Below are positions 1 through 64,000 of a stretch of DNA of 64,000 nucleotides, in pieces. Both the position numbers and the translations under genes were made by a program. Positions within the stretch are counted from its first letter, which is position 1, and each line of letters starts with the position of its first letter. Under the pieces are notes generated by a model that saw only the letters and a list, made by a program, of their open reading frames with translations, was not told where the DNA came from and searched no databases. This DNA is from Bacteroidota bacterium (GTDB taxonomy: Bacteria; Bacteroidota; Bacteroidia; B-17B0; Aurantibacillaceae): positions 1-64,000 of the forward strand of contig SYAL01000017.1 of the NCBI GenBank assembly GCA_005787585.1, read 5' to 3'.

Positions 1-945
1 ATAAATATAACATCCAACTGTTTTTTTACTTTTATCAATTTTTTCTTCTGTACTTTTTTTAATTGCTACCCAATCTTTCTCTGAATCAACTGTTTTAAAG
101 CTTCTTTTTTCAATTCCTTCTTTATTTAATTTTATACTTTTATCATCGTTAAGCTCTGTAGTAACTATAAATTCTAGTGTTTTACCTTTCCAATCAAATA
201 AAGGAGTTTTACTTGATCTTCTATATATCCAATCATTTTCTAAATTTACATTATACCAAATATCAGTTTTTGCTTTTTGTTGTTCATCCGCAGTAACATC
301 AACTACTTTTAGAGTATGAAACTCAACTAATTTATTTGATGTTTCTTCTTCATCTTCACCTCTTAATTGGTAATAACCACGTTTTTGATTAAAATGTAAT
401 AGGAGCCATGCTAATTCTTCTTTGTCTATTTTAGCAGTTAATGCTTTTTTACGCAAGTAATAAATTGTCCAATCATAAGGTACTTTTTTATCACCAAGTA
501 CTAAATTAGGTTGATGGATTTTAAAATCTTGAATCATTTCTTCAAATGATTTATGAAATATAAAATCTCTTTTACCCGTAATTTCATTTAGTTTATAAAC
601 TAATTTTGGTTCAGTACCTGGGTTAAATTTTCCTACATTTTTTTCAAAATCAATTTGTTTTGCATAATGTTTGGGTAAAAAACCTAATACATTTAAAGTT
701 CTATGCAATCTTTCTCTTCTTAAAAGATTTCGTTCTAATAACCTTCTTTTCCCTCTAAATTCTGTTCTTGAAGCAGTTTGTGAAACGGAAATACCTTTGT
801 TAAAGTCACTTATTATTTTTTGAGACATTGGTATAATTCGACTTCCAATTCCAATAATTTCACCTTTTTTATTGTCTTTATCCTCATTAACTAAAGCCCA
901 TCCAATTGAATTTGTGCCTAAATCCAAACCTAAAATTTTTTTCAT
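1..945 (-). CDS. cas9: Cas9 endonuclease, type II-C, N-terminal part (gene runs off the left edge)
   Basis: RNA-guided DNA endonuclease of a type II CRISPR-Cas system. Reading minus-strand from the ATG at 943-945 gives 315 codons without a stop up to base 1, so the gene is cut by the window edge, not broken. Residues 5-16 read LGLDLGTNSIGW, the RuvC-I motif with catalytic Asp8. Residues 60-81 are the Arg-rich bridge helix (RTEFRGKRRLLERNLLRRERL). Residues 181-196 (LLLHFNQKRGYYQLRG) are the conserved start of the recognition lobe. The short linker between bridge helix and this motif, and the tracrRNA next door, point to subtype II-C as found in Bacteroidota, whose Cas9 is about 1,400 residues; I infer about 1,000 residues are missing. 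HNH, RuvC-II/III and the PAM-interacting domain cannot be judged. Codon use looks like that of the neighbours. Confidence 0.95.
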   Translation of the reverse strand, partial: MKKILGLDLGTNSIGWALVNEDKDNKKGEIIGIGSRIIPMSQKIISDFNKGISVSQTASRTEFRGKRRLLERNLLRRERLHRTLNVLGFLPKHYAKQIDFEKNVGKFNPGTEPKLVYKLNEITGKRDFIFHKSFEEMIQDFKIHQPNLVLGDKKVPYDWTIYYLRKKALTAKIDKEELAWLLLHFNQKRGYYQLRGEDEEETSNKLVEFHTLKVVDVTADEQQKAKTDIWYNVNLENDWIYRRSSKTPLFDWKGKTLEFIVTTELNDDKSIKLNKEGIEKRSFKTVDSEKDWVAIKKSTEEKIDKSKKTVGCYIY

Positions 946-961
946 ATAATATTTTGTTTAT

Positions 962-1070
962 TCGTTTTTCTGTATTAATTTTATAGTACATTTTAAAGCA
1001 AATCACAATAAGGATTATTCCGTTGTGAAAACATTTAAGTTGCCTCGTCTTTCAATACGGGGCTTTTTTT
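962..1070 (+). ncRNA. tracrRNA of the type II-C CRISPR-Cas locus
   Basis: Trans-activating crRNA, transcribed away from cas9. Bases 995-1008 (AAAGCAAATCACAA) form the core of the anti-repeat, matching the reverse complement of the start of the repeats I recall from Bacteroidota type II-C arrays (GTTGTGATTTGCTTT). It is followed by ATAAGGATTATTCC and TTGTG (1023-1027), which gives a CACAA...TTGTG nexus stem enclosing GGA/TCC. AAAACATT and a terminator hairpin (1042-1063, GCCTCGT/ACGGGGC) with seven T follow. The ACAATAAGG string resembles that in the Neisseria II-C tracrRNA. The 5' end is a guess from the expected length of the anti-repeat; the 3' end is set by the terminator. The array it would pair with is outside the window. 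Confidence 0.85.
1042..1070 (+). terminator. Rho-independent terminator of the tracrRNA
   Basis: Seven-base-pair stem GCCTCGT (1042-1048) with ACGGGGC (1057-1063), one T-G wobble, eight-base loop, then seven T (1064-1070). It forms the 3' hairpin of the tracrRNA. Confidence 0.85.
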
Positions 1071-1362
1071 ATGCAATTTAATTTAAGATTGAGAATAAAG
1101 CAAGTTATTATTTAATGTAATTGAATTAAGTAAGTAATTCTATCTACATTAATTGTAATTCTACAATAAATTGATGATACAACTTTTTTATTGATTTTTC
1201 CCTAGGGAAGATAATAAAGGATGTTTTGATTCTCTGGCATAGCATTAGTTTTAATAAATTATTGCTAAGACTAAAGACACCTATTTTTGAAACAATTTGA
1301 GTAGGTAACGGATTAGAGTCTTTTGAAGCATTTAAAAGCTCCTTTTTGACATACCTAAATAC
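1071..1362. other. Intergenic stretch between tracrRNA and tmRNA terminator, no gene seen
   Basis: No open frame of useful length, no CRISPR repeat and no RNA gene recognised on either strand. Two small features stand out: a perfect 12-base palindrome TTCCCTAGGGAA at 1198-1209, and a short repeat GTAATTCTA near 1133 and 1156. Neither has a known role here. Confidence 0.5.
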
Positions 1363-1390
1363 AAAACCCCCAGTGTTTACTGAGGGCTAA
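1363..1390 (-). terminator. Terminator of tmRNA
   Basis: On the minus strand CCCTCAGT (1386-1379) pairs with ACTGGGGG (1374-1367) over a four-base loop, followed by TTTTG. It lies 12 bases past the tmRNA 3' end. Confidence 0.75.
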
Positions 1391-1401
1391 ATACTAATCT
1401 G

Positions 1402-1767
1402 TGGATCCGGAGAGATTCGAACTCTCGTCCAAATAAGGAAAAAATAAGCTTTCTTCACGTTTAGTATTAACTTAATTTTCGATTAAAGCCAGGCGTTAAT
1501 TCAAACCAAACTTTAACTTAGTTGTTAATATTATTTTAGCTAACAGCATCACTAAAATAAACTACACATTTATGATGCTTTACCCGAAGCGCAGAGCAGT
1601 TTAGCTCCTCGGAAAGCAAAGGTTACTTAATTCTAAATTAAGCAGCCATAGCGTAAGAGTTATCTTCGCCTAATAAAAATTTTGAAAGTTCAGTTTAAAG
1701 AGCTCGTCTTACAACGCTCTACGTGCTTACCTAATTGATGCGCTTACTGTCAAAACCGGTCGGACCC
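1402..1767 (-). ncRNA. ssrA: tmRNA (transfer-messenger RNA)
   Basis: Rescues stalled ribosomes together with SmpB. The minus strand starts GGGTCCGACCGGTTTTGACA and ends GGACGAGAGTTCGAATCTC then CGGATCCA; the 5' GGGTCCG pairs with the 3' CGGATCC (one G-U), and GAGAG-TTCGAAT-CTCTC is the T arm. The tag frame at 1670-1638 reads GGC GAA GAT AAC TCT TAC GCT ATG GCT GCT TAA, giving the degradation tag GEDNSYAMAA, which fits the Gly-Glu...Ala-Ala tags of Bacteroidota. CCA is not fully encoded. A promoter box lies at 1788-1795 and a terminator at 1363-1390, so it is a single-gene unit. Confidence 0.96.
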
Positions 1768-1787
1768 AATAATTAAAGAACAGATAA

Positions 1788-1795
1788 CAAAGGTA
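1788..1795 (-). promoter_or_regulatory. -7 promoter box of tmRNA
   Basis: The minus strand reads TACCTTTG, an exact match to the Bacteroidota -7 consensus TAnnTTTG, 20 bases before the mature tmRNA 5' end, leaving room for a short leader removed by RNase P. No clear -33 TTG was seen. Confidence 0.65.
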
Positions 1796-1810
1796 CAAAA
1801 AATTTTAGCT

Positions 1811-3274
1811 TTAGTTAAGCTTAAGTATTTCTTTAGCTTTTATTAAATCTACATCGTTTTGTTGTAAATAATCATTTAAACTGTATTCTGTTTTATATTT
1901 AGGTAACAGGCCGTGTGCGGTAATTTTGGGATAAACATCGTTTATAACTCTAAATGCAGGCATTCTAATTCTAACATTTGTATTAGGTAATTTATAATAG
2001 GGCATTACCCCTGCATTACAACCTTCGATAGCCCCCCCAGTTTCTTCACCAATAAATTCGGCGCGATTATTATCTTTTAAATAAGCTGCTACTAAAATTG
2101 ATGCCGAAAAAGATCCTCCATTAATTAATACCAATATTTTCTTATTAAAATGATTTTTTTTTCTTGGATTTATAGTAAAAATATAATTATCGCTTTCATA
2201 CAAGATTTCTTTTTTACCCATAATCCCAAAAACAAATCGTGTAATTTTAAATAAAACGTTTCCACGAGTATATTTTTTATAAGGATAATTTTTAATGCTC
2301 GTTCGCATCGTTTGTTTTTTAGAGGTATCAATAAGATAGCTTAATAATCTGTAAGCGTTTTCAATACTTCCACCTCCATTATTTCTTAAATCAATAATTA
2401 AATTTTCAGTTTCGTATTTTTGTAATTTTTTAAAAATTTTTCGGTAAGCTTTTGCACTCTGAAAGGGAGAAAAAGCTGCTATTTTTAATAACATGGTTTT
2501 ATTTTGTAAATCTAAAAAACGATATTTAATTTGCGCGCGCTTAAATTTTGTAAATAAACTATCGTCTTTTTTTTGAAGCGGTAGAGGAGGGAGACTATTC
2601 GCTTTGAAAGCGCAATATCTTATATTTTTTATTTTTGATTCATCTAAATAATCAAAGTTAAATGTATCTGGTCTTCCAAATAAGCCAACTAAAAAATTAT
2701 TAAATGATAACTGAATAAAGTGATTTTTTGAAGTTTGGTTATATCCGTCGCTACTTATAAAACGTTTGCTATATTTTATAATAGAGTCAACACCAATACC
2801 ATTTATTCGAATAACTTCGGTTCCTTTTTTTACAGAATTCGTATCTTGTTTTTTGTTTAAGTTACCAATTACAAATAATTTATTTTGAATAGGAAGAAAT
2901 ATAAAAGAAGAAAAATTTAATTTATTTTTACTTATTTCTCGGTAATACTTTTTTGAATTGATTACTTCTGTATGACCGCAGTAGAGGTTTCCCATCAATA
3001 ATTTTAGTTTTATTCTAAATTCTTTTTCCGTTAAACTATCTTTTAAATTTGAGATAAAATCATCAAAAAGATTATTATAATAGTTTTTAGATTGATAAAT
3101 ACCGATAGCGGGATGCATTGCTGTTGTGATATTTTTTAATATTTCAGCATCTTCTTTTAATTGTTTCGCTTCATATTTTTGAGTAATTACACTTTTTTTA
3201 TTTTGCGCATAAGAGGGGCTTATCAGCAAGTAAAATAAAAAAATAACTCCAAAAAAATTATTTAAAAGTGACAT
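1811..3274 (-). CDS. S41 family peptidase, secreted
   Basis: Serine protease of the C-terminal processing/tricorn clan. I place the start at the ATG at 3272-3274 (487 aa) because it gives a signal peptide (MSLLNNFFGVIFLFYLLISPSYA, cleaved before QNKK); the longer frame would run into the neighbouring gene and its promoter. Central LIIDLRNNGGGSIENAY and, further on, LVLINGGSFSAS (putative nucleophile Ser388) are S41 hallmarks. The Lys expected in the GxPTxGKG motif of CtpA-type enzymes is not seen: the sequence is GEETGGAIEG, so the enzyme looks closer to the tricorn-like S41B branch. No PDZ domain was recognised. It is probably periplasmic or outer-membrane associated. Substrate unknown. Divergent from the dehydrogenase gene at 3306. 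Confidence 0.88.
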   Translation of the reverse strand: MSLLNNFFGVIFLFYLLISPSYAQNKKSVITQKYEAKQLKEDAEILKNITTAMHPAIGIYQSKNYYNNLFDDFISNLKDSLTEKEFRIKLKLLMGNLYCGHTEVINSKKYYREISKNKLNFSSFIFLPIQNKLFVIGNLNKKQDTNSVKKGTEVIRINGIGVDSIIKYSKRFISSDGYNQTSKNHFIQLSFNNFLVGLFGRPDTFNFDYLDESKIKNIRYCAFKANSLPPLPLQKKDDSLFTKFKRAQIKYRFLDLQNKTMLLKIAAFSPFQSAKAYRKIFKKLQKYETENLIIDLRNNGGGSIENAYRLLSYLIDTSKKQTMRTSIKNYPYKKYTRGNVLFKITRFVFGIMGKKEILYESDNYIFTINPRKKNHFNKKILVLINGGSFSASILVAAYLKDNNRAEFIGEETGGAIEGCNAGVMPYYKLPNTNVRIRMPAFRVINDVYPKITAHGLLPKYKTEYSLNDYLQQNDVDLIKAKEILKLN

Positions 3275-3280
3275 AAATGT

Positions 3281-3288
3281 TATCTTTG
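3281..3288 (+). promoter_or_regulatory. -7 promoter box for the saccharopine dehydrogenase-like gene
   Basis: TATCTTTG matches TAnnTTTG exactly and sits 17 bases before the ATG at 3306. It also argues that the S41 gene on the other strand starts at 3274, not inside this gene. Confidence 0.65.
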
Positions 3289-3305
3289 TAAAAATACAAA
3301 AATAG

Positions 3306-4511
3306 ATGCAATCATTTAAAATAGGTGTATTACGCGAAGAAAAAAATCCACCTGATAAACGTGTGCCTCTCACACCTTTAATATGTACAGAATTGATGCG
3401 GAAATACAAAAATCTTGAAATTGTAGTTCAGCCAAGTAAAACAAGGTGTTATTCAGATGAGGAATATACTTCTTTTGGAATATCATTTCAAGAAGATATG
3501 ACTGATTGTGATGTTTTAATGGGAGTGAAACAAGTACCGCCTGAAAAATTAATTGAAGGCAAAAAATATTTTTTCTTTTCGCATACCATAAAAAAGCAAG
3601 CACATAATAAAATTTTAATGCAAGCATTAATTGCAAAACGTATTCAAATGATAGATTATGAGACGCTTACCGATAAGGCTAATAATAGAATTATTGGTTT
3701 TGGAAGATATGCTGGGATTGTGGGGGCATACAATTGTATTTTAGGATATGGTATCAAATATGATTTATTTCGTTTAAAGCCTGCTAATTTTTGTAGAGAT
3801 AAAGCTGAAATGGAAGATGAGTTAAAAAGAGTAAAATTACCTAATGTAAAAATTGTGCTAACGGGGGGGGGCAGAGTCGCAAATGGAGTAATAGAAACTT
3901 TAAGCGCCCTTAGAATCAGAAAAGTAACTCCCGAAGAATTTTTAATGGCCTCATACAGAGAGCCAGTTTATTGCCAATTAAATCCTCGAGATTATGTTGA
4001 AAGATCTAACGATCATAATTTCGATTTAAATGATTTTTATGCTCATCCAGAGCATTTTGTTTCTAAATTTCCAATTTTTACAAAGACTGCCGACATATTT
4101 ATTTCTGCTCATTATTGGGATCCTCGTTCACCAAAAATGTTTAGTCAGCAGGATATGCAGGAAAAAGATTTTCGATTATCTGTAATTGCTGATGTCACTT
4201 GCGATGTAAATGGTTCCGTTCCATCCACTATCAGGGCAAGTAGTATTTCACAACCATTTTATGGTTATAATATTATGACAGGAAAAGAAGATTTACCTTT
4301 TAATAAAGATACAGTTTGTATTATGGCAGTTGATAATTTACCTTGCGAATTACCTCGCGATGCCAGTGATGACTTTGGAAAAGATTTATCAGAACGTGTG
4401 CTGCCATATATTATTAGTGATGATAATGAAAATATCATTAAACGTGCCAGTATTTGTATGGAAGGAAAGTTATGCGAAAATTTTAATTATTTGAGCGATT
4501 ATGCTTATTAA
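3306..4511 (+). CDS. Saccharopine dehydrogenase/alanine dehydrogenase-like NAD(P) oxidoreductase
   Basis: 401-residue soluble enzyme of the AlaDh/PNT fold. The N-terminus GVLREEKNPPDKRVPLTP is typical of the substrate domain shared by alanine dehydrogenase, transhydrogenase and lysine-forming saccharopine dehydrogenase (Lys1). FGRYAGIVGAYN in the middle is closest to the Lys1/lysine-ketoglutarate reductase branch. VLTGGGRVANGV (about residues 184-195) is the Gly-rich nucleotide-binding turn, slightly different from the classical GxGxxG. I infer an NAD(P)-dependent amino acid or imino acid dehydrogenase; the exact substrate cannot be read from sequence. It converges with the hypothetical gene at 4515 with three bases between stops. 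Promoter TATCTTTG at 3281-3288. Confidence 0.75.
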   Translation: MQSFKIGVLREEKNPPDKRVPLTPLICTELMRKYKNLEIVVQPSKTRCYSDEEYTSFGISFQEDMTDCDVLMGVKQVPPEKLIEGKKYFFFSHTIKKQAHNKILMQALIAKRIQMIDYETLTDKANNRIIGFGRYAGIVGAYNCILGYGIKYDLFRLKPANFCRDKAEMEDELKRVKLPNVKIVLTGGGRVANGVIETLSALRIRKVTPEEFLMASYREPVYCQLNPRDYVERSNDHNFDLNDFYAHPEHFVSKFPIFTKTADIFISAHYWDPRSPKMFSQQDMQEKDFRLSVIADVTCDVNGSVPSTIRASSISQPFYGYNIMTGKEDLPFNKDTVCIMAVDNLPCELPRDASDDFGKDLSERVLPYIISDDNENIIKRASICMEGKLCENFNYLSDYAY

Positions 4512-4514
4512 TAA

Positions 4515-4955
4515 TTAACCGTCTTTATCCCAAATTTTTATTATTTCGTCCCATCCAGCGTTTAATTTTGTTTCATCGCCATGGCAAGAAAAAAAAATAA
4601 TATTAAGGCAAGCAAATTGTCGTGGATATTTTTTTAAGCTTTCTAAATTTAGTAAAGTTTCTTCTAAAGAGGTTTCTTGCTCTTTAATCATTCGGCAAGC
4701 AATTTTAACTATTAATTCTTTTAAAGGATGATCAAATCGTTTTTCGACTTCTTTTAATAGATCTAAAAGTGCTAAAAATGGAAATAATACTCTGTCTTCA
4801 TCTGGTATTCTGCAAATCTCTTCTATTACAGCAAATACAGCATTTGGAGAAATTAAAACTGCTTCATCCATTAATTTAATACATTCTTTTCTATCTCCGT
4901 ATGGAAAACACCCGTCAATTCTATCAATAAATTCTAGTTCTTTTAAAATATTCAT
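4515..4955 (-). CDS. Conserved-looking hypothetical protein, helical
   Basis: 146 residues, not recognised. There is no signal peptide or membrane segment. The sequence is acidic and predicted mostly alpha-helical, with a hydrophobic heptad-like stretch (LFPFLALLDLLKEVEKRF) and two Cys in the C-terminal third (FACLNIIFFSC). Its shape suggests a small HEAT/ARM-like or immunity-type helical protein, but that is a guess. It lies between a dehydrogenase (convergent) and the ATL gene at 4988, which precedes... on the minus strand 5320-4988 is upstream, 32 bases away, so the two may be cotranscribed. Start chosen at the ATG at 4953-4955, preceded by an A/T-rich leader. Confidence 0.6.
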   Translation of the reverse strand: MNILKELEFIDRIDGCFPYGDRKECIKLMDEAVLISPNAVFAVIEEICRIPDEDRVLFPFLALLDLLKEVEKRFDHPLKELIVKIACRMIKEQETSLEETLLNLESLKKYPRQFACLNIIFFSCHGDETKLNAGWDEIIKIWDKDG

Positions 4956-4987
4956 AATACAATGTTTAAGAAATATATTTATTCAAT

Positions 4988-5320
4988 TTAAAGTTTTAAT
5001 TCTTTTTGTGGGTCCCAAAATTTATTTTTAAAATCTAGCACTTTATCATTCTTAATTATAATATTTTCTTTCGCCAATAATTCTTGCATTTGAAAGGGAG
5101 TTTCGAAATGGAGTTTTCCACTAAGAAAACCAATTCTATTTACAACTCTATGAGCAGGAACTTTTGGTTTTATTTTATGCGATGCGTTCATGGCATAACC
5201 AACAACTCTGGAAGAAGATTTAGCTCCTAAATAATTAGCAATTGCCCCGTAGCTGGTTACTCTGCCTTTAGGCACTAATTTAACCACCTCATAAACCATT
5301 TTAAAAAAGTCTTTTTCCAT
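4988..5320 (-). CDS. Alkyltransferase-like protein (ATL), MGMT family without the catalytic Cys
   Basis: Small DNA repair protein that binds O6-alkylguanine and flags it for nucleotide excision repair. The 110 residues are only the MGMT DNA-binding domain: VPKGRVTSYGAIANYLG is the typical helix region, SSRVVGYAM carries the Arg38 finger, and PAHRVVNRIG (55-64) replaces the active-site PCHRV of O6-methylguanine transferase. Ala for Cys at residue 56 means no methyl transfer is possible and is the hallmark of ATL proteins. Length fits the family (about 100-110). Start ATG 5318-5320 lies back to back with the gltX promoter. Family assignment is firm; the in vivo role is inferred from characterised ATLs. 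Confidence 0.9.
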   Translation of the reverse strand: MEKDFFKMVYEVVKLVPKGRVTSYGAIANYLGAKSSSRVVGYAMNASHKIKPKVPAHRVVNRIGFLSGKLHFETPFQMQELLAKENIIIKNDKVLDFKNKFWDPQKELKL

Positions 5321-5343
5321 CGCTTTAAAATATAAATTTACAT

Positions 5344-5351
5344 TATCTTTG
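5344..5351 (+). promoter_or_regulatory. -7 promoter box of gltX, almost at the start codon
   Basis: TATCTTTG, an exact TAnnTTTG match, ends six bases before the gltX ATG at 5358. If used, transcription would begin at or within a few bases of the start codon. Confidence 0.6.
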
Positions 5352-5357
5352 TGAACT

Positions 5358-6875
5358 ATGGAAAAGCGTGTTAGAGTTAGATTTGCTCCCAGTCCGACTG
5401 GAGGGTTACATATGGGTGGAATTCGTACGGCTTTATTTAATTATTTATTTGCGAAAAAGCACGGAGGCGATTTTATTTTAAGAATTGAAGACACCGATCA
5501 AACGCGTTTTGTCGAAGGTGCCGAAGAATATATTATTGAATCATTAAAATGGTGTGGCATTGAGCCTAATGAAGGGGTTGGTTTTGGAGATGGAAGATAC
5601 GCACCTTATCGTCAAAGCGAACGTAAAAATTTAGGCATCTATAAAATCTACGCCAATAAATTAATAGCTTCTGGACATGCTTATTATGCTTTTGATACAA
5701 CTGAAGAATTAGAAGAAATGCGTAAAAGATTAGAGGCTGCAAAAGTAGTGTCGCCTCAATACAATGCAGTTTCTCGTCAAAATATGCGTAACTCATTAAC
5801 TTTAGCAGAAGATGAAGTAAAAAAATTACTGGAGCAGGGTGCAAAATATGTTATTAGATTAAAAGTTCCTCGTAATGAAGAAATTAGATTTAATGATATT
5901 ATTCGTGGTTGGGTAACTTTTAATTCTGCTCAAGTGGATGATAAAGTATTATTAAAAAGTGACGGTATGCCTACTTATCATTTAGCACATATTGTTGATG
6001 ATATTGAAATGGAGATTACTCATGCGGTTCGTGGCGAAGAATGGCTACCGAGTGCACCTGCTCACATTTTAATTTATAGATATTTAGGATTGGAAGATCA
6101 AATACCCAAATTAGCTCACTTGCCTTTGATTTTAAATCCCGATGGTAATGGTAAAATTTCTAAGCGAGAAGCCCGCTTTCCTGTTTTTCCATTAAGTTGG
6201 AAAGATCCTCGCGAATCTATGCCATATATAGGGTATAAGGAATCGGGATATTACCCAGAAGCCTTTATAAATATATTAGCTCTTTTGGGATGGAATCCTG
6301 GCAATAACGAAGAGCTATTTTCAGTTGAACAGTTATCGCAATTATTTTCATTTGAACGGGTTCATAAATCTGGTGCAAAATTTGATCCAGAAAAAGCAAA
6401 ATGGTTTAACCAGCAGTATTTAAGAGCAAAGTCAGACCATGAATTATCACATTTATTCAAGCCAATTTTAAAAGAAAAAGGCTATGAGAAAGACGATGCT
6501 TTTATGATTGATTTTTGTAAACTCGTAAAAGATAAAGTTCAGTTTGTTTACGAATTTTGGGATCACGGAAAATATATTTTTGAAGCACCAACTTCTTACG
6601 ACCAAAAAGTAATTACAAAAAAATGGAATAATACATGTGGAACTCTTTTTAATTCAGTATTAATTACTTTTAATTCAGTGAATAATTGGACTTCTCAAAA
6701 CATTAACAATGCATTCGAAGAATTATTAAAAACTACTGGTAAAATTGATGTGCAATTATTACGTGTTTTAATTACTGGAGTAGCTGGAGGCCCACAGCTA
6801 TTTGATATGTTAGCACTCATGGGAAAAGACGAAGTGATTAAAAGATTAGAACTTGCACTAAAAATAAATAATTAA
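5358..6875 (+). CDS. gltX: Glutamyl-tRNA synthetase
   Basis: Class I aminoacyl-tRNA synthetase charging tRNA-Glu in the cytoplasm. 505 residues, the usual length. RVRFAPSPTGGLHMGG (6-21) contains the HIGH-type motif HMGG at 18-21, and GNGKISKRE has the KMSKS-type motif KISKR at 266-270. The helical anticodon-binding region fills the C-terminal third. The start at 5358 gives the standard N-terminus seen across the family. A -7 box ends only six bases upstream, suggesting a leaderless or nearly leaderless message. The 3' end overlaps the convergent membrane protein gene by four bases. Whether it is discriminating (Glu only) or also charges tRNA-Gln cannot be told from the window. Confidence 0.98.
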   Translation: MEKRVRVRFAPSPTGGLHMGGIRTALFNYLFAKKHGGDFILRIEDTDQTRFVEGAEEYIIESLKWCGIEPNEGVGFGDGRYAPYRQSERKNLGIYKIYANKLIASGHAYYAFDTTEELEEMRKRLEAAKVVSPQYNAVSRQNMRNSLTLAEDEVKKLLEQGAKYVIRLKVPRNEEIRFNDIIRGWVTFNSAQVDDKVLLKSDGMPTYHLAHIVDDIEMEITHAVRGEEWLPSAPAHILIYRYLGLEDQIPKLAHLPLILNPDGNGKISKREARFPVFPLSWKDPRESMPYIGYKESGYYPEAFINILALLGWNPGNNEELFSVEQLSQLFSFERVHKSGAKFDPEKAKWFNQQYLRAKSDHELSHLFKPILKEKGYEKDDAFMIDFCKLVKDKVQFVYEFWDHGKYIFEAPTSYDQKVITKKWNNTCGTLFNSVLITFNSVNNWTSQNINNAFEELLKTTGKIDVQLLRVLITGVAGGPQLFDMLALMGKDEVIKRLELALKINN

Positions 6876-7858
6876 ATTATCCCCATTTGGCCTGCAAAAA
6901 TAACAGCTAATCCCAGCAGAATTAGCGTTAAAATAGTATTTACTATTTTCTTTTGTTTTATATTGTATAAAAAGTCTCCAATAAAAAAACTTAATGGTAG
7001 TGCATAGGTTAAAATAATACTACAGCTATTTGCTCCATCGGAGAAAAATCCAAATGTGTTAAACAATATTACAAATAAGAATAGGAGCCTTATCCTTTGT
7101 TTTTTTATAGTGTTACCAAAATTTGTTAAAAAAGAGTTAACTATTGAAATTAGTAATAAGACAAATAATAAAAAAAATATTGGAAAGTAATATTCACTAA
7201 TTATCGGCCTATCTAAATTTTTAAAATAAAACGCAATAGCTTTAAATAAATACCACCTATTATAGCCACTTAAATAAGCCACACCCTCGTAAATAAATAG
7301 TGGTGCAAAAATACCAACAATAGCAATTGCCCATTCTCTCCAGTTAAAAGATCGTAAAATTATTAAGGTTATAAAAAATATAGGTAAACTAATTATACTC
7401 GATATTGTTATGAATGCTGAAAAGCTCAGACAGAATGCAGCTTCAAAAATTTGACTTAAAACGCTTTCTTGCCTATAAATTGAAATCAGTTTATAAATAG
7501 AAAATAAAATAAATATATTGGTAAATATTTGAGGTGTTATTTGTAAAGGATTAACCGAAATGATTGAAAGTAACAAGAATAAAAAAATCGGAAAACAATT
7601 ATTCTTTTCAACTATTTCTTGATTAACAGTAATAAAATTTATTAAAAAAACACCTACCCCAATAAATAAAAAATTTAAACTTAAAATAGCTGCTTTATTG
7701 CTAATTTTAGATACTAAATAGTTATAAAACAGGCCAGAATCATTATTATTTTGTAAGGAAACAGGAGAAAAATAAATTAAAAAAGCAGAAATTAAAAATA
7801 TTGCTATTAAAAAAAATAAACTTTCTCTTAATCCTTTATTTAATAATGATGCAAACAC
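6872..7858 (-). CDS. Polytopic membrane protein, DUF6427-like
   Basis: 328 residues with about eight to ten hydrophobic segments spread over the full length (for example 13-31, 57-80, 88-106, 145-175, 180-200, 222-245, 258-275, 300-325). No catalytic motif is seen. The pattern and the N-terminus (MFASLLNKGLRESLFFL) resemble the Bacteroidota-only family DUF6427, recalled from memory and so only moderately sure. It may be an inner-membrane glycosyltransferase-like or O-antigen-related protein, but nothing proves this. The tail overlaps gltX by four bases, convergently. The short gene at 7920 is divergent from it, with 61 bases between. Confidence 0.65.
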   Translation of the reverse strand: MFASLLNKGLRESLFFLIAIFLISAFLIYFSPVSLQNNNDSGLFYNYLVSKISNKAAILSLNFLFIGVGVFLINFITVNQEIVEKNNCFPIFLFLLLSIISVNPLQITPQIFTNIFILFSIYKLISIYRQESVLSQIFEAAFCLSFSAFITISSIISLPIFFITLIILRSFNWREWAIAIVGIFAPLFIYEGVAYLSGYNRWYLFKAIAFYFKNLDRPIISEYYFPIFFLLFVLLLISIVNSFLTNFGNTIKKQRIRLLFLFVILFNTFGFFSDGANSCSIILTYALPLSFFIGDFLYNIKQKKIVNTILTLILLGLAVIFAGQMGII

Positions 7859-7883
7859 AATTTTTTAATTATATATATATTTT

Positions 7884-7891
7884 TAAATTTG
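7884..7891 (+). promoter_or_regulatory. -7 promoter box for the 66-aa membrane protein
   Basis: TAAATTTG fits TAnnTTTG and lies 28 bases before the ATG at 7920. Confidence 0.5.
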
Positions 7892-7919
7892 TACTTGTAA
7901 ACTTACAAAAATTAAATAT

Positions 7920-8120
7920 ATGAAAATGCTAATGATAACCTGGACAGATATTTTTGAAGGAACTGGAGAATTTTTTCAATGGATTTTTAAAGGGATGCGT
8001 GTCTTAGGTCAAAGCCCAAATTTAATTATTTGGATAATGATAATTGGTATTCTTGCTTATTGGATTATACGTTTAAAGCGTTATAAAAAAGAATCGGCTC
8101 GAAACGGAACCGTCGAGTAA
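7920..8120 (+). CDS. Small membrane protein, DUF6341-like
   Basis: 66 residues. An amphipathic Trp/Phe-rich N-terminal part (WTDIFEGTGEFFQWIF) is followed by one strong transmembrane helix (LIIWIMIIGILAYWIIRL, about 35-52) and a basic tail. This layout matches a short Bacteroidota family I recall as DUF6341, which often lies near DUF6427 genes, as here. No function is known. Start chosen at the first of three in-frame ATGs (7920, 7926, 7932); a promoter box at 7884-7891 precedes it. It ends seven bases before the convergent aminotransferase gene. Confidence 0.65.
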   Translation: MKMLMITWTDIFEGTGEFFQWIFKGMRVLGQSPNLIIWIMIIGILAYWIIRLKRYKKESARNGTVE

Positions 8121-8127
8121 TTTTATT

Positions 8128-9279
8128 TTATAGTTGGCAAATAATTTCTGCGGCTTTTTCTAATGTTTCATCTTTTTTTGCAAAGCAAAATCTTAAAAGT
8201 TGATTGTCATTTTTTTGACTATAAAAAACAGATAAGGGAATTGTGGCTATTTTTTTTTCTCTAGTTAATCTGATGGCTATTTCTGTATCTGATTCTTGAC
8301 TAATATTTTTAAAATTCATAAGCTGAAAATATGTACCGCTTGTTTTTAAAGGAATTAGCCGAGAATTTTTTGTTAGTTTTAAAAAATAATCACGTTTCTG
8401 TTGATAGAATTGTTTTAAGTTATTATAGTTAGAGTTATTTTTTAAAAAATCTGCTAATGCCAATTGTAAAGGGTGATTTACGGCAAAAACTAAAAACTGA
8501 TGTACCTTTCTAAATTCATGCATTAATTCTTTTTGTGCCGCTACATAGCCAATTTTCCAGCCTGTGGCATGCACTGTTTTACCAAATGATGAAACAATAA
8601 TTGATTGTTGTTTAAGTAATTTACTACTAGCAACGCTATAATGTTTTAAGCCATCAAAAATCATATGTTCATAAACCTCATCACTTATTACGATGATATT
8701 TTTTCCAGAAACTAAATTTTCTAAATTTTGAATATCGTTTTTTGTAATTATTGTTCCGCTTGGATTATGCGGTGAATTAATGATAATTACCTTGGTTCGT
8801 TCGTTTATTTTATTTTTTACATCATCCCAATTAATTGAAAAATCATCATCTTTTAGTTGAGAATAAATCACAATACCACCATTTATTTCAATAGCAGGAG
8901 CATAACAATCGTAGGCCGGATCAAATACAATTACTTCATCATTAGTTTTTATAAAAGTAGTAATGGCGGTATATATTGCTTGCGTGGCACCAGCAGTAAT
9001 TGTTATTTCGGTATCAGGATGATAAATAGAATTATAACAAGTTTCGATGATTTCAGCAATTCGTTCTCTCAACTCTATAACACCTGGCATTGGTGCATAT
9101 TGATTAAAATTATTTTTAATATAGTGATTGGCCAAATTAATTAATTCTTTAGAGCAACCAAAATCTGGAAACCCTTGAGATAGATTAATGGCCTGATGCT
9201 CTTTTGCTAAAGCACTCATCGTTGCAAATATAGTAGTGCCAACCTTAGGAAGTTTTGAATGAAGTTGAATGTTTCTCAT
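8128..9279 (-). CDS. PLP-dependent aminotransferase, methionine/kynurenine aminotransferase type
   Basis: Fold-type I aminotransferase, 383 residues. NLSQGFPDF (32-40), the aromatic YAPMPG, NSPHNPSG (168-174) and SFGKTVHATGWKIGY with the PLP-lysine Lys234 are characteristic of the class I subgroup that includes E. coli YbdL (methionine aminotransferase) and kynurenine aminotransferases. The N-terminal SKLPKVGTTIFATMSALA is also typical of that subgroup. It probably transaminates methionine and aromatic amino acids, perhaps closing the methionine salvage pathway. It stands alone between convergent 7920 gene and tRNA-Cys. Start ATG 9277-9279. Confidence 0.9.
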   Translation of the reverse strand: MRNIQLHSKLPKVGTTIFATMSALAKEHQAINLSQGFPDFGCSKELINLANHYIKNNFNQYAPMPGVIELRERIAEIIETCYNSIYHPDTEITITAGATQAIYTAITTFIKTNDEVIVFDPAYDCYAPAIEINGGIVIYSQLKDDDFSINWDDVKNKINERTKVIIINSPHNPSGTIITKNDIQNLENLVSGKNIIVISDEVYEHMIFDGLKHYSVASSKLLKQQSIIVSSFGKTVHATGWKIGYVAAQKELMHEFRKVHQFLVFAVNHPLQLALADFLKNNSNYNNLKQFYQQKRDYFLKLTKNSRLIPLKTSGTYFQLMNFKNISQESDTEIAIRLTREKKIATIPLSVFYSQKNDNQLLRFCFAKKDETLEKAAEIICQL

Positions 9280-9398
9280 AATAATTTTAGCAAGTTCCTA
9301 AAAAAATCTTATTTTTGCTATCCGTTCTTAATAAATAATTAATTAAAGTATTTATTTGGCTTAAATATTTTTTTATTGTTAAAATTAGTCAATAAAAT

Positions 9399-9469
9399 TG
9401 TCCTGTGGCCGAGTGGCTAGGCTCAGCTCTGCAAAAGCTGCTACAGCGGTTCGAATCCGCTCGGGACCT
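9399..9469 (+). tRNA. tRNA-Cys (anticodon GCA)
   Basis: Anticodon arm CAGCT-CTGCAAA-AGCTG with GCA, T arm AGCGG-TTCGAAT-CCGCT, D arm GCC/GGC. The acceptor pairs GTCCTG with CGGGAC; the outermost pair is T1 against C72, a mismatch, and the discriminator is T73 as CysRS requires. CCA is not encoded. Confidence 0.93.
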
Positions 9470-9471
9470 CT

Positions 9472-9508
9472 AAAAGTCCTGAAAGAAATTAACTTTCAGG
9501 ACTTTTTA
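9472..9508 (+). terminator. Terminator behind tRNA-Cys
   Basis: Perfect stem AAAAGTCCTGAAAG (9472-9485) with CTTTCAGGACTTTT (9493-9506), seven-base loop, then T-rich tail. The A-tract on the other side lets it also serve the minus-strand gene ending at 9532. Confidence 0.9.
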
Positions 9509-9531
9509 TTTAATCCTACTTGATGAGATTT

Positions 9532-10167
9532 TTAAAATGTATTTATAATAAAAGAAATACGATTTCTTCTTATAGATTCGAATGAATTAGCAAGTGAATT
9601 AGTATCAGTTATTTTTTGATTAAACACATTTAAACCTAATGAATATCTCATTTCAATCATTCGTGTTTTTTTACCTATTTTAATACGATATCCAAGGCCA
9701 GTATCGAATGCCCCATAGCTTTTACTAAATAATTCATCTTGATTTTTACTCAAATCAGCTAATTTATAACCGCCTTTTAACCCCAATATAAGGGCTAATC
9801 CATGAAATTTACTAAAATTAGAAATAACTGCTTGAAAAGGTACTTCAACATTTAAAGAAGGAAATTTAGTAGTCATTGACTGTCCATTAGGTAATGTGTA
9901 ATCTAATTGTCCCATAGATACATTAAAAACTAATTGAGGTCTTAATATAACTAAATTAGCTAGTTTAATATTTAAGGGAATTCCTAAACTAAAGCCACCT
10001 GATTTTTCTATTGCAAATTTTTGAGTAACACTTTTAATTGAATCTACATTAACTCTGGTATTTAAGAAGTTATAATCTAAACTAACATTCCAGCCAAAAA
10101 TAGATTGAGCTTTAAAAAACTGAGCAGTAAAACTGATTAAAAACAAGAGAAATAATATTTTTTTCAT
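9532..10167 (-). CDS. Outer membrane beta-barrel protein, PorT-like
   Basis: 211 residues with a signal peptide (MKKILFLLFLISFTAQFFKAQS) and alternating hydrophobic/polar strands to the very end (RRNRISFIINTF, C-terminal Phe), which is how outer membrane barrels of this phylum finish. Length and the repeated G-x-L/I patterns (GLALILGLKGGYKL, GLGYRIKIGKK) fit the small porin-like/PorT family of about eight strands. No ligand is known. It stands alone; the tRNA-Cys terminator at 9472-9508 may also end its transcript. Whether it is the PorT component of type IX secretion is not provable from the sequence, so I give no gene symbol. Confidence 0.78.
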   Translation of the reverse strand: MKKILFLLFLISFTAQFFKAQSIFGWNVSLDYNFLNTRVNVDSIKSVTQKFAIEKSGGFSLGIPLNIKLANLVILRPQLVFNVSMGQLDYTLPNGQSMTTKFPSLNVEVPFQAVISNFSKFHGLALILGLKGGYKLADLSKNQDELFSKSYGAFDTGLGYRIKIGKKTRMIEMRYSLGLNVFNQKITDTNSLANSFESIRRNRISFIINTF

Positions 10168-10324
10168 ATTTTTTTAAAGAAATAGTTTACATAAATTTAA
10201 TTATTAAAATTTTAAAAAAAGCAATTAATTTTTGTTACATGGTATTAAATTCAAATTTACTATAAATTATAGCAATTTATAACTTCAGTATATAGTAATT
10301 TTACATTTACAAATTTTATCTAAC

Positions 10325-10765
10325 TTGCCTTATTTTAATACAAATACACTTGATATTTATTTTGCATTAACAGAAACTGAATTAGAAGTACAAACACTTT
10401 CATTTAGTATTAGTGCAGGGTTTCCATCACCTGCTTTAGATTTTGTGGATCTTAGTATCGATCTTAATAAACATCTTATTAAACATCCAGCTGCTACTTT
10501 TTATGGACGAGTAAAAGGAGAATCGATGAAAAATGTAGGAATTTATGATGGAGATTTATTAGTAATTGATAAAAGTATTAAACCTGTTCATGGTAAAATA
10601 GCAGTTTGTTATATTAACGGAGAATTTACGCTTAAACAAATTAAGTTAGATGGTAAAGAATATTGGCTAATGCCTGCAAACGAAAAATATTCTCCAATTA
10701 AAATAGACGAGCATACCGAATTGAATATTTGGGGAGTTGTTACTTATTCCATAAAAGCTTTTTAA
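10325..10765 (+). CDS. umuD: UmuD-like S24 peptidase, SOS-regulated subunit of translesion polymerase V
   Basis: Self-cleaving partner of UmuC. The 146 residues have cleavage site Ala31-Gly32 (SISAGFPSPALD), nucleophile Ser67 in VKGESM, and general base Lys104 in NGEFTLKQIKL; the 37-residue spacing from Ser to Lys equals that of E. coli UmuD. The start is TTG at 10325: the next in-frame ATG lies at about residue 68, past the cleavage site and active Ser, so a non-ATG start is needed. The stop overlaps the ATG of umuC (TAATG), indicating translational coupling. SOS control is inferred from the family; I could not identify a LexA box with confidence. Confidence 0.93.
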   Translation: MPYFNTNTLDIYFALTETELEVQTLSFSISAGFPSPALDFVDLSIDLNKHLIKHPAATFYGRVKGESMKNVGIYDGDLLVIDKSIKPVHGKIAVCYINGEFTLKQIKLDGKEYWLMPANEKYSPIKIDEHTELNIWGVVTYSIKAF

Positions 10766-12027
10766 TGTTTGCTTTAATTGATTGTAATAATTTTTATGCC
10801 TCTTGTGAACGGTTATTTCGGCCAGAGTTAGTTAGTCAAGCGATTGTAGTATTATCAAATAACGATGGTTGTGTTATTGCTAGAAGTAACGAAGCAAAAG
10901 CCATAGGTATTCCTATGGGAGCAGCTGCTTTTGAGTACGATGCTATATTTAAGAAAAACAATGTTTATGTATTCTCTGCTAATTTTGCATTGTACGGAGA
11001 TATGAGTAAACGAGTGATGGATGTATTATCTGATTTTAGTCCAGATATGGAGATTTATAGCATTGACGAAGCTTTTCTAAAACTTAAGGGATACGATCGC
11101 TATAACATGGAAGAATTTGGTAAACAAATATATCAAAAAGTAATTCAATGGACTGGTATACCTGTTAGTGTTGGTATTGCATCTACAAAAGCTTTAGCAA
11201 AAGTGGCTAATCGTATTGCTAAAAAATATCCTCAACAAACTAAAAATGTATTTGTAATGGATACAGATGTTAAACGTATAAAAGCTTTAAGGTGGTTAAA
11301 AGTAGAAGATATTTGGGGTATTGGTAGGCAACATGCTAAAAAACTTAATTCTATTAATATAAAAACTGCTTATGATTTTACTCAAGTAGATAATGCTTGG
11401 ATAAAAAAAAACTTAGCTATTGTTGGATTAAGATTAAAATTAGATTTAATGGGGATAGCCACTTTAGATTTAGAACAGATTCGAGAAAAAAAAATAATTG
11501 CTACCACTCGTTCTTTTGATATTAATTATAAAGAATTTCATGAATTAGAAGAACGCGTAGTATCATTTGCTGTTTATTGTGCCGAAAAACTTCGAAAACA
11601 AAACAGCTGTTGCAACTCTTTGTTGGTATATATTCATAGCAATCGTTATCGGCAAGATTTGCCTCAATACAGCAGAAGCATCACTATAAAATTGCCCTAT
11701 CCTACCAACTCTAGTATCGAAATTTCTAAATTTGCCTCACAAGGTTTAAAATATATTTTCAAAGCAGGTTATCAGTATAAAAAAGCAGGTGTAATAATTA
11801 TGGACTTTATTCCAAAAAGTGAGGTACAGTTAACTTTTTTTGAAAATAGCAACCCTCGTCATGTACTATTGATGAAAGCGATGGACAAATTAAATACTAA
11901 TTTTGGCCAACAAAAAATTAAATTAGGTTCGCAGGATATTAAACGAGTTTGGAAAATGAAGCAAGAAAAACTATCTCCACGTTATACCACTAAATTAAAT
12001 GACATTATAACTATTCATGTGAATTGA
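10765..12027 (+). CDS. umuC: UmuC-like Y-family DNA polymerase V catalytic subunit
   Basis: Error-prone translesion polymerase. I start it at the ATG 10765-10767 overlapping the umuD stop (420 aa), giving the standard N-terminus MFALIDCNNFYASCERLF with metal ligand Asp6; IYSIDEAFLKL holds Asp101-Glu102. Finger residues SNNDGCVIARSNEAK, helix-hairpin-helix thumb near 180-220, little-finger domain beyond 240, and the UmuC C-terminal tail region (about 370-420) are all present. Full length for the family. Forms UmuD'2C with the upstream gene product. Transcribed alone with umuD; an AT-rich gap without clear terminator follows. Confidence 0.96.
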   Translation: MFALIDCNNFYASCERLFRPELVSQAIVVLSNNDGCVIARSNEAKAIGIPMGAAAFEYDAIFKKNNVYVFSANFALYGDMSKRVMDVLSDFSPDMEIYSIDEAFLKLKGYDRYNMEEFGKQIYQKVIQWTGIPVSVGIASTKALAKVANRIAKKYPQQTKNVFVMDTDVKRIKALRWLKVEDIWGIGRQHAKKLNSINIKTAYDFTQVDNAWIKKNLAIVGLRLKLDLMGIATLDLEQIREKKIIATTRSFDINYKEFHELEERVVSFAVYCAEKLRKQNSCCNSLLVYIHSNRYRQDLPQYSRSITIKLPYPTNSSIEISKFASQGLKYIFKAGYQYKKAGVIIMDFIPKSEVQLTFFENSNPRHVLLMKAMDKLNTNFGQQKIKLGSQDIKRVWKMKQEKLSPRYTTKLNDIITIHVN

Positions 12028-12117
12028 AAAAGAAAATATAAAAAAGCAATCAATTTTTTATTTTTCTTCTTGGAAGTAAGTTGAAGCTGATTTTTTCTCA
12101 AATAAAATATTTTAAAA

Positions 12118-12771
12118 TTAGTCTCTCTCGTCGTTTATCTGATCAGATTTAAACCCTTTTGTATCGAAAATAAATAATTTGTCTGCCAAATCTGAATTTG
12201 TTTTTAAACTTTTGATGTCATATACTTGAGTCCCTCCATCCTTCATCAGCATTATTAACTGAATCATTTGTTTTTTTATTTTATCAATAGATAATTTAAC
12301 GGTATGAAATTTTTTCTTTTCTGGCTTAATGGCAGGAAATAAATTAATGACCGAACAATTAACTAAACCAATTTTTTTTTCTGAATCGTAAGTGTATTTG
12401 TAACCTGTTTCGTACATATTAAAAATTTTACTAGGATTTTGTTCATCACTTATGGGATCAAAGGTTTTTATAGTTACCTCTTTAGCATCTTTATTGTAAT
12501 TCCACAAAGTAACACCATCACAAACTATTGAAGTACCCGGTATTTCTAATCGAAATTTTTGTCCTTTAACTTGTATTTTCCATATTTGCGGTTTCTCAAT
12601 TAGTTTCTTTTCTTTGTTATACATTGTAAATACCACCTCGGCTATTATAGTTTTATAAGTTTTGTTAGTTTTACTTAAGTCATCTAATATGAGTTTAGCT
12701 TTAGGGTCTTGATCTTGAGAGACCGCGATTAAAAAACAGAAGGTAAAAAAAAAGAAAATTATTTTTTTCAT
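12118..12771 (-). CDS. LolA-like outer membrane lipoprotein carrier protein
   Basis: Periplasmic chaperone fold that moves lipoproteins from the inner to the outer membrane. 217 residues with a signal peptide (MKKIIFFFFTFCFLIAVSQ) and the LolA half-barrel pattern: AKLILDDLSKTNKTYKTIIAEVVFTMYNK, then GQKFRLEIPGTSIVCDGVTLWNYN, which is the conserved strand pair of the family. It follows ftsK on the minus strand (105 bases after), an order common in Bacteroidota. It has its own -7 box at 12804-12811, 32 bases before the ATG. The C-terminal 20 residues (FDTKGFKSDQINDERD) are charged. Function by family; specificity towards a particular lipoprotein set is unknown. Confidence 0.85.
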   Translation of the reverse strand: MKKIIFFFFTFCFLIAVSQDQDPKAKLILDDLSKTNKTYKTIIAEVVFTMYNKEKKLIEKPQIWKIQVKGQKFRLEIPGTSIVCDGVTLWNYNKDAKEVTIKTFDPISDEQNPSKIFNMYETGYKYTYDSEKKIGLVNCSVINLFPAIKPEKKKFHTVKLSIDKIKKQMIQLIMLMKDGGTQVYDIKSLKTNSDLADKLFIFDTKGFKSDQINDERD

Positions 12772-12803
12772 GATTTATTTTTATAATTATATTTTTTGAT
12801 AAA

Positions 12804-12811
12804 CAAATGTA
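12804..12811 (-). promoter_or_regulatory. -7 promoter box of the lolA-like gene
   Basis: The minus strand reads TACATTTG, an exact TAnnTTTG match, 32 bases before the ATG at 12771. Confidence 0.55.
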
Positions 12812-12876
12812 TAAAAGGGTTACGAATTAAATATTAATTTAAATTTTGCATAATTTTAAATAATCTAAAAAATATT

Positions 12877-15495
12877 TTATTTACTCTTTATTTTTTTAAT
12901 AATTTCCTCGAGCTGGGTCATATCTTTTACTAATACCTCTCTTGCTTTACTACCTTCAAAAGGGCCAATAAATCCAGCGGCTTCTAACTGATCGACAATC
13001 CTTCCGGCACGATTATAACCTAATTTTAATTTACGTTGTAAGAAAGAAGCACTACCTTGTTGAAAATTAACAACTAATTTTGCTGCCTCATCAAACATCT
13101 TATCTCGTTCGCTTAAATCTACTTCTTCTTTTCCATCACTTCCGTCTTCGCCAACATATTCAGGAAGCATAAATGCACTTGGATAGGCTCTTTGGTTACC
13201 AATAAAGTCAGTTATTTTTTCAACTTCAGGCGTATCTACGAATGCGCATTGAATACGAATTAAATCATTACCAGTACTTAATAACATATCACCACGACCA
13301 ATTAACTGGTCGGCACCACCTGAATCTAAAATAGTACGACTATCTATTTTACTAGTTACTCTAAAAGCTATTCGAGCAGGAAAATTAGCTTTTATGGTAC
13401 CGGTAATAATATTTACAGAAGGGCGTTGAGTTGCAATAATTAAATGAATGCCAATAGCTCTTGCTAATTGAGCTAAACGAGCAATAGGAGTTTCTACTTC
13501 CTTACCCGCAGTCATAATTAAATCTGCAAATTCATCTACTACCAAAACTATATATGGTAAATATTTATGCCCATCGTTTGGATTTAATTTACGATTAACA
13601 AATTTTACATTGTATTCTTTTATATTACGCACTTGAGCATCTTCTAAAAGAGCATAGCGATTATCCATTTCAATACAAAGAGAGTTAAGTGTATGAACTA
13701 CTTTGGTATTATCTGTAATAATGGCATCTTCTGCATTTGGTAGTTTGGCTAAAAAGTGACGCTCTATTTTTTTAAATAAAGTTAACTCTACTTTTTTAGG
13801 ATCAACTAGAACAAATTTAACTTGTGATGGATGTTTTTTGTATAATAAAGAAATGAGTACGGCGTTTAAACCTACCGACTTGCCTTGGCCAGTTGCACCT
13901 GCCATAAGCAAGTGGGGCATTTTTGATAAGTCGGTAATAAAAATTTCGTTACTAATTGTTTTACCTAAAGCGATAGGTAATTCAAAAGTTGAATTATTAA
14001 ATTTTTCAGAAGCTAGAATATTTTTCATTGGAACCATTTCTGGATTTTGATTTGGTACTTCAATACCAATCGTACCTTTACCAGGAATAGGTGCAATAAT
14101 GCGAATGCCCAATGCAGCCAAACTCAAAGCAATATCGTCTTCTAAATTTTTAATCTTACTAATTCGAACACCAGCTGCAGGAACTATCTCATATAAGGTA
14201 ACAGTTGGGCCAACGGTAGCCATAATTTTTTCGATTTCAATACCAAAATTTCTTAAGGTATTTACAATTTTATTTTTATTGTCGACTAATTCTTCTTGAG
14301 TTACTTTGCCTTTTCCGTCTCCATAATCATTTAACAAATCAAATGATGGAAATTTATAAGATCCTAAATCAAGTGTAGGGTCGAATTCTCCGAGTTGTTC
14401 TACTAATTTAGACGCTTTATTTTCATCATCTAATACATCTGGTTCTGCCAATGGTGTTTCAATTTCAAATGATGGTTCTTTAGGTTTATTTGAAACATTA
14501 AGCCCATCCTTAGTTTCTAAAACTTCAAAATCTAAAGTATTATCCTTTGAGGGTATTTCATTTAATTCATTTTTATTTTCTGTATTTTTTGAAATGATTT
14601 CAAAATTTAATAATGCAGATTCTTCTTCGGATGTTAAATTTAATTCTTTGGCCTCATTAAATGAGGAATTATAAATTAAATCATCTTTCTTTTCATCATT
14701 TTTTATTTCAAGTTCATCTTCAATTTGTTTGTCGTTTTCAATTATTTTTTTTGTTGGCCATTTGAAAGATAAATTAATTGTAATAACCAAAAATAGCAAC
14801 ATTGAAAAAATATACAAGATAATTAAGCCCACATTGCCAAAATAATTAGAAATTTGCTCGTTCATAAAATAGCCAAAACAACCTCCAGAAACATGTAATT
14901 TATCAGGAAACATTTTTGCTAAAACTAAAGAAAGCCAAACCATGGTAAATAAGCACTTAGCATTAAAAGCGCTAACATTAATTATTTGACGTTGAAATAA
15001 TTTTCGAATACCAAATACAAATAAAATAGGTATTAAAATAAAGGTAGCTAATCCAAAAGTTCTGTAAATAATTAAATAAGAGGTAAGGGCGCCAATTTTT
15101 CCTAACCAATTTTGTACTTTGATATCGGGTGAAAAAAGATTGGTAATAGAACCTAAAACTTTATCTTGATCAATTTCCCAAGTAGTTAAATATGAAACAA
15201 AGGCAATGAATAGGAATAAAGAAATTAATATCAGAAATAATCCTATTGTTTTTTGTGTTTGCTCGTTTTTATAAAATGAAATGAATTGCTCCCATCGCTC
15301 AATAAAAGAAACTTTGTTTTCTAATTTAGGAACTTTATCAGATACTTTTGGTGCGGGTTTAGATTTTATTTTTTTCTCATTTGACTTTTTTTCATAGTCT
15401 TCAATGTCATTTTTATGATTTGTGGATAGTTCGTTTTCTTCAACAGAGACTTTCGGACTGTTTTCTCTAAATTTATTCGTTTTCTCTGAATTCAT
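12877..15495 (-). CDS. ftsK: DNA translocase FtsK/SpoIIIE
   Basis: Septum-located motor that pumps chromosome ends and activates dimer resolution. 872 residues. The N-terminus (1-75) is Lys/Glu-rich; four transmembrane segments lie near 83-103, 135-165, 180-196 and 222-243; an Asn/Glu/Lys-rich linker covers about 250-370. The motor starts near 400 and has Walker A GATGQGKS (533-540) and Walker B IVLVVDEFADL (649-659). ATQRPSVNIITG is the conserved sensor stretch. The C-terminal winged-helix gamma domain (about 800-860, SASFLQRKLKLGYNRAGRIVDQLEAAGFIG) would read KOPS-like sites. It is followed by the lolA-like gene. Start ATG 15493-15495. Confidence 0.97.
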   Translation of the reverse strand: MNSEKTNKFRENSPKVSVEENELSTNHKNDIEDYEKKSNEKKIKSKPAPKVSDKVPKLENKVSFIERWEQFISFYKNEQTQKTIGLFLILISLFLFIAFVSYLTTWEIDQDKVLGSITNLFSPDIKVQNWLGKIGALTSYLIIYRTFGLATFILIPILFVFGIRKLFQRQIINVSAFNAKCLFTMVWLSLVLAKMFPDKLHVSGGCFGYFMNEQISNYFGNVGLIILYIFSMLLFLVITINLSFKWPTKKIIENDKQIEDELEIKNDEKKDDLIYNSSFNEAKELNLTSEEESALLNFEIISKNTENKNELNEIPSKDNTLDFEVLETKDGLNVSNKPKEPSFEIETPLAEPDVLDDENKASKLVEQLGEFDPTLDLGSYKFPSFDLLNDYGDGKGKVTQEELVDNKNKIVNTLRNFGIEIEKIMATVGPTVTLYEIVPAAGVRISKIKNLEDDIALSLAALGIRIIAPIPGKGTIGIEVPNQNPEMVPMKNILASEKFNNSTFELPIALGKTISNEIFITDLSKMPHLLMAGATGQGKSVGLNAVLISLLYKKHPSQVKFVLVDPKKVELTLFKKIERHFLAKLPNAEDAIITDNTKVVHTLNSLCIEMDNRYALLEDAQVRNIKEYNVKFVNRKLNPNDGHKYLPYIVLVVDEFADLIMTAGKEVETPIARLAQLARAIGIHLIIATQRPSVNIITGTIKANFPARIAFRVTSKIDSRTILDSGGADQLIGRGDMLLSTGNDLIRIQCAFVDTPEVEKITDFIGNQRAYPSAFMLPEYVGEDGSDGKEEVDLSERDKMFDEAAKLVVNFQQGSASFLQRKLKLGYNRAGRIVDQLEAAGFIGPFEGSKAREVLVKDMTQLEEIIKKIKSK

Positions 15496-15626
15496 TATCT
15501 TTTAAAAGTAATTGAAATCAATAAATCTTTAAGTTGGAGGTTTCCAATGTTTTAAACTATAAATTGTTAATCAAAAAAACTTACTTTTACAGTAAATTAA
15601 TTAATAAATCTAAAATTATAAAGTAC

Positions 15627-17504
15627 ATGTTTAAAAAATTTTTTTTAATTATTTTTTTGAACTTAAATTTTATAAATTTTTCCCAAAATATAGATAGTAT
15701 TTGGTTATATGCCAATTATAATAAACAAGAAACTTTCATTAAAATGCGCGATGGAGTTAAATTATTTACAACAATTTATTCACCTAAATCAACTACCGAA
15801 AAACATCCAATTTTAATGATGCGAACACCATACTCTTGTGCTCCTTATGGAAAAGATGAATTTTCGTCACGCATATATTCAACACATTGGATAAATTATG
15901 TAAAAGAAGAATACATAATTGTAATGCAAGATGTAAGAGGAAAATACATGAGTGAAGGCGAATTTGTAGATGTTAGACCATATATCGAAAATAAGAAAAC
16001 TAAAAAAGATATCGACGAATCTAGTGATTCTTTTGATGCGATTGATTGGTTGATAAAAAATGTGGTGAATAATAATGGAAATGTTGGAGTTTTTGGCATA
16101 TCATATCCCGGATTTTACAGCACTATGGCTGCGCTTAGTAATCATCCTGCATTAAAAGCTGTTAGTCCTCAAGCCCCAGTTACTGATTGGTTTATTGGAG
16201 ACGATTTTCATCATAACGGTGCATTTGCTTTAGTCGATGGATTTAGTTTCTATTCAGGCTTTGGTAAAAATAGACCTAAACCAACAACAGAAAGTGTAAA
16301 AGGATTTATTATTCCTGAGAAAGACAACTATCATTTTTATTTAAAACAGGGTGCTCTAAAAAATTTTAAACCATACATGGACAGTGTTCGCTTTTGGGAT
16401 GATTTAATGAAACATCCTAATTATGATAATTGGTGGAAAGCGAGAGATGCAAGAAGACATTGTAAAAATATTAAACCTGCTATATTGGTAGTGGGTGGAA
16501 CCTTTGATGCAGAAGATTGTTTTGGTGCTTGGAATTTATACAAAGCCATTGAAAAACAATCGCCTACTACAAATAATAAATTGGTTATGGGGCCATGGTT
16601 TCATGGAGGATGGCATCGGGGAGAAGGTTCAAATCTCGGAAATATTAGATTTGGAAATAATACTACTTCTTATTATCAAAATGATTTAGAGGTGCCATTT
16701 TTTAATTATTATTTAAAAGGTAAGGGAGATATTGATAAAATAGCTGAAGCTACTATTTTTTTTAGTGGAGAAAATGCATGGAAAAACTTTGAAAGTTGGC
16801 CTCCAAAAAAAATAGAAAATAAATCGATTTATTTAACAGAAAAAAACGGTTTATCTTTTGAAAAAACTAAAAATTTAAACGTATTTTTAAATTACACTAG
16901 TTTTCCTAATAAGCCAGTGCCTTATACAGAAGATGTTCATTTAAATCGTACCAGAGAATACATGACCGACGATCAGCGTTTTGCATCAAGAAGACCTGAT
17001 GTTTTAGTTTTTGAAACCGAATTTTTAACCGAAAACTTAAGTTTAGCAGGCAATGTAATTGCCGACTTAAAAGTAAGTTTAAGTTCAAGTGATGCAGATT
17101 TTGTAGTTAAAATAATTGATGTATTTCCTGATAATTTTAGCTACGAAAGTCAATATTGTTGCAAAGGTAAAAAACCAGAGACAGAAATGGGAGCTTATCA
17201 AATGCTGGTGAGAGGTGAAATTATGCGAGGTCGTTTTAGAAATGGATTTGATGCGCCTGTGGCCTTTACTCCAGATAAAATTGAAACTGTTAAATTCGAA
17301 TTGCCAGATATAGCTCATACTTTTTTAAAAGGGCATAAACTAATGATACAAATTCAAAGTTCGTGGTTTCCTCTTTTTGATAGAAATCCACAACAATTTT
17401 TAGATATTTATAATTGCGATGATAAAGACTTTGTGTCTTGTGATATTAAAATACACATTGGTAGTGAATTATCTAAACTTATATTACCAATTTTAAGCAA
17501 CTAG
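15627..17504 (+). CDS. CocE/NonD family hydrolase (X-Pro dipeptidyl-peptidase fold), secreted
   Basis: Alpha/beta-hydrolase of the S15/CocE group, which cleave alpha-amino acid esters, glutaryl-amides or X-Pro peptides. I start at the ATG at 15627 (625 aa) because it begins a signal peptide (MFKKFFLIIFLNLNFINFS); the frame can be read 31 codons further upstream but without secretion signal sense. IVMQDVRGKYMSEGEF (98-113) supplies the oxyanion Tyr region, GVFGISYPGFYS the nucleophile Ser159, and the Asp and His lie in VGGTFDAEDCFG and MGPWFHGGWHRG. A C-terminal jelly-roll domain (about 430-620) completes the family architecture. Substrate unknown. The small Cys-rich gene follows after four bases. 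Confidence 0.88.
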   Translation: MFKKFFLIIFLNLNFINFSQNIDSIWLYANYNKQETFIKMRDGVKLFTTIYSPKSTTEKHPILMMRTPYSCAPYGKDEFSSRIYSTHWINYVKEEYIIVMQDVRGKYMSEGEFVDVRPYIENKKTKKDIDESSDSFDAIDWLIKNVVNNNGNVGVFGISYPGFYSTMAALSNHPALKAVSPQAPVTDWFIGDDFHHNGAFALVDGFSFYSGFGKNRPKPTTESVKGFIIPEKDNYHFYLKQGALKNFKPYMDSVRFWDDLMKHPNYDNWWKARDARRHCKNIKPAILVVGGTFDAEDCFGAWNLYKAIEKQSPTTNNKLVMGPWFHGGWHRGEGSNLGNIRFGNNTTSYYQNDLEVPFFNYYLKGKGDIDKIAEATIFFSGENAWKNFESWPPKKIENKSIYLTEKNGLSFEKTKNLNVFLNYTSFPNKPVPYTEDVHLNRTREYMTDDQRFASRRPDVLVFETEFLTENLSLAGNVIADLKVSLSSSDADFVVKIIDVFPDNFSYESQYCCKGKKPETEMGAYQMLVRGEIMRGRFRNGFDAPVAFTPDKIETVKFELPDIAHTFLKGHKLMIQIQSSWFPLFDRNPQQFLDIYNCDDKDFVSCDIKIHIGSELSKLILPILSN

Positions 17505-17508
17505 AACT

Positions 17509-17622
17509 ATGCAAGAAATAGCTGTTTATATTTTTCTTGGTTTAGCTTTATGTTTTTTAATTATAAAACTTATTATTCGAAAAAAAAAACAAACTTGCAA
17601 AAAAGATTGTAATTGTAGTTAA
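17509..17622 (+). CDS. Tiny Cys-rich membrane protein, FeoB-associated type
   Basis: A 37-residue frame starting ATG four bases after the CocE-type gene. One transmembrane helix (IAVYIFLGLALCFLIIKLII, residues 4-23) is followed by a Lys/Arg cluster and a terminal Cys motif TCKKDCNCS (C-x3-C-x-C). This is the layout of the FeoB-associated Cys-rich membrane proteins of Bacteroidota (about 40-50 residues, one helix, Lys patch, terminal CxxxCxC). In those genomes it usually follows feoB; no feoB is in this window. It may be cotranscribed with the hydrolase. Short length limits certainty, but motif order and tight spacing support a real gene. Confidence 0.65.
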   Translation: MQEIAVYIFLGLALCFLIIKLIIRKKKQTCKKDCNCS

Positions 17623-17697
17623 TTTATTTTTTTAGAATTAAAATAAATATTAGTAAAAAATCTAATTAAAATTGAAAATAATATATTAAAGTAGCAA

Positions 17698-18927
17698 TTA
17701 TTTATTTAAAGCTACTTTTAAATTTTCATCTAAAGCTGATAAAAATTCTTCGGTATATAAATAATGTTCGCCATGATTTACTTTATTTCCAAAAGCACAA
17801 ATTGCTAAATCTTTTGTCATTTTTCCACATTCAACAGTTTCTACACAAACTTTTTCTAGGGTTTGAGAAAAATGAATTAGTTCTTGGTTATTATCTAATT
17901 TTCCTCTAAACTCCAAACCTCTCGTCCAAGCAAAAATACTAGCAATTGGATTAGTTGATGTAGGTTTACCAGCTTGGTGATCTCTAAAATGTCTAGTTAC
18001 AGTTCCGTGAGCCGCTTCCGCTTCCATAATTTTTCCATCAGGAGTAATTAAAACTGAAGTCATTAAACCTAATGAACCAAAACCCTGAGCAACCGAATCG
18101 GATTGGACATCACCGTCATAATTTTTACAAGCCCAAACAAAACTACCATTCCATTTTAGAGCACTTGCTACCATATCATCAATTAATCGATGCTCATAAA
18201 CAATTCCAGCAGCTTGATATTTAGTTTTATAATCTATTTGATAAATTTCTTCAAAAATATCTTTAAAACGACCATCATATTTTTTTAAGATCGTATTTTT
18301 AGTTGATAAGTATAAAGGCCATTTTTTATTTAATGCCACATTAAAGCAAGAGTGAGCAAATCCACGAATAGATTCTTCCACATTATACATCCCCATTGCA
18401 ACACCAGGGCCACTAAACTTATATATTTCGTGTTCTATAACCTTTCCATCTTCAGCTTCAAATTTGATAGTTAATTTTCCTTTTCCCGGAATTACAAAAT
18501 CAGTTGCTTTATATTGATCGCCAAAAGCGTGACGGCCAACAATAATTGGCGAGGTCCAATTACTAACTAAGCGCGGTACGTTTTTACAGACAATTGGTTC
18601 ACGAAAAACGGTTCCATCTAAAATATTTCGTATTGTTCCATTTGGAGATTTCCACATTTGCTTTAATTTAAATTCTTTTACTCTATCTTCGTCCGGTGTA
18701 ATAGTAGCACATTTAATGCCAACTTGATATTTCTTTATAGCCTCTGCAGAATCGATGGTAACTTGATCATTAGTTGCATCACGATGTTCGATACCTAAGT
18801 CAAAATATTTTATATCAATATCTAAATATGGTAATACTAATTTATCTTTGATAAACTTCCAAATGATACGGGTCATTTCATCACCGTCTAATTCAACCAC
18901 AGGATTGACTACTTTAATTTTATTCAT
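17698..18927 (-). CDS. icd: NADP-dependent isocitrate dehydrogenase, eukaryote-like homodimeric type
   Basis: TCA cycle enzyme: isocitrate to 2-oxoglutarate, making NADPH. 409 residues. The N-terminus [25 protein letters not shown] and [19 protein letters not shown] (substrate-binding Ser/Asn/Arg) are those of the eukaryotic-type IDP subfamily, not E. coli Icd. Metal-binding [21 protein letters not shown] and [12 protein letters not shown] are intact. Length fits the subfamily (about 400-415). The gene stands alone with a -7 box TAATTTTG at 18955-18962, 28 bases before the ATG. Convergent with the Cys-rich small gene. Confidence 0.97.
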
Positions 18928-18954
18928 GGTTTTAAAAATATTTTTAATTCTTTA

Positions 18955-18962
18955 CAAAATTA
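18955..18962 (-). promoter_or_regulatory. -7 promoter box of icd
   Basis: The minus strand reads TAATTTTG, matching TAnnTTTG, with the ATG 27 bases downstream. Confidence 0.5.
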
Positions 18963-19077
18963 GAAAAGCATAATCAATTGCCAAGTATTTTATTATATTT
19001 TTAAAATTAAGTAATAAAATAAAAAATCACTGCATTTCAACCAGTTTCTATTATATTTACTGAAATTTTTAAAACAT

Positions 19078-19734
19078 ATGAGGTTTCACAAAGAAGGTTA
19101 TGCCAGTTTGTTTTTAGTGATTATTTTTAGCTTTATAATTATTTTTATTGCTCATTACTTTTTTCCAAATTTTAAAATAGCTCATTGGTTTGCCTATTTG
19201 TTAAGCAGTATTTTAACGATTACTATTGTTCAATTTTTTAGAAATCCGATTCGTAAATATACTCTTGGCGAAAATCTTATTATTTGCCCCGCTGACGGCA
19301 AAGTTGTTGTTGTTGAAGAAACCATCGAAGGCGAATATTTTAAAGATAAACGATTACAAGTGAGTATTTTTATGAGCCCGACTAATGTTCATATAAATCG
19401 TTTTCCGATTTCTGGTATTATTAGTTTTTTTAAATATCACTCGGGAAAATTTTTAGTGGCCTACGATCCAAAAAGTAGCACTGATAATGAACGTACAACA
19501 ATTGTTGTTAAACACAAAAACGGTATAGAAATTATGTTTCGTCAAATTGCGGGTGCTTTAGCAAGAAGAATAGTTTGGTATTGCAAAGAAGGAGAAATTG
19601 CTGAACAATGTGAGCAAATGGGATTTATTAAATTTGGTTCGCGAGTAGATTTATTTTTACCAATTGGTACTAAATTAAATATAAAATTAGGCGATATGGT
19701 AAGAGGTTCACAAACTGTTTTAGGAGAAATTTAA
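19078..19734 (+). CDS. psd: Phosphatidylserine decarboxylase, short (archaeal-type) form
   Basis: Makes phosphatidylethanolamine from phosphatidylserine at the inner membrane. 218 residues, the short PSD-A form. Two hydrophobic segments (about 11-28 and 36-52) anchor it. ICPADGKVVVVEE, FMSPTNVHINRFPISG (His-containing) and KFGSRVDLFLP are the family motifs; the last carries the self-cleavage pair Gly187-Ser188 that generates the pyruvoyl group. It stands alone, divergent from icd; no phosphatidylserine synthase is in the window. Start ATG 19078 directly precedes an N-terminal HKEG motif, as expected for the family (MRFHKEGY). Confidence 0.95.
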   Translation: MRFHKEGYASLFLVIIFSFIIIFIAHYFFPNFKIAHWFAYLLSSILTITIVQFFRNPIRKYTLGENLIICPADGKVVVVEETIEGEYFKDKRLQVSIFMSPTNVHINRFPISGIISFFKYHSGKFLVAYDPKSSTDNERTTIVVKHKNGIEIMFRQIAGALARRIVWYCKEGEIAEQCEQMGFIKFGSRVDLFLPIGTKLNIKLGDMVRGSQTVLGEI

Positions 19735-19775
19735 TTTTTTTTTCTAAAAAAATTCAACATTAGATAGTGTCAATT

Positions 19776-22700
19776 TTAAAAAAAAGCTCTTATTTGCATT
19801 CCACCTATATTTATTAAATCTGTTTCAGATGTTTTACGTGCATTATAATTAATACTTATTTGAATATTATCATTTATATTTCTTTGATAGCTTAATTCCC
19901 AGGTAAAGTTATTTCCTGTACTTAAACCGTTAAGCATTTCATATGATAGCGCTGAGTTTTTAGTGTCGTTATAACTAATTTTAATTAAATCAAATCGAGC
20001 ATTTAAACTTCCTTTTTCAGTTTGATTGTATCTTAACTCAAATCCAAACAAATTAATATATGCTTTTTGAGCATTTACTATATTTTCAAAGTCTGAATAA
20101 AGCAGGTTCTTTTTTTCGCTATATTTATAAATAGAACTTAGTCTAAAAATTGTATTTGGTTGAAAAATAAGTTTTTGTTCTGATTCAAACCCTTGAATTA
20201 TAAAATTCCGATCTAAAAAAAATTGTGAGTTATTTTCTTTTTTACTCATAATATGACTACTATTAATAGCCCAAGATTTCAAAAAATTCAGTCGCCACTT
20301 TATTTCGTGAGATATTAAGTATTTACCTTCAATGCCATTAGTAAGAAGTTGTCGCGACTCATTTTTTAAATAAGTATAATCTGCACCAAAAAAAGCTGAA
20401 GATTGATTAAAAAATATACTTTGTCTAATATTATTATTATTAGCCAATAAAAATGTGTCTTTCACAATTAAAAAAGGATTATAATTTTCTAATCTGTTTG
20501 TATTACTTATTTTATTATCAATTCTTACTGCAGTTTGAATGCTCCATCTATTGGTAAACCGATTAATTGCTTTTTTATTATTTTTTAGTATTACAGAAGG
20601 ACGAATATTTAAAGAAATACTAAGTTGATTTTGTAATACTTTAACATAATTATTAGTAGGAGTATAAATTTTAATAAATTTTGCTTGATCGATAAACTTT
20701 GACACTTCAAATTCATTTAATTCTTTAATTTCATTATTATTATAATCTATCCAGGCATATTGTCCTTGACCTGCAGGCACTTCTAAATAATAAAATTCAC
20801 GTTTATTTTCTAAGCCATAGCCTGTTTCGAAAAATAATCCACCAGTTATAAGACCTTTCAAATAGCGAGGATTATATTCTAAGCGATTTAATAATGTATT
20901 ATCTGACTTTAATGAATTACCAACTATATTTTTACTTAAGTATAAATTTCGATAAGTGATTAGAAGAGTTATAGGATTGTTTTTAATAGAATAAATTGAG
21001 CTTTGTAAACCTACATTAGTTGCATAAGTGCTATCTTTTAATGTTAAATTATACGCTAATTTATCTCTTCTTTCCTTATAAAATAGTTTAATTTTACTTT
21101 TAGTGCTGTCGTCATTTGAGATACTTGCTTCCCATTCCCAAAATTGATAAGCTTTGGGCATTAGGCTCAAATCAGATTTTGCTTTAAGTAAATTATTTTC
21201 AAATTCATCGTTAAATGAAAATTTTAATTTTCTTATATTTTGAGAAAGAAAAGATTTATGTCTATAAAATTGAGAATTTTGATTGTAGTATATATCTTTT
21301 GTATTTAATAGAGATGCTGTATAAAAAGCTTTATTTTTTTTAGTTTGATAATTAGAATTTAAAGAATGTTTTAAACCCCTATATAAATTGCCTTCGTTAA
21401 AAGATTGTATTGTATATAAAATTGAAGATTTGTTAGTTTTAATCCAACCTAATTCCGCTTGACTTATTTGCTGATTATCAATCTGATTACTTTTTAGTAG
21501 TCGATTCCAGTCTCTTTCAAACTCTATTGTTCGGAAACGTTCAATTTGAGAAAAATCTTTTTGTATAATTTCGTAATTTAAATTGTATATCCATTTTGTT
21601 TGTTGATTTAATGAATCTATTTTTAAAATAGTTTGATTTTTACTTATTAATTTAAATCCTCCTGCATGGTCGTTACCTAAATCTTTTGAACTAAAAGTGT
21701 TAATTGTATTTTTAGAATATACACCTTCGAAATTTAAAATATGATTCGTTGAAAAACTGTAATTTAAACCCGTGGTAAGCATTTGATTTTGTTTAGGAGT
21801 CACTAATAAAAGTAAAGGTTCAAAATCTCCTTGTAATTTCCCATCAATTGGAGCTGTCCATATATATACTCGACCATTTGCAGATGAGTTTATTTGCTTA
21901 TAATATCCTTTATTAACTCCAACGTTACTAAATTTTAAATTATATTTTGCATTATCTGGATTATTACTGTAAACATATATATTGGGGTATAAAATGCTGT
22001 TAATTAAAGTATCTACTTTTTTATAAAATATTTTGTCACTATTAAATGTTTGAGATGAATCCACACCAAAATAAAAAGTTGAATTTAAGCTATCACCCGA
22101 ATTAATTAAAATATTTTTCTGATCTTGATTTAACGACTGCTGCAATGGTTTATTTTTGTTGTCTTGTTCGCTATAAAAGTTTAAGTAGATATTTGATTTT
22201 TTTGAATTTATTTCTTCTCCAAAGAAAAATAAAGATCTCGCATAATTTCTTTCGGCATATTGAAATTCTGCCACAATCCTTTTATCTTTTGTAATCATTT
22301 GTTTTGCTGTAAAAGTTATTTCGCCTGTATTATAATCAATAATATAATCGTTTTCTTGACCACGCTGTAATATTTTTCCATCTATATAAATTTTTTCGGT
22401 TCCACTTAAAACAATAATAAATAGTTCGTTATTAGCTCCATTTAATCGGTATGGCCCTTGATTATTTTCAACACCAAAAAATACTTGTCTCGAAAATTTT
22501 CCGCGAGAAATTGCACCTGATATTTGTGTTTTGAAAGTTAATTTACTATTAGTATCTAAATAATTATTTTCAAGATAAACTCCTTGAGCACGCTTATATA
22601 AATTCATAAAATAACTATTTCTTGGACGCGATAATTGATAATCTCCTAAAATTAATTTAGAAGACTCGTTATTTAATTGAATAAATACTTTATCAAATTC

Positions 22701-23288
22701 TTGAAGTTGAGCTGATGTGCCATCCGCCTGAAATGGAATATTATTATCAGTAGCAGCTAATACAATGTCTATATCTTGAGATAACTTTCCACTTACTTGT
22801 AAATTTAAATTTGAATTAAGAACAACATCCTGGTTATTCCCAAAAGAAATTCCTCGACTTATATTTCCGTTTTTTGTTAAATCATCATTTTGAAATAATT
22901 TATCGTTATTATCAGAATTGTTAAATTGAATTGTAAAAGGGTTAATTGGTCGGCTTAAATCAGTATATAAAATAGAAGGATTTTTATGAAAATATTTTTT
23001 TTCAAAATTGTAAGGAAATGTTTTATAAGATACTATTAAGCTATCAGGGCGCTTATTCTTAAATATTAATGCGTGAAATTTATAATTTATTTCAGGTCGA
23101 TTTAGCGAATCAATTTTAGGAAATATTTTAAAATTTATACTTCCTGGCACTATACTTAATGAGTCTATGACCAAAGTATCGGAAAATATTTTAAATAATT
23201 TTAATTTATTTGGATTAAATTGTTGGGCATTTCCTTTTATCAAAATAAAAGAAAACACCATTAGTATTCCTAATCGCTTTAAATACAC
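19776..23288 (-). CDS. Large predicted outer membrane barrel protein, function unknown
   Basis: 1170 residues with a signal peptide (MYLKRLGILMVFSFILIKGNAQ). After an N-terminal beta-rich part, residues near 140-240 contain GNISRGISFGNNQDVVLNS, LNLQVSGKLSQDIDIVLAATD and a Q-rich FQADGTSAQLQEFDK stretch, then LILGDYQLSRPRNSYFMNLYKRAQG. From memory the style resembles SprA-like giant barrels of this phylum and a conserved, unnamed family. Most of the rest alternates strands and ends in Phe (IGGMQIRAFF), as expected of a barrel. EITFTAKQMITKDKRIVAEFQYAERNY resembles Ig-like assembly domains. Function unknown; a role in envelope biogenesis or secretion is a guess. Lone gene with no clear promoter. 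Confidence 0.75.
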   Translation of the reverse strand: MYLKRLGILMVFSFILIKGNAQQFNPNKLKLFKIFSDTLVIDSLSIVPGSINFKIFPKIDSLNRPEINYKFHALIFKNKRPDSLIVSYKTFPYNFEKKYFHKNPSILYTDLSRPINPFTIQFNNSDNNDKLFQNDDLTKNGNISRGISFGNNQDVVLNSNLNLQVSGKLSQDIDIVLAATDNNIPFQADGTSAQLQEFDKVFIQLNNESSKLILGDYQLSRPRNSYFMNLYKRAQGVYLENNYLDTNSKLTFKTQISGAISRGKFSRQVFFGVENNQGPYRLNGANNELFIIVLSGTEKIYIDGKILQRGQENDYIIDYNTGEITFTAKQMITKDKRIVAEFQYAERNYARSLFFFGEEINSKKSNIYLNFYSEQDNKNKPLQQSLNQDQKNILINSGDSLNSTFYFGVDSSQTFNSDKIFYKKVDTLINSILYPNIYVYSNNPDNAKYNLKFSNVGVNKGYYKQINSSANGRVYIWTAPIDGKLQGDFEPLLLLVTPKQNQMLTTGLNYSFSTNHILNFEGVYSKNTINTFSSKDLGNDHAGGFKLISKNQTILKIDSLNQQTKWIYNLNYEIIQKDFSQIERFRTIEFERDWNRLLKSNQIDNQQISQAELGWIKTNKSSILYTIQSFNEGNLYRGLKHSLNSNYQTKKNKAFYTASLLNTKDIYYNQNSQFYRHKSFLSQNIRKLKFSFNDEFENNLLKAKSDLSLMPKAYQFWEWEASISNDDSTKSKIKLFYKERRDKLAYNLTLKDSTYATNVGLQSSIYSIKNNPITLLITYRNLYLSKNIVGNSLKSDNTLLNRLEYNPRYLKGLITGGLFFETGYGLENKREFYYLEVPAGQGQYAWIDYNNNEIKELNEFEVSKFIDQAKFIKIYTPTNNYVKVLQNQLSISLNIRPSVILKNNKKAINRFTNRWSIQTAVRIDNKISNTNRLENYNPFLIVKDTFLLANNNNIRQSIFFNQSSAFFGADYTYLKNESRQLLTNGIEGKYLISHEIKWRLNFLKSWAINSSHIMSKKENNSQFFLDRNFIIQGFESEQKLIFQPNTIFRLSSIYKYSEKKNLLYSDFENIVNAQKAYINLFGFELRYNQTEKGSLNARFDLIKISYNDTKNSALSYEMLNGLSTGNNFTWELSYQRNINDNIQISINYNARKTSETDLINIGGMQIRAFF

Positions 23289-23380
23289 TTTATTATAACG
23301 TTTTTAAAGTTGAGAAATTGTAAAAGAAATAAGATTTGTAATTAATCAAATAAAAGTAAGAATTTATTAAATAAATATTT

Positions 23381-24589
23381 TTACGAATTTAATTCATTTA
23401 ATGCTAACCTTACCATTAGCCCAATTCCAATTTCAAGAGATTTCTCGTCAATGTCAAAATTAGAGGTGTGAACACCAGATGTTATTCCTTTTAATTTATT
23501 TCCGGTTCCTAATCTAAAAAAACAACTTGGTACTTTTTGAGAAATAAAAGCAAAGTCCTCAGCCGTCATTCTCAGAGGCAAAATTTCTACTTGTTTTTCG
23601 CCTAAATAATTTATGGCTCCTATAATACAATTATTTGTAAAGGGGATATCATTCACCAAAAAAGGATAACCTTTTTCAATTTTAACAAAAGACTCTATTC
23701 CATAAGTTAATGAAACTTTTTTAACTAGGGATTTTATTTGTTGATGAATTGATGCTCGCCAAGCTTCATCCATTGTTCTTATTGTACCTGCTATTTCAAT
23801 AACAGAAGGGATAACATTTGTTGCACCTTTTCCTTCTATTTTACCAAAAACTACAACTGTTGGAATATTTTCGCCAAGAGTTCCATTTAAAGAATTTGGC
23901 ATCATAAATAATTTATTAATTTCGAGAATAATTTCAGAAGCAATTATTAATGGATTGATACAATCATCTGGCATCGCTGCATGGCCTCCTTTTCCGTTTA
24001 CTGATATGTATATTTCATCAGAACTAGCCATATACATTCCAGATTTAAAACCAACTTTGCCTACTTCCATACTGGGAAATACATGTAAGGCAATTGCTTT
24101 ATCTACTTTAGGATTATCTAATACACCAGCTTCAATCATTAAATTAGCTCCACCCGGTAAAACCTCTTCTCCAGGTTGAAACATAATTTTTATGGTTCCC
24201 TCAAAATCATTTTTTAAATCATTTAAAATAAAAGCCGATCCTAATGCAATTGCTGAATGGGCATCATGACCACAAGCATGCATAATACCATATTTTTTGG
24301 ATTTATAATCAACGTCATTTTTTTCATCAATTGGTAGAGCATCCATATCGGCTCTCAGTAGAATTGTTTTTTTATTTGGATTTCTTCCTTCAATAATTGC
24401 AACAATTCCGGTTTCTAAAAAACCTATTTTAAATTTAATATCAGAAAGAGTAAGTTGTTCTTGAATATATTTTGAAGTCTCGTATTCTTTAAATGAAAGT
24501 TCAGGGTTTTGATGAAGATGCCTTCTGATTTTAGTTACTTTTGAAAAGTAAAGATTGGCAAGCGATTTTATTTTTTTATTTGATATCAT
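23381..24589 (-). CDS. M20 family amidohydrolase (N-acyl amino acid/hippurate hydrolase type)
   Basis: Metal-dependent deacylase of the M20D group, 402 residues. LHQNPELSFKE (25-35), the metal pair region LLRADMDALPI (78-87) and MHACGHDAHS (103-112) with Cys106 and His108 are the classical motifs; MFQPGEE holds the catalytic Glu. A dimerisation insert follows (about 180-300). It would hydrolyse N-acetyl or N-acyl amino acids. The ATG shares one base with the stop of the TauE/SafE gene (TAATG on the minus strand), so these are coupled. Start ATG 24587-24589. Confidence 0.93.
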   Translation of the reverse strand: MISNKKIKSLANLYFSKVTKIRRHLHQNPELSFKEYETSKYIQEQLTLSDIKFKIGFLETGIVAIIEGRNPNKKTILLRADMDALPIDEKNDVDYKSKKYGIMHACGHDAHSAIALGSAFILNDLKNDFEGTIKIMFQPGEEVLPGGANLMIEAGVLDNPKVDKAIALHVFPSMEVGKVGFKSGMYMASSDEIYISVNGKGGHAAMPDDCINPLIIASEIILEINKLFMMPNSLNGTLGENIPTVVVFGKIEGKGATNVIPSVIEIAGTIRTMDEAWRASIHQQIKSLVKKVSLTYGIESFVKIEKGYPFLVNDIPFTNNCIIGAINYLGEKQVEILPLRMTAEDFAFISQKVPSCFFRLGTGNKLKGITSGVHTSNFDIDEKSLEIGIGLMVRLALNELNS

Positions 24590-24957
24590 TATTTATTCCA
24601 AAGCATTTTTATTCCAATTATAATGATAGATATTGCAAAAATTTGTTTTATTAATTTAGTATCTATTGCAATAGCAGTTTTACCTCCACAATAAGCACCT
24701 ATAATAAAAGTTGTAGCTATAATTGCGGCCGATTTATAATCTATATTACCAGCTTTATAATAATTTAAAACAGCCAATAATCCGATAGGAAACATAAACA
24801 TAAACAAAGTTGTGCCCTGAGCTGTTTTTTGATCCATACTTAAAATATAAACTAATGCTGGTACAATAATAATACCTCCACCAATACCAATTAGTCCGCT
24901 AAAAAATCCGGCTATCAGGCCAATTATCAATAAAATGCTTACTGTATTTATGTCCAT
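24589..24957 (-). CDS. TauE/SafE (TSUP) family transporter, half-size
   Basis: 122 residues, one repeat of the TSUP fold, which normally has two (about 250 residues). Four transmembrane helices; GFFSGLIGIGGGIIIVPALV (18-37) is the family signature. It could work as a homodimer exporting sulfite or organosulfur compounds, as proposed for half-size members. It precedes the amidohydrolase with a one-base TAATG overlap and follows the fusion protein gene by two bases, so three genes (24960-28235, this, 23381-24589) probably form one operon on the minus strand. Substrate not known. No frameshift remnant of a second half is seen. Confidence 0.85.
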   Translation of the reverse strand: MDINTVSILLIIGLIAGFFSGLIGIGGGIIIVPALVYILSMDQKTAQGTTLFMFMFPIGLLAVLNYYKAGNIDYKSAAIIATTFIIGAYCGGKTAIAIDTKLIKQIFAISIIIIGIKMLWNK

Positions 24958-24959
24958 AA

Positions 24960-27900
24960 TTAAAAATCTGTTGAAAGTGACAACCCTAATATTCGTTTTT
25001 GTACAATCAAATTATCAATGCCCCATCCAAAATCTAAACGTACAAAATATCCAAGTAATTTAGAACGAAAACCAAAGCCAATTCCACCAACTAAAGGACT
25101 TTTTTGATCAATAATTTTTATAACAATACCAGTGCCACCCATTCCATTAGATGGATCATTATCAATATAACTCGTTGAATTTTGCGTATTATCTTTACTT
25201 AATGGATTTGGCCCGTACCACGACATTCCTAAATCAGTAAATCCAATTAACTGAAAATTATTAAAAAACTCTGAGCGAACTGGTTTATTCAATATATATC
25301 GAACAATTGGCATTCTTAATTCTGAATTTAATATAAGAAAATTATTTCCGTTTCGAATATTTTGATTAAAGCCTCGCATATTAGTTGCAAGAGTTTGAAA
25401 TCCATACTGTTCAGGTTTTACTACACTTACAAATTTATTAAAATTAGGATTTAACCAATTATCAACTCCACCCAAATAAAAAATTAATCTATCTGTTCCT
25501 AATGAATTTCCTCCTGCAAAACGATTGCACCATGTAATTTGCCTATGAATTTTTAAATAATGCCGAGCGTCAAATCCACTAGTAATTAAATTTCGTTGAG
25601 ACTTATTTGTAAATTGCCAATATTCAGACCATATTTTAAGTCGGCAACCATTTTGTATGTTTAGCATAACATTTCTTATATTATCAAAAACATATTCTAA
25701 ACGAATACCAGCTAAATTTTCGTATGTTGGATTTAAAGATAATGCATAATCATCATAACTTAATGCAATTGTTCTATCATTTCTATATAAAAAAGAAATT
25801 CTAGTTGATGAAGCGGGGCTAAATGGATATTTAATCGAATAATTAATTGTATGAGTAATGATTTTAGAATAATAATTGTTTTCTGGTACATTAGAAGTCA
25901 TTTGTCTATCAAAAATTACTTTATGATCAATCAACCATCTCCGCTGCTCCCACGACAACATAAATTCATTATCTAAACTAGGGTTTATTCTAAAACCTGC
26001 TAAAATTTTTTGATTTTCCATTAAATCACTGATTGAAACTTTAAATAAAGCATTTGAACCAGGATTTAGATATAGTGGAGAACCGCCGCCAGAAAATTTT
26101 TGATAATTATTACCTAAAAATGAATTATCAATTTGAGTAACAATATAATCAGTATAAAAGGAGGTATAATAATTTTGAAGAATAGGGAATTTTATCTGGT
26201 AATTATTTTTTAATTCATCTTTAGTAAAATTATTTTTTTTATTTTTTTCTTCTAATTTTTCTTTAAATCGATCATCAAACTTATAATTATTAAAATCAAT
26301 ACCTTGGTTCGTTTCTTTTTTTTCTGGCATCAATTCTTCATTAGGTTGTATATCTTTTAAATTGTTTGGATTATCAACTGATGTATTGATATTTGATTTG
26401 TGCCATGTTTTTTTAGGCTCATTAATTATTTTAAGATCTAACTCCTCTGATGGCGAAATTAAAAGCATGTCTTTACCTTCAGTAAAAATCACTTCAGCTA
26501 TTTTAGAATTAGATTCATTTAAATGATGATCAATGATATTGCGATCGCTATTTGAAACTACCCGACTTGAGAAAAAGTAATTGTAATGTTCAGTTGTATC
26601 AATAAATTTTATGGCGCTATCAAATTTTGCTAAATATCTATTATAGATTCCGTTTTTATCACTTAAATAGCTAACAAATTTATTTTTATATTTTATCGGT
26701 TTGATTTCATTTATTTCCGGAGTATTTGTTAATCTTACCAACACACTTTTAGAGAATGGGTATGAAGCCATAAATAAGTCAGAAGTTTTATTAATTTTCA
26801 CAAAATAATTTGCATCATCTGAACTGTTAATAGTGTCGCTTAATCGGTTACTTTCAAATACAATTTGCTTAGAATTATTCACAAAAACAGGATTATTGTC
26901 ATCCCAAATATCGTTCGTAAGCTGTTCAATTCCTGATGAATTAATGCTAAATACAAAAATATCACTTTGACCCCTTCCTTTTTTTACTGCACTTAAAACT
27001 ATTTTTTTACCATCAGAATTATAAGAGTAACTATTTATTTTTTCGAAACCAGGTAAAATTCTTTCATCCACTTCTTTAGTCTCTAAATTATGAATTTGAA
27101 GCATAATTTTATCTTTAGAAGAATAAATTATTGAAATAAATTTCCCACTAGGGTGCCATGCTAATAAAGGATAATTATAGTCTTTTTCTTGTTCCAATTT
27201 TTGATTTATTTTAAATAACCTTGATTTTTTTTTGGAATTGATAGTTTTTAAATAAACTTTTAATTGATTTAATTCATTCACAGCAAAAACAGCCTGTTTG
27301 CCATCAGGACTTAGCCTGAGTTGATAGTAATGCCGTGTTGATTTATATCTTTTTAAAAAATTATTACTTATACTTTTGTTAATTGGAGATTGCCTTAATG
27401 TATCTTTAAATAAATAAAATCTTCGACTGTAAGAGTCTGTAAAATCATAAATTAAATCATCTAGCGAAAGACCTAAAATAAATAAAAATGCATTATCATA
27501 GCTTCTCTGTATACGAGTCATTTCAAGTAAATTTGGAATTATTGCAATACCATAACTAGATACAATATAGTACCAAATGGCGTGACCCACCTGAGCCGCT
27601 TCTTTTCCAGTTAGACGATTTAGATAATTAAATTTTTCCATCTTAATATCATCATACATTAAATTATCATTACTTGATGTCCAACCTTCAGATAAATATT
27701 TTACTAAACCTGAAGTATACCATTCTGGAAGGCTTAATAATGCTGAACTCTTTATTATTTCACCCGCATTTCCTCCAAACATTATTTTATTAATTATCAG
27801 TTCAGATAAAACAGCGCTTATTTGTTGGTCAAGTTCGGCATGCGAGCCATTAAAAAATAAACTTATTTTATCACCAATAATTTTACTAAGTCCTCCTAAG

Positions 27901-28235
27901 TTAAATTGTTCTTGAGAGCTTAAACCTAAATTACTTTGCTTAAAATCTGATTGACTATTAAATACCAGAATATTAATTTTTTTATCCAAATTTATATTTA
28001 AACGGTTTTCAATAATTTTTAATTGATTATTAAAACTTACTGAAACATATTTTGCTAATTCATTTCCTCCCTCATAAGAATAAACTCGATATCGATCATA
28101 ATCAAAATAAGTCCAATTAAACGACTTATACTGAACTCGATTTTTACCAAAATCCATTTGATGCCCATAATTAAATTGAGCTTTTAATAAAGAAAATGTA
28201 AAAAAAATAATATAGAAAAACAGGAATTTTACCAC
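24960..28235 (-). CDS. Multidomain outer membrane protein: peptidase-like region, TolB-type propeller, BamA-like barrel
   Basis: 1091 residues. Start is GTG at 28233-28235, giving a signal peptide (MVKFLFFYIIFFTFSLLKAQ). Residues about 60-270 look like a peptidase-MA-type gluzincin fold (LPEWYTSGLVKYLSEGW), but where HExxH would be the sequence is ISAVLSELIINKIM, so the zinc site is lost. About 285-560 has WD40/TolB-like blades (LSPDGKQAVFAVNE, WHPSGKFISIIY, YNSDGKKIVLSA). A Lys/Asn/Glu-rich linker (about 600-690) leads into an Omp85/BamA-like barrel that ends with DFGWGIDNLIVQKRILGLSLSTDF. First gene of an operon with the TSUP and amidohydrolase genes. Function unknown; I infer a surface or assembly scaffold. 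Confidence 0.82.
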   Translation of the reverse strand: MVKFLFFYIIFFTFSLLKAQFNYGHQMDFGKNRVQYKSFNWTYFDYDRYRVYSYEGGNELAKYVSVSFNNQLKIIENRLNINLDKKINILVFNSQSDFKQSNLGLSSQEQFNLGGLSKIIGDKISLFFNGSHAELDQQISAVLSELIINKIMFGGNAGEIIKSSALLSLPEWYTSGLVKYLSEGWTSSNDNLMYDDIKMEKFNYLNRLTGKEAAQVGHAIWYYIVSSYGIAIIPNLLEMTRIQRSYDNAFLFILGLSLDDLIYDFTDSYSRRFYLFKDTLRQSPINKSISNNFLKRYKSTRHYYQLRLSPDGKQAVFAVNELNQLKVYLKTINSKKKSRLFKINQKLEQEKDYNYPLLAWHPSGKFISIIYSSKDKIMLQIHNLETKEVDERILPGFEKINSYSYNSDGKKIVLSAVKKGRGQSDIFVFSINSSGIEQLTNDIWDDNNPVFVNNSKQIVFESNRLSDTINSSDDANYFVKINKTSDLFMASYPFSKSVLVRLTNTPEINEIKPIKYKNKFVSYLSDKNGIYNRYLAKFDSAIKFIDTTEHYNYFFSSRVVSNSDRNIIDHHLNESNSKIAEVIFTEGKDMLLISPSEELDLKIINEPKKTWHKSNINTSVDNPNNLKDIQPNEELMPEKKETNQGIDFNNYKFDDRFKEKLEEKNKKNNFTKDELKNNYQIKFPILQNYYTSFYTDYIVTQIDNSFLGNNYQKFSGGGSPLYLNPGSNALFKVSISDLMENQKILAGFRINPSLDNEFMLSWEQRRWLIDHKVIFDRQMTSNVPENNYYSKIITHTINYSIKYPFSPASSTRISFLYRNDRTIALSYDDYALSLNPTYENLAGIRLEYVFDNIRNVMLNIQNGCRLKIWSEYWQFTNKSQRNLITSGFDARHYLKIHRQITWCNRFAGGNSLGTDRLIFYLGGVDNWLNPNFNKFVSVVKPEQYGFQTLATNMRGFNQNIRNGNNFLILNSELRMPIVRYILNKPVRSEFFNNFQLIGFTDLGMSWYGPNPLSKDNTQNSTSYIDNDPSNGMGGTGIVIKIIDQKSPLVGGIGFGFRSKLLGYFVRLDFGWGIDNLIVQKRILGLSLSTDF

Positions 28236-28667
28236 ACTAAAAATTATAAACCTTTAAGTTACAAAAATTGTTCGATATTTTGTTTTTGGCTATTATTAAA
28301 AAATGATAAAAAATAGCATAATATTTTAATATCTCCTATGTATTATCAAAAATCTAATTAATTGGTGCGTTAAATTGAGTAGCATTTAAATAATTTAATA
28401 GCTTTTTTATATGTTTTCGACTAACTACTATTAATATTAAGTTAAGTATTTTTATTTAAATTCATTTTGTATATTACTAGATGGTCTTTAATAATAAATT
28501 TATATCTATAATTTTAGCATTTAATTGTTGAATTATTACTCATAACAAATTAAGGTTTTTATAAATTTATAACTTAAAGTAATTTAATTTTAGTTTTTTA
28601 TTATAGAGTTCATCAATACTCTTAAAAATAAAAAATAATTAATTTAGTAGTACAATTCAAATCTATA
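28236..28667. other. Divergent intergenic region upstream of ppk1 and the propeller-barrel gene
   Basis: 432 bases with no gene recognised; it must carry promoters for both flanking operons. Only weak structure is seen: GCTATT/AATAGC inverted repeat near 28290-28320 and a small hairpin AGAGT/ACTCT at 28605-28622, 46 bases before the ppk1 start. No exact TAnnTTTG match was found by eye in the ppk1 direction. Confidence 0.4.
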
Positions 28668-30764
28668 ATGAAAAAACCACCCTATATAAATAGAGAGATA
28701 AGCTGGTTATCTTTTAACGAAAGAGTTCTTCAAGAAGCAGCTGACAAAACAACACCGTTAATAGAACGTTTAAAATTTTTAGGTATTTTTAGTAATAATC
28801 GTGATGAGTTTTATCGTGTAAGAGTTGCAACCATCAAACGATTAGCAAAACTTGGAAAAAAAGCAATTTCTATATACGGCGAAGACCCTAATATATTATT
28901 ACACAGCCTTCAGAAAAAAGCAATTGAACAGCAGTATATTTTTGAAACTATTTACCAACAAATGATAAAAGAATTAGCTAAAGAAAATATATTTATTATT
29001 AATGAAAAACAATTAAATGTCTCTCAGAAAGAATTTGTAAAAAATTATTTTAATACAGATTTAGTTTCAAATTTATTTCCAATAATGATTGATGAAAACA
29101 AAAGTTTTCCATACATGAAAGATAAGGCAAGTTATTTATATTTAAAGTTGGGTTCTGTTATTTCAAATCAAAAAAATAAATATGCCCTTATAGAAATTCC
29201 CTCATCTTCAATTTCTCGATTTATAGTTTTGCCTAAAAATAATAATAAACACTTTATAATTTTAGTAGATGATGTTATTCGATTTAACACCAATCAAATT
29301 TTCGATGTTTTTGGTTACAAAACTATTGGTGCGTACAACATAAAACTTACTCGAGATGCTGAACTAGATATAGATAATGATGTAAGTAAAAGCATGATAG
29401 AGAAAATATCAAAAAGTGTAAAGGCTCGTAAAAAAGGTTTGCCTGTAAGGTTTGTTTACGATACCGAAATGCCAGAAGATATGCTGTGGTACATTATGAA
29501 AAAATTAGGAATGGAAAAAAAGGATAATGCCATTCCTGGTGGACGCTATCATAACTTTAAAGATTTTATCAATTTCCCAATAATTAAAGAAAAAAAATTA
29601 ATTTATAATCATCCTCCAGCACTAAATCATAAAGATTTAATAAATAATTCTTTTACTATTATAAATGCAATTAAACAAAAAGATATTTTACTTCATTATC
29701 CTTATCATACCTATAATCATATTATTAACCTTCTTCGAGAAGCGTCTATTGACCCACAGGTTGAAAGCATTAAAATAACCCTTTACCGTATCGCCGATTC
29801 TTCTAAAATCGCAAATGCTTTGGTTAATGCAGTTAAAAATGGTAAAAAAGTAATGGTAGTGGTTGAACTGCAGGCAAGATTTGACGAAGAAAATAACATT
29901 TATTGGGCCGATAAACTTCAAGAGGAAGGTGCAAAAGTAATTTATGGAGTTCCTGGTTTAAAAGTACATTCTAAATTATTTATTATAACTGCCCGAGAAA
30001 ACGGTAAAGAAATATATTACTCTCATATTGGCACAGGTAATTTCAATGAGAAAAGTTCTCGTATTTATACTGATTTTTCGATATTAACTGCAAATAAAGA
30101 TATTGCCTCTGATTTAAATAAAATATTTGATTTTTATGACAATAACTATAAAATCCCATCATTTAAAAAATTATTAGTTGCGCCATTTTTTATGCGTAAA
30201 AACTTTATTCAACTAATTAATAATGAAATATATTTTGCAAAAAAGAAAAAAACAGCGTCTATAACTTTAAAAATGAATAGCTTAGTAGATAGGGAAATGA
30301 TTAATAAATTATACGAGGCTAGTCAGGTAGGAGTTAAAATAACACTTATCGTTCGAGGTGTATGCTGCTTAGTTACTGAGATGGAGGGTTGGAGTGAAAA
30401 TATTAAAGTATTTAGCATAGTAGATAAATATTTAGAACATGCCAGAGTATTTATATTTCACAACAATGGTAAAGAAAAAATATTTATTTCGTCCGGTGAT
30501 TGGATGAGCAGAAATTTAGATAATCGAAGCGAAGTAGCCGTTCCAATTTATGATGAAGAAATTCGAAAACAAATCAAAGATATCATTAACATTCAATTGT
30601 CTGGCAATACAAAGGTTAGAATTATTGATCGTAAACAAGATAATTTATATAAAAAAGCAAAACCAGGCGAAAAAAAAGTAAGAGCACAAGATGAAATTTA
30701 TAATTACCTTAAAAACGAAAAGTTTATGTTCTTAAAATCTTTTAAATCTAAAAAATATAGCTAA
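28668..30764 (+). CDS. ppk1: Polyphosphate kinase 1
   Basis: Reversibly makes long-chain polyphosphate from ATP. 698 residues. N-terminal domain INREISWLSFNERVLQEA (7-24); autophosphorylated His434 in GLKVHSKLF and second His591 in YLEHARVF, matching E. coli His435 and His592. RFDEENNIYWADKLQEEG and GTGNFNEKSSRIYTDF are core motifs, and SGDWMSRNLDNRSEVAVP lies near the end. Length is standard. The stop shares a base with the Ppx start (TAATG), so ppk1, ppx and cdaA form an operon. Regulation not visible; no Pho box sought or found. Confidence 0.97.
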   Translation: MKKPPYINREISWLSFNERVLQEAADKTTPLIERLKFLGIFSNNRDEFYRVRVATIKRLAKLGKKAISIYGEDPNILLHSLQKKAIEQQYIFETIYQQMIKELAKENIFIINEKQLNVSQKEFVKNYFNTDLVSNLFPIMIDENKSFPYMKDKASYLYLKLGSVISNQKNKYALIEIPSSSISRFIVLPKNNNKHFIILVDDVIRFNTNQIFDVFGYKTIGAYNIKLTRDAELDIDNDVSKSMIEKISKSVKARKKGLPVRFVYDTEMPEDMLWYIMKKLGMEKKDNAIPGGRYHNFKDFINFPIIKEKKLIYNHPPALNHKDLINNSFTIINAIKQKDILLHYPYHTYNHIINLLREASIDPQVESIKITLYRIADSSKIANALVNAVKNGKKVMVVVELQARFDEENNIYWADKLQEEGAKVIYGVPGLKVHSKLFIITARENGKEIYYSHIGTGNFNEKSSRIYTDFSILTANKDIASDLNKIFDFYDNNYKIPSFKKLLVAPFFMRKNFIQLINNEIYFAKKKKTASITLKMNSLVDREMINKLYEASQVGVKITLIVRGVCCLVTEMEGWSENIKVFSIVDKYLEHARVFIFHNNGKEKIFISSGDWMSRNLDNRSEVAVPIYDEEIRKQIKDIINIQLSGNTKVRIIDRKQDNLYKKAKPGEKKVRAQDEIYNYLKNEKFMFLKSFKSKKYS

Positions 30765-31651
30765 TGGTATTTGCTGCAATAGATATAGGAAGTAACGCGA
30801 TTAGACTTTTATTTTGTAGAGTATATATTGTAGATGGAAAACCTCACTTTAATAAAGAGGAATTATTTCGAATGCCAATTAGATTGGGGGAAGATGTTTT
30901 TGTAAATGGAAAAATAAGTGAACAAAAAATTGAGCGCTTAATTTGGGCTTTAAAAGGTTATTCAGAATTGATCAAAGCTTATGGAGTTATTAGTTATCGG
31001 GCAGTCGCAACCAGTGCTATGCGAGATGCATCAAATGGTTTGGAAATAATCGAAAAAGTAAAAGTCGAATCAGGTCTTAATGTAGAAATTATTGATGGTA
31101 AAAATGAAGCAAAATTGGTATTTTCAAATCATATTGAAGAAATAATTAATCCAAAACATGCCTATTTATATATTGATGTTGGAGGAGGTAGCACCGAACT
31201 CACCTTATATTACGACGATAAAGTAATGGCCGCAAAATCATTTAATGTTGGTACCGTAAGAATGATTCTTGAAAAAGTCGATAAAAGCGAATTAGAAGAA
31301 ATGAAATCTTGGATTAAACGAAACACTTCGGGTATTCATCCTCTTTATGGTATTGGTTCGGGCGGTAATATTAATAAAATATTTAAAATGAGTGCTAAAA
31401 AAGAAACTAAGCATTTAAGTTACGACCGTTTAAAAAATATTTACGATATGCTTTGCTCATATACTTATAAAGAACGTATCGAACGCTTTGATTTAAAACC
31501 CGACAGAGCTGATGTGATTATTCCAGCTGCAAAAATATTTTTGAGTGTTATGAAAAATGCAGATATTGAAAAAGTTTTTGTTCCTCAAGTGGGATTATCT
31601 GATGGTTTAGTTCATCAACTTTATGAAAATTATATAAAAACTAAACCTTAA
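30764..31651 (+). CDS. ppx: Ppx/GppA family exopolyphosphatase, short form
   Basis: Hydrolyses polyphosphate or pppGpp. 295 residues: only the two ASKHA-fold domains, without the C-terminal HD-like part of E. coli Ppx. AAIDIGSNAIRLLF (4-17), YRAVATSAMRDASNG, YIDVGGGSTELT and GIGSGGNI are the family motifs. The start overlaps ppk1 by one base and the gene is 4 bases from cdaA. Opposing polyphosphate enzymes in one transcript are common; the family cannot be told from pppGpp phosphatase on sequence alone. Confidence 0.93.
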   Translation: MVFAAIDIGSNAIRLLFCRVYIVDGKPHFNKEELFRMPIRLGEDVFVNGKISEQKIERLIWALKGYSELIKAYGVISYRAVATSAMRDASNGLEIIEKVKVESGLNVEIIDGKNEAKLVFSNHIEEIINPKHAYLYIDVGGGSTELTLYYDDKVMAAKSFNVGTVRMILEKVDKSELEEMKSWIKRNTSGIHPLYGIGSGGNINKIFKMSAKKETKHLSYDRLKNIYDMLCSYTYKERIERFDLKPDRADVIIPAAKIFLSVMKNADIEKVFVPQVGLSDGLVHQLYENYIKTKP

Positions 31652-31655
31652 AAAT

Positions 31656-32468
31656 TTGTTTAATCTTATTTTCATATTATTTATATCCTTTGGAATTACA
31701 GATGCTATTGATATTTTTTTAGTAGCCACTATTTTATATTTAGTCTATAATTTAGTAAAAGGTACTGTAGCTATTAATATTTTTATTGGATTAGCTTTTA
31801 TTTATTTTGCCTACATCATAATCAATGCTTTAGATTTAAAACTTCTTTCTTCTATTCTAAGTAAATTTGTAAATGTTGGTATTATTTTTGTAATGATCGT
31901 ATTTCAGCAAGAAATTCGAAAATTTTTACTCTATATAGGTTCTAAAGAATTTTTAAGAAATAGAAATTGGAAATTACTCTTAAAATTTTCTTTAAATTCT
32001 GATATCGACGAAACTAAAATTTTATTTAATTTTGAAGCTATTGCCGAGGCATGCTTTATCATGAGTAAATCCAATACCGGAGCGCTTATTATTATAACTC
32101 GAAAATCAGACCTTAAGTTCTTTATTAATTCAGGTGAAATAGTTGATGCAGGATTAACGAGTAGAATGTTAGAAAATATTTTTTATAAAAACTCACCTCT
32201 TCATGATGGTGCTGTTATCATTCAAGACAATCGTATCATAGCAGCTCGTTGCGTCCTGCCGGTTACTGAAAAAACAAATTTTCCAGCAAATTTTGGTATG
32301 CGCCACAGAGCTGCAGTTGGTATTACAGAAAATACTGATGCTATAGCTATAACGGTCAGTGAACAAACTGGCGTTGTTTCATTAACTATTAATGGTGAAA
32401 TAACTTCAAATTTATCAAAAGATAAACTTTTGTATTTACTCGAAAAAAATAGCCACCGAACAAATTAA
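31656..32468 (+). CDS. cdaA: Diadenylate cyclase CdaA (c-di-AMP synthase)
   Basis: Joins two ATP into the second messenger c-di-AMP at the inner membrane. 270 residues. Three N-terminal transmembrane helices (about 5-25, 26-47, 52-85) are followed by the DAC domain, with LHDGAVII (Asp184-Gly-Ala186) and GMRHRAAVG (Arg216-His-Arg218) both intact. Start is TTG at 31656, five bases after the ppx stop; the next ATG lies beyond the membrane part, so TTG is needed. In Bacteroidota cdaA usually follows folP; here it follows ppk1-ppx. No CdaR-like gene is nearby. c-di-AMP riboswitches and binding proteins were not seen. Confidence 0.95.
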   Translation: MFNLIFILFISFGITDAIDIFLVATILYLVYNLVKGTVAINIFIGLAFIYFAYIIINALDLKLLSSILSKFVNVGIIFVMIVFQQEIRKFLLYIGSKEFLRNRNWKLLLKFSLNSDIDETKILFNFEAIAEACFIMSKSNTGALIIITRKSDLKFFINSGEIVDAGLTSRMLENIFYKNSPLHDGAVIIQDNRIIAARCVLPVTEKTNFPANFGMRHRAAVGITENTDAIAITVSEQTGVVSLTINGEITSNLSKDKLLYLLEKNSHRTN

Positions 32469-32498
32469 AATTCTTATTTTTCGTAAAAAAACAATCTC

Positions 32499-33014
32499 AT
32501 GATAATTTCAAAAGAAAAAATTGTGTCAGTAAATTACTATTTAACTGCTAATAAAGATAATTCGCCAGAAGAACTCATAGAAGAAACCTCTCATGAAAAC
32601 CCATTTATTTTTTTATTTGGTTCTCATGGTGTTCTGCCAGATTTCGAATCAAATTTAACTGGTAAACAAAAAGGCGATAAATTCGACTTTAGAATTGTTG
32701 CTGAAAAAGGTTATGGATTATATGATAAAGAATATTTAATTAAAATTGATAAAACAGCGTTCGAATTAGATGGCAAATTTGATGATACAAGGGTTATTGT
32801 TGGTCAGGATATAGAAATGAGAGATAACGAAGGAAACCCTTTAATAGGTAGAGTATTAGCTATTTCAGAAAAAGATGTTGAAATGGATTTTAATCATCCT
32901 TTAGCCGGTCATGATTTACATTTTATTGGCGAAATATTAAATGTAAGAAACGCTACAAATGAAGAGTTAAGTCATGGTCATGTTCATGGGCCTGGAGGGC
33001 ATCATCACAATTAA
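32499..33014 (+). CDS. FKBP-type peptidyl-prolyl isomerase, SlyD-like
   Basis: Prolyl cis/trans isomerase and chaperone, cytoplasmic, 171 residues. FLFGSHGVLPDFESNL and VAEKGYGLYD are FKBP strands; an insert-in-flap domain covers about 75-130 and DFNHPLAGHDLHF (about 130-142) is the SlyD signature. The C-terminal tail GHVHGPGGHHHN is His-rich and would bind Ni/Zn, as in SlyD, though much shorter than in E. coli. It follows cdaA by 30 bases and could share that transcript. Full length for the family. Confidence 0.93.
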   Translation: MIISKEKIVSVNYYLTANKDNSPEELIEETSHENPFIFLFGSHGVLPDFESNLTGKQKGDKFDFRIVAEKGYGLYDKEYLIKIDKTAFELDGKFDDTRVIVGQDIEMRDNEGNPLIGRVLAISEKDVEMDFNHPLAGHDLHFIGEILNVRNATNEELSHGHVHGPGGHHHN

Positions 33015-33170
33015 TATTTTATAAAAACTATTTAAAAAAAATCATTTAAATTTTTTGTATTATTTTTTTTCATCTTTATTTTTTTTAATTGATTTTTGAT
33101 TTACATAAAATAAAGTATTTTTAATTATACATAATTTATCTTTACTCAATCCCTTTTTTATTAGTAATTT

Positions 33171-33188
33171 AGCTTATAGTTTTAAGCT
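33171..33188 (+). promoter_or_regulatory. Small hairpin next to the pyrG start codon
   Basis: AGCTTA (33171-33176) and TAAGCT (33183-33188) can pair over a six-base loop, three bases before the ATG at 33192. Weak (six A/T-rich pairs), so a regulatory role is only a possibility. Confidence 0.3.
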
Positions 33189-33191
33189 AAC

Positions 33192-34793
33192 ATGTCGTTT
33201 AATACAAAATATATATTTGTAACTGGTGGAGTAACATCTTCTCTAGGAAAAGGAATTATTGCTGCCTCTTTAGCCAAATTACTTCAAGCAAGAGGTTTTA
33301 CAGTTACTATTCAAAAATTAGATCCATATATTAATATCGATCCAGGAACATTAAACCCATATGAACATGGTGAATGCTATGTTACAGACGACGGGGCAGA
33401 AACAGATTTGGATCTTGGTCATTATGAACGATTTTTAAATGTTGCTACATCCCAAGCAAATAATGTTACTACTGGTCGAATTTATCAAGCAGTTATAGAA
33501 AAGGAGCGTAAAGGTGTTTTTTTAGGAAAAACTGTTCAAGTTATCCCTCATATTACCGACGAAATTAAAAATAGGATTAAAATTTTAGGTCAAACTGGAC
33601 AATATCAATTTGTGATTACTGAAATTGGTGGAACTGTTGGTGATATTGAATCACTTCCATATATTGAAGCTGTTCGTCAATTAAAATGGGAATTAGAGCA
33701 AGATTGTACAGTAATTCATTTAACATTATTACCATATCTTGCTACATCCGGAGAATTAAAAACAAAACCTACACAGCATTCAGTTAAATTACTTTTAGAA
33801 TATGGTGTTCAACCTGATATTCTTGTTTGCCGATCAGAACATCCTATTAATAATGATATTAGAAAAAAAATCGCTTTGTTCTGTAATGTGTCTGCCGAAT
33901 CTGTAATTGAAGCTCTAGATGCGCCCACTATTTATGAAGTTCCACTATTAATGGAACAAGAAAAATTAGATCAAATTGTTCTTAAAAAACTCAACGTCAC
34001 AAAATTTAATGAAATAAAACTAGACAAATGGAAAAACTTTTTAAATAAATTTTATAATCCCAGTAAAGAAGTTTATATCGGTTTAATAGGAAAGTATGTT
34101 GAATTAAAAGAATCTTATAAATCTATTGCTGAGGCATTAATTCATGCCGGCGCTTTAAATGATTGTAAAGTAATAGTAAACTGGATTCATAGTGAAGATT
34201 TAAATAAAGAAAATATTTCTGAAATTTGTAAAGATTTAAAAGGAATTATTGTAGCACCAGGTTTTGGTAATCGAGGTATAGAAGGTAAAATTCACGCTAT
34301 TAAGTTTGCCAGAGAATATAATATTCCTTTTTTAGGGATTTGCTTGGGAATGCAATGTGCCGTAGTTGAATTTGCAAGAAACGTAATTGGCCTAAAAGAC
34401 GCTAACAGCACTGAAATGGATTCCAGCACAAGTAACCCAGTAATCGATTTGTTAGAGGATCAGAAAAATATTTCTCATATGGGTGGCACTATGCGTTTAG
34501 GATCTTTTTCATGTAAAATTAAAGAAGAAACTTTAGCTAATAAAATTTATAAACAAATAAATATCAAAGAAAGACACCGTCACCGTTTCGAATTTAATAA
34601 TAAATATACTCAACAGTTTATAGATAACGGAATGATAATTTCTGGGCTTAATCCAGATGCAGATTTAGCAGAAATTGTTGAAATTTCTTCTCATCCTTTT
34701 TTTATTGGAGTTCAATTTCATCCTGAATATAAAAGTACTGTCGAAAATCCACATCCGCTTTTTGTTAGTTTTGTAAACGCGGCACTTTCTTAA
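33192..34793 (+). CDS. pyrG: CTP synthase
   Basis: Makes CTP from UTP with Gln or ammonia. 533 residues, both domains full. The synthetase begins [21 protein letters not shown] with the P-loop; [34 protein letters not shown] carries the nucleotide sites. The amidotransferase has the nucleophile in [16 protein letters not shown] and the His/Glu pair in VQFHPEYKS. Its stop overlaps the start of rimM (TAATG). Upstream 177 bases are T-rich with a small hairpin at 33171-33188. Pyrimidine pathway neighbour pyrF is 6.5 kb away and not in this operon. Confidence 0.97.
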
Positions 34794-35299
34794 TGGAATT
34801 AGCTTCAGTTGGATACTTTATTAAAACGCATGGAGTAAAAGGGCAAATTATTCTCAAAATTGATCATCAGTTTAGAGAAAAAGAACTTAAAGTATTGTTT
34901 ATTGAAACAGCTACCGGTAAAGCTCCTTTCTTTGTTAATAGATTTAAAAATAATAATCATGGTTTAATTTTTTCATTGGAAGAAATTAATAGCGTCGAAC
35001 AAGCAAAAAAACTAATTGGTAAAGTTGTTTTTATAGCAAAAAATATTTTATTGGAAAAAGAAGAAGAATTTGTTTGGTCAGATTATACCTTAATCGACAA
35101 GTCATTAGGTCAAATTGGTAAAATTGAGAGTGTTAGCAATAATGGACAGCAATTGCTATTAAAATTAAATTATAAAAATAAAGAAATTTTATTGCCCTTA
35201 GTTGATTCATTTATTGAAAAAATTGATCATGAACATAAAAAAATATTCTTTAATTCTCCTGATGGATTAATTAATCTTTATTTAGGTGAAGAAGAATAA
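34793..35299 (+). CDS. rimM: Ribosome maturation factor RimM
   Basis: Assists assembly of the 30S head near S19. 168 residues with RimM N-domain (ASVGYFIKTHGVKGQI, residues 4-19) and PRC-barrel C-domain (EEFVWSDYTLIDKSLGQIGKIESV). The start overlaps pyrG by one base. In most bacteria rimM lies with rpsP and trmD; here rpsP is not in the window, so the link to pyrG is unusual. It ends 49 bases before tRNA-Ser. Length is normal. Confidence 0.95.
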   Translation: MELASVGYFIKTHGVKGQIILKIDHQFREKELKVLFIETATGKAPFFVNRFKNNNHGLIFSLEEINSVEQAKKLIGKVVFIAKNILLEKEEEFVWSDYTLIDKSLGQIGKIESVSNNGQQLLLKLNYKNKEILLPLVDSFIEKIDHEHKKIFFNSPDGLINLYLGEEE

Positions 35300-35331
35300 A
35301 TAAAAAATATAGCAAATAATTAAAATTTAAT

Positions 35332-35339
35332 TAAATTTG
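35332..35339 (+). promoter_or_regulatory. -7 promoter box of tRNA-Ser
   Basis: TAAATTTG fits TAnnTTTG and ends nine bases before the tRNA. Confidence 0.6.
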
Positions 35340-35348
35340 CACGAAATA

Positions 35349-35435
35349 GGTGAGATGCCTGAGAGGCCGAAAGGACATGTTTGCTAAACATGCGTACGGG
35401 TAACCGTACCGAGGGTTCGAATCCCTCTTTCACCG
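35349..35435 (+). tRNA. tRNA-Ser (anticodon GCT)
   Basis: GGTGAGA pairs with TTTCACC (one G-T), anticodon arm CATGT-TTGCTAA-ACATG, long variable arm GTACGG...CCGTAC, T arm GAGGG-TTCGAAT-CCCTC, discriminator G. The class II arm length and GCT anticodon are typical of tRNA-Ser for AGC/AGT codons. Confidence 0.97.
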
Positions 35436-35440
35436 CATTA

Positions 35441-35468
35441 AAAAAGGGTATTTTTACCCTTTTTTTTT
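35441..35468 (+). terminator. Terminator behind tRNA-Ser
   Basis: AAAAAGGGTA (35441-35450) pairs with TACCCTTTTT over a short T loop and is followed by a run of T (35460-35468). Confidence 0.85.
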
Positions 35469-35551
35469 AAAAATATTTATTCAATATTTTTTATCCAGTA
35501 TCTAAATCATTAAAATGAAATAAAAAAAAATCTGAGATTAGCTTTGATTTT

Positions 35552-36034
35552 TTAGTGCTGATTTTTGTTGTGAGGATTTTCTTCTTGATTTGTTTTTGAA
35601 ACTCCAGAAGCATGATGGCCATGCTTTAAAGCATTTTGTTGTTCAATAAATATAGGATCTATTTTAGTTGCTTTTGATGATGTTCCTGAATATGTTCCCT
35701 CAGTTAAAATTACAAAAATGGTATAAAACATAAATACAATATATGGAATCAAAATAATATATTTAAAAAATTTAACTTCATGACCAAGATGCATAAACCA
35801 AATCACAATAGCTGCAGCTTTGGCAAGTGTTAAAACAATAAATAAAGTTTTTAGCCATAAAGAACCACTCCAACCGTATCCAGGAGCCATAGAGCCAATG
35901 ATTAATTCGAAGATAGTGATTACTAACATAATCCAAAAAACATTCCATAGCGTGCGGCGTGCTTTTTTTCCATAAGCTTCATCGTGAAGCGCATCTAATT
36001 CATATTGTGGATAGTTATCTTGAAAGTCAGACAT
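35552..36034 (-). CDS. Cytochrome c oxidase subunit IV (CyoD/CtaF-like)
   Basis: Small subunit of a haem-copper terminal oxidase. 160 residues with three transmembrane helices (about 26-48, 57-80, 90-112). IVIWFMHLGHEVKFFKYII (about 77-95) is the typical signature of subunit IV in this phylum. The C-terminal tail is hydrophilic and His/Asn-rich. Last gene of a four-gene operon with two subunit III genes and the haem farnesyltransferase; subunits I and II are not in the window. Spacing to the next gene is 26 bases. Confidence 0.88.
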   Translation of the reverse strand: MSDFQDNYPQYELDALHDEAYGKKARRTLWNVFWIMLVITIFELIIGSMAPGYGWSGSLWLKTLFIVLTLAKAAAIVIWFMHLGHEVKFFKYIILIPYIVFMFYTIFVILTEGTYSGTSSKATKIDPIFIEQQNALKHGHHASGVSKTNQEENPHNKNQH

Positions 36035-36060
36035 ATTTTAATTTTTATGAATTTTAATTT

Positions 36061-36786
36061 TTATAACAAATAGAAGAATGTAAATACGAATACCCAAACT
36101 AAATCAACAAAGTGCCAATATAATCCAACTTTTTCAACCATTTCATAGTGACCACGTTTTTGATAGGTTCCTTTTATTACATTTAAAAAGATAATAAAAT
36201 TAAGAACAACCCCACTAAACACGTGAGTTCCATGAAATCCAGTAATAAAGAAAAAGTAATTAGCAAATTGTGGAACCCCATACTCATTAGTTATCATATT
36301 TGCCCCATGAAATATTTGTTTAATATATGTTCCACTCACTGGATCCCAAACATTTCTCAAAGCTCCTTGATCAGTTCCAATAATAAAATGATACCATTCC
36401 CACGCTTGCGATCCTACAAAAGCTGCACCACCAATAATCGTCCAAAACATCCACGTTGTTACACCTTTTCTATCCATTCTTTGTCCTGCTTCTACTGCCA
36501 AAACCATAGTAACAGAAGACATAATTAAAATGAATGTCATTAGACCAACATAAGCTAGAGGAACGTGTTGTTCTATAAACGGAAAGTGAGTAAATACATT
36601 TTCAGCCTTTGGCCATACTTCAGCATATTTATGACGGATAAAACCGTAAGATATTAATAGGCCACCAAAGGTTAAGGCATCAGATACCAAAAAAAACCAC
36701 ATAAACATTTTTCCGTAACTAAGTTTGAAGGGAGATACTCCTCCTTCCCAGGCTTCTTTTGAGTCAACTTCTGCTGAATGAGACAT
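36061..36786 (-). CDS. Cytochrome c oxidase subunit III (first copy)
   Basis: Membrane subunit without metal centres, 241 residues. PFKLSYGKMFMWFFLVSDALTFGGLL, SQAWEWYHFIIG, FHGTHVFSGV and VGLYWHFVDLVWVFVFTFFYL are the conserved subunit III blocks; seven predicted helices. The preceding gene (36820-37422) is a second subunit III-like protein, as in other Bacteroidota. Separation is 33 bases upstream, 26 downstream, consistent with one operon. The N-terminal 20 residues are hydrophilic. Confidence 0.92.
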   Translation of the reverse strand: MSHSAEVDSKEAWEGGVSPFKLSYGKMFMWFFLVSDALTFGGLLISYGFIRHKYAEVWPKAENVFTHFPFIEQHVPLAYVGLMTFILIMSSVTMVLAVEAGQRMDRKGVTTWMFWTIIGGAAFVGSQAWEWYHFIIGTDQGALRNVWDPVSGTYIKQIFHGANMITNEYGVPQFANYFFFITGFHGTHVFSGVVLNFIIFLNVIKGTYQKRGHYEMVEKVGLYWHFVDLVWVFVFTFFYLL

Positions 36787-36819
36787 TTTATTAAAATAAT
36801 TTAAATTTCAACTGCAATA

Positions 36820-37422
36820 TTAACGATAAAAATATAAAAATAAAAACAAATATACCCACAATGCATCAAGAAAATGCCAATAAATTGCTGTTAACTCAAT
36901 ACCAAGAAAATCAGACGATGAATATTTTTTCAACAAACACTTAGTTAATGAAACAAAAAGAGCTATTAGTCCACCAATCATGTGAAAAAGATGAACTAAA
37001 GCAATTAAATATAAAAAAGAACCGGCTGCATTACTATATTTTCCAACGAAGAATATGCCTTGTGCCGACAATTGTTTCCATGCCTCTATTTGAGTAAAAA
37101 AGAAAGTAATTCCTAATACTAAAGTGAGAAATAAACCCAAGTTTGCTAGAAAATAATTATCTTTTTTAATAGCTATTTGTGCAATTAACATTGTTAAACT
37201 GCTAGTTACAATAATTGCAGTGCTAATAATAGATATATTAGGTAATTGAAAAACTAACCAATTACCATTATCCGCCCTTACAACATAAGCACTGGTTAAA
37301 CCAGCAAATAACATCACCATACTTACAATCCCTATATACAAGAGTGGTTTTGCTGTTTTTCTCTTAGCCAAATTTGTTTCAGCTTTGTGAGAATTATTTT
37401 TTCTTGATTTAATTGTTTCCAA
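36820..37422 (-). CDS. Cytochrome c oxidase subunit III-like (second copy)
   Basis: 200 residues, five helices (about 24-46, 60-78, 84-105, 130-155, 178-199). SAYVVRADNGNWLVF and the last segment LTAIYWHFLDALWVYLFLFLYF match subunit III. It is shorter and more divergent than the neighbour at 36061, with only the C-terminal helices strongly alike. Adjacent to the farnesyltransferase gene (11 bases). Both copies would assemble with subunits I and II; which is the main one cannot be told. Confidence 0.88.
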   Translation of the reverse strand: METIKSRKNNSHKAETNLAKRKTAKPLLYIGIVSMVMLFAGLTSAYVVRADNGNWLVFQLPNISIISTAIIVTSSLTMLIAQIAIKKDNYFLANLGLFLTLVLGITFFFTQIEAWKQLSAQGIFFVGKYSNAAGSFLYLIALVHLFHMIGGLIALFVSLTKCLLKKYSSSDFLGIELTAIYWHFLDALWVYLFLFLYFYR

Positions 37423-37433
37423 ATTAATTATAA

Positions 37434-38363
37434 TTAAGATTTTGTCATTATCGCTAATTGAACTAAAGGTAAATATACCAAAGTAACTAAAAATAATTTT
37501 TTTGCGTGCTCGTTTGTTGGCAATCGGTAAAAATTATAGGCTTGAAGCAAAAGGGCTAATCCACAAATGATACAGGCCAAAGTACTTAATAAACCTACAC
37601 ATTGAAATACAAAAGGCAAAATGCTAACAATAAATAAAAAAATGGTATAAATTAAAATTTGAAACTTTGAAAAATCATCCTTTCCTTTTTTTGATGGTAA
37701 TAAATGGAAATCTGCTTTTGCATAATCGTCGTGATTAAACCATGCTAGAGACCAAAAATGTGGAAATTGCCAAATAAATTGAATCATAAATAGTAAAAAT
37801 GCAAAAAAAGTTACATTGCCAAAACCATCGGTTGCAGCAACTCCACCAATTAAAGTAGGAAGTGCTCCAGGAAATGCACCCACAAAGACAGAAAATGGAG
37901 TTAACCGCTTTAATGGAGTGTATATTAATGCGTATAAAATAATTGAAATAAATCCTAAAATACCACAAAGTGGATTGGTAAATACCCATAACAATATAGT
38001 GCCAACCAATCCTAAAAAAGTACAAAATATAAAAGCTTCGTTTGCCTTCAACACCTCTGTTGGCATTGGCCTTAATCGGGTTCTATCCATTAATTTATCT
38101 AAATCTTTTTCGATAATCTGATTAAACCCATTGGCAGCTGAAGTAATTAATAACCCCCCTAAAGTAATAGCTAAAACCTGTTTCCATCTGATATTGTCGG
38201 TTAAAGTAAAATAAGTAATAATGGCCGAAAATACCACCAAAGAGCTCAAACGTAATTTTGAAAGCTTTAAATACCCCAAAAGTTTAGGATATTTAGTAGA
38301 TTGGACATTGATATTAATTGAATTAGTTTCCAATAAGTACAAATTTAGCACATTATTCATCAA
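37434..38363 (-). CDS. cyoE: Protoheme IX farnesyltransferase
   Basis: Turns haem B into haem O for the oxidase. 309 residues, UbiA-family fold with about nine helices. The prenyl-diphosphate-binding motif is NGFNQIIEKDLDKLMDRTRLRPMPTE (about 82-107) and the second Asp cluster is in WFNHDDYAKADFHLLP (about 208-223). The start at 38361-38363 (MMNNVLN) is the first ATG of the frame; an inner start is possible because the N-terminal 25 residues are polar. First gene of the oxidase operon on the minus strand, followed by two subunit III genes and subunit IV. Confidence 0.93.
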   Translation of the reverse strand: MMNNVLNLYLLETNSININVQSTKYPKLLGYLKLSKLRLSSLVVFSAIITYFTLTDNIRWKQVLAITLGGLLITSAANGFNQIIEKDLDKLMDRTRLRPMPTEVLKANEAFIFCTFLGLVGTILLWVFTNPLCGILGFISIILYALIYTPLKRLTPFSVFVGAFPGALPTLIGGVAATDGFGNVTFFAFLLFMIQFIWQFPHFWSLAWFNHDDYAKADFHLLPSKKGKDDFSKFQILIYTIFLFIVSILPFVFQCVGLLSTLACIICGLALLLQAYNFYRLPTNEHAKKLFLVTLVYLPLVQLAIMTKS

Positions 38364-38489
38364 TAAATAAAGTAAAAATTAAAATTTTATCCTGGCTATT
38401 TACCGTATTAAATTTTAGCTTACATAAAATAACTTAAAAATAATTTAATTGTTTAATAAATTAATATGTTTTTTGTTACTAAATTTTTA

Positions 38490-38497
38490 TATTTTTG
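38490..38497 (+). promoter_or_regulatory. -7 promoter box of the OmpA/TPR lipoprotein gene
   Basis: TATTTTTG fits TAnnTTTG, 33 bases before the ATG at 38530. Transcription would begin after any start codon further upstream in the frame, which supports starting the protein at 38530. Confidence 0.55.
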
Positions 38498-38529
38498 CAA
38501 TGATTAAACATAATTTAAACTTTCAAAAA

Positions 38530-40269
38530 ATGAAATTAAAAATTTTAATTAACATTGGGATAAGCATTTCATTTGCTTTGATTTTATCTGGTTGTGATCC
38601 TCTTGGTAAAATGTTAAAAAAACAAGCCGAAATAAAATATACACTTTCTCCAAATCCAATAGAGATGATAGGAGATAGTATTCAATTTAATATTGTTGGA
38701 AAATTTAACCAAAAATTATTCCCAAAAAAAGTAACTTTTATTGTTACCCCAGTTATAAAATATGCTGGAGGTGAGAAAGCATTAAAATCTCTTACTTTAG
38801 TTGGAGAGTCTGCAGTTGGTTCCGGACAAAAAATAGTTTATTCAACCGGAGGTGTTTTTAATTATCCCTCTGATAAAATTGCTTTTGAACCCGCTATGCG
38901 TAATGCAAAAATAGAACTTCGCTCAATAGGTCAAGTTAAAAATAAAGAAAAAGCATTTGATCCAATTGAATTAGCGGACGGAACATTGGCAAGTTCTTTA
39001 TTGGTAAGAAATGATGAAAAAGGCATTATAGCAAAAGATGTTCTTCAAAAAGTAGAATCTATGAATCAAACTACTCATATTTATTATGCCATGAATGAAT
39101 CAAATGTTCGCTCAACTGAATTAAAAACTGAAGAAATGAAAGCTATTAATACTTTCATAAATAATAATTTAAATTCACCTATTTATGAATTTAAAGGTAT
39201 TTCGGTATCAGCTTTCGCTTCTCCAGATGGTGAAACAGATAAAAATGAAAACCTTGCCAAGGATCGTGCTAATTCAGGTTCTGCAGCAGTAATGTCTGAA
39301 TTCAAAAAAAATAAAGATAAAAAAATTACTTTTGGAAAAACAAAAGATCAATTTCAGGTGGCCACCACAAAAGAAGATTGGGATGGTTTTAAAAGTTTAA
39401 TGGAAAAATCTGATTTGGCAGACAAAGAACTAATACTTAGAGTCTTAACAATGTATCCTGATGCCGAACAACGCAGAAAAGAAATTAAAAATCTATCTAA
39501 AACCTATACTGAATTAGCAGACAAAATATTACCAAAGTTACGTCGTTCGGAAATTTCAATTAATATAAATAAAACATACCGAGGGGATAAAGAAATTACT
39601 CGTTTAGCTAACTCAGCTCCGGATAGTTTATCAGTTGAAGAATTATTATACGCAGGTACTTTATCTAATGATGTAAATAATAAAGTTCAAATTTATCAGG
39701 CTGCCGAAAAAATATACAACAATGATTGGAGAACATCAAACAACTTAGGTTGCGCTTTATTAACTCAAAACAAAGTAAATGAAGCTGGTGAAGCATTTAA
39801 ACGTGCTGAAAAATCGGCAAATGGATCTCAAACAATGGTGTTTAATAATTTAGGCGTAATTGAATCTAAAAACGGTAATCTTGCTGCGGCTATGGAATTT
39901 TATCAAAAATCATCTAGTCAGCCAGAAACAAAATACAATATGGCTATCATCGAAATTCGTAATGGTAAATATGCCGATGCTCTGAGCAATTTTGGAGATT
40001 TTAATGGGCATAATAAAGCCTTAGCTCAATTATTAAGTGGAGCAGGAAGTTCTGTAAAAGAAACTATTGATGCAAGCAATGAAAAAGACATGGCATACAG
40101 CTTTTATTTAAAAGCTATTTCAAATGTTCGCAGTGGAAATACGCCAGAAGCAATTGCTAATTTAAAAATAGCTATTGAAAAAGATAGTGCTTTAAAGGCG
40201 TATTTAAAAAATGACGCTGAATTTATTAAACTTCGCTCTGACGCTTCATTTTCTGTTTTAGTTAATTAA
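38530..40269 (+). CDS. Lipoprotein with OmpA-like domain and TPR repeats
   Basis: I start at the ATG 38530 (579 aa): it gives a lipoprotein signal (MKLKILINIGISISFALILSGC, lipobox LSGC, lipidated Cys about 22) and lies downstream of the promoter box. Residues about 50-175 are a beta-rich N-terminal part; about 190-310 resembles an OmpA-type peptidoglycan-binding domain (ISVSAFASPDGETDKNENLAKDRA). The C-terminal third has tetratricopeptide repeats (NDWRTSNNLGCALLTQNKVNEAGEAFKRAE, NNLGVIESKNGNLAAAMEFYQKSS). This anchors the outer membrane to the wall while binding partners. Monocistronic, with a terminator at 40287-40317. Specific partner unknown. Confidence 0.85.
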   Translation: MKLKILINIGISISFALILSGCDPLGKMLKKQAEIKYTLSPNPIEMIGDSIQFNIVGKFNQKLFPKKVTFIVTPVIKYAGGEKALKSLTLVGESAVGSGQKIVYSTGGVFNYPSDKIAFEPAMRNAKIELRSIGQVKNKEKAFDPIELADGTLASSLLVRNDEKGIIAKDVLQKVESMNQTTHIYYAMNESNVRSTELKTEEMKAINTFINNNLNSPIYEFKGISVSAFASPDGETDKNENLAKDRANSGSAAVMSEFKKNKDKKITFGKTKDQFQVATTKEDWDGFKSLMEKSDLADKELILRVLTMYPDAEQRRKEIKNLSKTYTELADKILPKLRRSEISININKTYRGDKEITRLANSAPDSLSVEELLYAGTLSNDVNNKVQIYQAAEKIYNNDWRTSNNLGCALLTQNKVNEAGEAFKRAEKSANGSQTMVFNNLGVIESKNGNLAAAMEFYQKSSSQPETKYNMAIIEIRNGKYADALSNFGDFNGHNKALAQLLSGAGSSVKETIDASNEKDMAYSFYLKAISNVRSGNTPEAIANLKIAIEKDSALKAYLKNDAEFIKLRSDASFSVLVN

Positions 40270-40286
40270 TATTTATAAATAAATTT

Positions 40287-40317
40287 AAACCTTCTCTCAC
40301 AAGGGAAGGTTTTTTTA
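40287..40317 (+). terminator. Terminator behind the OmpA/TPR lipoprotein
   Basis: AAACCTTC (40287-40294) pairs with GAAGGTTT (40305-40312) over a ten-base loop, followed by T's to 40316. Confidence 0.85.
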
Positions 40318-40375
40318 TTGATTTAATTCGCGTATTTAATAAATTGGTTCTTATATTTACTTAAATATCGATTTA

Positions 40376-41248
40376 ATGCAACACTTTTCTGAAACAGAAC
40401 TTATTCTTAATTCCCAAAATAGGGTTTACCATCTCAATTTATTAAATGAAGATATTGCAGATGATGTTATTTTAGTAGGAGATCAGAATCGAGTGGCAGA
40501 AATATCAAAACATTTTGATTATATAGAATTTAAAATAGCTCATCGAGAATTTATTACCCATACCGGTTTTTATCAAGGCAAACGTTTAACTGTATTAAGT
40601 ACAGGAATTGGTACTGATAATATTGATATTGTTTTAAACGAATTGGATGCTGCAGCTAATATAAATCTCACAAAAAGAGAAATAAATCCCGTTTTTCGCA
40701 AATTAAATATATACAGATTAGGCACCAGTGGCTCGTTGCAAGAAGATGTATTAGTAAATGATTTAGTAGCGAGTTCTTATGGTTTAGGTTTAGATGGTTT
40801 ATTAAATTTTTATGAAGGAACAAAAAGTATAAACGAAAATAATATTAGCGACGCATTTCTCATTCATAGTAAATGGCTTAATAATTTAGCCTACCCTTAT
40901 TGTATAAGCGCTTCTGATCAATTACTTGAAAAGTTCAGTTCATTCGCACACTCAGGAATCACCGCTACTGCTCCAGGCTTTTATGGCCCTCAAGGAAGAG
41001 AAATAAGACTGCGTGCCGCTATGCATGATACCAATAATTTATTAACAACATTTAATCATAATGGCTTAAGAATTATTAATTTTGAAATGGAAACATCGGC
41101 ACTCTATGGTTTATGTAAATTATTAAATCATAATTGTTTAACTGTTTGCATAATTATTGCTAATCGGATTACAAAAGAATTCACTAAAGATTATAAAAAA
41201 AGTGAGGAATTGTTAATCGAATCTTGTTTAAATAAAATTGTGAATTAG
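40376..41248 (+). CDS. Nucleoside phosphorylase (uridine/purine nucleoside phosphorylase family)
   Basis: Splits nucleosides with phosphate to base and ribose-1-phosphate. 290 residues of the PNP_UDP_1 fold. DVILVGDQNRVAEISKHFD, TGIGTDNIDIVLNEL, YRLGTSGSLQ and INFEMETSALYGL (Glu-Met-Glu, ribose and base contact) are the family blocks. Uridine versus purine preference cannot be told safely, though the layout favours uridine phosphorylase. The gene precedes pyrF by 12 bases, so salvage and de novo pyrimidine steps may be cotranscribed. No signal peptide. Confidence 0.9.
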   Translation: MQHFSETELILNSQNRVYHLNLLNEDIADDVILVGDQNRVAEISKHFDYIEFKIAHREFITHTGFYQGKRLTVLSTGIGTDNIDIVLNELDAAANINLTKREINPVFRKLNIYRLGTSGSLQEDVLVNDLVASSYGLGLDGLLNFYEGTKSINENNISDAFLIHSKWLNNLAYPYCISASDQLLEKFSSFAHSGITATAPGFYGPQGREIRLRAAMHDTNNLLTTFNHNGLRIINFEMETSALYGLCKLLNHNCLTVCIIIANRITKEFTKDYKKSEELLIESCLNKIVN

Positions 41249-41260
41249 AAAATATAACGA

Positions 41261-42085
41261 ATGAATAGAAATGAGTTAATAAAACAAATTTTATCTAAAA
41301 AAAGTTTTTTGTGCATTGGTTTAGACCCCGATAAACAAAAAATCCCTAAACATTTATTTGAAAGTGAAGAAGACCCAATTTACGAATTTAATAAACAAAT
41401 AGTTGATGCTACAGCTCCTTTTTGTGTTTCTTTTAAGCCTAATACAGCTTTTTACGAAGCATACGGATTAGGCGGCTTACATAGTTTAGAAAAAACAATT
41501 CAGTATATTAAATTAAATTACCCTAATCATTTTTTAATTGCCGACGCTAAACGGGGCGATATCGGAAACACAAGTGCTATGTATGCAAAAGCATTTTTAA
41601 AAAGTTTAGATGTTGATGCCATAACTATTTCGCCTTATATGGGAAGCGATTCGGTAAAACCGTTTTTGGAATATAAAGATAAATGGGCTATCATTTTAGG
41701 TCTTACAAGTAATGAAGGTTCTGCTGATTTTCAACAACAACAATTAAATGGAAAAGAATTATATTTACATGTAATTGAAACCTGCGTTAAATGGGGTAAC
41801 CAAAATAATATGATGTTTGTAGTTGGTGCGACAAAAGTTCAAATGTTAAGTAATATTAGAAAAATAGCATCAAATCATTTTCTTTTAGTTCCTGGTATTG
41901 GAGCCCAAGGTGGAAGTTTACAAGAAGTTTGTAAATATGGCTTAATTGATGAAATTGGCCTATTGGTTAATTCTAGTCGCGCAATAATTTATGCTTCTGA
42001 TAAATCAGATTTTGCAGAAAAAGCTGCCAACGAAGCAAAAAAAATAGCTCAAGAAATGAAAATAATTTTAAAAAATAATCAATAA
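41261..42085 (+). CDS. pyrF: Orotidine-5'-phosphate decarboxylase, long type
   Basis: Last step of UMP synthesis. 274 residues, the longer bacterial type 2 form. FLCIGLDPDK (residues 16-25), the catalytic Lys/Asp network in LIADAKRGDIGNTSAMYAKAF and the phosphate-binding LVPGIGAQGG are intact. It sits between the nucleoside phosphorylase (12 bases) and a DUF3467 gene (15 bases), so one transcript is likely. No other pyr gene is adjacent; pyrG is elsewhere in the window. Confidence 0.95.
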   Translation: MNRNELIKQILSKKSFLCIGLDPDKQKIPKHLFESEEDPIYEFNKQIVDATAPFCVSFKPNTAFYEAYGLGGLHSLEKTIQYIKLNYPNHFLIADAKRGDIGNTSAMYAKAFLKSLDVDAITISPYMGSDSVKPFLEYKDKWAIILGLTSNEGSADFQQQQLNGKELYLHVIETCVKWGNQNNMMFVVGATKVQMLSNIRKIASNHFLLVPGIGAQGGSLQEVCKYGLIDEIGLLVNSSRAIIYASDKSDFAEKAANEAKKIAQEMKIILKNNQ

Positions 42086-42100
42086 AAATAATATTAATTT

Positions 42101-42412
42101 ATGGAAGATAACAATCAACAAACTCCACATTTAGATATCGAGTTAAGTGAAGAAATAGCTGAAGGCATTTATTCTAATTTAGCAATCATTACCCATTCTC
42201 AAAGCGAATTTGTAATTGATTTTATAAAAATAATGCCAGGGGTTCCTAAGGCAAGAGTCAAATCAAGGATTCTTCTTACCCCTCAACATGCCAAACGTTT
42301 GGTAAAAGCTTTAGTAGAAAATCTTCAAAAATTTGAACAAATTAATGGTAAAATTAAAGATGTTGAAAATGGTTTTCCTATGAATTTTGGTGGTCCAACA
42401 GCACAAGCGTAG
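42101..42412 (+). CDS. DUF3467 family protein
   Basis: 103 residues, cytoplasmic. The layout is typical of the DUF3467 family: DIELSEEIAEGIYSNLAIITHSQSEFVIDFIKIMPGVPKARVKSRILLTPQHAKRLVKAL, interrupted here for quoting. The family is small, found widely in Bacteroidota and other phyla, and has no proven role. Tight spacing to pyrF (15 bases) suggests cotranscription, though the 163-base gap after it suggests that the operon ends here. Length is standard. Confidence 0.85.
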   Translation: MEDNNQQTPHLDIELSEEIAEGIYSNLAIITHSQSEFVIDFIKIMPGVPKARVKSRILLTPQHAKRLVKALVENLQKFEQINGKIKDVENGFPMNFGGPTAQA

Positions 42413-42575
42413 TTTTATTAAATTTAAATGCTTTAATTTTTTCTTTTATTGTAGATTTTTTTTATTATAAAAAAGATATTTTTTAACTTTCCAAAATTCA
42501 TGTAAATAATATTAATTTGTTAAAAATTCTATTCTTAAAAATTAATTTACCTTTTTAGTTTAAGAAATAAAAATC

Positions 42576-43319
42576 ATGTATAATTTTGGTCTTATTGGAA
42601 AATCCTTAAATCACTCGTTTTCGAAAATATATTTCGAAAAAAAATTTGAGAATCAAGGACTAAAAAATTATAATTATCATTTAATAGAAATAAATTCGCT
42701 AGATGATTTTAAAAATAAAATATCTTCTTTAAAAAATTTAAAAGGATTAAATGTTACCATTCCCTATAAAGAATCTATAATCCCTTTTTTAGATGAATTA
42801 AATCAAACTGCAAAAGAAATTGGCGCAGTAAATTGTATAAAAATCATAAATAATCGCCTAATTGGTTTTAATACTGATGTTTATGGCTTTGCTCAAAGTA
42901 TCAAACCTTTTTTAGATACTAATCATCAAAGAGCTTTAATTCTAGGTAACGGCGGAGCCGCAAAAGCAGTTGAATTCGCTTTAAAGAAAATTGGTATTGA
43001 GGTCTATTTTGTAAGTTCAAAAATTAAAAAAACAAAAAATACTTTTTTTTATGAGGAAATAAATGAAATAGTATTTAACGCTTTTAGTTTAATTATCAAT
43101 ACTAGTCCATTAGGAATGCATCCTAAAGAAAACGAAGCACCAAATTTACCTTATCATTTGTTTACCCCTAATCATTTAGCTTTCGATTTAATATATAATC
43201 CTGAACAAACTTTATTTTTGGAACAGGCAAAAAAATATGGCGCACTTACAATTAATGGATTAAGCATGTTGCAACTTCAAGCAGAAAAAAGTTGGGATAT
43301 ATGGAATGATAATGATTAA
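42576..43319 (+). CDS. aroE: Shikimate dehydrogenase
   Basis: Reduces dehydroshikimate to shikimate with NADPH in aromatic amino acid synthesis. 247 residues. YNFGLIGKSLNHSFSKIYF (2-20) with the shikimate-binding Ser pair, LNVTIPYKESI (about 58-68, catalytic Lys65), GFNTDVYGF and the Rossmann loop LGNGGAAKA are present, as is the C-terminal NGLSMLQLQA helix. Slightly shorter than E. coli AroE but within the family. The 32-base gap to the small membrane protein at 43352 allows cotranscription. Confidence 0.95.
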   Translation: MYNFGLIGKSLNHSFSKIYFEKKFENQGLKNYNYHLIEINSLDDFKNKISSLKNLKGLNVTIPYKESIIPFLDELNQTAKEIGAVNCIKIINNRLIGFNTDVYGFAQSIKPFLDTNHQRALILGNGGAAKAVEFALKKIGIEVYFVSSKIKKTKNTFFYEEINEIVFNAFSLIINTSPLGMHPKENEAPNLPYHLFTPNHLAFDLIYNPEQTLFLEQAKKYGALTINGLSMLQLQAEKSWDIWNDND

Positions 43320-43351
43320 ATTTAATGACTTAATAAATTAATTAAATAACT

Positions 43352-43588
43352 ATGGAAAATTTAATTAGTACTATTTTATCAAATTCTGTTTATATTATTA
43401 TATCTGGAATTGCAATTGTAATTATACTTTTTTTATTAATTAAAAAGTTGTTTAAGTTTTTTATATATGTATCTATTATTTTTATTGCCTTTCTTTTATA
43501 TATTAAATATACCGGTGGTAACCTAAAAGAAACAATAAAACAAGTTAAAGATAAAGGAAAAAAAATAATTAAGCAGAGTTCAGAATAA
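43352..43588 (+). CDS. Small membrane protein, unknown
   Basis: 78 residues, not recognised. Two hydrophobic helices (about 12-29 and 33-50) are followed by a Lys-rich amphipathic tail (LKETIKQVKDKGKKIIKQSSE). No motif. The ATG at 43352 lies 32 bases after aroE, and composition matches the neighbours, which supports a real gene. The Lys-rich tail may contact membranes or nucleic acids, but that is a guess. It is followed by 212 bases to a bidirectional terminator. Confidence 0.5.
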   Translation: MENLISTILSNSVYIIISGIAIVIILFLLIKKLFKFFIYVSIIFIAFLLYIKYTGGNLKETIKQVKDKGKKIIKQSSE

Positions 43589-43800
43589 ACAAACAAATAA
43601 TTAAAAATAAATTATAAAATAATGATGAAAAATAAAATAACTAAAATCATTCTTAATATAGGACACACTTTAGAAAACATACGTTTTAAATAAAAAAATG
43701 ATAAATTTTAAATATGGGAGATTAAATCTTAATTAATTTTAAATTTGCTAATAATTTTTAAAAGAAGGATGTTTTCAAGAACTTGTTTTGTGTTTGAAAC

Positions 43801-43841
43801 AAAAAAACTCTTGTTATCTCAAAAATAACAGGAGTTTTTTT
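43801..43841 (-). terminator. Bidirectional-looking terminator behind tRNA-Phe
   Basis: AAAAAAACTCTTGTTAT (43801-43817) against ATAACAGGAGTTTTTTT (43825-43841). It lies seven bases past the tRNA-Phe 3' end on the minus strand. A and T tracts on both sides allow use from either strand; one pair is G-U on the plus strand and mismatched on the minus strand. Confidence 0.75.
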
Positions 43842-43847
43842 GATTTG

Positions 43848-43920
43848 TGGTACCTCCAGGAATCGAACCAGGGACACAAGGATTTTCAGTCCTTTGCTCT
43901 ACCGACTGAGCTAAGGTACC
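43848..43920 (-). tRNA. tRNA-Phe (anticodon GAA)
   Basis: On the minus strand GGTACCT pairs with AGGTACC, D arm GCTC/GAGC, anticodon arm AGGA-CTGAAAA-TCCT with GAA, T arm CCTGG-TTCGATT-CCTGG, discriminator A. CCA not encoded. Its promoter lies at 43938-43967. Confidence 0.97.
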
Positions 43921-43937
43921 TCAAAGTTTAAAAAATG

Positions 43938-43967
43938 TAAAAATACATATTTTATTCGTTTGTCAAA
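43938..43967 (-). promoter_or_regulatory. Promoter of tRNA-Phe
   Basis: On the minus strand TTTG (43967-43964) is followed, after 18 bases, by TATTTTTA (43945-43938), close to the -33 TTTG / -7 TAnnTTTG pair of Bacteroidota. One position of the -7 box departs from consensus. Confidence 0.5.
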
Positions 43968-44021
43968 ATATTTCTAAAAAAATCTTAATATAAATCAAGC
44001 TTGATTTAAAAATCTATCTTT

Positions 44022-44753
44022 ATGGCTATGAATTTAGTTTTAGATTTTGGAAATACACGAATTAAGTTAGGTCTTTTTAATAAAGATAGCCTAATTCAAT
44101 CTAAATTTTATAATTCTGTAAATGAATTATTAATTGATTTAAATCTGTTTCCTAAACTCATTCATTGCTTTATTTGTTCTGTTTCATCCCAACACGAATT
44201 GGTGTTAGAGCAATTAAAAAAAATAACTAATACTATTTTATTTGATGTTGATTCTAATTTACCCATTCAAAACTTTTATAAAAGCATTAATACTTTGGGC
44301 TATGATCGAATTGCAGCTTCGGTAGGTTCTTTTTGTTTATACCCAAATCAAAATGTTTTAACTATTGATGCGGGTACTTGTATTAAATATAATTTTGTAA
44401 ATAGTCATAATCAATTTTTAGGAGGCGCTATTTCTCCTGGTATAGCAATGAGATTAAAATCTATGCAAGAAAATACAGCGGCTTTACCTTTAGTTGATAT
44501 AGATTTAAATTATAATCAATTAGTTGGAGAAAATACCAATCAATCACTTTTAACGGGTGCTTTAATCGGATCTGCTTGCGAGATTGAGCAAATGATAAAC
44601 CTATATAACCTAAATTACGAAAATTTACAAGTAGTATTAACGGGAGGCGACGCAGATTATTTGTCTAAACAACTTAAAAATCGTTTCTTTAACAGCCCAA
44701 CAATTGTTATTCAAGGCCTAAACAACATATTAAATTATAATATTGAAAAATAA
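44022..44753 (+). CDS. coaX: Type III pantothenate kinase
   Basis: First step of coenzyme A synthesis. 243 residues of the ASKHA fold. LVLDFGNTRIKLGLF (5-19) binds phosphate, TIDAGTCIKYNFV (about 115-127) and GGAISPGIAMRLKSM (about 134-148) are the CoaX motifs, and VVLTGGDADYL is near the end. Two ATGs are available (44022 and 44028); I keep the first. The stop overlaps the start of the outer membrane protein gene by 11 bases. The chain coaX, outer membrane protein, lptC, small membrane protein is common in this phylum. Confidence 0.95.
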   Translation: MAMNLVLDFGNTRIKLGLFNKDSLIQSKFYNSVNELLIDLNLFPKLIHCFICSVSSQHELVLEQLKKITNTILFDVDSNLPIQNFYKSINTLGYDRIAASVGSFCLYPNQNVLTIDAGTCIKYNFVNSHNQFLGGAISPGIAMRLKSMQENTAALPLVDIDLNYNQLVGENTNQSLLTGALIGSACEIEQMINLYNLNYENLQVVLTGGDADYLSKQLKNRFFNSPTIVIQGLNNILNYNIEK

Positions 44754-46182
44754 AATTAATACTTTCTTTTTTTTGCTAATTGTTTTACCCACAATAGTTT
44801 TAAGTCAACTTAATACTTTTAGTCCATATTCACGTTATGGTTTGGGCGAAATATCGCCAACTACCCTAGCGCATAATTCAGGTATGGGCTTCACTTATAT
44901 TGCTCTTAGGCCCGATTCTACAATGCCTATTTTTATTAATACTGGTAATCCTGCATCTTATTCTTTAATTAAATACACCACTCTAGAAGTAGGTGGTTCT
45001 TTTTTGAATTCAAATTTTATTAGTGGAAGTAATTTAATAAAAAAATGGTCAACAAATTTTTCATATGGGGCTCTTGGTTTTCCTGTGATGAAAAATGGTG
45101 GTGCATGTTTTGGTATTATGCCCTTCACCAATGTTGGTTATGAAACTCAAGCAACTAATAACGAAAACGGAATTGGAAATGTAACGTATAAATATAGTGG
45201 AGAAGGAGGGTTAAATCGTGCATTTATAGGCTATGGTGTTATGCCTTTTAATTTGCAAGTTATTAAATTTAAAAATAAGCGTCTTTATATACCCGATTCT
45301 TTAAAGCGTTTATCCAAATTCGAATACAATTCTATATTTTTAGTTAAACAATTAATGAGTGATTTATCAATTGGTTTTAATGTAAATTATATTTTTGGTA
45401 ATCTTCAAAATAACACTAAAGTTATTTATCCAAACTCTCAATTGTATAACAATACGAATAGAATAAAGAGTGTTTCGTTAGGAAATTTTACAGCAAACTT
45501 TGGTGCACAAACTGCAATTTCAGTTGATTCGGTAAAATCAAAAAATGGTAAAAAAAGAGTACTGATTGAAAAATTAAAATTCACCTTTGGTTATTTTATA
45601 GCTCTAAATAATTCTTTAAAAGCAAATTATAATACTTTTATTTATAATTATACTAATGATAATTTTGGAAATGAATTTATTCGAGATACAGTTTTATCTC
45701 AAACGGATAGACAAGGGATTATTACCTTGCCTATAGAGCAAGGTTTTGGTATAGGATTTAAAAAAGGTGAACGTTTAAATGTAGTGGCTGATTTTGCAGT
45801 AACGAATTGGCAGGATTTTAAATATTTAGATGCAATAAATGAATTTAAAAATAACACAAGAGTATCTTTAGGCGCCAATTTTTTACCTGAAAAATATGCG
45901 GCTGGTAATTTGTCTTATTTTCGTCGTATTAATTACCGAATAGGTGCTTCATTTCAATCTGGTTATATAGATATTAAAAAAACATTACTCACAGATTATT
46001 TTATTTCTGCCGGAGTTGGCTTGCCAGTTGGTATAGGAAGATCATCTTCAATGGTCAATATTAGTTCACAGTTTGGGCAAATGGGTACATCAGTAAATAA
46101 TTTAATTAAAGATAATTATTGGCGTATAAATATTGGTTTTACCTTTTGCGACCGATGGTTTCAAAAATTTAAATACGATTAA
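44743..46182 (+). CDS. Outer membrane protein, FadL/porin-like, coaX-lptC neighbourhood
   Basis: 479 residues with a signal peptide (MKNKINTFFFLLIVLPTIVLSQ). Beta-barrel strand pattern throughout; the N-terminus LNTFSPYSRYGLGEIS is typical of a Bacteroidota outer membrane family that always sits between coaX and lptC. Ends INIGFTFCDRWFQKFKYD. The start is a TTG at 44743, 11 bases inside coaX; no in-frame ATG allows a signal peptide. lptC begins four bases after the stop. The association with LptC suggests an envelope role, but the ligand is unknown and I give no gene symbol. Confidence 0.82.
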   Translation: MKNKINTFFFLLIVLPTIVLSQLNTFSPYSRYGLGEISPTTLAHNSGMGFTYIALRPDSTMPIFINTGNPASYSLIKYTTLEVGGSFLNSNFISGSNLIKKWSTNFSYGALGFPVMKNGGACFGIMPFTNVGYETQATNNENGIGNVTYKYSGEGGLNRAFIGYGVMPFNLQVIKFKNKRLYIPDSLKRLSKFEYNSIFLVKQLMSDLSIGFNVNYIFGNLQNNTKVIYPNSQLYNNTNRIKSVSLGNFTANFGAQTAISVDSVKSKNGKKRVLIEKLKFTFGYFIALNNSLKANYNTFIYNYTNDNFGNEFIRDTVLSQTDRQGIITLPIEQGFGIGFKKGERLNVVADFAVTNWQDFKYLDAINEFKNNTRVSLGANFLPEKYAAGNLSYFRRINYRIGASFQSGYIDIKKTLLTDYFISAGVGLPVGIGRSSSMVNISSQFGQMGTSVNNLIKDNYWRINIGFTFCDRWFQKFKYD

Positions 46183-46185
46183 TTT

Positions 46186-46737
46186 TTGTTAAAACAATTT
46201 ATTATATTGCTAATATCTTGCTTGTCATTAATGACTTGTACAAATGATATGAAAGAGGTGATGATATTGCCTAAAAAAGAATTAAGACCAAGCCAAATTG
46301 GTGATAGTATCACCCTGCTTTATTCAGATAGTTCTCATCTTAAAGTGGTTTTAAAAGCCAATCGAATGCTAATTTTTAATAAAAATATTAAAGAGCCTTA
46401 TACTCTTTTACCAAAAGGACTATTTGTTACTTTTTTTGATGATCAAGAAAAAGTTTCAGCCACACTCAGAGCTAATTATGGTATTCGGTATGATCTAAAA
46501 AAGCAAATGGAAGCTAAATATGCTGTTGAATTAATTAATAAAGATGGCACAAAGCTTGAAACTGAAAAACTAATCTGGAACGAAGTAACCCAAAAAATTT
46601 ATACCGATGCATTTGTAAAAATAACAAATCGTAAAGAAATTATTATGGGTACAGGCATGGAAAGTAATCAAGATTTTACAAAATATGAAATTAAACATAT
46701 AACTGGGCAAATACTAATAAACACTGATGAAAAATAA
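46186..46737 (+). CDS. lptC: LptC-like LPS export periplasmic protein (lipoprotein)
   Basis: Periplasmic bridge part of the LPS transport chain. 183 residues, with TTG start at 46186. The N-terminus MLKQFIILLISCLSLMTCTN has a lipobox-like LMTC, so it may be a lipoprotein in place of a membrane anchor. The jelly-roll pattern (DSSHLKVVLKANRMLIFNKN, VSATLRANYGIRYD, KLETEKLIWNEVTQKIYTDAFVKITN, IMGTGMESNQDFTKYEI) matches LptC of Bacteroidota. It overlaps the next gene by 11 bases. The lptA-lptB-lptD partners are not in the window. Confidence 0.9.
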   Translation: MLKQFIILLISCLSLMTCTNDMKEVMILPKKELRPSQIGDSITLLYSDSSHLKVVLKANRMLIFNKNIKEPYTLLPKGLFVTFFDDQEKVSATLRANYGIRYDLKKQMEAKYAVELINKDGTKLETEKLIWNEVTQKIYTDAFVKITNRKEIIMGTGMESNQDFTKYEIKHITGQILINTDEK

Positions 46738-46981
46738 TAATTTACAACTCAAAATATTTATTTTTTTAGAACGTTTATGGCTATCGTCATCAATTTTAAG
46801 CGTTTTTTGTATGGTTTATTTTTTAATAATTAAAGATAATGATAGCGCCGTTTTATTTTTTGGTTTTTTTATTTTATCTTCTTTGTTATATTTGATGAGA
46901 AAGCGCCAAAGAGCTCGTTTTGAATCGCAATTAAAAAAGAAAGAAGAAACTGAGCACAAAAGTAGCACACAAAATAATTAA
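46727..46981 (+). CDS. Small membrane protein downstream of lptC
   Basis: 84 residues with two predicted helices (about 9-32 and 38-57) and a basic, then Lys/Glu-rich tail (MRKRQRARFESQLKKKEETEHK). It overlaps the lptC end by 11 bases and lies seven bases before the ABC permease, so it is embedded in an operon. I do not recognise a family with function; conserved position next to lptC in this phylum is from memory. Start ATG 46727. Confidence 0.65.
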   Translation: MKNNNLQLKIFIFLERLWLSSSILSVFCMVYFLIIKDNDSAVLFFGFFILSSLLYLMRKRQRARFESQLKKKEETEHKSSTQNN

Positions 46982-46988
46982 ATAACAA

Positions 46989-48230
46989 ATGTTTTTTGTC
47001 CTTTTAAAAGAAAGTTTAATTTTTGCTTGGCAGTCTTTATTATCAAATAAATTACGTTCTTTTTTAAGTTTATTAGGAATCACCATTGGTATTTTTGCTA
47101 TTATTTTAGTGTTTACGATTTTAGATGGTTTAGAGAATAATATCCGAGGTAGCATACAATCTTTAGGAAATAACGTAGTTTATATACAAAAATGGCCTTG
47201 GTCTTTTGGGCCAGATTATCCATGGTGGAAATATATAAATCGTCCAACACCAAAATATCATGAACTAGACGAGTTGCAAACGCGATGTAAAACTACTCAA
47301 GCCATTGCTTATAGATTGGGCGCTCGTAAAACAATTAAATATAAATCAAATAGTATTAAAAACGCATCAGTTGCTGGAATTTCTTATGAATTTTATAAAA
47401 TTAAAAACTTTGATTTAAGCGATGGCCGTTATTTTACTCAAAACGAAATTGAAGCTGGATACGCTGTTGTTATTATTGGTGCTAATATTGCAGCAGGCTT
47501 ATTTCCAAATCAAGACCCTATCGGAAAAGAAATTATAATTGGTGGCCGAAAAGCAAATGTAATTGGGGTAATTAAAAAAGAAGGTGAAAGTTTATTAGGA
47601 ATTAGTTTTGACTATCAGGCCATTACCCCATTTAATTTTGCCCGATACATTATTGATACTAAGTCTGAAAATTCAGACCCTATTATTTATGTAAAAGCAA
47701 AAAATAATATTTCTAACGATGAAATGATTGACGAATTAACGGGTTTGATGCGTGCCATTAGAAAAATAAAGCCAATTGCTGAGCCTAATTTTGCATTAAA
47801 CGAAACCAGTTTATTAAGTAAAGGGTTTGATAGTTTATTTGAAGTTATTGGAATAGCAGGCTGGATTATTGGAGGCTTTTCAATTTTAGTAGGCGGCTTT
47901 GGCATTGCAAATATTATGTTTGTTTCAGTCAAAGAAAGGACAAATTTAATTGGTATCCAAAAAAGTTTAGGCGCAAAAAATATTTTCATCCTAATTCAAT
48001 TTTTAGGTGAAAGTGTTTTACTAAGTTTTATTGGTGGTTTTTTTGGTTTATTACTCACATACATAATTACAATTTTAGGAAAAGATATTGTTGGAATGGA
48101 AATAAGTTTAACGGGTACTAATATTATTTTAGGTTTTACCATCTCTATTTTGATAGGAATAATAAGTGGATTTATTCCCGCTTATAGTGCTTCGCAACTA
48201 GATCCTGTTGAAGCAATTAGAATAAATTAA
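46989..48230 (+). CDS. ABC transporter permease, MacB/FtsX type
   Basis: 413 residues with the MacB_PCD/FtsX layout: one helix near residues 20-42 (LLGITIGIFAIILVFTIL), a long periplasmic domain (about 50-270), then three helices (about 280-310, 335-360, 370-400). VSVKERTNLIGIQKSLGAKNIFILIQFLGES is the conserved coupling region. It has no ATPase gene nearby, so it must pair with an ATP-binding protein elsewhere, perhaps for lipoprotein or efflux. It may be cotranscribed with the upstream small gene (seven bases). Confidence 0.9.
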   Translation: MFFVLLKESLIFAWQSLLSNKLRSFLSLLGITIGIFAIILVFTILDGLENNIRGSIQSLGNNVVYIQKWPWSFGPDYPWWKYINRPTPKYHELDELQTRCKTTQAIAYRLGARKTIKYKSNSIKNASVAGISYEFYKIKNFDLSDGRYFTQNEIEAGYAVVIIGANIAAGLFPNQDPIGKEIIIGGRKANVIGVIKKEGESLLGISFDYQAITPFNFARYIIDTKSENSDPIIYVKAKNNISNDEMIDELTGLMRAIRKIKPIAEPNFALNETSLLSKGFDSLFEVIGIAGWIIGGFSILVGGFGIANIMFVSVKERTNLIGIQKSLGAKNIFILIQFLGESVLLSFIGGFFGLLLTYIITILGKDIVGMEISLTGTNIILGFTISILIGIISGFIPAYSASQLDPVEAIRIN

Positions 48231-48243
48231 AATATTATTAATA

Positions 48244-48582
48244 ATGAAAAGACCTCGAATTATAACAGCTTTTTGTATTTTAGGATATTTATCTGTAATC
48301 TTTACTTTTCCTCAGGTTTTTTCGCCAGCAATAAAAAAAATAGGGCTTTTTGTTCCTGCAATTTTTGGCGTTTTAGTTGCTGCTTATTTTATTGCTTGTG
48401 TTGGTTTATGGCATTTCAAAAAATGGGGCGCCGAACTTTATCTCATTTCTTTCTTTTCTAAAACTTTTTTTTATTTAATTATTCAGGATACTGGCATTAG
48501 TTTTTATGTTGGAATACTTACCGCTATTATTTTTTCTTTTATTTTACTTCGTTATTACCCCAAAATGGATAAAAATTTGTAA
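48244..48582 (+). CDS. Small four-helix membrane protein, unknown
   Basis: 112 residues, nearly all hydrophobic, about four helices (8-27, 36-56, 63-83, 88-105). Not recognised, though the pattern resembles small integral membrane proteins next to ABC permeases. The ATG at 48244 is 13 bases after the permease stop, so cotranscription is likely. No charged catalytic motif. Composition fits neighbours. A spacer of 165 A/T-rich bases follows before recQ. Confidence 0.55.
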   Translation: MKRPRIITAFCILGYLSVIFTFPQVFSPAIKKIGLFVPAIFGVLVAAYFIACVGLWHFKKWGAELYLISFFSKTFFYLIIQDTGISFYVGILTAIIFSFILLRYYPKMDKNL

Positions 48583-48747
48583 TTTTTTTGTTTATTTAAT
48601 TCCTTTATTTATTAAAAATACTTAAATATTTTATTTTGTAAAAAAAACAAATAAAATAAAGTTTTTTTTGTATATCTTTATTAAGAATTGAAAAATTCAA
48701 AAAAATCCACTTAAAAACTCAAATAGTCATAATATTTATCTCAAATA

Positions 48748-50961
48748 ATGATTGCCGAAATAAAGACCTCAAAAATTACAGCTACTCTAAAAAAATTTTT
48801 TGGATTTAATGGATTTAAAGGAACTCAAGAAAAAATAATAAAAAATATACTAAGCGGTCGAGATACGTTTGTAATTATGCCAACTGGTGGAGGTAAAAGT
48901 TTATGCTATCAGTTACCCGCAATCATTAGCGAAGGAACAGCCATTGTTGTTTCGCCTCTTATTGCTTTAATGAAAAACCAAGTGGATGCCATAAGAGGTT
49001 TTAGTAATGAAACCGGCATTGCCCATTTTTTAAATTCGTCATTAAATAAAAGCGATACCGCTCAGGTAAAAAAAGATGTTTTATCTGGTAAAACAAAATT
49101 ACTTTATATTGCTCCTGAAACTTTAACTAAAGAAGATAATATTGTTTTTTTTAAGGAGTTTAAAATTTCATTTTTTGCTATTGATGAGGCACATTGTATT
49201 TCTGAATGGGGCCATGATTTTAGGCCTGAATATCGGCGATTAAGACCAATCATTGAAGCTGTAGGCAATGTTCCGGTAATTGCATTAACTGCTACTGCCA
49301 CTCCTAAAGTTCAGCATGATATTCAAAAAAATTTAGGTATGTTAGAAGCTGATTTATTTAAATCATCGTTTAATCGCGATAACCTTTATTACGATATTAG
49401 AGCCAAACAAAACGTTAATAAAGAAATTATTAAATATGTAAAAAACAATAGTGGTAAAAGTGGAATTATTTATTGCTTAAGTAGAAAAAAAGTTGAAGAG
49501 GTTGCCAACGAACTAAAAGCTAACGGAATTAAGGCAGCCCCCTATCATGCAGGATTAGATTCTAAAGAACGTGGGCTTACTCAAGATATGTTTTTAATGG
49601 AAGACTTGCATGTAATTGTTGCAACTATCGCTTTTGGTATGGGAATAGATAAGCCCGATGTTCGTTTTGTAATTCATCACGATATTCCAAAATCATTAGA
49701 AGGTTATTATCAAGAAACCGGAAGAGCCGGAAGAGATGGAGGTGAAGGAAATTGTATAACGTTTTACAGTAACGACGATATCGTAAAATTAGAAAAGTTT
49801 ATGAAGGATAAGCCGGTAGCTGAACAAGAAATCGGAAAACAAATGTTATCAGAAACATCTTCTTTTGCTGAATCAAATAGCTGTCGCAGAAAATTTTTAT
49901 TACATTATTTTGGAGAAGAATTTGATGAATCAAAATGTAACGAAATGTGCGATAATTGTCGCCATCCTAAACAAAAGTTTGAGGCAAAAGAAGACCTAGA
50001 GTTAGCATTAGAATGTGTTCTCGAAATAAAAGAAAAACATAAAATTAAAGATGTTATTAATGTTTTAATGGGTATGCTAACTGCCACTGCTAAAACATAC
50101 AAACAAAATATTTTAGAAACATGGGGTAAAGGAATTGATCACGATAAGGATGATAAATTTTGGATGTCTATTTTACGTCAAGCCATTGTTAACGGATTTT
50201 TATCAAAAGATATAGAAAATTATGGTTTATTAAAAATTACAGAAAAGGGCAGAGGCTTTCTTAAAAAGCCAGCTAGTATAAAATTTACTAGAGATAATCA
50301 TTTTAGTAAAACTAATAATGCGTTTGGTGATGATTCATTTACTGATGATAAAATTGGAAGCAGTACTTCTGATGAGGTCTTATTTTCTCTATTAAAAGAT
50401 TTAGTAAAAAAAACAGCCAAATCAAAAAATTTACCTCCTTATGTTATTTTTCAAGAACCTTCTCTCGAGGAAATGGCTATTCAATATCCTATTAATATGG
50501 AGGAAATGATCAAAATAAGCGGTGTAGGTTCGGGTAAAGCTGCTAAGTTTGGGAAGCCTTTTATCGAATTAATTAAATCTTATGTAGAAGAAAATGACAT
50601 CGAACGCCCAGTTGATATGGTTATTAAATCGGTAGTCAATAAATCTGGTTTAAAAGTTTACATCATTCAAAACATAGATCGTAAAATTGGGTTAAGAGAA
50701 ATGGCAAAAAGTAAAAACTTAAGCTTGCCAAATTTATTAACCGAAATAGAAACTATTGTTGAATCAGGCACAAAACTTAATATCAACTATTTTATTGATG
50801 ATATAATGGATGAAGAAAAACAAGATGAGATTTTAAAATATTTTAAAGAAAGCGATTCTGGTGATATCTCATTAGCATTAAAAGAATTAGGCGAAAACGA
50901 ATATTCTGAAGAAGAAATTAGAGCCGTTCGAATAAAATTTTTATCTGATTTTGCTAACTAA
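48748..50961 (+). CDS. recQ: ATP-dependent DNA helicase RecQ
   Basis: 3'-5' helicase for recombination repair and fork restart. 737 residues. Walker A MPTGGGKS (44-51), DEAH box at 146-149 (FFAIDEAHCISEWGHDFR), motif VI YYQETGRAGRDG, and a zinc-binding RQC region (SCRRKFLLHYFGEEF... CNEMCDNC, about 377-405). An HRDC-like domain follows (about 565-635) and then a charged 70-residue C-terminal domain. Long for RecQ (E. coli 610), but this length is usual in Bacteroidota. Separate transcription unit. Confidence 0.96.
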   Translation: MIAEIKTSKITATLKKFFGFNGFKGTQEKIIKNILSGRDTFVIMPTGGGKSLCYQLPAIISEGTAIVVSPLIALMKNQVDAIRGFSNETGIAHFLNSSLNKSDTAQVKKDVLSGKTKLLYIAPETLTKEDNIVFFKEFKISFFAIDEAHCISEWGHDFRPEYRRLRPIIEAVGNVPVIALTATATPKVQHDIQKNLGMLEADLFKSSFNRDNLYYDIRAKQNVNKEIIKYVKNNSGKSGIIYCLSRKKVEEVANELKANGIKAAPYHAGLDSKERGLTQDMFLMEDLHVIVATIAFGMGIDKPDVRFVIHHDIPKSLEGYYQETGRAGRDGGEGNCITFYSNDDIVKLEKFMKDKPVAEQEIGKQMLSETSSFAESNSCRRKFLLHYFGEEFDESKCNEMCDNCRHPKQKFEAKEDLELALECVLEIKEKHKIKDVINVLMGMLTATAKTYKQNILETWGKGIDHDKDDKFWMSILRQAIVNGFLSKDIENYGLLKITEKGRGFLKKPASIKFTRDNHFSKTNNAFGDDSFTDDKIGSSTSDEVLFSLLKDLVKKTAKSKNLPPYVIFQEPSLEEMAIQYPINMEEMIKISGVGSGKAAKFGKPFIELIKSYVEENDIERPVDMVIKSVVNKSGLKVYIIQNIDRKIGLREMAKSKNLSLPNLLTEIETIVESGTKLNINYFIDDIMDEEKQDEILKYFKESDSGDISLALKELGENEYSEEEIRAVRIKFLSDFAN

Positions 50962-51013
50962 TATCTATTTATTAAACTAATACTTTTCTATTTGTTTTTA
51001 CGTTATTAAAATA

Positions 51014-52585
51014 ATGTTTACAGATAAAACACACAATTCTATTTATTTATTTGGCCTTTGTAGTTTGGGTTTTGGTATTATGCTAGGAAGTTCGCCAACA
51101 AGTATCGCCCAAGTATTACTACTAACAAATTGGGTTATAGAACGAGACTTTTTAAGAAAATGGCAACAATTAAAACAAAATATTTTATTTTGGATTTTAA
51201 GCTCAGTTTTTTTTATACATCTTTTGGGTATGTTATACTCTCAAGATTTATTGACAGCTTTTCATGATTTAAGAACAAAAATACCTTTAGTCTTGGCACC
51301 TCTAGTTTTTTTTACTTCTCGCCCTCTTAAACAAAAAGAATTATATTATATTTTTTATGCCTTTTTATTAGGGTGTTTTTTAAACATCACTTGGTGTATA
51401 GTATATAGCTTTATCCTTCATCATGGCTTATCGGTCAGAGAAGTATCTCGTTTTATGAGTCATATTCGCCTGGGATTGTTTATAAATTTAGCCATCGCCA
51501 TTTTAGTATATCTAGTTTTTGAAATTCAAAGTAAGTATAAAAAAATAATTATTTTTTGTTTATTAATCTTCTTTGTTTCAGCCTTATTTATTTTGGGTTT
51601 AGCTTCGGGTATTGTCAACTTTTTTTGTATTGCTTTTTTTATATTTATTTATTTATTTTTTATGCAAAAATCATTTATTAAATATACAATGCTTATTATT
51701 TTTATTTGTTTGACTGGATATTCGTTTTTTTATTTAAAAGGAGTTTATCGTCAACAACTATCTGTAAAACAATCTTTATATAATACAAAACAAGAAAAAA
51801 GTAGCTCGGGTAATTTATATTTTCACTATGATTTTACAGGACAAAAAGAAAATGGAAATTATGTGTTAATTAATATTCAACCTGAAGAATTAAAAAGAGA
51901 ATGGAACAAACAAATGCCAACTGATAGTTTTTCTTTTAAACCCAAAGAACATAATTTAGAAATTTACGAAGTACTTGTTAGGTATCTTTCAAGCAAAGGT
52001 TTATCAAAAGATTCTGATGGTATAAATAATTTATCAAAAACTGATAAATGGAATATAACTCATCATATAACTAATTTTTTGTATCCTGACTGGTCGTTTA
52101 TACATAAAAGACTTTACGAATTAATTAACGAAATTGATGAATATCAAAATGGACGTAATTTAAATGGACATTCTCTCACCATGAGATTATATTTTTGGAA
52201 AGCAGCTTTGTATATTATTAAAGATCACCCATTATTTGGTGTTGGTACAGGAGATGTACAATTAGAACTTAATAAAACTTATAGTAAAACAAAATCTCCT
52301 CTCGAACCAAAATGGTATAAACGACCACATAATCAATTCATAACTATTTCTGTTTCACTCGGATTAATTGGCTTGTTGTTTTTTATCTGCAGCCTTATTT
52401 ATCCAGTTATTGCATTAAATAAATTTTTACCTATTTTATATTGGCCTTTTTTTATTTTAGCAATAAATTCCTTTATTTTAGAAGATACTTTAGAATCTCA
52501 AGCTGGAATTAGTTTTTTCGCAATTTTTAATACTTTGTTTTTAAGCTTTGCTTATTTTAAAAAACAACAAAGTCTTTTGGATTAA
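51014..52585 (+). CDS. O-antigen ligase-like membrane protein (Wzy_C family)
   Basis: 523 residues, about ten to twelve helices. Three helices near 15-35, 60-75 and 90-110 start the protein; a large polar loop covers about 245-385, and the Wzy_C signature is in HPLFGVGTGDVQLELN (about 405-420) with RPHNQFITISVSLGLIGLLFF (about 435-455), where the His is the likely catalytic base. Function in transfer of O-antigen or similar glycan to lipid A core is inferred from the fold. The 3' end overlaps the M23 peptidase gene by 29 bases convergently. Lone gene with no glycan cluster around. Confidence 0.85.
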   Translation: MFTDKTHNSIYLFGLCSLGFGIMLGSSPTSIAQVLLLTNWVIERDFLRKWQQLKQNILFWILSSVFFIHLLGMLYSQDLLTAFHDLRTKIPLVLAPLVFFTSRPLKQKELYYIFYAFLLGCFLNITWCIVYSFILHHGLSVREVSRFMSHIRLGLFINLAIAILVYLVFEIQSKYKKIIIFCLLIFFVSALFILGLASGIVNFFCIAFFIFIYLFFMQKSFIKYTMLIIFICLTGYSFFYLKGVYRQQLSVKQSLYNTKQEKSSSGNLYFHYDFTGQKENGNYVLINIQPEELKREWNKQMPTDSFSFKPKEHNLEIYEVLVRYLSSKGLSKDSDGINNLSKTDKWNITHHITNFLYPDWSFIHKRLYELINEIDEYQNGRNLNGHSLTMRLYFWKAALYIIKDHPLFGVGTGDVQLELNKTYSKTKSPLEPKWYKRPHNQFITISVSLGLIGLLFFICSLIYPVIALNKFLPILYWPFFILAINSFILEDTLESQAGISFFAIFNTLFLSFAYFKKQQSLLD

Positions 52586-53429
52586 TTGCAACGCCATTAA
52601 GCCATAATTCGAAGTGTAAATGTGGGCCACGACTATTTTCTCCACTATTGCCAACAATACCAATTACATCGCCTAATTTTACCCTATCGCCAGTTTTTTT
52701 TAGCAAGGCCGAACAGTGCTTATATATTGTTACAAGATTATTATTGTGTTGAATTTGAATAACGTTACCATCCTCGGCCGAAAATGAACTAAAAATAACT
52801 GTGCCGTCTAGCGTTGATTTAATAGTTTCCTCAGATTTTGTAACTATGTCTATTCCATAATGTCCGTTACTTTCAGAAAATGAATTGCTAATGTATCCGT
52901 TCGTTGGTGTAAAAAATACAACTTCACTTAAACCTTTGTATTTTAATTTAGCTACATTATTTTTGCTGTTATTTTTATTTTCTTCAAATTCTTTTCTAAA
53001 AGAAATATCGTTTTCGCTGGGATTCAATTTTAATTTGTTGTATTTATTGGTGCTATCTTTTTTAGGTTTTTCAATTGATTTTTCTTTTTTTTCGTTTAGA
53101 ACATCTAAAATACTTGTTAAATATAGTTGTCTGGATTTTAAGGCATCTTCTATTGAGTCGGTTTTAAAACTTAGTCTTAAAATTTTCTTTTGTTCGCTTA
53201 AATCACCGTAACCTGGAATGTATTCTCGCAATGGACTTAAGGCAACTACCATTATTATTACACTGGTTAAAATGATAATTAGCATGAAAACTCCAATAAT
53301 TAATGATAAAGGAGTTAATTTAATTGAGATTTTTTCTTTAAAGCTAGAATCATTCAACAAAATAAGTCGATACTTACTTCTCAAAATTTCACGAAATCGC
53401 TTTAATTTTATATTTTCTTTCTCAGCCAT
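52557..53429 (-). CDS. M23 family metallopeptidase, membrane-anchored
   Basis: LytM-like peptidoglycan endopeptidase. I start at ATG 53427-53429 (290 aa), giving MAEKENIKLKRFREIL as for homologues; the frame runs 15 codons further up but that piece looks unlike the family. One helix at about 40-63 anchors it; a coiled-coil rich linker (about 75-160) leads to the M23 domain with zinc ligands in GHYGIDIV and the HxH motif in GPHLHFELW (about 272-280). All four zinc-binding/catalytic positions seem present. 3' end overlaps the O-antigen ligase gene by 29 bases. Confidence 0.9.
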   Translation of the reverse strand: MAEKENIKLKRFREILRSKYRLILLNDSSFKEKISIKLTPLSLIIGVFMLIIILTSVIIMVVALSPLREYIPGYGDLSEQKKILRLSFKTDSIEDALKSRQLYLTSILDVLNEKKEKSIEKPKKDSTNKYNKLKLNPSENDISFRKEFEENKNNSKNNVAKLKYKGLSEVVFFTPTNGYISNSFSESNGHYGIDIVTKSEETIKSTLDGTVIFSSFSAEDGNVIQIQHNNNLVTIYKHCSALLKKTGDRVKLGDVIGIVGNSGENSRGPHLHFELWLNGVAINPKDFVVF

Positions 53430-53515
53430 TATTTGTAAAGATGCAAAAAATATTTTTTTTAAAGAAACTTGCAAAACACTTAAAGTTTTCTTAGTTTTAC
53501 ACCCTATTTTTTAAA

Positions 53516-54121
53516 TTGGATATTCAAGAAAAAATATTAAAAACTGCTTTACATTTATTTTTTAAATACGGTATTAAACACGTAACAATGGATGATATTG
53601 CTAAAGAATTAAGTATATCAAAAAAAACTATTTATCAGTTTTATAAAGAAAAAGACGATTTAGTAACTCAATTGTTTGATTCCGAAATGAAACAACACGA
53701 GCATGATTTTCAAGAATTTAATAAATCTGCAACTGATCCTATTCACGAAATGATTCTTATTTCGAATAAAATGAAAACTTTTATGCAAAACATAAACCCT
53801 ATGTTTTTTATTGATCTTAAAAAATTTTATCCTACTGCTTTTAATCGTTTTCAATCTTTTAAACAAAACTTTGCATACAAGAATACTTTAAGTAATTTAA
53901 AAGTTGGAATGATTCAAGGGTATTATCGTTCTGATATTGAACCTGAATTTGTATCTCATTTCCGATTAAATCAAATAGATGTATTGATGTTTGGAAATTC
54001 TTTTTCTTTTGAAAAAGTTAGCTTTGCAAAATCATACGAATTAACCTTAGATATGTTTGTTTATGGTATTTGCACTTTAAAAGGCCATAAATTATTTGAT
54101 AATTATAAAAAATTAATTTAA
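53516..54121 (+). CDS. TetR/AcrR family transcriptional regulator
   Basis: 201 residues. The N-terminal helix-turn-helix is canonical: ILKTALHLFFKYGIKHVTMDDIAKELSISKKTIYQFYKEKDDLV (split here: helix 2 near 25-32, recognition helix near 36-45). The C-terminal domain is helical and unique to the subgroup. The TTG at 53516 is the start; there is no ATG in a good position. It precedes the TolC-adaptor-RND genes by 55 bases and probably represses them, as is usual for this layout. No operator palindrome was recognised with confidence. Drug or signal unknown. Confidence 0.92.
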   Translation: MDIQEKILKTALHLFFKYGIKHVTMDDIAKELSISKKTIYQFYKEKDDLVTQLFDSEMKQHEHDFQEFNKSATDPIHEMILISNKMKTFMQNINPMFFIDLKKFYPTAFNRFQSFKQNFAYKNTLSNLKVGMIQGYYRSDIEPEFVSHFRLNQIDVLMFGNSFSFEKVSFAKSYELTLDMFVYGICTLKGHKLFDNYKKLI

Positions 54122-54176
54122 ATATTTTTTTTTAATGCTCATTTTGTAAGATTCCATCGAAAAAAAATAAATTAAT

Positions 54177-55541
54177 ATGATAAATTTTAAACACTATACA
54201 ATATTCATAGCTCACTTTGTTTTATTAATTAAGTTAAATGCTCAAAAAATTAATACCAAAGTTTTTAGTTTGCAACAAGCCATCGATTTTTCTCTTAAAA
54301 ACAGTCCAAATTATTTAAATGCCGAATTAGATTTAAAAAACGCCAATTATCGACGAAAAGAAATTACTGGTATTGGCCTACCTCAGATAAATTCAAGCAT
54401 CGATTTAAAAGATTATATAGATATTCCAACTTCTTTATTACCCGCACAAATCTTTGGAGGTCCATTAGGCTCATATCTTCCAGTTAAATTTGGCACTAAA
54501 TATAATAGTACTGCAGGTTTTTCTGCTTCTCAATTAATTTTTAGTAGCGACTATATTTTTGGGTTAAAGGCTTCTCAAGAATTTATGAATTTATCTAAAA
54601 TTAACTTATCCCGAACTAAATCAGATTTAGTTGCTCAGGTTTCAAAAGCTTACTACAATGTAATTATAAATAATGAACGAATTAAATTATTAGAAGCTAA
54701 TATATTACGCTTAAAAAAGATTTTTGACGATACCAAAGCTTTTAATCAGCAGGGTTTTGCCGAGTTAATTGATGTAGAGAGATTAGAAGTTCAATACAAT
54801 AATTTGGTAACCGAAAAAGATAAAATCGTTAAATTAATTGGTTTGTCCGAAACAATGCTAAAATTTCAGATGGGATATAAGTTAAATGATTCTATTTTTT
54901 TATCCCAATCTCTTCCCGAAATTTCAGATCAGTTCGAAGAATTAAATGTTTCTAAAATTGATATATCTAAACGTCCCGAATACCAATTAATTCAATCTCA
55001 ACAATCTCTTTTTGATATTGATGTAAAAAGAATGAAATGGGGTTTCTTACCAACAATTGTGGCCTATGGAGCTTTACAATATAATGCTCAACGAACAAGG
55101 TTTAATTTATTAGATTTTGACCAAAATGATATTAATAAACAATGGTATCAAGTTTCATTAATTGGTTTTACTTTAAATATGCCAATTTTTTCGGGTATGC
55201 AAAGAATTAATAAATTAGAACAAGCAAAAATAGTTGCACTTAAAAATAAAAACACTCTAGTTAATCTGCAAATGGCTGCCGAATTTGAAGCAACAGCTGC
55301 CAGCATTTCATATAGCAACGCATATTCCAGTTTAATTATTCAAAGAAAAAATATGATTCTGGCCCAACATATTTACGATGTAGCACAAAAAAAATATCAA
55401 AGTGGAGTAGGTAGTAATTTAGAAATTGTTAATGCCGAAACCTCATTAAAAGAAGCTCAAACAAATTATTATAATGCAAGCTTCGATATGATTGTAGCAA
55501 AAATTGATTATCAAAAAGCAATAGGAACTTTAGTTAAATAA
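54177..55541 (+). CDS. TolC family outer membrane efflux protein
   Basis: Trimeric outer membrane channel of a tripartite pump. 454 residues with a signal peptide (ending LLIKLNAQ). Two OEP repeats of long helices, each starting with a typical segment (SLQQAIDFSLKNSPNYLNAELDLKNA and later IVALKNKNTLVNLQMAAEFEATAA), with QKKYQSGVGSNLEIVNAETSLKEAQTNY near the end being the most conserved part. It is the first pump gene after the TetR gene and lies 23 bases before the adaptor. Substrate unknown. Confidence 0.93.
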   Translation: MINFKHYTIFIAHFVLLIKLNAQKINTKVFSLQQAIDFSLKNSPNYLNAELDLKNANYRRKEITGIGLPQINSSIDLKDYIDIPTSLLPAQIFGGPLGSYLPVKFGTKYNSTAGFSASQLIFSSDYIFGLKASQEFMNLSKINLSRTKSDLVAQVSKAYYNVIINNERIKLLEANILRLKKIFDDTKAFNQQGFAELIDVERLEVQYNNLVTEKDKIVKLIGLSETMLKFQMGYKLNDSIFLSQSLPEISDQFEELNVSKIDISKRPEYQLIQSQQSLFDIDVKRMKWGFLPTIVAYGALQYNAQRTRFNLLDFDQNDINKQWYQVSLIGFTLNMPIFSGMQRINKLEQAKIVALKNKNTLVNLQMAAEFEATAASISYSNAYSSLIIQRKNMILAQHIYDVAQKKYQSGVGSNLEIVNAETSLKEAQTNYYNASFDMIVAKIDYQKAIGTLVK

Positions 55542-55564
55542 AATAATTTATAAAAAAAATTAAA

Positions 55565-56725
55565 ATGACATCAAATGATTTTAGCGTTTCTTTCGCCCCT
55601 GTTAAAAGTAATTATTTAAAAAATTTTACTATTCTATTTTTATTTATTGTTTCATTGTATTCTTGCAATAGCTCTATTGATAATAAAGCCAATCTTGAAA
55701 AACTAAAAAAGCAAAAAGTAGATTTAGAAACTAAAATAGCAGCCTTAGAAGAAGAATTAAAAAAATCAGATACAAGTTCTTTAAACGATAAAAAAACAGA
55801 AGTTTCTATAATGAGTCTTGTACCTCAAATTTTTAAAACTTTTATTGAGGTTCAAGGCAGGGTAGATGCCGAAGAGAGCGTTTCTCTGTCAAGTGAAATA
55901 CCAGGTACAATTATAAAAATTAATGTAAACCCTGGCGATAATGTTTTAAAAAATCAGGTTTTAGCAGAAACAGACACGCGAATTATTCAGCAACAATTAC
56001 AAGATTTAGAAACTAATTACGAACTAGCTAAAGAAGTTTTTTTTAAACAAGAAAATTTATGGACCGAAAAAATAGGCACCGAAATTCAATTTTTACAAGC
56101 CAAAACAAATAAAGAAAGTTTAGAGAAAAAAATATCCATGATTCAAGAGCAACTCAAAATGAGTAAAATTATATCGCCTATTAATGGAACCGTTGATGGC
56201 ATAAATATCAAAATAGGTCAGCCTGTTTTTCCAGGAATGGCAGCTATTAGTGTTGTTAATTTTAATAAATTAAAAGTCAAAGCAGAGGTAGCCGAAAGCT
56301 TCGTCTCTAAAATTAAAAATGGTAATGAAGTATTACTCATTTTTCCCGATATGAATGATTCTGTTTTTTCTAAAGTAACATACTCTTCTCGCACCATTAA
56401 TGCCCTAAGCCGCACTTTTGCCATTGAAGTGGCATTAAATTCTAATAAAGAATTTCAACCAAATATGGTAGCTAAATTAAAAATAAATGATTACAAATCT
56501 TCAGCGCCTCTGATAGTTATTCCAATTAAATTTATTCAAAAAACTACCAACGATAGTTTTGTAATGATTGCTGAAAATGGAAAAGTAGTTAATAAAAAAA
56601 TTAGTATAGCAAATCAATATAATGGAAATGCCGAAATAATATCAGGATTAAATAATGGCGATTTATTAATTACCGATGGATACGATTTAGTATTCGAGGG
56701 AGATAATATAATCATAAAAAAATAA
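55565..56725 (+). CDS. RND efflux periplasmic adaptor (HlyD/AcrA family), lipoprotein
   Basis: 386 residues linking TolC to the permease. N-terminal 24 polar residues precede a hydrophobic stretch and a lipobox-like SLYSC (Cys about 36). A coiled coil (about 45-65) is followed by the biotinyl-lipoyl domain with VDAEESVSLSSEIPGTIIKINVNPGDNV (about 95-122 split), a helical hairpin to about 200 and the second lipoyl half (ISPINGTVDGINIKIGQPV). C-terminal membrane-proximal domain ends in a beta strand (LVFEGDNIIIKK). Sits between TolC and the RND permease (59 bases), fitting one operon. Confidence 0.93.
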   Translation: MTSNDFSVSFAPVKSNYLKNFTILFLFIVSLYSCNSSIDNKANLEKLKKQKVDLETKIAALEEELKKSDTSSLNDKKTEVSIMSLVPQIFKTFIEVQGRVDAEESVSLSSEIPGTIIKINVNPGDNVLKNQVLAETDTRIIQQQLQDLETNYELAKEVFFKQENLWTEKIGTEIQFLQAKTNKESLEKKISMIQEQLKMSKIISPINGTVDGINIKIGQPVFPGMAAISVVNFNKLKVKAEVAESFVSKIKNGNEVLLIFPDMNDSVFSKVTYSSRTINALSRTFAIEVALNSNKEFQPNMVAKLKINDYKSSAPLIVIPIKFIQKTTNDSFVMIAENGKVVNKKISIANQYNGNAEIISGLNNGDLLITDGYDLVFEGDNIIIKK

Positions 56726-56784
56726 ATTACTTTTTGATTAGTAATTAGTGTCAATTATTAATTAAATATTTGAAATAAACATTT

Positions 56785-58278
56785 ATGTTAGAAAAATTTA
56801 AAGAATTTAAACCTTCTAGTTGGGCTATAGAAAATAAATTAACTGTTTATTTAATTACTATTTTTATTGCTATTGCTGGTATTATGGCATACAATTCTTT
56901 GCCTAAAGAAAATTTCCCAGATATTACCGTTCCAACCATATACATTAGTACTGTCAATGGGGGCAATTCTCCCACCAACATCGAAAATACAATTACTAAA
57001 CCAATTGAAAAAAGATTAAAATCTATTTCGGGTATAAAAAAATTTAATAGCACTTCTTTACAAGATGTATCGGTAATTATAGTTGAGTTCCGAACCGATA
57101 TTAAGACTGATTTAGCTAAACAAAAAGTTAAAGATGCAGTAGACGAAGCTCGTTCCGATATGCCCCAAGTTCTCACTCGTGAGCCTGTGATAAAAGAAAT
57201 TGCTTTTTCAGAAATACCCATAATGTACATTAATATTTCTGGTAACTATGATTTAAAACAATTAAAAAAATATGCCGAAAATTTGCAGGAAGGCCTTGAA
57301 GGTTTAAAAGAAATTAATGAAGCTAAAATTGTTGGCGGACTCGATCGAGAAATTCAAGTTAACATTGACGTTTATAAACTACAAGCCGCCCAATTAACTT
57401 TGGGCGATATTCAAAGGGCAATTGGCCAAGAAAATTTATCAATCACCGGAGGTAATGTGCCTATTAATGGAATGAAACCAACCATTAATATAAAAAGTGA
57501 ATTTAAAAATCCAACTGAAATTGAAAATATTATTGTAACCTCTGCCGTTGGCGCTAAGTTATTTTTAAAAGATGTGGCTGAGGTAAAAGATGGCTTCAAA
57601 GAAAAAGAAAGCTACTCCAGTTCAAAAGGAAAAAATGTAATCACCCTCAATATAATTAAAAGATCTGGCGAAAATTTAATTGCTGCTGCCGATAAAATAA
57701 AAACTGTCATTGCCGAAATGAAAAAGAATGATTTTCCGAAAGGTATAGAAATTAATATTAGCGGCGATCAAAGTGCTCAAACTAAAACAACCCTTCAAGA
57801 TTTAATTAATACCATTATTATTGGCTTTATTTTAGTTACCATCGTACTCATGTTTTTTATGGGCGTTACCAATGCCTTGTTCGTGGCTTTATCTGTTCCC
57901 CTCTCTATGTTTATTGCTTTTTTATTAATGCCTGGTATTGGTTTTACTTTTAATATGATTGTACTTTTTGCTTTTTTATTAGCTCTTGGCATTGTTGTTG
58001 ATGATGCTATTGTTGTTATTGAAAATACTCATCGATTGTTTGCAAATGGTAAGCGTGATATTAAAACTGCGGCTAAAATGGCCGCAGGCGAAGTATTTTT
58101 ACCTGTACTTACCGGAACAGTAACTACCTTAGCTCCTTTTATACCTCTGGCATTTTGGACAGGCATTATTGGCAAATTCATGTATTTTTTACCCATTACT
58201 TTAATTATTTCTTTAGTCGCTTCTTTATTTGTGGCCTATATTATAAATCCTGTATTTGCAGTCGATTTTATGAAATAA
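56785..58278 (+). CDS. RND efflux permease, N-terminal half (ends at in-frame TAA)
   Basis: 497 residues of an AcrB-like pump, ending at TAA 58276-58278. Helix 1 (about 15-36), first porter part (40-330), then helices 2-6 (about 340-490) with the proton-relay Asp pair in LGIVVDDAIVVIENTHR (about 402-418). Typical permeases of this phylum are about 1,150 residues. The next frame, 58327-60249, is in the same reading frame and holds the missing half. Only one stop codon and 16 more codons separate them. The break lies between transmembrane helices 6 and 7. Either a nonsense mutation (for example AAA to TAA) or a real two-chain form. Part of the TetR-TolC-adaptor operon. Confidence 0.9.
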   Translation: MLEKFKEFKPSSWAIENKLTVYLITIFIAIAGIMAYNSLPKENFPDITVPTIYISTVNGGNSPTNIENTITKPIEKRLKSISGIKKFNSTSLQDVSVIIVEFRTDIKTDLAKQKVKDAVDEARSDMPQVLTREPVIKEIAFSEIPIMYINISGNYDLKQLKKYAENLQEGLEGLKEINEAKIVGGLDREIQVNIDVYKLQAAQLTLGDIQRAIGQENLSITGGNVPINGMKPTINIKSEFKNPTEIENIIVTSAVGAKLFLKDVAEVKDGFKEKESYSSSKGKNVITLNIIKRSGENLIAAADKIKTVIAEMKKNDFPKGIEINISGDQSAQTKTTLQDLINTIIIGFILVTIVLMFFMGVTNALFVALSVPLSMFIAFLLMPGIGFTFNMIVLFAFLLALGIVVDDAIVVIENTHRLFANGKRDIKTAAKMAAGEVFLPVLTGTVTTLAPFIPLAFWTGIIGKFMYFLPITLIISLVASLFVAYIINPVFAVDFMK

Positions 58279-58326
58279 CACGATGATGAAGCAAAAAATT
58301 ATGGTAAAATAAATAAAAAAGGTAAA

Positions 58327-60249
58327 ATGCAATTACTACTTTACGGAGTTCTTGCAGCAACTGCTTATGCTAGCGGCCATGTTGGTGTAGGTAATTTTAT
58401 TATTTTTCTCGGTCTCTTTTTAATTTTACACCGTTTTTGGCTTTATAAAGTAATTAATTCATGGCAATTTAAAGTTTGGCCTGCATTAGTTAACAGATAC
58501 GTTAAAGTGCTTAAATGGTGCCTTATTAAACCCTGGCGACCAGTAATTTACGTTATTTTGTTATTTATTTTTTCTATCGTTTTTTTTGTAGCTCGTGGCC
58601 CTAAAGTGGTGTTTTTTCCGCAAGGAGACCCAAATAATATTTATGTTTATCTTAAATTACCAGAAGGCACCGATCCCTATATTACCAATACTATTATGCG
58701 CCAAGTAGAAAATAAAGTAAACAGCGTTATTGGTAAAAATAATCCAATTGTCGAATCTATGATTAGTAATGTTACCATTGGGGTAACCGATCCAAGAGAT
58801 GGAGACCAAAATGCATATCCCAATAAAGGCAAAATCGCCATCGCTTTTGTGGAATACGAAAAACGAAATGGCCTATCTACAACAGATTATTTAACCAAAT
58901 TACAATCTTTAAATTGGCAAATTCCTGGGGCCGAAATAACCGTAAATCAAGAGCAAAATGGCCCACCACAAGCTAAACCAATTAGTATCGAAGTTTCTGG
59001 CGACGAATTTGACGAGCTTGTCAATAGTGCCAATCTTGTTAAAAAATTTATTCAAGATGCTAAAATAGATGGACTTGATAATCTAAAATCAGATTTTGTA
59101 GGAAATAAACCCGAAATTATTTTTGATATAGATCGCGAAAGAACCCAGCGAGAAGGTTTATCTACTTATCAATTAGCTATGGAAATTCGCGGTGCTGTTT
59201 ATGGCATTGAGGCAACTAAATTTAGAGATGTTGATGATGAATACCCCGTGCAGTTACGTTACAAGTTAGATCAACGTTCAGATATTGAAACTATTCGCAA
59301 TTTAAAAATTACTTACCGAGATATGAATATGGGTGGCATAGTAAGAACTGTTCCAATTTCTGCCGTTTGCAATATACGTTATGATAATACTTATGCGAGT
59401 ATCAAACGTAAAAATAACACTCGTTTAATTACGCTTTCTTCTGATGTTAAACAAGGCTACAACGCCAATGAGGTGGCTGAAAAAATTCAAAAGCTAGTCC
59501 TATCTTTTAAACCAGTAGGTAATGTAAATATTAAGTTTGGCGGGCAGGCCGAAGATCAAAAAGAAACCATGAGTTTTTTAAGTGGAGCAATGTTAAGTGC
59601 AATAGGCATTATGCTTTTGGTTTTAGTTGGTTTATTTAATTCTTTAGGTAAAACTATCATTATATTATCCGAAATTTTATTTAGTATTATAGGCGTGTTA
59701 TTAGGCGTTGGTTTATTTAAAATGGAAATGAGTATTGTAATGACTGGTGTCGGAATTATTGCCTTAGGAGGCATTGTTGTTAGAAACGGTATTTTGCTAG
59801 TTGAGTTTGCAGAGTTTGCTCGCTCAGGAGGGATGAGCTTATATGAAGCAACTGTTGAGGCTGGTCGCACTCGAATGACCCCTGTAATATTAACAGCAAT
59901 TGCCGCTGTTTTAGGATTAATTCCCTTAGCAGTGGGTTTAAATATTAATTTCGAATCTTTATTTACAAACTTTAACCCTCATATTTTCTTTGGAGGGGAT
60001 AGTGTTGTATTTTGGGGGCCTTTGAGCTGGACTATGATTTTTGGATTATTATTTGCTACGGCCTTAACTTTACTTTTAATTCCTTCGATGTATCTTATAA
60101 CAGAGAGATTAAAGCGAAAATCTAATATTATTTTAAATCATTTCGATTTCCCTAATGTAGCCATGTATATACCTTTTTTAATTTTAATTTTTAAAATTAT
60201 TTTGTTCATTAAGGGTAAAAAACTCAATTATGGCAATTTAGATGTCTAA
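58327..60249 (+). CDS. RND efflux permease, C-terminal half
   Basis: 640 residues continuing the permease in the same frame as 56785-58278. It has helices 7 and 8 (about 5-35 and 70-93), the second porter part (GPKVVFFPQGDPNNIYVYLKLPEGTD at about 94-119, split for quoting), and helices 9-12 with VGIIALGGIVVRNGILLVEFAEFA (about 480-503). The ATG at 58327 has an A-rich leader (AAAAAAGG), the style used for starts here, so reinitiation after the TAA is possible. The 16 codons in between (HDDEAKNYGKINKKGK) look like normal linker. Together with the first half the product would be about 1,154 residues. Confidence 0.88.
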   Translation: MQLLLYGVLAATAYASGHVGVGNFIIFLGLFLILHRFWLYKVINSWQFKVWPALVNRYVKVLKWCLIKPWRPVIYVILLFIFSIVFFVARGPKVVFFPQGDPNNIYVYLKLPEGTDPYITNTIMRQVENKVNSVIGKNNPIVESMISNVTIGVTDPRDGDQNAYPNKGKIAIAFVEYEKRNGLSTTDYLTKLQSLNWQIPGAEITVNQEQNGPPQAKPISIEVSGDEFDELVNSANLVKKFIQDAKIDGLDNLKSDFVGNKPEIIFDIDRERTQREGLSTYQLAMEIRGAVYGIEATKFRDVDDEYPVQLRYKLDQRSDIETIRNLKITYRDMNMGGIVRTVPISAVCNIRYDNTYASIKRKNNTRLITLSSDVKQGYNANEVAEKIQKLVLSFKPVGNVNIKFGGQAEDQKETMSFLSGAMLSAIGIMLLVLVGLFNSLGKTIIILSEILFSIIGVLLGVGLFKMEMSIVMTGVGIIALGGIVVRNGILLVEFAEFARSGGMSLYEATVEAGRTRMTPVILTAIAAVLGLIPLAVGLNINFESLFTNFNPHIFFGGDSVVFWGPLSWTMIFGLLFATALTLLLIPSMYLITERLKRKSNIILNHFDFPNVAMYIPFLILIFKIILFIKGKKLNYGNLDV

Positions 60250-60453
60250 GTTAAAATATTATCGCTTTATTTAATAAAGCAGAATAAGGAATATATTTAC
60301 CAATAAATTACATTTTTTTGTTTAAAAATTTTTTTTATTAATTTGTTGTTAATTTAAAATTATTGTTTTATCATTGTAATAAAAATTAATTGATGCAATA
60401 AATTTAGTAAAATTCTTTGTTAAAAAAATCAAAATTAATAACACTACCATCAT

Positions 60454-63400
60454 ATGAAAAAAAATCTACCTAAAAACTTAATTAAAAAAACTGCCTTAGT
60501 TGCTGTCTTTTTTATTTTTGCATGCTTTTTTAATAATGTAAAAGCACAATATTGTTTGGCTCCTGCTTCAAACGTACAAATTTTTCCTACAACCACTTCT
60601 CAAACAACTGCAATTTACAATTCAGGTTCAAGAGCTTTTAATTTTAATGCTACCGCTGGTTGCTCTTATTATTTTGCTACTTGTGGTTTAGCTGGTGGTG
60701 CTGATACATATATACGTGTATACAGTCAAGCTTTTGGCGGTTCAGTTTTAGCTGGTTATGATGATAATTGTGGTGCAGAATCTCAAGGAACATGGGTTTG
60801 TCCCACAACAGGTGCCTATTCAGTTTTATTAACTAATTATTCGTGTGCGAGTTTAAATCAAAATACAAGAATGACTTATTCAAGCAATTGCGTTCAAACC
60901 CCCTGCTCTGCTCTGATTTATGGTAGTTCTAGTGCTACCTCTTCCTTTGACGAAGAAATTTTTAATGTAACCTTTGGTACTTTAAATAATACAAGTAATT
61001 GTGCATCTACTGCTCCTGGTCCAGGTTCAGTAAATAGAATGTATAGCAACTACACTGGTGCTGTTGCAGCACCAGCTGTTAATATTGGTTCTACTATTAA
61101 CTATGGTGTTACTGTAGGTACTTGTAATGGTTGGTATGGTGTTCAAACAAAAATTTATATCGATTATAATCAAGATGGTTTATTTACTGGCGCAAACGAA
61201 AACGTTGCTACCATTGCATCATCCAATAACGTAGCCAATACCGGCAATATAATTATACCTGCCGGTGCAACTCCTGGTATTACTAGAATGAGAGTTGTTG
61301 CAGTTGAAGGAACTGTGCCTGGGCCGACTGGTAATTATACTTGGGGTGAAACCGAAGACTATTGTATTAATATTGTTGCTGGTAACCCTTGTAGTGGTGT
61401 TCCTGCTGCATTAACCCCTTCTATTTCATCACCTCAGGGCTGCCCTAATGTTGCTTTTACTTTAAATACAACAAGTTTGTCTGCCTTTACAGGTCTATCT
61501 TATCAATGGCAATCTTCTCCAAACAACAATGGCCCTTGGGCTAATGTAGGTGGTGCGGGAGCATTATTAAATACTTCTACAACTACTACAACATATTATC
61601 AATTGGTGAGTACTTGTGCAAATGGTGGGCTTACAGCTTCCACCTCAGTGGTTTCATTTTCTCCATTGGTTAACCCTTGTGCTTGTAATCCATATGCACC
61701 ATCTATAGCTGGTATAGCTGGCGACGAAGAAATCTTAACAGTTTCAGTTGGAACCATGACTAATATTAGTACTTGTGTTTCTGTTGGGCCTGGACCTGGT
61801 TCAATTGCTCAGCGATATGCTAATTATACCTATTTTGTAGCAGCTCCCTCTGTTTGTACTGGACAGGTTCCTTTTTCAGTCACATTGGGTACTTGTGGTG
61901 GTTGGTACGGTGTTGGGATGAATATATACGTAGATATTAATCAAAATGGTAATTTTACTGATCCAGGTGAAATGGTTTATTCTAATGGTGCAACTGTTAA
62001 TGGAGTTAATTCAGGATTTTTAAATATTCCAAATACAGCAAGTGTTGGAGTGACACGAATGAGAGTTGTTGCAGTAGAAGGTTCTGTACCTGGTCCTGCA
62101 AATCCATATAATTGGGGTGAGACTGAAGATTATTGTATTAATATCTTACCAGCCCCATCTGTTACAATTACAGGAGGTGGAAATATCATTTGTGGTAACA
62201 CTATTACACTTACTCCTGTTGGAGCCACAAGTTATACTTATAATAGTTTAAGTGGCCCTTCTTTTACTGTTCCACTTCCACCATATACTCAAACATACAC
62301 ACCTCTTGCCAATACCGTATACACTGTTCTTGGTACTGGTGCTAATGGTTGTGTTTCTGTTAACCAGGTTAGCGTTTCTGTTATTTCAGGAACAAATATG
62401 GTAATTACTCCTTCAACAGCAACTGCTTGTCCTAATTCTCCATTTACTTTTACTGCATCAGGTTCTGTAACTTATTCTTGGTCTAACAATACCTACACCA
62501 ATACAGCAAATATTATTGCATCTGGCCCTCTATCAAGTATAATATGCAGTGTAGTAGGTACAAATTCAATTGGCTGTTCATCTTCTCAAACTGCTACATT
62601 ATATGCTTATGGATTGCCGACTGTAGCTGTTACACCTACACTGGTAACTGTATGTGCATTATCTCCAGTTACGTTTACAGCATCTGGTGCATTAACATAT
62701 ACTTGGGCTAATAATAATACAGGTTCTACATCTGCATTCACCCCATCAGCACCCACTCAATTTTCTGTTCTCGGATCTGATGCAAATGGTTGCAGTTCAT
62801 CTGCGAGTGCTATTGTTTTAACTGATCCAGCCCCTTCAATTTCAATCACAGCCAGTTCTCTTTTAGTTTGTAACTCAACTTCGTTAACATTAACTGGTTC
62901 AGGTGCCAATTCATACACTTGGAGTGTAGGTGGAAATAATCTTAATACAATAGTTACGCCAACAGCTTCAACTACTTATACTTTATTCGGTACGGGGGCT
63001 AATAATTGTGTAGGATCCAATACAATCATAATTTCAACAAACCCTATCCCAATTATAGTAATAACACCTCCCTCAGCATCAATTTGTTTGGGTGGCTCAT
63101 CAAGTTTTTCGGTAACTGGTGCTATTTCTTACACTTGGAGCAATGGAAGTACTAATAACACTCAAATCTTTTCTCCAAATTCAACTACAGTTTATTCTGT
63201 AATTGCGGAAGACACATTAGGATGTATTGGTAATGCAACATTATCTATTATTGTTAATCCTTTACCAGTAATTACGATTAATCCTGCGGCTCCAGAAATT
63301 TGCAGAGGTGATATAGCAACCATTACACCAAATGGAGCAACCACCTATACTTGGATGCCAGGAAATATTGTTGCTAATAGCTTTACAGTTTCTCCTTTAT

Positions 63401-63744
63401 CAACTGGGTTTTACTCTGTGACTGGTACAAACAGCAACTCTTGTGTAAACAACCTATCATTTTTGATTAAAGTAAATAGTTGTACTGGAATAGAAGCTAA
63501 TACTAATGGACTCCAAAATACTTTTATTTTCCCAAATCCAACCAAAGGTTTGTTTACCGCTAAATTTGAATTTGATGGCGAGAAAACAATAAGTGTATTA
63601 GATGGTTTAGGTAAATTAATAGTGAAGTCAACAACACAAAATACTTCTGAAACATTTAACTTAAATGGATATGCAAAAGGTATTTATATTGTTAAAATAG
63701 ATACTAAATTGGGTTCAGCTAACTATAAATTGGTTATTGAATAA
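60454..63744 (+). CDS. Secreted adhesin-like protein with GEVED domains, Ig-like repeats and a type IX sorting domain
   Basis: 1096 residues. Signal peptide 1-31 (VFFIFACFFNNVKAQ). A Cys-rich module covers about 32-150. Two GEVED domains lie at about 164-300 and 421-556, both ending in GETEDYCINI. Six repeats of 72-80 residues follow, starting near 568, 648, 723, 796, 868 and 941, each with a Cys near the start and a TYTW/TYSW-like core strand. The C-terminal 75 residues (from IFPNPTKG at about 1022) are a type A sorting domain for the type IX secretion system, with a YAKGIYIVKI motif. It is richer in G+C, Thr, Ser and Gly than its neighbours. It should be released to or anchored on the cell surface. 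Ligand unknown. Terminator at 63765-63797. Confidence 0.92.
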   Translation: MKKNLPKNLIKKTALVAVFFIFACFFNNVKAQYCLAPASNVQIFPTTTSQTTAIYNSGSRAFNFNATAGCSYYFATCGLAGGADTYIRVYSQAFGGSVLAGYDDNCGAESQGTWVCPTTGAYSVLLTNYSCASLNQNTRMTYSSNCVQTPCSALIYGSSSATSSFDEEIFNVTFGTLNNTSNCASTAPGPGSVNRMYSNYTGAVAAPAVNIGSTINYGVTVGTCNGWYGVQTKIYIDYNQDGLFTGANENVATIASSNNVANTGNIIIPAGATPGITRMRVVAVEGTVPGPTGNYTWGETEDYCINIVAGNPCSGVPAALTPSISSPQGCPNVAFTLNTTSLSAFTGLSYQWQSSPNNNGPWANVGGAGALLNTSTTTTTYYQLVSTCANGGLTASTSVVSFSPLVNPCACNPYAPSIAGIAGDEEILTVSVGTMTNISTCVSVGPGPGSIAQRYANYTYFVAAPSVCTGQVPFSVTLGTCGGWYGVGMNIYVDINQNGNFTDPGEMVYSNGATVNGVNSGFLNIPNTASVGVTRMRVVAVEGSVPGPANPYNWGETEDYCINILPAPSVTITGGGNIICGNTITLTPVGATSYTYNSLSGPSFTVPLPPYTQTYTPLANTVYTVLGTGANGCVSVNQVSVSVISGTNMVITPSTATACPNSPFTFTASGSVTYSWSNNTYTNTANIIASGPLSSIICSVVGTNSIGCSSSQTATLYAYGLPTVAVTPTLVTVCALSPVTFTASGALTYTWANNNTGSTSAFTPSAPTQFSVLGSDANGCSSSASAIVLTDPAPSISITASSLLVCNSTSLTLTGSGANSYTWSVGGNNLNTIVTPTASTTYTLFGTGANNCVGSNTIIISTNPIPIIVITPPSASICLGGSSSFSVTGAISYTWSNGSTNNTQIFSPNSTTVYSVIAEDTLGCIGNATLSIIVNPLPVITINPAAPEICRGDIATITPNGATTYTWMPGNIVANSFTVSPLSTGFYSVTGTNSNSCVNNLSFLIKVNSCTGIEANTNGLQNTFIFPNPTKGLFTAKFEFDGEKTISVLDGLGKLIVKSTTQNTSETFNLNGYAKGIYIVKIDTKLGSANYKLVIE

Positions 63745-63764
63745 TTTTAGTTATTAATTAAATT

Positions 63765-63797
63765 TAAAAAGGTAGCCATTTTGGCTACCTTTTTTTG
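63765..63797 (+). terminator. Terminator behind the GEVED-repeat protein
   Basis: GGTAGCCA (63771-63778) pairs with TGGCTACC (63782-63789), flanked by A and T tracts, the latter running to 63796. Confidence 0.92.
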
Positions 63798-64000
63798 TTT
63801 ATTTTATTATCATGAAAAATAATTTCATAATTTTTTAAACACAAAAATTAAAGTTAGTAGAATTTTTTATCGAATCGATAATTCAAAGTTACTTCGAGTT
63901 TATTTACTTTTTTGTAAATAAGAATTGAGATGAGGTTTTGAAGTTAAAAGTTGTTGATATAAAAATTAAAAGAGGAAAAATTTTTAACGAACTGACAAGT

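Follow-up and report, generated by a model that had tools for sequence, protein, structure and literature searches.

The locus analysed here raises the question of whether an RND permease gene that is interrupted by a stop codon between its two halves is a recently broken gene or encodes a pump made of two chains. The gene lies within a 64,000-nucleotide stretch of DNA (hereafter the window) on contig C8 of a Bacteroidota metagenome assembly (1.76 Mb, 57 contigs, 73% complete). Two open reading frames on the forward strand, 56785-58278 (497 aa) and 58327-60249 (640 aa), lie in the same frame and are kept apart only by the TAA at 58276-58278 and exactly 16 sense codons (58279-58326); these re-derived coordinates agree with the initial annotation, which had described a shared frame broken by a single in-frame TAA followed by 16 sense codons. 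A scan of the whole genome recovered one copy, at this locus, with one TAA inside a 1156-codon frame, and the gene (56785-60249) contains no further stop or frameshift.

Both reading frames are clearly parts of an RND permease. The first matches the Pfam profile ACR_tran (PF00873) over positions 3-486 (369 bits, 4.5e-110, against a cut-off of 28 bits) and comprises, up to the premature TAA, TM1-6, the first porter half and the two Asp residues of TM4, while the second matches positions 507-983 (235 bits, 1.5e-69) and comprises a hydrophobic pair belonging to the linker, TM7-12, the second porter half and the Arg-Asn of TM10. When the TAA is read through, the match rises to 588 bits over profile positions 3-1019, and both the TM4 Asp-Asp and the TM10 Arg-Asn motifs are intact. 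The best NCBIfam match is NF033617 (RND_permease_2) and the nearest solved sequence is MexK; each half scanned alone falls far under the NCBIfam subfamily cut-offs. The gene is the last in a TetR-TolC-MFP-RND operon, also on the forward strand, that begins with a TetR-family regulator (53516-54121; Pfam TetR_N, 2.6e-11), kept upstream of the pump in relatives, and continues with a TolC-like outer-membrane factor (54177-55541; Pfam OEP, 3e-35; 92% identical in the closest relative, G004) and a membrane-fusion (adaptor) protein (55565-56725; TIGR01730 RND_mfp, 144 bits, over the cut-off, and Pfam HlyD_D23). With these upstream genes, the operon encodes a complete tripartite efflux system, for which the RND gene supplies the permease. 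It resembles HAE1/AcrB-type permeases in matching the ACR_tran profile over both halves, in having adaptor and TolC-like genes in the operon and in its TM4 Asp-Asp pair, but differs from them in the single TAA, in its length of about 1154 residues and in a linker that carries two additional hydrophobic segments. Because the chain, uninterrupted in the relatives, is broken by the TAA at 58276, we file the gene as an interrupted RND member rather than a working one, and the two reading frames should be annotated as one interrupted RND gene, not as two half-transporters.

In the assembled part of the window genome (73% complete) no full-length ACR_tran permease was found besides this one, and G004 likewise yielded one; loss of the pump would therefore be somewhat surprising. 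Several such permeases are found in a larger related genome (G008, 3.7 Mb) versus one in G004 (2.5 Mb) and in the window genome, and the smaller genomes seem to have retained just this pump.

The origin of the stop was sought in the homologous codon of relatives. In G004, a metagenome-assembled genome (record CAMCZO010000013.1) whose protein is 94% identical over the read-through sequence, this codon is TCA (Ser), one step from a stop, and the other relatives readable at the site have TCG, TCT, ACG, ACC or CCN, encoding Ser, Thr or Pro. The change from AAA to TAA proposed in the initial annotation is thus rejected, and one substitution of C by A at 58277, turning TCA into TAA, is the simplest history; the comparison with close relatives that the same annotation had called for returned a sense codon in every alignable relative. 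The G004 record is titled Chitinophaga pinensis, yet it is a 2.5-Mb metagenome-assembled genome of the window's genus, and the name looks mislabelled.

With regard to position, the AlphaFold model of an intact relative was of poor quality (pLDDT 59); TM borders were taken from hydropathy, which places the end of TM6 near residue 490, an extra pair of hydrophobic stretches (about 517-535 and 539-557) after it, and TM7 near 587-605. The TAA falls in a basic loop ahead of the extra segments, and the 16 codons that follow it encode a conserved Lys-rich cytoplasmic linker, HDDEAKNYGKINKKGK, which is the same coding segment in intact relatives. The two extra segments (58327-58500) are conserved in relatives of this Bacteroidota RND clade, so that the second reading frame begins just before them and not directly at TM7. 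The earlier placement of the break after helix 6 and before helix 7 therefore agrees with hydropathy, with the qualification that two further segments separate the start of the second reading frame from TM7. Of 452 possible one-step nonsense changes in the gene, 12 (about 2.7%) fall within residues 497-514; the border position is thus mildly unusual: a random stop would seldom fall there, but with a single event this is not compelling.

In AcrB, the proton relay is formed by D407 and D408 (TM4) with K940 (TM10) and R971 (TM11) (PMC8277102). The equivalent motifs of the window protein begin at residue 404, ahead of the stop, and at residue 998, beyond it. Since the relay residues are spread over both halves, neither half alone should be able to pump.

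Split orthologs were looked for in relatives. A homologue of the second half is present in all 40 relatives searched, and those examined have a single open frame of about 1155 codons. In a class survey of 247 genomes the gene was present in 200 (E <= 1e-100), and among the matches listed, the stronger ones, the open frame spans at least 1087 codons in all but the window genome, G175, G067, G258, G113 and G081. These short frames are explained by contig ends in the cases of G175, G067, G258 and G113 and by frameshifts in G081, a single-contig genome (L072, G081:C1:267000-274000) in which the orthologous pump gene is broken by apparent frameshifts, perhaps long-read indel errors. No ortholog split at this border was found among the 40 relatives or among the matches listed in the class survey, which rules out a split common to the relatives, and conservation of the split in more than one lineage was likewise absent from the listed matches. 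No close relatives were found in viral contigs, and a literature search on split RND pumps returned nothing relevant.

Purifying selection on both halves, which the initial annotation had set as a check, was found: relative to G004, the dN/dS values are 0.049 (first half), 0.076 (second half) and 0.066 (whole gene). Among about 40 gene pairs compared between the two genomes, most have dN/dS of 0.04-0.23, the RND gene being low among them. No other pair is interrupted internally by a stop; in three of them a stop lies close to an end, which reflects the choice of start or end. When amino-acid changes specific to one lineage are assigned by means of outgroups, the split between the window genome and G004 is 25:5 in the RND gene and 31:15 in the four control genes compared (Fisher p = 0.18), or 17:4 versus 19:8 when only columns invariant in the outgroups are counted, the window-genome departures from such columns being conservative. 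Relaxed selection on one half was rejected, as the two dN/dS values differ little and the excess of window-genome changes extends to the control genes; the pump shows no clear relaxation beyond the general pace of the lineage. The 31:15 ratio in the control genes suggests that the window genome belongs to a faster-evolving lineage than G004. The stop is so recent that the halves would look constrained whether they still function or not, and constraint is therefore no argument for a working split.

The sequence after the stop was inspected for signals of restart or read-through. Over the 20 bases that precede ATG 58327, A makes up 75%, a share not reached at any of the 206 internal ATGs or 31 gene starts examined in the window, and A is present at -3 and -12, positions at which A is a positive determinant of initiation in Flavobacterium johnsoniae (PMC6847099). 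The position-specific start score of this ATG is moderate, the same score being reached by 12% of internal ATGs. In the intact gene of G004 the leader bases are the same save for one synonymous change and encode the conserved KINKKGK linker, and the Met is not conserved, being Leu in G008 and G019; the leader is therefore inherited coding sequence, not a selected start. The A-rich leader pointed out in the initial annotation is thus real, yet it is a Lys-rich coding segment with no sign of selection as a start. Reinitiation at ATG 58327 is possible, judging by this sequence context. A new promoter for the second half was rejected, as nothing between the halves matches a Bacteroidota-type promoter pattern, and so was an RNA element driving read-through, as no RNA structure was detected downstream of the TAA (z = -0.24). 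The co-translated half-pumps or read-through that had been offered as alternatives thus gained no positive support, there being no split relative, no conserved ATG, a coding leader and no RNA structure.

Taken jointly as a true allele or as an assembly or sequencing error, a private and very recent nonsense change in an otherwise normal RND gene very probably accounts for the locus. The weights that we give to the four readings considered are judgements, not computed values, and these two together take by far the larger part. A true loss-of-function allele has a somewhat better than even chance and we regard it as more likely than an error in the consensus. According to this explanation, one base change would have turned the Ser codon (TCA in G004) of a full-length HAE1-type gene (56785-60249) into TAA where the gene encodes the cytoplasmic linker joining its halves, privately to this assembled genome and too recently for decay to have followed; the TAA would end translation and leave an N-terminal half that could not pump, the relay residues being in both halves. 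The fresh single-base nonsense change suggested in the initial annotation is borne out by the intact relatives, the constraint on both halves and the lack of other lesions. As in private nonsense alleles and recent bacterial pseudogenes, there are one base change, an intact sister genome and no further decay, and the present case differs from these in nothing but the domain-border position. The location of the stop, in the only part of the gene that might tolerate a split, counts against this explanation, as does the unusually A-rich leader after the stop, which suits Bacteroidota initiation. It is also conceivable, at lower probability than a true allele, that the organism carries an intact gene and that the TAA is a mistake in the consensus of a 57-contig, 73%-complete metagenome assembly; in favour of such an error are a stop that is isolated, of a single base and without any decay, and a gene that is otherwise strongly constrained and has no second full-length ACR_tran permease beside it among those found. 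However, no other stop or frameshift occurs in the about 40 gene pairs, and the assembly is therefore not generally error-prone.

It is improbable that the N-terminal half ending at 58278 and a second half restarted at ATG 58327 reassemble into a functional permease. SecD and SecF do form one RND-type unit from two chains (2 x 6 TM; PMC8277102), with the break at the same pseudo-symmetry border, and such an arrangement would fit with the border position, with the A-rich leader (A at -3 and -12), with constraint acting on each half and with the finding of no second full-length ACR_tran permease in the assembled window genome or in G004. The SecD/SecF arrangement, however, is ancient and conserved, whereas the window gene has no split ortholog among the matches listed from about 200 genomes carrying it, its leader is nearly identical in the intact G004 gene, its start score is moderate and its Met is not conserved, and after so recent a change the halves would look constrained, be the split functional or not. 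That the TAA is real and fixed in the lineage, the two half-permeases working through the restart as a very young HAE1-type split, is rated a little lower still, and it is equally doubtful that the A-rich linker codons serve as a ready-made Bacteroidota initiation region. Were the split real and functional, AcrB-type pumps would prove to tolerate interruption at the pseudo-symmetry border, and A-rich Lys codons would prove able, in Bacteroidota, to serve as a ready-made start region. Programmed read-through or recoding of the TAA is the least probable reading by far: the frame is open for 656 codons past the stop, but no downstream RNA structure was detected, no relative has a stop at this codon, and TAA also terminates this gene at 60247-60249 and is therefore not reassigned. 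The locus thus looks like an ordinary recent loss of function by mutation, or an assembly error, with no evolved two-piece pump, and as it stands a single nonsense change private to one metagenome-assembled genome has little significance.

Downstream of the pump, 60454-63744 encodes a 1096-aa, putatively secreted, repeat-rich protein whose C-terminus resembles, by eye, a type IX secretion sorting domain.
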